Of a stretch of DNA of 27,360 nt, positions 1 to 27,360 are shown piece after piece (position 1 is the stretch's first letter; every line of letters begins with the position of its first letter). The notes under the pieces were generated by a model. The model worked only from the letters and a program-made list of their open reading frames with translations, ran no database searches and was not told the DNA's origin. The stretch spans positions 1 to 27,360 of the IMG/VR virus record IMGVR_UViG_3300032240_001228; one strand, given 5' to 3'. The translations under genes were made by a program, and so were the position numbers. Source of the DNA: a virus.

Positions 1-1
1 A

Positions 2-1867
2 TACAGAGAGTACATTGCCGCTAGCAGATACGCCCGATTTATTGACGAAAAAGGTCGTCGTGAAAATTGGGGTGAGACAGTAGATCGTTACGTTGACTAT
101 ATTTTTAGCCGTACACCAGCAATACAAGAAAACAAAAAATTAAAAACCGAAATTCGTAGTGCTATTTTTAACCATGAACTTATGCCTTCCATGCGAGCCA
201 TGATGACGGCAGGAAAGAGTGCCGACCGTGACAATACTTGCGTCTATAATTGCTCGTATCTCCCAGTGGATGACGCCAAAAGCTTTGACGAAGCCATGTT
301 TATCTTGCTCTGCGGAACTGGCGTTGGATTCTCAGTTGAATCCAAGTACATTAACCGTCTGCCCGAAGTGCCAGAAAAGTTGTTTGATTCAGAGCACACC
401 ATCGTCGTACACGACAGCAAGGAAGGTTGGGCAAAGTCATTACGTCTACTCCTCGCCCACCTCTGGGCCGGAGAAATCCCTAAGTGGAATGTTGAGTCCG
501 TCCGCCCTGCCGGAGCACGACTCAAAACTTTTGGAGGAAGAGCTTCCGGGCCGCAACCATTAGTAGACCTGTTTGAGTTTGCTGTTGCTTTATTTAAAGG
601 CGCAAAGGGTCGCAAGTTAAACTCCCTGGAGTGCCACGATCTGATGTGTAAAATTGGTGAGGTAGTGGTAGTGGGTGGTGTTCGCCGCTCAGCTATGATA
701 TCATTATCAGACTTAGACGATGAAAGGATCAGATATGCAAAAGCTGGACCATGGTGGGAAACCGCCCCGCACCGCGCTCTTGCGAACAACAGTGCGGTGT
801 ATTCAGAAACACCTACTGTCGGAAAGTTCATGGAAGAATGGTTGTCACTTTACAACTCCCATTCCGGTGAGCGAGGCATTTTTAATCGGGAGGCTGCTAA
901 AAAGACGGTTGAAAAATACGGGCATCGAGATAGTAATTTTGAATTCGGAACAAATCCGTGCTCAGAGATCATTCTCCGACCATACCAATTTTGCAATCTT
1001 AGTGAATGTGTAGTACGCCATGACGACACCAAAGAAACTCTTATACGTAAGGTCAGATTGGCTGCAATACTGGGAACAATCCAAAGTACATTCACCAAAT
1101 TTCCATACCTTCGTAAAGTTTGGCAACGTAACACTGAAGATGAGCGATTACTTGGTGTCTCCCTCACCGGAATCTACGACAACCCACTTCTCACAACCCA
1201 AGGAGAAAAGTTAAATGAGTTACTTACCGAGCTTAGAGAGGAGTCTAGAAGAGCCAACGAGGAATTTGCAACATTGCTTGGAATACCTAAGAGTGCTGCA
1301 ATTACTTGCGTTAAGCCCAGCGGAACCGTCAGCCAACTCGTTGATAGCGCTTCTGGAATCCACCCTAGACACGCTAAGTACTACATCCGCCGAGTTAGAG
1401 GAGATAAGAAAGACCCTCTCACCCAATTCTTAATCCAACAAGGAATACCAAATGAAGCCTGCGTTTATAAACCCGATCAGACTGTCGTATTTAGTTTCCC
1501 TCAAAGAGCGCCTGAAGGACTTACTCGGAGTGATGTTACTCCGATTAGCCATTTGGAGCTATGGCTTACTTATCAAAGGCACTGGTGTGAGCATAAACCT
1601 TCTGTCACCATCTCCGTTGAAGAAAAAGACTGGCCGAGCGTCGGCGCGTGGACGTGGGACCACTTCCAAGAAATCAGCGGCGTCAGCTACCTCCCTTACG
1701 ACGGAGGAACGTATCGTCAAGCGCCTTACGAAGAGTGTGATGAGCAAACCTTCAACAACCTTAAGAGCTCCATTCCGAGAATCAGATGGGAAGACTTCAA
1801 GGAAACCACGGACAACGTCGAAGGCGCGCAGCAACTAGCTTGCAGCGCTGGAGTTTGTGAGGTATAA
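2..1867 (+). CDS. Ribonucleoside-triphosphate reductase, adenosylcobalamin-dependent (class II), 5' partial
   Basis: Reduces ribonucleotides to deoxyribonucleotides with a cobalamin-generated thiyl radical, supplying dNTPs for phage replication. The frame is open from base 2 with no stop, and the residues before the first in-window ATG (182) match the family's N-terminal part (YARF...ENWGETVDRYVDY), so the gene starts outside the window; 621 residues are visible against roughly 740 in the monomeric family. Numbering from the ATG at 182: C44 in CGTGVGFSVE and C271 in FCNLSE are the expected redox pair; C260 and E262 in NPCSEI are the radical cysteine and its acid; KPSGTVSQL lies at 378-386. 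The C-terminal CSAGVC (C554, C559) is the swinging dithiol pair. No intein interrupts it. Class and family are clear; the exact subfamily is not proven here. The next gene in the same direction is DNA polymerase. Confidence 0.95.
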   Translation, partial: YREYIAASRYARFIDEKGRRENWGETVDRYVDYIFSRTPAIQENKKLKTEIRSAIFNHELMPSMRAMMTAGKSADRDNTCVYNCSYLPVDDAKSFDEAMFILLCGTGVGFSVESKYINRLPEVPEKLFDSEHTIVVHDSKEGWAKSLRLLLAHLWAGEIPKWNVESVRPAGARLKTFGGRASGPQPLVDLFEFAVALFKGAKGRKLNSLECHDLMCKIGEVVVVGGVRRSAMISLSDLDDERIRYAKAGPWWETAPHRALANNSAVYSETPTVGKFMEEWLSLYNSHSGERGIFNREAAKKTVEKYGHRDSNFEFGTNPCSEIILRPYQFCNLSECVVRHDDTKETLIRKVRLAAILGTIQSTFTKFPYLRKVWQRNTEDERLLGVSLTGIYDNPLLTTQGEKLNELLTELREESRRANEEFATLLGIPKSAAITCVKPSGTVSQLVDSASGIHPRHAKYYIRRVRGDKKDPLTQFLIQQGIPNEACVYKPDQTVVFSFPQRAPEGLTRSDVTPISHLELWLTYQRHWCEHKPSVTISVEEKDWPSVGAWTWDHFQEISGVSYLPYDGGTYRQAPYEECDEQTFNNLKSSIPRIRWEDFKETTDNVEGAQQLACSAGVCEV

Positions 1868-1971
1868 TTTTGCTTTACTCCGAACCCCAGTGTAACGGGG
1901 ATTGAACATCGTAGCGCCGGCCTGCGGTTACACAGCCGGCACCCACAACCGCCAATACGTTGGCTTGCCAT
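1868..1971 (+). other. Intergenic gap with overlapping inverted repeats
   Basis: This is the only non-coding gap in the rightward block. It contains GTGTAAC (about 1891-1897) and its inverse GTTACAC (about 1927-1933), a CCCC/GGGG hairpin around the first arm, and two GCCGGC blocks (about 1916 and 1938) that can pair with each other. These stems are mutually exclusive to some degree. The gap could hold a processing site, attenuator or promoter for the polymerase gene. No clear U-tract terminator follows any stem. On the reverse strand a T-loop-like GTTCAATCC occurs, but no tRNA fold results. Confidence 0.4.
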
Positions 1972-1976
1972 AGGAG
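1972..1976 (+). promoter_or_regulatory. Ribosome binding site AGGAG of the DNA polymerase gene
   Basis: AGGAG lies four bases before the ATG at 1981. It decides the start: an upstream in-frame ATG at 1960 would add seven residues before the conserved IYSIDFET exonuclease motif and would place this AGGAG inside the coding region. Confidence 0.7.
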
Positions 1977-1980
1977 CATT

Positions 1981-3930
1981 ATGATTTATAGCATTGACTT
2001 CGAGACCAGATCTCACATCGACCTAGCCGATCAAGGGCTAGACATATACGCCAACGACAGCGCAACAGAAGTGTTGTGTATTGCGTTCGGCACCCAACCT
2101 GACAATGTGGTAGTTAAGCCACCATATAACGCTCAGGATTTAAAACCTTTTCCATTAGAGCCACAGATTGAACTCGGTCATCTGCTTGACCACGTTGCCT
2201 CTGGTGGCAAAATCCAAGCATGGAACGCCATGTTCGAGTACGCCATCTGGAACTGCGTCTGTGTGCCTAAGTACGGCTGGCCACCACTCAAACTAGAGCA
2301 GTGCATTGACTCTATGGCAATTGCAGCGGCTAATAACATTCCCCAGTCTCTTGGCGATGCGTCTATCTTTATGGATGCGACTCATCAGAAAGACACAAGG
2401 GGCCGCTATTTAATCCAAAAACTATGTAAACCAAACCGCAAAGGAGTGTTTGAAAATGACTCAGAATTACTTGCCGAATTATTTGAGTACTGTGCCCAAG
2501 ACGTTAGAACTGAAATGGCTATTGTCAAGCTACTACGTCCCCTCAGTGCTCAAGAACAGCATATCTGGGAGCTTACCCAGCGGATCAATTTGCGTGGGGT
2601 GCCAGTGGATCCAAACGAGCTCCACAACGCCGTCTTGGCAGTCGTAAGGGCTCAGGACCAACTAGACAACGAATGCGTCTCCTTGACCGGTTTTAAGCCC
2701 TCTGAGCGGGCTAAATTACTGGAATGGATTAATCAGCATCTAGAAACCCAATTGCCCGATTTGACCGCCGAGACCGTTTCAAAAATGCTGCAGTGCAGCA
2801 TTCCTACGCGCGTAAAAAAAGCGCTGGAGCTTAGGCAAGAAGGAAGCCAAACTAGCGTGGCTAAGTACGCTAAGATGATGGAGATACAACGTGAAGGACG
2901 GATTAGGAATACACTGGTATATCATGGCGCTAGTACTGGCCGCTGGGCGAGCCGTGGTGGGCTCAATTTGCAAAATATTGCGCGCCCCACACTTAGCGAT
3001 GAGGAAGTTGAACTGGCAATACCAAGAGTATTTGTACGAGCAGAAGCTACAATGCAGGAGCTTTCTTCTTCGGTCAGATCAGCCATCGTGGCCCCACAAG
3101 GCAAAACCTTCGCTGACGTGGATTTTAGCTCAATTGAAAACCGAGTTGGGGTTTGGCTCGCAGGACAAAACGACAAGGTGGAGCTCTTTCGGAAAGGACT
3201 GGATGAATACAAAGTCTTCGCTGCAGAAAGCCTGTATAGAATCAGCTATGATGAAGTCACGAAGGAACAACGCCAGATTAGCAAGTCTGCGGTCCTTGGT
3301 GCAATGTTTGGTCAAGGCGCCAAAGGGCTTGTTAAGTATGCTGAGGGAATGGGTGTCACGCTAACAGATCTACAAGCGAAGAATGCTGTAGATAATTATC
3401 GTGCGTCGTATGCAAAGGTGAAGAACCTTTGGACATTGTGCGAGACTGCTGCCATCGACGCAGTTCAGAATCCCGGAACTGCTTTCGCGGCTGGTCGTAA
3501 GATAAAGCTAAAATCGGTGAAACAGGTTTTATGGATGCAACTTCCATCAGGACGCCTCATCTGTTGGCAAAGGCCAGAGCTCGAGTTGCTCACCACACCA
3601 TGGGGCAGTGAGAAGCTTGGTGTCACTGTGCATAGTCAAAACACATTTACCCGGCAGTGGAGTAGAAATGCTTTGATTGGTAGTAGTATCTTTCAATCTG
3701 CCGTACAGGGAACGGCACGTGACTTTTTGGCAGATGCTACATTTAATATTACGAAGGCCGGGTATGAGATCATCAATTTGATCCATGACGAGGTATTGCT
3801 CCTAGTAGATGAAGCAGGGAGTGATACTGCATTAGCTGATGTGATTCGTATTATGACCACACCACCAGAGTGGGCATTAGATATGCCCTTAGCCGCAGAG
3901 GGCTGGGTAGGAAAGCGTTATAGGAAGTGA
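1981..3930 (+). CDS. Family A DNA polymerase with 3'-5' exonuclease domain
   Basis: Replicative or repair polymerase of the phage, 649 residues. The protein opens directly with the proofreading domain and has no 5'-nuclease domain. Exo I is D6-F-E8-T; Exo II is the WNAMFEYAIW segment at 81-90, with Glu86 where the Pol I family usually has Asp; Exo III is Y170-C-A-Q-D174. In the polymerase domain, TGRWASRGG...NLQNIARP (319-336) precedes motif A, D381-F-S-S-I-E386; motif B runs R431-x3-K435 to F443-G444; motif C is H602-D603-E604. Aligning motif B with E. coli Pol I puts Leu439 at the position of Phe762 and Phe443 at Tyr766. Start chosen at 1981 for its AGGAG site. The stop TGA at 3928-3930 abuts the stop of the convergent gene. 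Confidence 0.95.
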   Translation: MIYSIDFETRSHIDLADQGLDIYANDSATEVLCIAFGTQPDNVVVKPPYNAQDLKPFPLEPQIELGHLLDHVASGGKIQAWNAMFEYAIWNCVCVPKYGWPPLKLEQCIDSMAIAAANNIPQSLGDASIFMDATHQKDTRGRYLIQKLCKPNRKGVFENDSELLAELFEYCAQDVRTEMAIVKLLRPLSAQEQHIWELTQRINLRGVPVDPNELHNAVLAVVRAQDQLDNECVSLTGFKPSERAKLLEWINQHLETQLPDLTAETVSKMLQCSIPTRVKKALELRQEGSQTSVAKYAKMMEIQREGRIRNTLVYHGASTGRWASRGGLNLQNIARPTLSDEEVELAIPRVFVRAEATMQELSSSVRSAIVAPQGKTFADVDFSSIENRVGVWLAGQNDKVELFRKGLDEYKVFAAESLYRISYDEVTKEQRQISKSAVLGAMFGQGAKGLVKYAEGMGVTLTDLQAKNAVDNYRASYAKVKNLWTLCETAAIDAVQNPGTAFAAGRKIKLKSVKQVLWMQLPSGRLICWQRPELELLTTPWGSEKLGVTVHSQNTFTRQWSRNALIGSSIFQSAVQGTARDFLADATFNITKAGYEIINLIHDEVLLLVDEAGSDTALADVIRIMTTPPEWALDMPLAAEGWVGKRYRK

Positions 3931-5106
3931 TTAACGGTTAAGTGGGCTGTCTGGATTAAACGGATTCATTGTGCCCGGAGTAAATCCAGCACCACCACCA
4001 CCACTACCACTTTTTGGCGTTGGTGTATTCTTGATTATTGGGCTTCCAGGGATGCTTGGATCCCTGCCCATATCAATTAAACGTTCTGTATAGGTTCTTG
4101 GTTGAGCGGGTTTATTCTTTTCAGCCCATTCTCTAAGTTGACGTCTAGCCTCTTCAGCCGATGGTGTTTTATTTTCTGGTTGCCCACCGTTAGATAATCC
4201 AATCAAACCACCCATAGCTCTTTTCTCTGGCTCTTCGTCACCCATCATTCTGTCAATCATGGCGTTAACAATAGGAGCACCAGCGCCCACTGCTAGTCCA
4301 GCACCTTTGAGTATTGGATGAGGCGCAAAAGACAAACCACTACCAATTAAGCCAAGACCTCCAACAATTGCACGACCATACTGATCTTTGTGCAAACGGT
4401 TCATAATGTCTTGAATATCAGCTGCAGTAGAAGCAACAGAAACATAAGGTAATGATTTTTGTACAACTTTACCACCAAGTTCAGGAATCATGCTTTTTAA
4501 TTCAGCAGTCATCTGAGCAATTGTTTTGCCACCTTTGGTAGCAGAAGAAACTGCAGACGGATCAATGTATTTGCTAGCATCAAAAGTGCCAGCTTTTTGC
4601 ATTTCTTTAAGTTGCTTTGAAGCATCTTGCAAAAGACTCGGGCTAAACAAATCTCCGCGTTTTAAACCAAGAACTTTTTCCGCTTCTTCAATTGGCATAT
4701 TAAATCCATGACCAAATTGAGTGTTAAAGTAACGTTGTAAACTACCAGGATCAACACCAGCACCAACCTTTGCTACCATTCTGTCACCAATTTTATTGGT
4801 AGCAGCGTCAATCATTTTAGTAACCGGTTTCATTGCTACAGTGGCGCCTTGACGAGCCACGGCTGCAGCAGGACCTGCCACTTCAGCAGCTTGTAATGGT
4901 GAGGTCTCAACTGTTACTTTGCCCTCTGGTAGCGGATCTTGACCTGTAAAGTGTTTTATTAATTCTTGAGGTTTATATCCCTCTTTGACTGCTTCTTCGT
5001 AATCAAAATTATTTTTTTTAGCTAAATCACGAGCAATTTCGTCATCTGAATAGCCAGCATTACGAGCACCTATTAAATCCACTTTTACTTCATTATCTTG
5101 TGCCAT
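3931..5106 (-). CDS. Probable internal virion / structural protein, unknown function
   Basis: No confident family match; 391 residues, last gene of the leftward block. The N-terminus has two similar short helices-and-turn units, ARNAGYSDDEIARDL (14-28) and AVKEGYKPQELIKHF (39-53). Residues 245-285 are Gly/Ala-rich and hydrophobic and could insert in or cross a membrane. AMGGLIGLSNGG (297-308) closely matches GGLIGLAAGG in the protein encoded at 7719-8549. The C-terminus is Pro/Gly/Ser-rich and probably disordered. Starts with ATG three bases after the stop of its upstream neighbour. Position among large low-complexity proteins beside tail genes suggests a virion or DNA-ejection role; this is inference. 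Confidence 0.75.
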   Translation of the reverse strand: MAQDNEVKVDLIGARNAGYSDDEIARDLAKKNNFDYEEAVKEGYKPQELIKHFTGQDPLPEGKVTVETSPLQAAEVAGPAAAVARQGATVAMKPVTKMIDAATNKIGDRMVAKVGAGVDPGSLQRYFNTQFGHGFNMPIEEAEKVLGLKRGDLFSPSLLQDASKQLKEMQKAGTFDASKYIDPSAVSSATKGGKTIAQMTAELKSMIPELGGKVVQKSLPYVSVASTAADIQDIMNRLHKDQYGRAIVGGLGLIGSGLSFAPHPILKGAGLAVGAGAPIVNAMIDRMMGDEEPEKRAMGGLIGLSNGGQPENKTPSAEEARRQLREWAEKNKPAQPRTYTERLIDMGRDPSIPGSPIIKNTPTPKSGSGGGGAGFTPGTMNPFNPDSPLNR

Positions 5107-5109
5107 GAT

Positions 5110-6879
5110 TTATTTCTTTGGTGTTTTGTAAAAATTTTCTAATGGTTTACGACCATCTTTTTCTGGTGAACCCTGGAATGGAAGGTTGTCATTTAAAAAT
5201 TTCTTCCACTTCTCTTCAATAGCCACATTTGTTGGGCTCATTAAAAATACGTGAGGGTCTGGTACACGACCTGCTTTTTCTTCCGCAGTTTTATATGAAT
5301 TCCAAGCCTTAGCTTGATCGGCAGATTTGCCGTATTCAGAACCAATTAAGAAAGCATTATATACGTTACTTTCAGCGGGCATATTGATGCCAACACCTTT
5401 AGCTTCAGCACCACGCCTAAACAACTCAGCACCAGGGCGAATACCACTGCCGGTAAGTTCTTGTTTAGCGTATTCAATACCAAGCTTTAATGCGTTACTG
5501 TCTGTTGCAGAACGACGGTTAACTGCCTCATCGCCACCTTTAATCTTAGCTACATAGTTTTCAACAGCAGGACCAACGTAAGGTAAATCGTGGGTTAAAC
5601 CAGTAACATATCCAGGGACATCAGACTGCATATGATAAGCAAAGTCTTCCGGATGCTGACGAGCATGGTTGATAATTGCTGATGCGGCTCTTTGAACTTG
5701 ATCGTTCTTAAGTGCTTGTTCAGTAATTTTTGAAATATATGTACCAGCTTCTTCGCGAGCTTTTTTAGTGGCTTCTAAGTTAGCTTGGTTAGATTGTTCA
5801 CCACGACGCAGGGCAGACTCAGCTTCTGATTGAGCTTGAGTAATTGGAATTGGAGGGCCGCTGCGTGATGCAGTAGGGGCTGATGTAGGTCCGGTTGATA
5901 CTGGAGTTTTAGGTAAAACCGCAGTTGAGCTATCAACTGGGAACACTTGCACACCAAAACCTTTAGATGGTGGTGTTGCGCCTGCCGGAGCTGGGGGAGC
6001 AGCTTCTGCAGTAGAGCTTCCAGACAAAACAGTTACTAAATCTTCAAGCAACTTTTTAGCAGTTGAAGGTTCTTCAGCCTGAACTGATTTACCTTCTTCA
6101 TAGTGTTTAATATTACTAATACTACCACCAGCAGCTTTTTGAACTGGCGCTGCATCTCTATCCCAATCTTTTTGTAAATCAGAAGGAAGTTTACCTGTTT
6201 TAGAATAAGTATCTGCGTCACGTTGAGCCATAGTAACTGGATATGTTTTACCATCTTTCCAGCGAATGTTAACAGTAACTGGTGCTCCACCTTGAATATT
6301 GTACAAATTTTGCAGACGTGCGTTAGATTCTCTAACAGCAAACTTGCTTAGAATATCTCTAGCAAGATTAGTATCACCACGACCCAATGCTTCCATAAAC
6401 AAAGCACGATTAGAAGCATCTAAATTATTAAATGCAATAGCATCAGGATCGCCAGCTGCGGCTTTACCTTGAGAACCTGTAACTAGGTTTAATAAACCAG
6501 TCATATCACGACCAGCAATTCTCTGTGCTGCTTTTAACTGAGCTAATTGCTGTGCAATATTGTATGTTTCAGCTTGACTTGCTTCTTGGGTAGCTTTATT
6601 AGTAGCAATACGCTCAGTTGGCAAATAGCCTGTGTGAGCTAACATAGTATCTAAACCAGCTTGAGCTTTTTGATACGGGCTAGTACGCTCAGCAAGTAAT
6701 CTTTCCATATTAGCAGTAATTTCTTTATTGCTTTCTGGATCTAGCACAAAACCAGTTTGAGTTTTAATAGAGCTTAACTGTCCAGGTTTTGTTGGATTAA
6801 CAAAACTTACTTGAGCTGGCGCAGCAATATTCGTATCTAAATTGCTCAACGGAGCATTTGAACTTGCGGTATTTGCCAT
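5110..6879 (-). CDS. Large low-complexity protein, probable internal virion protein
   Basis: I do not recognise a family for this 589-residue protein. An N-terminal helical half (about 45-195) is rich in Ala, Gln and Asn. A small segment with RWKDGKTYPVT (206-216) follows, then KAAGGSISNIKHYEEGK (248-264), which resembles the Gly-Gly motifs of neighbouring proteins. Residues about 285-345 form a Pro/Ala/Ser/Thr linker. The C-terminal half is again helical and polar and ends in a basic tail. It starts with ATG three bases past the upstream stop and is followed by the 391-residue gene after three bases. Large multi-domain helical proteins here would fit ejection proteins of short-tailed phages, by analogy only. 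Confidence 0.75.
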   Translation of the reverse strand: MANTASSNAPLSNLDTNIAAPAQVSFVNPTKPGQLSSIKTQTGFVLDPESNKEITANMERLLAERTSPYQKAQAGLDTMLAHTGYLPTERIATNKATQEASQAETYNIAQQLAQLKAAQRIAGRDMTGLLNLVTGSQGKAAAGDPDAIAFNNLDASNRALFMEALGRGDTNLARDILSKFAVRESNARLQNLYNIQGGAPVTVNIRWKDGKTYPVTMAQRDADTYSKTGKLPSDLQKDWDRDAAPVQKAAGGSISNIKHYEEGKSVQAEEPSTAKKLLEDLVTVLSGSSTAEAAPPAPAGATPPSKGFGVQVFPVDSSTAVLPKTPVSTGPTSAPTASRSGPPIPITQAQSEAESALRRGEQSNQANLEATKKAREEAGTYISKITEQALKNDQVQRAASAIINHARQHPEDFAYHMQSDVPGYVTGLTHDLPYVGPAVENYVAKIKGGDEAVNRRSATDSNALKLGIEYAKQELTGSGIRPGAELFRRGAEAKGVGINMPAESNVYNAFLIGSEYGKSADQAKAWNSYKTAEEKAGRVPDPHVFLMSPTNVAIEEKWKKFLNDNLPFQGSPEKDGRKPLENFYKTPKK

Positions 6880-6882
6880 ATA

Positions 6883-7719
6883 TTAACCTTGAGAAGAAGA
6901 TCCACTAAATAGGCCACCAACACCAGGTAAACTACTTAATAAATTTAATATAGAACCAGACGTATCACTACTACCAAATACTTGATTTAATAAATTGGCG
7001 CCAGTGCTTGGTAAACCTGCCAAAACAGATACAGCCTGTAGTGGAGATTGCTGGTTTTGTTGGGTTACTGTACCGGGCACAGTTAAAGCGTTAACTAAAT
7101 TAGCGTAATTGCCAAGTGATTGATACGGGGCGTTTTGTTGTGCTTGACCTGTTGTCAATGCACCAGCTAAGTTTTGAGTACCAACGTTAGCAAGATTGGC
7201 GGCCGCTGCAGATCCAATCTGTTGATTTTGTAATGCTGCTTCCATTTGTTGAGCTTGCAAAGTAGCTAACGCATTTGCTTTGGCAGTATCAACAGCGGTT
7301 TGACCACGTAAACTACCAAATTGGCCAGTACCAATACCAGCTGCTTGTTGCGGAGCTGTTACTGTTGGCAATAGTTGGTTTAATTGATTTTGCTGAGCTG
7401 AGAACAAACCACCCATAGCAGTCTGGGTGTTAGGTGTTACGTTACCAGAAGCGTCTGTAATCCAAGGATTAGCAGCACCGCTAGAAATTTGTCCTAAAGT
7501 TGAACTAGCTTGAGCAAACGGATTGTTTGGGTTTTGCATCAAGTTAACTGCTTGTTGACCCACAGTATTTTGAAACTGTGGTGTAGCACCCATTGCCGTA
7601 CCAGCTTGATTAATAATATTTTGTTGAGCGGCGTCATACCACGCTGGCATTGTGGTTTGTACTTGATTAGAACTTTCAAGTAGGTTGTTTAAACCTGTTG
7701 ATCCTGTTGTACCTGGCAT
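6883..7719 (-). CDS. Ala/Gln/Asn-rich probable virion protein
   Basis: The 278-residue product is dominated by Ala, Gln, Asn, Gly, Ser and Thr, with very few charged residues. There is a recognisable segment GIGTGQFGSLRGQTAVDTAK near the middle and long predicted helices (LQAQQMEAALQNQQIG). The C-terminus ends in a hydrophobic, Gly/Ser-rich stretch (SLPGVGGLFSGSSSQG). Such composition is common in phage internal virion or tail-tube-associated proteins, but no function can be assigned. Its ATG overlaps the TAA of the upstream gene by one base (TAATG), implying coupled translation. Confidence 0.75.
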   Translation of the reverse strand: MPGTTGSTGLNNLLESSNQVQTTMPAWYDAAQQNIINQAGTAMGATPQFQNTVGQQAVNLMQNPNNPFAQASSTLGQISSGAANPWITDASGNVTPNTQTAMGGLFSAQQNQLNQLLPTVTAPQQAAGIGTGQFGSLRGQTAVDTAKANALATLQAQQMEAALQNQQIGSAAAANLANVGTQNLAGALTTGQAQQNAPYQSLGNYANLVNALTVPGTVTQQNQQSPLQAVSVLAGLPSTGANLLNQVFGSSDTSGSILNLLSSLPGVGGLFSGSSSQG

Positions 7720-8549
7720 TATGATTTCACCTTATTTTTCGCTTCTTCCAAATATGCCAATGGGCCTTTGCTTTCCGGTGGCAACTCACTTGGGTCGTTA
7801 CTGCTTTTATCTTCTCTTACCGCTTCTAAAAATTTATCCAAAATAGCGGCGCCAGCACTATTACTTCCGTTTCCAAGATCTGCAACAACATCCGCGGGAA
7901 TAACAAACTCACCGTTTGCTAACATCGCTGGAACGCTATCGCTTGTGCCGTCGCCGTCACCCTCGACATAAGTATTGCTTGCATTTTGGCCACCCTCACT
8001 AAAGAATTGTGGATTAAAACCTTCCACATCACCGCCTTCAGCTTTTTTAGTTAAGGGCATTGGTGAGCGAGAAAAGGAACTTAAACCAGTGAACGGCGTT
8101 TGAAACGCAAATTGTTTACCGTGCGAACGAGTTTCAGTCATTGGTAAATTACCGCCAGCTGCAAGCCCAATTAAACCACCAGTAGCAGCCTGTTGAATTT
8201 GTTGCAAAGACATAGGGCTTAAAGACGATTGCGCTACAGGCATAGTGCTTAATGCAGGAGCAATAGACGGAATATTTACTTGACTGCCATGAACTGTCAA
8301 TGGTTGAAGCGCCGGAGGGTTTTGAACTTGAGCAGGATTAATAGTGGATACATTAACATTAGTTTTTCCACCACCGCCTTTTGGGCCACCACCGCCGCCA
8401 CCAGTACCGCAGCAGCATCCGAACCAGCAATTGCAACAGCACCAGCAGTAGTTATTACCGCCGCCACCGCCACCACCGCCACCACCGCCCCCACCGCCAC
8501 TGGGCCCGCAGCAAAATATGCAAATAATACAACCGACAGTACCGCCCAT
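7719..8549 (-). CDS. Cys/Gly-rich N-terminus protein with phage GGLIGL and VPAMLxxGEFVI motifs
   Basis: Unknown function, 276 residues. The N-terminus is striking: 12 cysteines within the first 47 residues (7, 10, 13, 14, 35, 37-39, 41, 45-47), a run of 14 glycines at 18-31 and further Gly runs to about 61. Then come a Pro/Gln/Ser linker, GGLIGLAAGG (124-133), and a C-terminal domain with DSVPAMLANGEFVIPADVV (204-222), a motif I associate with phage tail tape-measure or internal virion proteins. The ATG has GGAG seven bases upstream, overlapping the previous stop region. The N-terminal frame is continuous with the recognisable C-terminus, so the Cys/Gly composition is not a frame artefact unless there is a sequencing error in the repeat. 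Confidence 0.75.
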   Translation of the reverse strand: MGGTVGCIICIFCCGPSGGGGGGGGGGGGGGNNYCWCCCNCWFGCCCGTGGGGGGPKGGGGKTNVNVSTINPAQVQNPPALQPLTVHGSQVNIPSIAPALSTMPVAQSSLSPMSLQQIQQAATGGLIGLAAGGNLPMTETRSHGKQFAFQTPFTGLSSFSRSPMPLTKKAEGGDVEGFNPQFFSEGGQNASNTYVEGDGDGTSDSVPAMLANGEFVIPADVVADLGNGSNSAGAAILDKFLEAVREDKSSNDPSELPPESKGPLAYLEEAKNKVKS

Positions 8550-8552
8550 AAT

Positions 8553-9005
8553 TTACTCCGTAACTATTGAATAGGTTTTTTCAAAATAACCAGCGCCAAG
8601 TCGTTCTAAAATAGGGCTGTAATCTAAAAAAGGTTTAACATGAAACATAATTCTTTGTGGATTTCTTTTCTTTATTTCTACAGTTGTCCACTTAATAAAT
8701 TTAATGCCCAGCATACCTTTTCGGTATTCTGGACTTATATACAAAACGTCTGAACTGGCAGTTAAACTATTTTTGTAATGGATATGTTTTGTAAGAAACC
8801 ATAAACTATATCCAATTAATACACCATCATTTCTAATGGTGTGTATTTCCAATATGTTTTTATTGTAATAATCATTGTATCGCCGAAGATCCGGATCTAA
8901 AACAATCACATCAGTTCTTTCGGCAATCTCTTCATAATGCTTTTGAAACAACGCCATAGCTTCTTGCGTAAATGGCTCGGGTGCTTCTTTTTGGAAGGTA
9001 ATCAT
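8553..9005 (-). CDS. GNAT-family N-acetyltransferase-like protein
   Basis: Would transfer an acyl group from acyl-CoA to an amine. The 150 residues contain the GNAT core: a strand ending GVLIGYSLWFLT (61-72), a second, DVLYISPEYRKGMLG (86-100), whose RKGxxG turn is the expected CoA-pyrophosphate loop, and a following helix IKFIKWTTVEIKKRN. The C-terminal FHVKPFLDYSPILERLGA matches the usual final region. Phage-encoded GNAT proteins of this size are common near structural genes; the substrate is unknown. It follows the cupin pair with one base between stop and start and is the last gene of the accessory cassette. Confidence 0.75.
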   Translation of the reverse strand: MITFQKEAPEPFTQEAMALFQKHYEEIAERTDVIVLDPDLRRYNDYYNKNILEIHTIRNDGVLIGYSLWFLTKHIHYKNSLTASSDVLYISPEYRKGMLGIKFIKWTTVEIKKRNPQRIMFHVKPFLDYSPILERLGAGYFEKTYSIVTE

Positions 9006-9006
9006 A

Positions 9007-9501
9007 TTACCATCCTAACACTTTAGCATGCTCTTCACCAACGGCATCACCTTCCCAGTTGGTTGTTACAGATACCGGTTCTTTATCTTTCCAGTATTCA
9101 AAACTTAAAAATGCACCACCTTCAGGTCCAATTGAAAGCCAATGCGGTATCCCATCTGGTGAGCTTACTGTTTTACCGAGTAGAGCATGCGTTCCGTTTT
9201 CTTTGGCGTATTGCCATTGAGATACATCTGGATTATCTCTACCTTCTAAATTAAATTGAATATTGCCTGTTAAATAAACAAAAGCAGATTCAACACCTGG
9301 GTGCGTATGTTTTGGAGAAGTACTATGTGGCTGTGTAACATACAACTCTACTTGGAACGGGCCTTCTCTAAACAAACACAAGGACATTGCATTATCTGTG
9401 TAAAAAACCGGATTCTTAAAAGGAGGCCTTAATGGAAATCCTTTTTGACAATACCAATCTCTAAATTCTTCAACTGTTTGCCACTTCAATGGTTCTTGCA
9501 T
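9007..9501 (-). CDS. Cupin-fold protein, copy 1
   Basis: A single-domain cupin of 164 residues. H65-T-H67-P-G-V-E71 is cupin motif 1, and SPDGIPH with H120 is motif 2, so a 3-His/1-Glu metal site is complete. It is a clear paralogue of the gene immediately upstream: both share PPFKN, (L/Y)CL(F/Y)R(E/D)GPFQ(V/I)ELY, ENGTH, LLGK, IGPEGGAFL and a C-terminal NWEG...VGEEHA. The start is ATG 9501, with GGAG six bases upstream; a TTG at 9513 lacks such a site. The gene overlaps its upstream copy by 32 bases in another frame. Reaction unknown; cupins include dioxygenases, isomerases and small-molecule binders. Confidence 0.8.
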   Translation of the reverse strand: MQEPLKWQTVEEFRDWYCQKGFPLRPPFKNPVFYTDNAMSLCLFREGPFQVELYVTQPHSTSPKHTHPGVESAFVYLTGNIQFNLEGRDNPDVSQWQYAKENGTHALLGKTVSSPDGIPHWLSIGPEGGAFLSFEYWKDKEPVSVTTNWEGDAVGEEHAKVLGW

Positions 9502-9979
9502 GTTCTTCTCCAACTAGGTTACCTTCCCAGTTAATTGTAACAGATGTTGGAGCTTTTGTGTGCCATTTCTCAAAAATTAAAAAGGCGCCACCTTCGGGGC
9601 CAATTTTTACCGCGTGTTCTGCAGCAAAACCAGATTCAACTGATTTGCCCAATAACATATGAGTGCCGTTTTCTTTAGGCTTTTGGTATTGAGATAGATC
9701 TACAAATCCAATATCTTTACGACCAAAATTTAAATTGCCCGTTAAATACAAAGAAACAGATTCAATTCCCGGATGAGAATGAAACGGCGTTTCAGTGTTA
9801 GGTTTACAAATATATAACTCTATTTGAAACGGGCCATCCCTATACAGGCACAAAGCATAAGCAATATCTGTAGTATGTATTGCGTTTTTAAATGGTGGTT
9901 TTACAGGTTTACCAGCTTTTAACCAAGCATTTTTAAAATCTTCTGCACTAGCAGAAAGGTTTAAATTGAGGCTACCCAT
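9470..9979 (-). CDS. Cupin-fold protein, copy 2
   Basis: Paralogue of the downstream gene, 169 residues. Motif 1 is H67-S-H69-P-G-I-E73; motif 2 keeps H122 in GFAAEH but has lost the canonical PxG, so the metal site is probably intact with a changed loop. That difference between copies may mean different substrates. It overlaps the 120-residue gene upstream by 19 bases and the second cupin downstream by 32 bases. A tandem duplication followed by divergence is the simplest reading. Cytoplasmic, no signal peptide. Function unknown. Confidence 0.8.
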   Translation of the reverse strand: MGSLNLNLSASAEDFKNAWLKAGKPVKPPFKNAIHTTDIAYALCLYRDGPFQIELYICKPNTETPFHSHPGIESVSLYLTGNLNFGRKDIGFVDLSQYQKPKENGTHMLLGKSVESGFAAEHAVKIGPEGGAFLIFEKWHTKAPTSVTINWEGNLVGEEHARTIEVANS

Positions 9980-10323
9980 TTAAAATTAAGATGATTAGTT
10001 GGTGCAATATGAACGCCAGTGTCTTTTAATGCTTGAACAATTGATTTGTTTTCTGTGCTCATATAGATAACTTTAACTCCTTTATTGCGCAAAATATCTA
10101 ATAGTGCAGACAAAGAAGCCATCATAGCCAAACGCGGATCGTGCGAAATAAAGTGAACCTGTGCTTCATGCTCTCCAAGTTTTTTGGAAAACATCAAAGT
10201 ATCATCGTGTTGGTGTGAAGTCATACCAGCGTTTTTAAGATGATGCGCAGCTAATTTTAAATGCTTATCTGGGTTGTGCCCTACATCTATAGCATGTTTG
10301 TGAATAATCTCAGATGGTGTCAT
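9961..10323 (-). CDS. Small His-rich protein of unknown function
   Basis: A 120-residue protein without a family I can name. Histidines are abundant in the first half (HKHAIDVGHNPDKH, AAHHLKN, SHQHDD). The second half, LSALLDILRNKGVKVIYMST followed by a helix and GVHI, looks like an alpha/beta unit. It could be a degenerate acyltransferase-like or metal-binding protein, but neither is established. Its ATG overlaps the upstream TGA by four bases (ATGA), and its end overlaps the cupin copy 2 start. Confidence 0.7.
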   Translation of the reverse strand: MTPSEIIHKHAIDVGHNPDKHLKLAAHHLKNAGMTSHQHDDTLMFSKKLGEHEAQVHFISHDPRLAMMASLSALLDILRNKGVKVIYMSTENKSIVQALKDTGVHIAPTNHLNFKWVASI

Positions 10324-10589
10324 AATGGTTTACAGATTTGTGTCTCATCATAAGTTGTTAATTGTTCTGAATTGATGATTGCTGTAGATGTTTCTCTATC
10401 AATTTCCATCACACCAAAACAACAAATATTCCAATCTACATTATCGGTTACATCGAATGTTGGAACATTAATTTTAAAATGCTTAAACAGGTATTCTTGA
10501 TCATTTTCAAATACACGCCAAACATGCTCTTTTGTTCCGCGACCTTCTTGGCCGCGTGTTTTATTAAATCTAATTAAGTATCTATTCAT
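10320..10589 (-). CDS. Small conserved phage protein of unknown function
   Basis: The 89 residues are not recognisable as an enzyme. MNRYLIRFNKTRGQEGRGTKEHVWRV and YLFKHFKINVP are the most distinctive parts, and I associate this type with aquatic phages without knowing a function. It lies between the 2OG oxygenase and the His-rich protein with four-base ATGA overlaps on both sides, which ties it tightly to the cassette. Confidence 0.75.
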   Translation of the reverse strand: MNRYLIRFNKTRGQEGRGTKEHVWRVFENDQEYLFKHFKINVPTFDVTDNVDWNICCFGVMEIDRETSTAIINSEQLTTYDETQICKPL

Positions 10590-11212
10590 ATTACAATCGC
10601 CTGTTTCTTTTCTTCTTTAGGTTTTGGCTCTACCGAAACGTTAAAGTGAATAAACTTAAAAGGCTCTTCTGACGAGTTCTTAGTAAACGCATGCGCCAAC
10701 CAAGCATTTGTAATATACAAAACACCAGGTTGTGGATCAAAGACAACTCTTTGACTTGCTTCTGTTAACTTAGATCTGTCAGCTTCTGCAATACTTAATT
10801 GGACTTTCCCAATCCGTGGGTCAAACACTACAACTTTAGGGCAATCTTTTGGACACTCCAAAAAGTAAAACCCTACAAGTTGCACACCATCATTGTGGAC
10901 ATGTTCATCCATACCACCCATTTTACCATACTCTTGACCCCAAAGCGAATGAAAGTACGTAAGCTTATCATTCATTCTGTATCCCTGAGAAGCTAGGATG
11001 TTCCAAGATGACTCAATAACATATGTGGCAAATGGTAGGATCCTCTCGTCACCAGCCATATTAGCCGTCATTTTGGCTAAATGCTTGTCGTTGCACTGAT
11101 GGGATTTTGATACGTATTCATCAAAAACCGGTAGAATTTCTTCTATAAATCCAGGTACTTCAATACGATAAATGGGCGTACTAAAATAGTGCCCAACTTC
11201 TAAATTTCCCAT
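10586..11212 (-). CDS. 2-oxoglutarate/Fe(II)-dependent oxygenase (double-stranded beta-helix)
   Basis: Likely hydroxylates a protein, nucleotide or small molecule using Fe(II), O2 and 2-oxoglutarate. Evidence: FHSLWGQEYGKMGGMDEHVH followed by NDG (ending at 109) supplies the first iron ligands (H104 or H106 with D108), VGFYFLECP is the next strand, VVVFDPR (127-133) resembles the family's FxDPR strand, and VLYITNAWLAHAF gives the distal His174; K186 in PFKFIHFNVS may replace the 2OG-anchoring Arg. This arrangement suits the phage-abundant 2OG-FeII oxygenase family with an HxH...yYL...P signature. The start has AGGTG five bases upstream. It is the first gene after a 58-base gap bearing a promoter-like element, so it probably heads a transcript. 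Target unknown. Confidence 0.8.
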   Translation of the reverse strand: MGNLEVGHYFSTPIYRIEVPGFIEEILPVFDEYVSKSHQCNDKHLAKMTANMAGDERILPFATYVIESSWNILASQGYRMNDKLTYFHSLWGQEYGKMGGMDEHVHNDGVQLVGFYFLECPKDCPKVVVFDPRIGKVQLSIAEADRSKLTEASQRVVFDPQPGVLYITNAWLAHAFTKNSSEEPFKFIHFNVSVEPKPKEEKKQAIVI

Positions 11213-11220
11213 TTTTCACC

Positions 11221-11256
11221 TGTGTTATTCATATATACTAATGCAAGAATAACACA
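11221..11256 (-). repeat. Perfect 10-bp inverted repeat around promoter-like element
   Basis: TGTGTTATTC (11221-11230) and GAATAACACA (11247-11256) are exact inverse copies with a 16-base loop. The loop and one arm contain the 18-base element described at 11229-11246. It lies in the gap between the 83-residue gene and the oxygenase gene, within 9 bases of the latter's ATG. It could be an operator, a transcript hairpin controlling translation, or a weak terminator; there is no U-run. Confidence 0.7.
11229..11246 (-). promoter_or_regulatory. Promoter-like element, copy 1 (TTGCATTAGTATATATGA)
   Basis: Read leftward, TTGCATTAGTATATATGA starts about 35 bases before the oxygenase ATG. The same 18 bases recur with one mismatch at 17492-17509, also ahead of a gene that follows a gap. 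No separate -35/-10 pair at sigma70 spacing is evident, so a phage-specific or single-block promoter is possible. Confidence 0.55.
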
Positions 11257-11270
11257 GTTTTCGCCCTAAA

Positions 11271-11522
11271 TCAACGACTTGGACCGTTAATTATTTCAGT
11301 AAATTCTCTGGCCCAATCTTGCCAAGTCTCGTATGTACTAGGGTCTGGAATGGGATAAACAGCAAATGCCTCAGAATTAAGCAGGTTAAAGGCTCCCTCT
11401 TGCCAATTTTCCTCGGAGGCAAACTCAATGTTCTTTTGACCGTAATAAATAGCCAAATTGCCGTTCCAATCGTCCCAGGTCATATAGTCTGGAAGGCAAG
11501 GAAAAAACTGCTGGAAACTCAT
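11271..11522 (-). CDS. Small phage structural-region protein, unknown function
   Basis: An 83-residue acidic, Trp/Tyr-rich protein: PDYMTWDDWNGNLAIYYG, ASEENWQEGAFNLL and YETWQDWAREFTEIING. The compact W-D-W/W-Q-D-W pattern is one I have seen in small proteins of aquatic phage neck or tail regions, but without a proven role. Its ATG directly follows the TAA of the large tail protein upstream with no spacer. It is the last gene before a 58-base gap. Confidence 0.75.
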   Translation of the reverse strand: MSFQQFFPCLPDYMTWDDWNGNLAIYYGQKNIEFASEENWQEGAFNLLNSEAFAVYPIPDPSTYETWQDWAREFTEIINGPSR

Positions 11523-13670
11523 TTAAGGTCTTTCGTCTCCGAACTCAGCCGTAATCATATTTCGGCCCATTTCAAAATTGCCGTCAATCTCATTAGATTC
11601 AAACTTTAATCGAATTAGGCGATGCTCAACACGAAGGTCTATTTTACCAGTTTCTTGGGTAAAGTAATAAGGTCCGGAGTTTTCTTCATTCTGACCGCCA
11701 GCAAACTTACGACCCAAAATGGTCAACGCCATAGTACCAGACTGTAAAAAGTTTGGCTCAATACGGCGCAGGTGCATACGGCGGTTTACACCCACTGGAT
11801 TATCACCGGAAGGACTACCCGTTAACCAGCTAATATCGCTGGTTGTAATGCTAGAATACACAGCTTCTTCAGTGCCTAGTGTGGACATATTAAGACCAAA
11901 CTCATGTTGCCAAATTGAATAGCCACCAGTCACGCTATATACTGTGGAACCAACAACAGCCCCTGGAGAAATTACTTTGTCAACCGTTACTATAGTAACA
12001 CCAGGTGTACCAATGGTCGTGTTAAAAATGTTTTGGCTGGCAGTAATTCTATAAACTGTATCTTGTGGGACAGTTGAAAATGCTACGTAGTCACCGGGAC
12101 TAAACAGTGGTGTTAAGTCGCCAGCAACATAGAACTGTTTTGATGTGGGCGCTGGCAAACTAGCAGGATGGGCGATAACATAATTAGGTTGATTATACGC
12201 CGGATTATATTCCCAACCAGCCCAAATAGGCGTTGGAAACAGCTCGGTAGTATAACCACAAGAACGACGAGCGCCCATTGCAGAGCCAGCATCATACCAA
12301 AGATTATCTTTGACATTATAGATAATAGCATCAGTGCATTCTGTTGCTGTACCACGGGGGTAAAAAAACCAAATCTCATTGTATCTTGGAATCTTAGTGG
12401 CCCAAACTTTTTGTCGTTGTTCGTAATTGATATTATTAAACAACCAGTTTATGTTTTTATCGTTTGGCAATACTTTGACGTTACCGTTGTATAAATAGAA
12501 ACGGTCAACGCCCATCCAGAAAAATATACCATCCATCTCCACAACTGCGTTGGAAGACATGATGGAGATTTGGCTTGAAACAATGTCGTAGTTCCAATAA
12601 AACTGAGTTGCTTGGGAATTAAAAGAAACACGAATAAGGGAATCAGTTGCCCAAAACAATCCAGAGGGGGAAGCCGTGCCTCCACGCATTGGCATACCCT
12701 TAACAATCTTAGAGCTTGCCACGTTAACTTGGTTTGCTAATGGACCATTCCAATCATAAAAGTTTTGATTTGTATATGTGGCATCTACGTTGTTATTGGC
12801 AATAAAACCATGTGAGCCATATACAAAAATAAATGGATACAATACACATACACCACCATCAACACTAATTGATTTATAGGTAGGGTTTTGCCCTTGACTG
12901 TCAGAAAGACCAGTAAAGTAATATGTGTTATTTGCATCTGGCGTAATATTACCCACCAACACTTGAGTTGCTACACCGTTGTCAATATTAGCTAAGTTTA
13001 AACCGGGGTGTGCAAAGCATGATAGTGCACCACCTTGTGGACTAAACTGTGCGTCAAACTGCCAGTCGTTACGATATGGGCCATTTACTGGATCAGGCGT
13101 AAAGATTGTATCATTTGTCCAAATCTTGCTAATAGTTCCAACTGGCGCTGCAGGGGTGAACGTAATAGTAGTTTGGTTTGGACTAGTAGTATGAACCGAC
13201 GTGCTAATAGTATAAACTGTTGGTGTACCAGTTTGACTAATAATAAAAGTCTTAGTTGGTGCAAAGGTAGTAGTAGCGTTCCCTGGCACAATGACCTGGG
13301 TTGTGGTATTTGATGTTACATTAGCAAATACAGAACCACGTAAAAAATTAACAGTAAATGGACCACTACCAGCGCTAAAAGACGTACCGGTTGTAAAAAT
13401 ATCTAAAGTCTCTGCATTACCAGCAAAAATATAGTTAACGCCGTTGTATGGAATGGCAATCATGCCACGGTAAATACCGTTGAACGCTGTAAAAATAGTT
13501 TTATAGCCACCCATTTTTTTAGGGTCGCCACGTTGAAAACGGCACCACACACCATCAGTGTATTGGTCGTTTTGAAATACTGTACCGTCGCGTTTTATCC
13601 CAGCCGGAATTGCTAGGCTGTAGATTGAAGTGTATTGCGAGGTGTCTTGTTGCTGGTTATCAGCCGGCAT
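11523..13670 (-). CDS. Large tail hub / stabilisation-type structural protein
   Basis: A 715-residue protein with many short beta-strands and aromatic turns. The N-terminal part has GVWCRFQRGDPKKMGGYKTI followed by YRGMIAIPYNGVNYIFAGNA, a pattern seen in phage proteins that contact the portal or stabilise packaged DNA, like P22 gp10 in layout though not closely similar in sequence. EIWFFYPRG, NLWYDAG and SIWQHEFG later in the chain look like repeated propeller blades. The C-terminus (LRRIEPNFLQSGTMALTILG to the end) resembles a beta-sandwich. A stop-to-start junction without spacer joins it to both neighbours. Assigned as tail hub-like on context and strand pattern. Confidence 0.7.
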   Translation of the reverse strand: MPADNQQQDTSQYTSIYSLAIPAGIKRDGTVFQNDQYTDGVWCRFQRGDPKKMGGYKTIFTAFNGIYRGMIAIPYNGVNYIFAGNAETLDIFTTGTSFSAGSGPFTVNFLRGSVFANVTSNTTTQVIVPGNATTTFAPTKTFIISQTGTPTVYTISTSVHTTSPNQTTITFTPAAPVGTISKIWTNDTIFTPDPVNGPYRNDWQFDAQFSPQGGALSCFAHPGLNLANIDNGVATQVLVGNITPDANNTYYFTGLSDSQGQNPTYKSISVDGGVCVLYPFIFVYGSHGFIANNNVDATYTNQNFYDWNGPLANQVNVASSKIVKGMPMRGGTASPSGLFWATDSLIRVSFNSQATQFYWNYDIVSSQISIMSSNAVVEMDGIFFWMGVDRFYLYNGNVKVLPNDKNINWLFNNINYEQRQKVWATKIPRYNEIWFFYPRGTATECTDAIIYNVKDNLWYDAGSAMGARRSCGYTTELFPTPIWAGWEYNPAYNQPNYVIAHPASLPAPTSKQFYVAGDLTPLFSPGDYVAFSTVPQDTVYRITASQNIFNTTIGTPGVTIVTVDKVISPGAVVGSTVYSVTGGYSIWQHEFGLNMSTLGTEEAVYSSITTSDISWLTGSPSGDNPVGVNRRMHLRRIEPNFLQSGTMALTILGRKFAGGQNEENSGPYYFTQETGKIDLRVEHRLIRLKFESNEIDGNFEMGRNMITAEFGDERP

Positions 13671-14933
13671 TTAGAACGTTCCGCCGTCAATTAATTGAGT
13701 TCTTAGTGTTGCGTTTACTGTTACCAAAGGTTGCAATATATTGGAGTTATCAATATTAATAATCTCTGTACTATTTGCAGATAGGCCAAGCACACTAGTA
13801 CCGGCAAGGTACATGCCTGTGTGGGTGTCACCCGCAAATGAATACGATGGTAACGCTGCCGTTCCATTAGAGGCGTAAAATAGACCCGTTGAGCTTTGAG
13901 TTAATGTAAAAAGATTAATGCCGTCTGTTAACACTGTAACAACAGAACCAGCGGCTAAAACCAACGGTGGTTGTGAACTACCAGAAACCACAAAGTTAAT
14001 ATTGTAGCCAGTTTGGTTAGTATTGTTAACCAAAACATAAAGCTGTGTAATAGCTGGTAACGTGACAGTTAATGTGGTTGTGCGTGAACCAGACTGTGCA
14101 ATATAGGTTTGAATGATTGGCGCATAAGCTACTAAGCTTAATGTTGAACCAGGGATACTATCCACATCATAAGTTGCTGATGTAAAGGTTACATTAGACG
14201 GGGCAGTAAAGCCAACAGTGATAAAGTTACCAGTGTTAGTGTCATAGATAACGTAACCAGAATCGCCAGGGTTTGCCGTAATAGTTGACTGCCCATTAAT
14301 CAACGCTGGGGAAACTGGAGTAATAGCTAATGCACCACCGCCGCTATTTCTAAAGCCAATATACCAACCAGTTGAAAGGGTGCTTGGAACAGGTAGATTT
14401 ATTACACCATTGCCTGCGTTCCAATTAAATGTAGATGCGCGGCTAAGATTGTTTAACGTTGGTGTCGAGGTAATATCAACAACGTTTTGTGTGGTCGCTA
14501 GTTGACCAGATACGGTTGTTAAGCCAGCGCCCTGCAGTGTTACTGCATCAGCAAAAGATGTACCAACTCCAAAAGCAATGTTGGACCAGCTGCCACCTAG
14601 AGTAGTGTTATTAGTAAGATAGAGATACTTAGCAGCGCCCACAGCAACGGTAATTGATTCGGCTCCAGCTGCGTCCGTAATAGTGAACGCATGCGCTCCC
14701 AAATTGCGGAAGAGGATATCTGAACCAACTGCGCCTTGTGTCGCATCAGGAAGCAGAATAACCAAACCATCAACACTAGCAACACAGTCCATAATGCGAG
14801 CTGCAGGAACCTGTGTAGGGTTAACGACAGTAGGCCAATAGAGCTGAGTGTTGGAGCTAAATGAGAGAGCATAATAGGATACATCCGTGGGTTGGATGAC
14901 ATTGCCTGTAAAGGGGGAAGTGTATGTTGTCAT
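13671..14933 (-). CDS. Tail fibre or tail-tip protein ending in GGTF
   Basis: A 420-residue beta-rich protein, low in charge and rich in Thr, Ser, Asn and Val. The C-terminal segment PSYSFAGDTHTGMYLAGTS is the 'FxGDxxTG' pattern found near the tips of many phage fibres. An inner FADAVTLQGAGLTTVSGQL segment is also fibre-like. The last residues are LIDGGTF, and the collagen-like fibre of this window also ends GGTF. The gene lies between the adaptor-like protein and the large hub protein, so it is probably attached close to the tail core rather than being the long fibre. Confidence 0.7.
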   Translation of the reverse strand: MTTYTSPFTGNVIQPTDVSYYALSFSSNTQLYWPTVVNPTQVPAARIMDCVASVDGLVILLPDATQGAVGSDILFRNLGAHAFTITDAAGAESITVAVGAAKYLYLTNNTTLGGSWSNIAFGVGTSFADAVTLQGAGLTTVSGQLATTQNVVDITSTPTLNNLSRASTFNWNAGNGVINLPVPSTLSTGWYIGFRNSGGGALAITPVSPALINGQSTITANPGDSGYVIYDTNTGNFITVGFTAPSNVTFTSATYDVDSIPGSTLSLVAYAPIIQTYIAQSGSRTTTLTVTLPAITQLYVLVNNTNQTGYNINFVVSGSSQPPLVLAAGSVVTVLTDGINLFTLTQSSTGLFYASNGTAALPSYSFAGDTHTGMYLAGTSVLGLSANSTEIINIDNSNILQPLVTVNATLRTQLIDGGTF

Positions 14934-14936
14934 ATA

Positions 14937-15557
14937 TTATGGCTCTTGTACAGTGGTGTTACGATCAACACGACGAGCATTATCTTCTTTCTTGAGAGCA
15001 GCCAGTGCGTCTGTATAATAAGATTTCCACACAGGCAGTTTGTCAAGAGCTTTTAAGTAGCCCTGTGCTTGGAGTAGTGTTCCAAACAACATCGCCTGTG
15101 GTGCTTCTCTAGTAAATAGATTTTGTTGGTTTGTTGTATCTAACGGCTGAATTTCGCTGTAGTAAATTATTTCAACCGGTGTAGCCGCAGCGGGAGATGG
15201 TGCAATCGCCCAGTTGTTGTAGTCGTATTCGGCGTAGTAAAGCGGAATCGCTGGTGTAGACTCAGATTGGTACTGTGCTACATAATCTTGTGAACGCATT
15301 AAAATAGGTTTGCCGTTTGCTTTTAACGAAACAGTTTTTCTCCAACGCGCTGGCTTGGCAACAATCACTTGGTTTTGAGCCAGTGTTGTTTCAACAACGG
15401 TCAACTGCAAGTAAGTTTTAAGTTCAGCAGCAATAGCAGACTCAGCCAAGCCAATCAAGCTAGGAATCTGAGCGACAAACTGCGCATCATTACGTTCCAT
15501 GTAATTTTGCACATCGGACACCAAATTGTCGTACGTCATTACGTATGCGTTGGTCAT
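14937..15557 (-). CDS. Head-tail adaptor-like protein
   Basis: The 206-residue product starts with YDNLVSDVQNYMERNDAQF, followed by IPSLIGLAESAIAAELKTYL, then a beta-rich middle (VAKPARWRKTVSLKANGKPI; YYAEYDYNNWAIAPSPAA) and a helical C-terminus (APQAMLFGTLLQAQGYLKAL). That helical / strand / helical layout and the AE-x-x-I-x-x-E-L helix are those of adaptor proteins that join portal and tail in short-tailed phages. A four-base ATGA overlap joins it to the upstream 355-residue gene. Role by family resemblance from memory, not by alignment. Confidence 0.65.
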   Translation of the reverse strand: MTNAYVMTYDNLVSDVQNYMERNDAQFVAQIPSLIGLAESAIAAELKTYLQLTVVETTLAQNQVIVAKPARWRKTVSLKANGKPILMRSQDYVAQYQSESTPAIPLYYAEYDYNNWAIAPSPAAATPVEIIYYSEIQPLDTTNQQNLFTREAPQAMLFGTLLQAQGYLKALDKLPVWKSYYTDALAALKKEDNARRVDRNTTVQEP

Positions 15558-16621
15558 CTTGTGTAATAACTTATATTAGGTTGTAAATAAATCGGGGACT
15601 TATCACGATCTTCTTCACTGGCTCGTAAAAATAATTTGTCAGCTTGTAACTCTAAATAGCCAACGCGAGCCATATCAACACCGGGAAGTTGCATTGATAA
15701 TTTGTGTGATAAACTTGCCTGAACACTTGGCAACCAACGATCTGGTACATAAATCTGATTTGTCAATGAGCCCACATCTTCCATTTGTTTTTCAACAACA
15801 AGTTGGAACATTTGAAAGTCATTGTTAGGAACTGGCCACAAATACATTGATGGCTCAATTTGTCTGTCAAACCAAAACTGCAATGAGCGCACAGATGGAA
15901 ACTGTTTGTTTGGTAAATTCCAGTAGTCGTCGCGGTTTAAACGTGATAGTGGAATGACTTGTTGGCTTGTAGAAAATACCATCTGGCGTATAGAGAACGT
16001 GGGCAACACGGTCTCACGCAGACGGTAGTATTGATAATTTGGTGTAGTGGAGATATTGAAATATTTCCATTGACGATCAGACAATGTAGTCGCTGGGAAT
16101 TGTTGGATTAGTTTCCAAGTAATTCCATCGTTACTAACTTCATAAGCAAAGTTATATGTAGTTGTGCCACCGCCAGTGGCATAGCCATTAAAGCCAACGT
16201 AGAATACTGGCTGTGGCTGTGGATATGTTAGACCAAAGTAATTCTCACCAATAGTTGATGTAGCAACTTGGTCTAAATTTAAGTCAAATACTGTGGGGGA
16301 TTGTGGATTGTCAACTGGAAGGTAACTAGACGCTGCGGAGTTAACGATGTACACCCAGTTTGCCTCTCGCACGTCAATGGTAGTTTTTGGAAGAACTAAC
16401 TGCTGTTGTGCTGTAAGCGCACCATACAATTGGTTCTCCAAAAGCCACAGATTAACGCCCATGTTAGATAGATCCATGAGGTTATAAAACAGCGCTTGAC
16501 GAGCAGCGTTTACATATTCGGGCGTTATTTCTTCTGCAGTTTTACCTGCATCACGAAAAGCATACGAAATAAGTTGGTCAACGTTGACTGTTGTTTGACC
16601 AGTCGTCCCAGAATACGCCAT
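15554..16621 (-). CDS. Neck/tail structural protein with F5/8C-like inserted domain
   Basis: The 355-residue protein has an N-terminal helical part (LISYAFRDAGKTAEEITPEY, then ALFYNLMDLSNMGVNLWLLE) and a C-terminal part with LNRDDYWNLPNKQFPS, QFWFDRQIEPSMYLWPVP and IYVPDRWLPS, a layout common to neck/tail accessory proteins of aquatic phages. Between them, residues about 134-218 form a beta-sandwich-like insertion with YEVSNDGITWKLIQQF and YYRLRETVLPTFSIRQMVFS, which resembles the discoidin (F5/8 type C) carbohydrate-binding fold. The start follows the small gene's stop by one base (TAATATG). Confidence 0.7.
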   Translation of the reverse strand: MAYSGTTGQTTVNVDQLISYAFRDAGKTAEEITPEYVNAARQALFYNLMDLSNMGVNLWLLENQLYGALTAQQQLVLPKTTIDVREANWVYIVNSAASSYLPVDNPQSPTVFDLNLDQVATSTIGENYFGLTYPQPQPVFYVGFNGYATGGGTTTYNFAYEVSNDGITWKLIQQFPATTLSDRQWKYFNISTTPNYQYYRLRETVLPTFSIRQMVFSTSQQVIPLSRLNRDDYWNLPNKQFPSVRSLQFWFDRQIEPSMYLWPVPNNDFQMFQLVVEKQMEDVGSLTNQIYVPDRWLPSVQASLSHKLSMQLPGVDMARVGYLELQADKLFLRASEEDRDKSPIYLQPNISYYTR

Positions 16622-16622
16622 A

Positions 16623-16790
16623 TTATCGTCCGCGCCCTGCAGATTTTTTCATTACTGTTTTAGGCAAATTAGGTTTAGCTTTGCCTGCTTTAATAAACTC
16701 TTTGCCAACCTTTTTAGGTATGTCAAGAGTTGATTTACCAGCGGCTGCGGCATACATGGCTTTTTGCTGTTGTTTAGATTCGATTGGCAT
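16623..16790 (-). CDS. Small basic phage protein (55 residues)
   Basis: Easily missed because of its size. ATG at 16790 overlaps the upstream gene's TAA by one base (TAATG), and its own TAA at 16625-16623 is one base from the next ATG. The 55-residue product begins [20 protein letters not shown] and continues with a Lys-rich tail ([16 protein letters not shown]; ends AGRGR). This SKxQQ(K/R)xMYAAxxG pattern recurs in small phage proteins near structural genes. Highly basic, so it may bind nucleic acid; no function known. Coding status rests on perfect coupling and the familiar pattern. Confidence 0.8.
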
Positions 16791-17458
16791 TATTTGCATT
16801 TAACCTTTCCACCACGTTTTTGTCCCATAATACCAGTTTGATCGCCCATAGGGGTAGTTGTCATTGGCGTTGAAACTGGAGTTGTAGATGTTGATGCGGA
16901 AGTAAGTGGATTAAATACACCTTGACTTACTGCTTGAGATTGTTGTGCTGGGCCTAAATATTTACGACCTTGTGCAATACGTCCCAGTTGGCGCATGTTT
17001 TCCATATCAATTAACTTGCGAGCTGTATCAGTTAGAGGGCCGGTTGACCTACCAGCTTGAAACTTTTTAATCTCTTTACCTTTTACCGTGGCTTTAGAAG
17101 GTGCTGCTGCAACACCAGCTTTTATATCTTTGGTTTTTTGAATGTTATCTTTGTCACCAGCATCTTTTTTGGCTTCATATACATTTGTTACGGTGCCGCC
17201 AGTTTTATATTTGCGCACTGAACCCATAGATTTTTTAGCACGACCACCACCACATAATTTGGATAGATTGGTTCGCTCGCCTTTATGCTCTTGCTCATCG
17301 TGCATTTTAAATGCTTTTTTGATAATAGCTTTATCTTGCTTAATGTCGGTAGAATCTACTTCGCCACCCTTTTTCATTTTGCCGCCATAGCACATTGCTT
17401 TTGGTTTGGCACAACTGCCACCAGCTTTCATTTTGGGTAGTCTTTTAAAGTCTTCCAT
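16790..17458 (-). CDS. Lys/Gly-rich phage protein with KxDKxxxKKAxxxHxxxEHxG motif
   Basis: A 222-residue basic protein. The N-terminus carries Gly-Gly/Cys units ([23 protein letters not shown]), then [22 protein letters not shown] (about 39-60), a Lys/His motif I recognise from small phage structural-region proteins. [14 protein letters not shown] and a Thr/Ser/Pro-rich linker follow, and it ends [11 protein letters not shown] with AGGA seven bases upstream. It is the first gene after a 63-base gap that holds a terminator and promoter-like element copy 2. Possibly a DNA- or capsid-associated protein; the function is not known. Confidence 0.75.
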
Positions 17459-17491
17459 AATTTCCTCAAGATTAAATTGGGTGATTGGCCC

Positions 17492-17509
17492 TCATATCTA
17501 CTAATGCAA
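17492..17509 (-). promoter_or_regulatory. Promoter-like element, copy 2 (TTGCATTAGTAGATATGA)
   Basis: Identical to copy 1 in 17 of 18 bases. In the leftward direction it begins inside the T-run of the lysozyme terminator and ends about 33 bases before the next ATG (17458). This back-to-back terminator and start signal is what would be expected if transcription is stopped and restarted here. Confidence 0.6.
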
Positions 17510-17529
17510 AAAAAGGGCGGTTTACGCCC
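17508..17529 (-). terminator. Rho-independent terminator of the lysozyme transcript
   Basis: Leftward, GGGCG - TAAAC - CGCCC is followed by seven T residues (17514-17508). The stem is five G/C pairs, and the TAA in the loop is the stop codon of the lysozyme gene, so the hairpin is partly coding. Confidence 0.85.
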
Positions 17530-18040
17530 CTAAAAACAATGCTTTTTCCCGTTTTCTTCTAGGGATAAGCTCCTGTGGTCTGTCCCACATCAGTATGGCA
17601 TCCGCCGCGCCCTTAATGTCGTTTTGGTTTAACCTTTTGACCACGGTGGACTGCTTAAAGTTATCAGGCCCCACGTTAAAGCATAGGCTGTATAGGGCGT
17701 CGATTTGGTGCTGCTTAAGGGCTACCCTTACCGAGGTCTCAACGGCGTCTTGGCACCACCTTAAATCGCTTCTAAGAAGCTCTTCTACCTGTTCGTCAGT
17801 TAGGGTGGTGTGGACAAGATGCCTCTCGTCTTTTTTAATCAAATGCCCCACACCAATGGTCAAATTCCCCTTAGAGTCTTTATAAGCCTTATTTCTAAAG
17901 CCTTCCTCTTTAATAATATGGGACAGCGTGGATCTGGCGATTGCCTCAATGTTTTCCTCAATGTGGGTAAAACGTTCTGTTAGGTGGATCACTGCAAAAC
18001 TGCCTAACAACCACAACAAAACTGCGACTACTTTTTTCAT
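17522..18040 (-). CDS. Endolysin, T4-type lysozyme (GH24) with N-terminal membrane/signal segment
   Basis: Cleaves the MurNAc-GlcNAc bond of host peptidoglycan at lysis. The 172-residue protein has the catalytic triad of GH24 with exact T4 spacing: E46 (KEEGFRNKAYK), D55 and T61 (DSKGNLTIGVGH). Residues 4-20 (VVAVLLWLLGSFAVIHL) are hydrophobic after a Lys-Lys pair, so the protein is exported, either with a cleavable signal or as a signal-anchor-release endolysin; the sequence alone does not decide. AGGAG lies six bases before the ATG. It ends in the loop of a terminator. A holin and an M15 peptidase lie upstream. Confidence 0.92.
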   Translation of the reverse strand: MKKVVAVLLWLLGSFAVIHLTERFTHIEENIEAIARSTLSHIIKEEGFRNKAYKDSKGNLTIGVGHLIKKDERHLVHTTLTDEQVEELLRSDLRWCQDAVETSVRVALKQHQIDALYSLCFNVGPDNFKQSTVVKRLNQNDIKGAADAILMWDRPQELIPRRKREKALFLGA

Positions 18041-18055
18041 TTTTACTCCTTACTC

Positions 18056-18076
18056 TGTGCCATATAATAATGCACA
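18056..18076 (-). promoter_or_regulatory. Promoter-like element, relaxed copy 3, within a short inverted repeat
   Basis: In the 48-base gap before the lysozyme gene, TGTGC (18056-18060) and GCACA (18072-18076) are inverse copies around CATATAATAAT. Leftward, TGCATTATTATATGG resembles copies 1 and 2 (TGCATTAGTATATATGA) but is two bases shorter. It lies about 20-35 bases before the ATG. Confidence 0.45.
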
Positions 18077-18088
18077 AATTGGGGTTTA

Positions 18089-18640
18089 TTATCTGAAACC
18101 GCTTATCCTTGGTGAGAACACAAAGGTAGCCTGATAGGGGTTTGGTTTGGGGTCTACATTTTTATCGACCAGTGCACGAATATTCCAGCCGAGATTAACA
18201 TACACACAACGATTAGTGCTAGGTATATGCCAAACCCAAACAAATTGAAAGAGTCCATTAGCATGGACCAAAAGCCATCCTGCTCTTGCATTGTCGTTAT
18301 CCTTGATCAAATTGTCACCGATAAAGGTGGCAGAATTATTGGGAATAAAGTACCACAGGGCAAAACTATAGGCCGGGTTTCTCCACAGCCAGTGCACCTG
18401 AGACCACCAGCATGGTGGAAAGAGGTTTTGAAAAGTTGCGTCACCGTCTAGGCTATTGTCTGGAGTTTGAAACCAAGACAACCAGTTAGGCAGACGTGGC
18501 CCCTTGCCCCAATACGAATGATTATCATTCCACCCTTCTTGGCTTGTGGCAAAGAGGGGCAGGATTGGCGCTATCAAAACGGCTATGAGCGTGATGATTA
18601 GGCTGATCGGTACTAGGAGAAGATAGAAGGCGTAGATCAT
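18089..18640 (-). CDS. Phage membrane protein of the lysis region, unknown function
   Basis: An N-terminal membrane segment (about 5-30: FYLLLVPISLIITLIAVLIAPILPLF) is followed by a Trp-rich domain. LPNWLSWFQTPDNSLDGD and the later WLWRNPAYSFALWYF are typical of a small membrane-linked phage family near lysis genes, whose function I do not know. The start is taken as ATG 18640, one base after the M15 gene stop (TAAGATG, giving 183 residues); a TTG at 18649 is possible but has no ribosome site. Ends KPNPYQATFVFSPRISGFR. Confidence 0.7.
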   Translation of the reverse strand: MIYAFYLLLVPISLIITLIAVLIAPILPLFATSQEGWNDNHSYWGKGPRLPNWLSWFQTPDNSLDGDATFQNLFPPCWWSQVHWLWRNPAYSFALWYFIPNNSATFIGDNLIKDNDNARAGWLLVHANGLFQFVWVWHIPSTNRCVYVNLGWNIRALVDKNVDPKPNPYQATFVFSPRISGFR

Positions 18641-18641
18641 C

Positions 18642-19070
18642 TTAGGCAAATGGGCGGGTGCCTGCGCGGTCGATGATTAGAGCCTGACGACGAGGTTTAG
18701 CGTCCGGGGTGTTTGGCACGCTAATATGGGTCCAGCGGTCAAACTCGCGGATGACCTGATCAAATGGCAGGTCTGACGCGATAACGGCACGCACCACCTC
18801 ATCTGGTGTCATGCCCGGGATGCGCAGGTCGGCAGCGCAGCCGACTCGGTGCTGTGATGTATCCTTAGAGCCCACCGCGTCGTTGACCTGTTTGGACCTA
18901 AACGCGCTGTTGACCATGACCGGCTTGTCGCCGAGCAGGGCTTTTACCTTTTCCAAAAAGGCGGCTAGGCGTACAAGGTTGGCAAGCTCACTGGCGTTTG
19001 GGGTGTTTTCAAACTCACGGTGGTCTGTGTGGGTGAGCTCTTCAAGTGTAAAGTGATCACTTAGGTTCAT
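18642..19070 (-). CDS. Peptidase M15-family zinc peptidase (D-Ala-D-Ala carboxypeptidase / endopeptidase type)
   Basis: Expected to cut peptide cross-links or stems in peptidoglycan. The 142 residues begin NLSDHFTLEELTHTDH, the usual N-terminus of the phage M15_3-type subfamily, then NSAFRSKQVNDAVG, and the zinc ligands H74 (SKDTSQHRVG), D81 (CAADLRIP) and H115 (WTHISVP), with E109 (VIREF) as the probable catalytic base. It overlaps the holin gene by 14 bases and is followed by the membrane-protein start one base after its stop. No signal peptide is visible, so it would need the holin or act as a tail lysin. Together with the GH24 enzyme it gives two complementary peptidoglycan activities. 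Confidence 0.88.
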   Translation of the reverse strand: MNLSDHFTLEELTHTDHREFENTPNASELANLVRLAAFLEKVKALLGDKPVMVNSAFRSKQVNDAVGSKDTSQHRVGCAADLRIPGMTPDEVVRAVIASDLPFDQVIREFDRWTHISVPNTPDAKPRRQALIIDRAGTRPFA

Positions 19071-19467
19071 CTTTTTTACCTTTCATCTCCACTACCTTCT
19101 CGACTGTCCTGCCTCCAAAATACGCCAAGAAGACGATCTGGCCCCACTGTCCTAGTAGCTGGACGTAGGACTCTGTAGCGTTAAAGCCAAATGCCGACAT
19201 CATGGCAAATAGAAAGTAACCGGCAAAGATGGCGATAAGCGCCATGGGTCTGATGTTTTTGGAGAGCCAAGAGTCAGAGGCCATGTCCGCCTCCCAGCGT
19301 TTGCTGATCTCTTCTTGTTCCTTACCTTGAGACTGCAACTCGGCAAGTCTGCCCTGTTGCTGGAGCTCTAGCAGCTTTGCCTGCGCCTCTGCCTTTTGGG
19401 CCGGGTCAGGGATGACCTTGTCCAATACTTTCATGCCAACGCTGATGATGTCGTCAATGCCAAACAT
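19057..19467 (-). CDS. Holin of the GTA/3TM-type family
   Basis: Forms the inner-membrane lesion that times lysis. The 136-residue protein has an N-terminal helix with KVIPDPAQKAEAQAKLLELQ, characteristic of this family, then MASDSWLSKNIRPMALIAIF and two clear membrane segments (about 74-96 and 105-120), and a basic C-terminus (EMKGKKDEPK). It overlaps the M15 peptidase gene by 14 bases and follows the coiled-coil membrane protein after one base. Family is clear from the DPAxKAEAQ and DSWLxxNxRP patterns. Confidence 0.9.
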   Translation of the reverse strand: MFGIDDIISVGMKVLDKVIPDPAQKAEAQAKLLELQQQGRLAELQSQGKEQEEISKRWEADMASDSWLSKNIRPMALIAIFAGYFLFAMMSAFGFNATESYVQLLGQWGQIVFLAYFGGRTVEKVVEMKGKKDEPK

Positions 19468-19468
19468 A

Positions 19469-19900
19469 TTATTGTCCTAGTCGATTGGTGCTTGCACGTT
19501 TTAATGTGTTCATCTCTGAACGTAGTGAATTAGCGGTTACTTCAAGTTCAACCTTAGTAGCATTAGCAGAGGCTCTAGCCTCTTTTTGAGTTGACTCTGC
19601 AACAATTTTAGCCTCTCTAGCGTTTAATAATGCCTCGCTAGAACGCTCTTGTAGTTTAATGATGGCCTCTTGCTGGGAGTTTAACCTCTCGGTCAAGGTG
19701 TCCACCTTACGACTGGCTGAGGATGCTGCAGAGGCAGTGTCGTCGTAGCCGCTAACAATTGCGGAGATGTCGTTGTACTTGGTAATGCCCTGATACGTTA
19801 CAGTGGTAATTGTGCCAATTGAGGCAAACACCAAGCCCCAGATTGCCATGGGGTTGTTTTTTAGACTGTCTAAAATGGATTTTAAATCTTCTAATTTCAT
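19469..19900 (-). CDS. Membrane-anchored coiled-coil protein, possible inner-membrane spanin
   Basis: The 143-residue protein has a membrane segment at about 18-36 (MAIWGLVFASIGTITTVTY) and then a long heptad-like helix (VDTLTERLNSQQEAIIKLQE; ARASANATKVELEVTANSLR). A short cytoplasmic N-terminus with a periplasmic coiled coil is the layout of Rz-type i-spanins, which pull the two membranes together at lysis. No convincing overlapping outer-membrane lipoprotein was found, so this role is a hypothesis from topology and location. Four-base ATGA overlap with the Pro-rich gene upstream, one base to the holin gene downstream. Confidence 0.6.
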   Translation of the reverse strand: MKLEDLKSILDSLKNNPMAIWGLVFASIGTITTVTYQGITKYNDISAIVSGYDDTASAASSASRKVDTLTERLNSQQEAIIKLQERSSEALLNAREAKIVAESTQKEARASANATKVELEVTANSLRSEMNTLKRASTNRLGQ

Positions 19901-20853
19901 TGCGAGAGGTCTATCCCTTCTTCTAATGGTTGTTGTGTCAGTGGCTCTAAAAACATCATGTCCATCATCGTGCTGTCCTGCATCAACATACTCAGTGGCA
20001 GCTCGTTTCCAATTGATAGTGATGGGAACACGTTAGGCTGTGTAATCGCTGGCTTGTTGATAATGTCAAGCGACACTATTCTTTCCACCGAGTTTGGCCT
20101 TGGAGCCTGTGGCTTTGGGGCCACGTTATTATTACCACTAGACCCTTGTTGTTGCTGTTGTAAAGGTGCTGTTGGTGGCGGGGGTGGTGCATCCTGCGCC
20201 GGTCCTGATGGGGGTGGCGGCGGAGGTGGTGCGTCCTGCTGCGGTGCCGGTCCCGGTCCCGGTCCTTGCCCGGGCTGCTGCATCGACGCTGGAGGCGGCG
20301 GTGCTGGCGCTGGGGGTGGTGCTATCGGGCTGACAGGCGATACCGGGTTGGTCGCGTTTGTCACCGATTTGGTGCAACTGTTTACCGTTGTGATCCAAGG
20401 TCCCATAATGGCCGGGTTGTACGGGTCAGAACAGGTTGACACTCTTGTCTGGCTGATACTTCCAGTGTAGCCACCGGGGCACGACAGGGTCTGCTGCTCG
20501 CTGCTAACCATGCACGTTGGAGGGTTGGGGGTGCAAGTGTCAGACACTAACTGCCAACCACCCTGCGAGCTAGTTCCGTCGGTGCAGCTCTTTACCTCCT
20601 GCTTGTACTTCTTAATGCCAGAATAGTTAGGAGAGCAGCTCTCAGTCTTCTCGTTGACCAACACTGCGCAGGAGGTCATCGGTATTAAAGTACTTCTGAT
20701 GATATTGCCAGTTGTTGTGGTGTTAATGGCAGTATCAGTAATGGTTGTAATACTAGTTGATGTCTTGCATAGTTTATCTAAACCACAGACTATCTGCGTT
20801 TTACTTACGCTCGGTAGGAGCAGCAGCGCTAGACAGAGGAGGAACCTTACCAT
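19897..20853 (-). CDS. Secreted Cys-repeat and proline-rich protein, unknown function
   Basis: Starts at ATG 20853 with a signal peptide (MVRFLLCLALLLLPSVSKTQ); an upstream TTG or ATG would add residues before the signal and has less support. The mature part carries two related Cys units, ESCSPNYSGIKKYKQEVKSC...W...C and LSCPGGYTGSISQTRVSTC...W...C, each with three cysteines and a tryptophan. A long Pro/Gly/Ala/Gln linker (PPPAPAPPPPAS, DAPPPPPPPSGP, PLQQQQQG) follows, then a hydrophobic, Met-rich C-terminal segment. No lipobox precedes a Cys, so it is not an obvious lipoprotein. Its first 53 bases overlap the end of the upstream gene. Possible roles include lysis partner or surface/receptor protein; not determinable here. 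Confidence 0.65.
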   Translation of the reverse strand: MVRFLLCLALLLLPSVSKTQIVCGLDKLCKTSTSITTITDTAINTTTTGNIIRSTLIPMTSCAVLVNEKTESCSPNYSGIKKYKQEVKSCTDGTSSQGGWQLVSDTCTPNPPTCMVSSEQQTLSCPGGYTGSISQTRVSTCSDPYNPAIMGPWITTVNSCTKSVTNATNPVSPVSPIAPPPAPAPPPPASMQQPGQGPGPGPAPQQDAPPPPPPPSGPAQDAPPPPPTAPLQQQQQGSSGNNNVAPKPQAPRPNSVERIVSLDIINKPAITQPNVFPSLSIGNELPLSMLMQDSTMMDMMFLEPLTQQPLEEGIDLSQ

Positions 20854-21295
20854 AGAGCTTCTCAAATTTATTTGGGTTAGACTTGATCCAAGCATCTCTG
20901 GCAGCGTCTCCAATTAGACCGTCGATTGGGCATGGTGTTCCGCTCATCATCATGGCGTCCCAGATCCGCTCGTCGGCACATAGGGTTGCCACAGCGGCCA
21001 CTTTAAGTCCTAAGTCGTTCAATGTCTTGGCAAGCTTGATACGCTCACAGTTTGAGTCGGTGTAGACAGCGCCACCAGAAAACCCGATCACAGTGCTAGA
21101 GATTGCGCCAGACACCGGCACACTGCAGACGTCCTGCGAGAAGGCGGACATCGACGGGGCGATGGCTGACGGAACTGGCTGTCCCTTGTAGTTAATAATT
21201 GTCTCATCGGCCTTGGCAATTTTGCTTAAATAAAAGCCTGCCAAAATCCAGATGGCGATAACGATTGCCGCGTTTAGGATAATCTTTTTGTCCAT
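20801..21295 (-). CDS. Secreted/periplasmic four-Cys phage protein of unknown function
   Basis: The 164-residue protein has a membrane or signal segment at about 6-23 (ILNAAIVIAIWILAGFYL), with a possible cleavage after KIAKA. The exported part has four cysteines (57, 83, 106, 122), suggesting two disulfides, and conserved-looking stretches SAFSQDVCSVPVSGAIS, DSNCERIKLAKTL and MMSGTPCPIDGLIGDAAR. I have seen this arrangement in other phage genomes near lysis genes but know no function. Four-base ATGA overlap with the small membrane protein upstream. Confidence 0.7.
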   Translation of the reverse strand: MDKKIILNAAIVIAIWILAGFYLSKIAKADETIINYKGQPVPSAIAPSMSAFSQDVCSVPVSGAISSTVIGFSGGAVYTDSNCERIKLAKTLNDLGLKVAAVATLCADERIWDAMMMSGTPCPIDGLIGDAARDAWIKSNPNKFEKLYGKVPPLSSAAAPTERK

Positions 21296-21525
21296 CAGTC
21301 GCGCAAGTCGTCCAGCTTGTCCTCAATGCGGTGTATTGCCTTTAATACCTCGTCCCAGCGGTCGGAGAAGTCGTCCTTGTGGACGTAGCTCTCGGCTATG
21401 TGTGTGCGAAGGTCGTTGACGTCGGTCTTAAGGATCTGGACAGCGTTCCAGAGCTCTTTAAGGAACCAGCCACAGACGACGCAGATGATCGGCAACACGG
21501 TGTTGATTAGGGTTTGGATTTCCAC
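21295..21525 (-). CDS. Small membrane protein with coiled-coil tail, holin/antiholin-like
   Basis: A 76-residue protein starting with GTG: a membrane segment at about 5-24 (TLINTVLPIICVVCGWFLKE), then an acidic helix with LKTDVNDLRTHIAESYVHKDD and ends LKAIHRIEDKLDDLRD. One TM helix plus a heptad tail resembles small haemolysin/holin-like proteins and i-spanin-type proteins. A TATAAT lies 18 bases before the start codon. It is the first gene after a 77-base gap and overlaps the next gene by an ATGA/TGA junction. Function uncertain; a role in lysis timing is possible. Confidence 0.65.
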   Translation of the reverse strand: MEIQTLINTVLPIICVVCGWFLKELWNAVQILKTDVNDLRTHIAESYVHKDDFSDRWDEVLKAIHRIEDKLDDLRD

Positions 21526-21542
21526 GTTTAGTCTCGGTGTTT

Positions 21543-21548
21543 ATTATA
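21543..21548 (-). promoter_or_regulatory. Consensus -10 hexamer TATAAT before the lysis/envelope genes
   Basis: Leftward TATAAT in the 77-base gap ahead of the GTG-start gene. No good -35 hexamer is present 16-18 bases upstream, so this is a candidate only. It is unlike the TGCATTA elements of the other gaps. Confidence 0.35.
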
Positions 21549-21560
21549 GGTATGGAAAGA

Positions 21561-21584
21561 TAGAGGAGTTTTTAGGCTCCTCTA
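21561..21584 (-). terminator. Perfect 8-bp hairpin, possible terminator
   Basis: TAGAGGAG (21561-21568) and CTCCTCTA (21577-21584) are exact inverse copies with an 8-base loop, 18 bases beyond the stop of the 72-residue gene. Leftward only TCTTTCC follows, which is a poor U-run, so termination may be weak or the hairpin may protect or process the message. Confidence 0.5.
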
Positions 21585-21602
21585 CTTTGACACGACTGTT
21601 TT

Positions 21603-21821
21603 TTACTGTACTACTTCTGCCGGTTTGGCAAGCGATTCCTCTAACAGCTTGATGAAGGCGTTCTTGCCTACGTTAAGCTGGTCAAGGTTAAATGCTGCCG
21701 AACTGATCTTGCGATCCAAATCAATACAATGGTTGAACAGGGCTTGTTGCTCTGGTGTCAAGTCCTCGTACTGATACTCTACGTCGTTGATTGTAACGGG
21801 GGTCTTTTTATCTTGTCCCAT
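21603..21821 (-). CDS. Small conserved phage protein (DUF6447-like)
   Basis: The 72-residue protein reads VTINDVEYQYEDLTPEQQAL, then HCIDLDRKISSAAFNLDQLN and VGKNAFIKLLEESL. The 'INDVEYxYEDLTPEQQ ... DLDRKISSAxFNLDQLxVG' pattern is that of a small, widespread phage family I associate with DUF6447; function unknown. It follows the fibre genes, as is usual for this family. AGGA lies seven bases before the ATG, directly after a hairpin. Confidence 0.85.
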   Translation of the reverse strand: MGQDKKTPVTINDVEYQYEDLTPEQQALFNHCIDLDRKISSAAFNLDQLNVGKNAFIKLLEESLAKPAEVVQ

Positions 21822-21840
21822 TATGTTTCCTTTTTAAAGT

Positions 21841-21862
21841 GCCACCAAAGTGGGCTGGTGGC
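21841..21862 (-). repeat. 7-bp hairpin between two small genes
   Basis: GCCACCA (21841-21847) and TGGTGGC (21856-21862) pair exactly around an 8-base loop. It lies between the 73- and 72-residue genes, about 20 bases before the latter's ATG. It could be a weak terminator or an mRNA hairpin affecting translation of the next gene. Confidence 0.5.
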
Positions 21863-21873
21863 TTGCCCTGATC

Positions 21874-22095
21874 TTATTTTATTGCGTTCTCAAATGGTGT
21901 CAAGTCGTTTGAGCCATAAAAGTCTGCACCCTTGGCAATTTGGATCTTAAGGTGATCGATGTTGCGCTGTTTGCAGTCTGCCCAATCAGCGTCTTCCATA
22001 TCATCTGGCTTGCCAGCTTGCAGAAGAGCCACAGAGTCAAGGGCTGCCTTGTAGGACTGGGTTACTTCCTCGGCTGTTGGTTTGTTGTTGGTCAT
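21874..22095 (-). CDS. Small acidic phage protein, unknown function
   Basis: A 73-residue protein: KPTAEEVTQSYKAALDSVAL, then DMEDADWADCKQRNIDHLKI and FYGSNDLTPFENAI. The 'WADCxxRNxDHLKIxxAK...LTPF' pattern is familiar from small proteins next to phage fibre genes, without known function. AAGGA lies upstream of the ATG. It follows the repeat-rich fibre by 12 bases and may be a fibre-assembly helper, though nothing shows this directly. Confidence 0.75.
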   Translation of the reverse strand: MTNNKPTAEEVTQSYKAALDSVALLQAGKPDDMEDADWADCKQRNIDHLKIQIAKGADFYGSNDLTPFENAIK

Positions 22096-22107
22096 GTTAT
22101 TTTCCTT

Positions 22108-24768
22108 TTAAGGGTGGGTTGCTTTATAAGCGTCAAATTCGGCTTTGAGTTCTTGGATTGCTTTTGTAAGAACTGCTGTAAATTTAGAATAATCTACCGC
22201 TTGATGATTTTCTGAACCATCTTCATTAATTGCATCTTTTTCGCCAATTACAATTTCAGGAATGTATTGTTGAATTTCATGTGCAATAAAACCAATTTCG
22301 GTTTTATTAATTTGCGGCTGTTTTCCTTTTTCTGTTTTTGGCGAAATAATATTGTATGTAACTGGTCGCAAAGCCAATATTTTTTCTAAAGCACCGTCAT
22401 CATAATTTTTTACATTTTCTTTGATTCGGTAGTCGGAAGCGTTAGTATATGCACCAGCATACACATTACAATAAGTTCCATTCCAAGCCCAAGCTCCTGA
22501 AGTAGTAACAGTTTGACCAATTCTTACAATATTGTCATTACCACCACTATGAGGGCCAATGCCTGCCGCAGCATTAGATGACCAATTTGCAATAAAAACA
22601 GGTAAACCAGCAGTAGTGCTGTAATTAACGCTATAAAAAACACTTTGAGTGCTTGTTGCACCAGTTCCTGAAGCACCTTGAATCCTAATTCCTCTTGATT
22701 CACTAGCGGCATATCCTACACCACCAAAAGCACCACCTGATTGAGCAATCCAAAACCCATTGTTATCAAAATAACCTCTAGGATTACCATCACCATCAGA
22801 TAACACAATGTAGTTACTTGATGTACGGATATCTAGACCGCCTTGATTGCCATTGTAGCCACCGAGAATGGTGTTTTTTGCGCCTGTGCTAATTGCACCA
22901 CCGCAAGGACCAGCACTACCATAAGTTCCAACAAAAGTGTTGCCTGAACCAGTTGCATTTAATCCAGCTTGATAACCTACATAGACATTTTGTGTGCCAG
23001 TTTGATTTGCATAACCAGCCTGATAACCTACTGCTGTGTTATTAGAAGCTGTGGTGTTTCCAAATAATGCGTAATGTCCTAATGCTGTATTGTAAGAACC
23101 TGTTGTATTTCTACCTAATGCACCAGTATCTACTTGATATAAACCACCACCAATAGCAGTGTTCATTGTTCCTGAAGTATTGTTATATAAAGAATAATAC
23201 CCAACAGCAGTATTATTTGAAGCGGTAGAATTAAAACCAGCGGCAGTACCAATAAAACATAAACCGCCACCAGTTGTATTTTGATAACCGCATCCTTGAC
23301 CAATAAATGTACTTTGTTGACCAGTAGTTGTGCTATACCCAGCTTGATAACCTACTGCGGTGTTATTAGATGCGGTGGTGTTTTGTGTAAGGGCTTGGTA
23401 ACCTAATGCTACATTGTTTGAACCAGTAGATGCACTACCATTTGGCCCAGCGTTATTACCTACATAAGTATTGTAGTTACCGCTTGTAACTTGAAAACCT
23501 GAATAATAACCAAAGAAACAATTATCACTTCCTGTATTAAGATATCCAGCACGAAAACCTACAGCATTACATTGGTTTGATGCAGTAGCATTTGCTAAAG
23601 CGGCATTACCTACAGCAATATTGTAATTACCAGTTCCACTATTTGCTAATGGCCCGTAACCATTTACATCTCTACCACCAATAGCAGTATTGTAAGCACC
23701 CGTAGTATTTACTTGAAGTGCAATATACCCTAAAGCTGTGTTGCCATTTCCAGTAGTATTTAATTGTAAAGATGAGTTTCCAACGGCTGTATTCCAAGTA
23801 CCAGTAGTATTTCCTTTTCCTGCAATATAACCAACAGCAGTTATATCGCCAGTAGTATTACTATACCCAGCTTGATAACCTACTGCTGTGTTGTTAGATG
23901 CGGTGGTGTTGGCATTTAATGCGCCATCACCAAAAGCGCTATTATTATTACCAGTAGAGTTGTTAAATAAAGTTGTATTACCGAAAGCTGAATTTCCATT
24001 TCCTGTAGTATTTGTGTATAAAGCATATCTACCAAATCCATGAACTTCACCAGTAGTATTACTTCTTCCAGCACCAATACCAAACGCTTGCATTAAACCA
24101 GTAGTATTACTATACCCAGCTTGATAGCCTACTGCGGTGTTATTAGATGCGGTGGTGTTTGCTTGGAGTGCGCCTGAACCTATTGCTGTATTTGATGCGC
24201 CAGTTGTGTTTGTATATAAAGCAATATATCCAACGCCAGTATTATCGTTAGAAGTTGTAGTATTTCTAACTGAATTAGAACCAAAAGCGGTATTGTTGTT
24301 TCCTGTGGTGTTTGCAAACAAAGACTGATTACCAGATGCCGTATTTGCTGAACCAGTTGTGTTTACAGGTAAAGAACTTAAACCAAGTGCTGTATTTCCT
24401 GAAACACTACCACCACCCTTACCAACAGTAAGACCTGATATAGAAGCATCATTAGCTGTAGTAAATGTAGTGCCGTTAAAGGTCATGTTGGCAGAGTCTG
24501 TTAACAGACCGCCAGTGGTTGCATAGGTTACACGACCGCTTGTTAAACCAGAGTCAATAATAGACGTTGCAGTCAGCGCTCCAAAGGAGCCAGATGATGC
24601 GGCCTTAGTGGCCAGAACCTGCACTACGCCAGAGGAGTCCTTGTAGTAGAGCTTGCCGTCGTTTGTGTTGAGCGCCAACTCACCAGCGACCAAGTTGGCC
24701 GCTAATGGTGCAGTCGAGGCGGTAGCGCTGTAGTACAGCGATAGAGGAGTGTATCCTGATTGTGCCAT
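22108..24768 (-). CDS. Tail fibre with NTxxGxNTAxGxxAL repeats and C-terminal S74 chaperone domain
   Basis: An 886-residue host-recognition fibre. The N-terminus (SLYYSATASTAPLAANLVAG; ELALNTNDGKLYYKD) is the usual phage fibre attachment module. Residues about 115-640 are built of short units of the type NTTGxxNTAxGxxAL, including four almost identical NTTASNNTAVGYQAGY copies, resembling Hep/Hag-type trimeric adhesin coils. After a beta-rich region comes the intramolecular chaperone (peptidase S74): S778-D-Y-R-I-K-E-N starts it and a helix KFTAVLTKAIQELKAEF ends it. By family knowledge this domain trimerises the fibre and cuts itself off at the Ser. The repeat and C-terminal part is visibly more AT-rich than the first 95 codons. 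AGGAA lies upstream of the ATG. Confidence 0.93.
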   Translation of the reverse strand: MAQSGYTPLSLYYSATASTAPLAANLVAGELALNTNDGKLYYKDSSGVVQVLATKAASSGSFGALTATSIIDSGLTSGRVTYATTGGLLTDSANMTFNGTTFTTANDASISGLTVGKGGGSVSGNTALGLSSLPVNTTGSANTASGNQSLFANTTGNNNTAFGSNSVRNTTTSNDNTGVGYIALYTNTTGASNTAIGSGALQANTTASNNTAVGYQAGYSNTTGLMQAFGIGAGRSNTTGEVHGFGRYALYTNTTGNGNSAFGNTTLFNNSTGNNNSAFGDGALNANTTASNNTAVGYQAGYSNTTGDITAVGYIAGKGNTTGTWNTAVGNSSLQLNTTGNGNTALGYIALQVNTTGAYNTAIGGRDVNGYGPLANSGTGNYNIAVGNAALANATASNQCNAVGFRAGYLNTGSDNCFFGYYSGFQVTSGNYNTYVGNNAGPNGSASTGSNNVALGYQALTQNTTASNNTAVGYQAGYSTTTGQQSTFIGQGCGYQNTTGGGLCFIGTAAGFNSTASNNTAVGYYSLYNNTSGTMNTAIGGGLYQVDTGALGRNTTGSYNTALGHYALFGNTTASNNTAVGYQAGYANQTGTQNVYVGYQAGLNATGSGNTFVGTYGSAGPCGGAISTGAKNTILGGYNGNQGGLDIRTSSNYIVLSDGDGNPRGYFDNNGFWIAQSGGAFGGVGYAASESRGIRIQGASGTGATSTQSVFYSVNYSTTAGLPVFIANWSSNAAAGIGPHSGGNDNIVRIGQTVTTSGAWAWNGTYCNVYAGAYTNASDYRIKENVKNYDDGALEKILALRPVTYNIISPKTEKGKQPQINKTEIGFIAHEIQQYIPEIVIGEKDAINEDGSENHQAVDYSKFTAVLTKAIQELKAEFDAYKATHP
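23015..24160 (-). repeat. Four near-identical ~45-bp DNA repeats inside the S74 fibre gene
   Basis: The stretch encoding NTTASNNTAVGYQAGY occurs at about 23015-23058, 23338-23382, 23867-23910 and 24116-24160, differing by only a few bases (for example CAGCTTGATAACCTACTGC). Spacings of about 250 to 530 bases are compatible with recombination that removes or adds whole adhesin units in frame. Confidence 0.85.
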
Positions 24769-24786
24769 GTTATATGTTCCTTCTAG

Positions 24787-27360
<2,574 letters not shown>

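Follow-up and report, generated by a model that had tools for sequence, protein, structure and literature searches.

Do six closely packed genes set among the structural genes of a virus make up a single pathway, or do they merely share a place in the genome where genes come and go? The question is raised by the window, the whole 27.4 kb (27,360 nucleotides) stretch of an IMG/VR virus record that was analysed here, which encodes ribonucleotide reductase and DNA polymerase on the + strand and a long structural block on the - strand. Gene content and a phage stabilisation-type protein (STAB) put it in the vicinity of Caulobacter phages RW/GB2A, of Pelagibacter phage HTVC023P and of a Manatee Spring record (MW202545); the window is a freshwater podovirus, and the six genes fill its swap-in slot. 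The slot and its surroundings comprise:

7719-8549, - strand: g276, virion-associated protein and candidate substrate (tape-measure-type C-terminal motif; Cys-rich only in homologues accompanied by OXY)
8409-8549, - strand: Cys-rich N-terminal segment of g276, residues 1-47, holding all 12 Cys of its translation
8553-9005, - strand: GNAT-like acetyltransferase (PHROG 1249, phrog_1249, E=2.9e-6)
9007-9501, - strand: cupB, paralogue of cupA, from an ATG (listed TTG start 9513; alignment with cupA, motifs kept)
9470-9979, - strand: cupA, metal-type cupin (weak PCO_ADO match, E=0.0017; metal motifs kept)
9961-10323, - strand: u120, of a diverse family without a named family match and not cassette-specific (in the slot of many relatives lacking OXY)
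10320-10589, - strand: u89, small all-beta protein of 89 aa, constant partner of OXY (adjacency to OXY; AF2 pLDDT 90)
10586-11212, - strand: OXY, PF13759-type non-heme iron oxygenase of 208 aa (Pfam E=9e-9)
11271-11522, - strand: u83, conserved gene and upstream border of the slot (adjoins the anchor in nearly all relatives)
11523-13670: STAB, neighbour of the block and the anchor for fetching relatives

A sequence-only reading of this DNA had described the six genes as co-directional and tightly coupled, and so they are: all lie on the - strand, either overlapping (OXY/u89 and u89/u120 by 4 bases each, u120/cupA by 19, cupA/cupB by 32) or 1 base apart (cupB to GNAT), with 3 bases between GNAT and g276. 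This packing exceeds chance, since the full six-gene order recurs in four relatives (L002/3/4 and L005, at 39-84% identity) and, up to a contig end inside GNAT, in a fifth (L006). The promoter-like element said to head the block found no confirmation: a scan of 7600-11700 gave 8 promoter-like sites vs 11.9 in shuffles, and the 58 bases immediately upstream of OXY (11213-11270) contain no such site. As for the enzyme types, OXY (PF13759) and GNAT (PHROG 1249) are as described; the cupins have weak profile matches but keep their motifs, and profile matching gave no named family for u89 or u120.

The same reading proposed a joint pathway, in which the oxygenase, the two cupins and the acetyltransferase would act sequentially, their target being a virion protein, a nucleotide or a sugar. 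We compared 80 relatives of the window fetched with STAB as the anchor; their ORFs were called by a simple ORF tiler, many of the records are fragments, and some of the tallies given here count related contigs more than once. The recurrence of the whole six-gene order speaks for one pathway, but the components are also found separately, both in these relatives and in unrelated phages. Between u83 and g276/g278 the slot may hold a u120-like protein alone (u120-like proteins occupy it in many relatives lacking OXY), GNAT alone (L021, L079), OXY and u89, OXY, u89 and u120, or nothing; OXY and u89 occur without cupins and GNAT in L037, L045 and L073, and the cupA-cupB pair also appears in the early region of an unrelated phage (L007-L010). 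Identity to L002 is uneven from gene to gene (cupB 84%, GNAT 82%, cupA 66%, u89 65%, OXY 51%, u120 40%), as separate histories would give. With such uneven identities and scattered parts, the block is therefore an assembly rather than a unit. Scattering among relatives was the outcome that the sequence-only reading itself had named as refuting, and a single six-gene pathway now appears highly improbable. We read 8553-11212 as a slot for accessory genes rather than as a pathway of six steps. Similar slots (morons) are known from phage structural operons, and here too variable genes lie between conserved flanks (u83 and g276/g278); the difference is that one occupant pair of this slot tracks the amino-acid make-up of virion proteins. 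As queries, u120 gave no matches among viral contigs or in the phage collection, and cupA gave none in the phage collection.

OXY and u89 make up that pair, a two-gene module that is portable and stays together in hundreds of IMG/VR phages. Profile searches of viral contigs returned at least 600 candidates for each of the two genes, and adjacency was counted in the best 80 loci for each: of the 77 OXY loci with room for it, 73 have u89 as the next gene downstream, and of the 80 u89 loci, 66 have OXY as the next gene upstream. Where u89 has no adjacent OXY, an OXY gene is present elsewhere on the same record in 8 of 13 cases. Nearly all matches are environmental contigs; within the phage collection u89 occurs in MW202545 only, and it is also found on two bacterial MAG contigs.

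What kind of enzyme might OXY be? It scores 36.1 bits against Pfam PF13759 (2OG-FeII_Oxy_5; cut-off 27), and 43 of 43 diverse OXY relatives match this profile at E<=0.01. Across 135 OXY sequences H104, H106, H174 and H189 are invariant (100%) and position 108 varies (F/Y/D/N/G/H), so that the family conserves HxH...H instead of the classical HxD/E...H iron triad. The solved PF13759 members 3bvc and 2rg4, themselves uncharacterised, show this HxH and a later His at the aligned positions; within this family (phage phrog_81), to which OXY is joined by its above-cut-off score and these residues, it stands apart from the solved members in that it is paired with u89 and accompanies virion proteins rich in Cys. 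With the classical Fe(II)/2-oxoglutarate protein hydroxylases (prolyl, asparaginyl, aspartyl) OXY shares the fold class implied by the family name, but it lacks the conserved HxD/E...H, and residue enrichment (below) points to Cys. To judge from the alignment, the HxH...H set recalls the three-His thiol dioxygenases, which convert thiols to sulfinates and among which ADO acts on the N-terminal Cys of proteins (PMC8503633, PMC11406360). The likeness to these enzymes (CDO, MDO, ADO and plant cysteine oxidases) would consist of the HxH...H pattern and of the proposed conversion of Cys to sulfinate with Fe and O2. The differences are that OXY has no sequence match to PCO_ADO (none among the 43 relatives, 7 of which also touch the Cupin_2 profile), that it would target internal virion Cys, and that its partner u89 matched no solved structure. 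The weak PCO/ADO similarity in this block belongs to the cupins, not to OXY.

Modelled from 90 sequences (AF2), u89 is predicted to be a seven-stranded all-beta domain (pLDDT 90.2; an earlier model from 9 sequences had a pLDDT of 76 and no fold match). Against the PDB the 90-sequence model gives nothing with E<0.001 (the best Z is 2.6), and in a viral structure library it matches mainly unnamed phage proteins. Pfam matches of the cupins fall below the cut-off (Cupin_2 E=0.025, PCO_ADO E=0.0017), and motif 1, HxH..(D/E)..G, and the motif 2 His are kept in all aligned members of cupA/cupB; GNAT has no Pfam match.

The presence of OXY-u89 is associated with Cys-rich virion proteins, and this association is well supported. 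Homologues of g276 in the relatives (276-1630 aa) have 0-1 Cys when the contig lacks OXY, and usually 8-44 when it carries OXY. Counting g276 or g278, the window's relatives with OXY comprise 8 Cys-rich and 1 Cys-poor case, whereas those without comprise 0 and 32 (Fisher p=9e-8, kinship ignored), and no OXY was found in the full records of those OXY-lacking relatives that were tested. On the tree of the STAB anchor the OXY label changes 7 times, with the window nested among OXY-lacking phages whose STAB is 96% identical; phylogenetically independent pairs agree in 4 of 4 cases, where p=0.125 shows such sign tests to be underpowered. Similarly, Cys makes up 0.05-0.25% of structural-like ORFs in seven OXY-lacking records, counted over long stretches, and 0.64-2.39% in most records with OXY. 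Two exceptions carry OXY without Cys-rich virion proteins: L077, where OXY is cut by the contig end, and L037, where g276 is incomplete and the 37-kb contig has no Cys-rich structural ORF.

The association extends to tail fibres. A Cys-free query from a Gly-rich fibre domain fetched loci irrespective of OXY-u89, and median Cys in these fibres is 2.40% with the pair vs 0.52% without it (p=9e-8), whereas the other proteins of the same loci are alike (0.64% vs 0.75%). Among loci of at least 8 kb with structural-like ORFs, a Cys-rich structural ORF is present in 95 of 132 with the pair (and absent from the other 37) vs 5 of 74 without it. A Cys-rich fibre used as query gave no matches in the phage-isolate collection, and environmental contigs therefore served as controls. 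Recoding of the Cys codon was considered and rejected by reasoning, since Cys looks normal in the other proteins of these loci. The suggestion that the cassette modifies the virion thus gains ground for OXY and u89, through their association with Cys-rich virion proteins, and loses it for the six genes as a set. In open-licence papers we found no case of phage virion Cys modified by an oxygenase.

Cys is gained in exchange for acids. In fibres of loci with the pair, relative to those without, Cys rises 4.4-fold while Asp drops to 0.27 of its share and Glu to 0.21, and most other residues stay at 0.65-1.2; in percentage points, Asp plus Glu drops by 2.2 and Cys gains 1.8. Across 53 fibres the formal net charge follows 1.005 x Cys% - 0.06 (rho 0.88; 0.80 for fibres with the pair alone), and counting each Cys as -1 takes fibres with the pair from +2.37 to +0.10, near-neutral like the fibres without it; net charge behaves as if each fibre Cys carried -1. 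The trend is also seen with a slope of 0.73 (r 0.88) in proteins like g278 and of 0.81 (r 0.79) in another repeat family, although when all structural ORFs are pooled a positive slope appears in loci without the pair too, some of them truncated records. Within single loci, Asp plus Glu amounts to 0.67% in Cys-rich vs 4.54% in Cys-poor structural proteins (68 of 73 loci). In alignments Cys falls on 5.1% of Asp and 4.3% of Asn positions (average 2.1%), while Glu positions hardly take Cys (0.65%). The g276 segment before PGGW is Asp-rich in relatives lacking OXY (mean 5.1 acids, 0.3 Cys) and Cys-rich and Asp-poor in those with OXY (up to 10 Cys, 1-2 acids). Charge does not balance in the g276 of the window itself, which has 14 K+R, 21 D+E and 12 Cys among its 276 aa, and Cys is absent from the window's g278.

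From these patterns we infer that the OXY-u89 core of the slot turns Cys in the virion proteins of its own phage into an Asp-like residue with a negative charge, a reading to which we give a probability of about 0.45. Using O2 at a three-His iron site, OXY would oxidise the Cys side chains of virion proteins that are exposed and rich in Gly/Ser/Thr/Ala (g276 in the window, g278 or tail fibres elsewhere), while u89 would bind OXY and/or the substrate and so give specificity. The product would carry a -1 charge and most likely be cysteine sulfinate or sulfonate, and the modified Cys would assume the role of Asp/Glu, so that the proteins could shed acids yet stay near neutral. Cysteine sulfinate resembles aspartate. 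Since Cys behaves in an Asp-like way, S-oxygenation is the simplest fitting chemistry, although other anionic products are conceivable; counting against it, PF13759 is filed as 2-oxoglutarate-dependent and the three-His reading is drawn from sequence. The cupins of this phage may form another, optional pair of oxygenases with the same or a different target, and GNAT and u120 would be ordinary occupants of the slot.

Alternatively, the virion Cys might stay thiols, in disulfides or metal binding, and OXY-u89 might accompany them for another reason or modify neighbouring residues. The excess of CC (19 seen) and CxC (16 seen, with about 8 of each expected) and the Cys-dense N-termini of g276 are as this would have it, but the number of Cys is odd in 25 of 41 Cys-rich fibres, CxxC is not enriched, and neither disulfides nor metal sites explain a loss of Asp/Glu with a slope of about 1; we consider it rather unlikely because of these odd counts, the lack of CxxC excess and the acid loss. 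Hydroxylation of Pro, Lys or Asn by OXY is suggested by the annotation of PF13759 as a 2OG oxygenase family and by two long GXY runs in the window's collagen-like fibre (24787-27222). However, only Cys is clearly enriched in fibres with the pair, Pro, Lys and Asn being nearly unchanged, the collagen-like fibre has no Cys, and HxD...H is not conserved in OXY; with Pro and Lys not enriched and that fibre free of Cys, such hydroxylation is improbable.

It is also conceivable that ecology alone links the two features, the phages of certain freshwater hosts having both OXY-u89 and Cys-rich, acid-poor adhesins with no functional connection. Almost all matches are indeed environmental contigs, with u89 in a single record of the phage collection, and the strict phylogenetic tests lack power. 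Against this, the contrast holds within single families and among close kin (the window vs phages with a 96% identical anchor) and recurs across a number of protein families and gene orders that are unrelated to one another, Cys content is normal in the remaining proteins of these loci, and Cys-poor structural proteins keep their acids; shared ecology is an improbable account of such a pattern.

If cysteine oxidation by OXY-u89 is correct, phages post-translationally rewrite the chemistry of receptor-binding proteins, with oxidised Cys replacing aspartate, and a post-translational code of this kind would be widespread among uncultured freshwater viruses. Such a code would affect the encounters of virions with host and environment, as well as how a very common 'auxiliary' oxygenase is annotated. 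It would give phage PF13759 oxygenases a testable role, and the two genes would serve as a tool with which to make sulfinated or sulfonated proteins. The broadest form of the proposal, that many freshwater phages use enzymatically made anionic Cys (sulfinate or sulfonate) as a third acidic residue on tail fibres and further virion proteins, the writer being a portable two-gene module of a three-His iron oxygenase and a specificity subunit that matches no solved fold, is tentative, and we regard it as possible but doubtful.

Among the phages near the window, Pelagibacter phage HTVC023P, whose record gave no u89 match in the search of the phage collection, carries OXY-like genes; in the stretch read, four of its fibres have 6-8 Cys and are not acid-depleted.

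The oxygenase gene and its 89-aa, all-beta neighbour (u89) recur as a pair in a repeated gene order at L221, L241 and similar fibre loci of phages carrying the pair, namely fibre, YIQIENGQP-type gene, oxygenase and u89, where the YIQIENGQP-type gene encodes 160–170 aa and is possibly a fibre chaperone. In three loci (L114, L257 and L276) an insertion of ~600–800 bases lies between oxygenase and u89, and the pair therefore tolerates interruption. Two contigs placed in MAGs of Bacteroidetes and Balneolaceae (L249, L250) also carry both genes; these contigs are probably phage. The u89 model matches BFVD entry B2ZYE1 of Ralstonia phage phiRSL1 (E = 1.3e-4), a protein listed as a putative adenosine 5′-phosphosulfate kinase.

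Two fibres of the window are relevant here:
22108–24768, fibre, 886 aa, YadA-like repeats (NTTASNNTAVGYQAGY)
24787–27222, collagen-like tail fibre, two GXY runs of ~200 residues each, no Cys

Repeats of the same kind as in the 886-aa fibre occur in three pair-carrying phages (L145, L149, L155), where Cys is present at the variable positions of the YadA-like repeat (e.g. GACCQ, GNCCQ). The marine pelagiphage HTVC023P has three 2OG-Fe oxygenase-like genes close to its tail genes, and u89 was not found with them; four of its fibres, in the stretch covered, have 6–8 Cys, yet their acids are normal.

The virion-associated gene g276 is a hypervariable virion gene: across the relatives' slot, from the conserved border gene u83 to g276, homologues range from 276 to 1630 aa, keeping a C-terminal GEFVIPADVV motif while their N-terminal regions differ. 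The paired cupins cupA and cupB are also found among the early genes of an unrelated phage (L007–L010), with a cytosine-C5 methyltransferase-like gene a few genes downstream.
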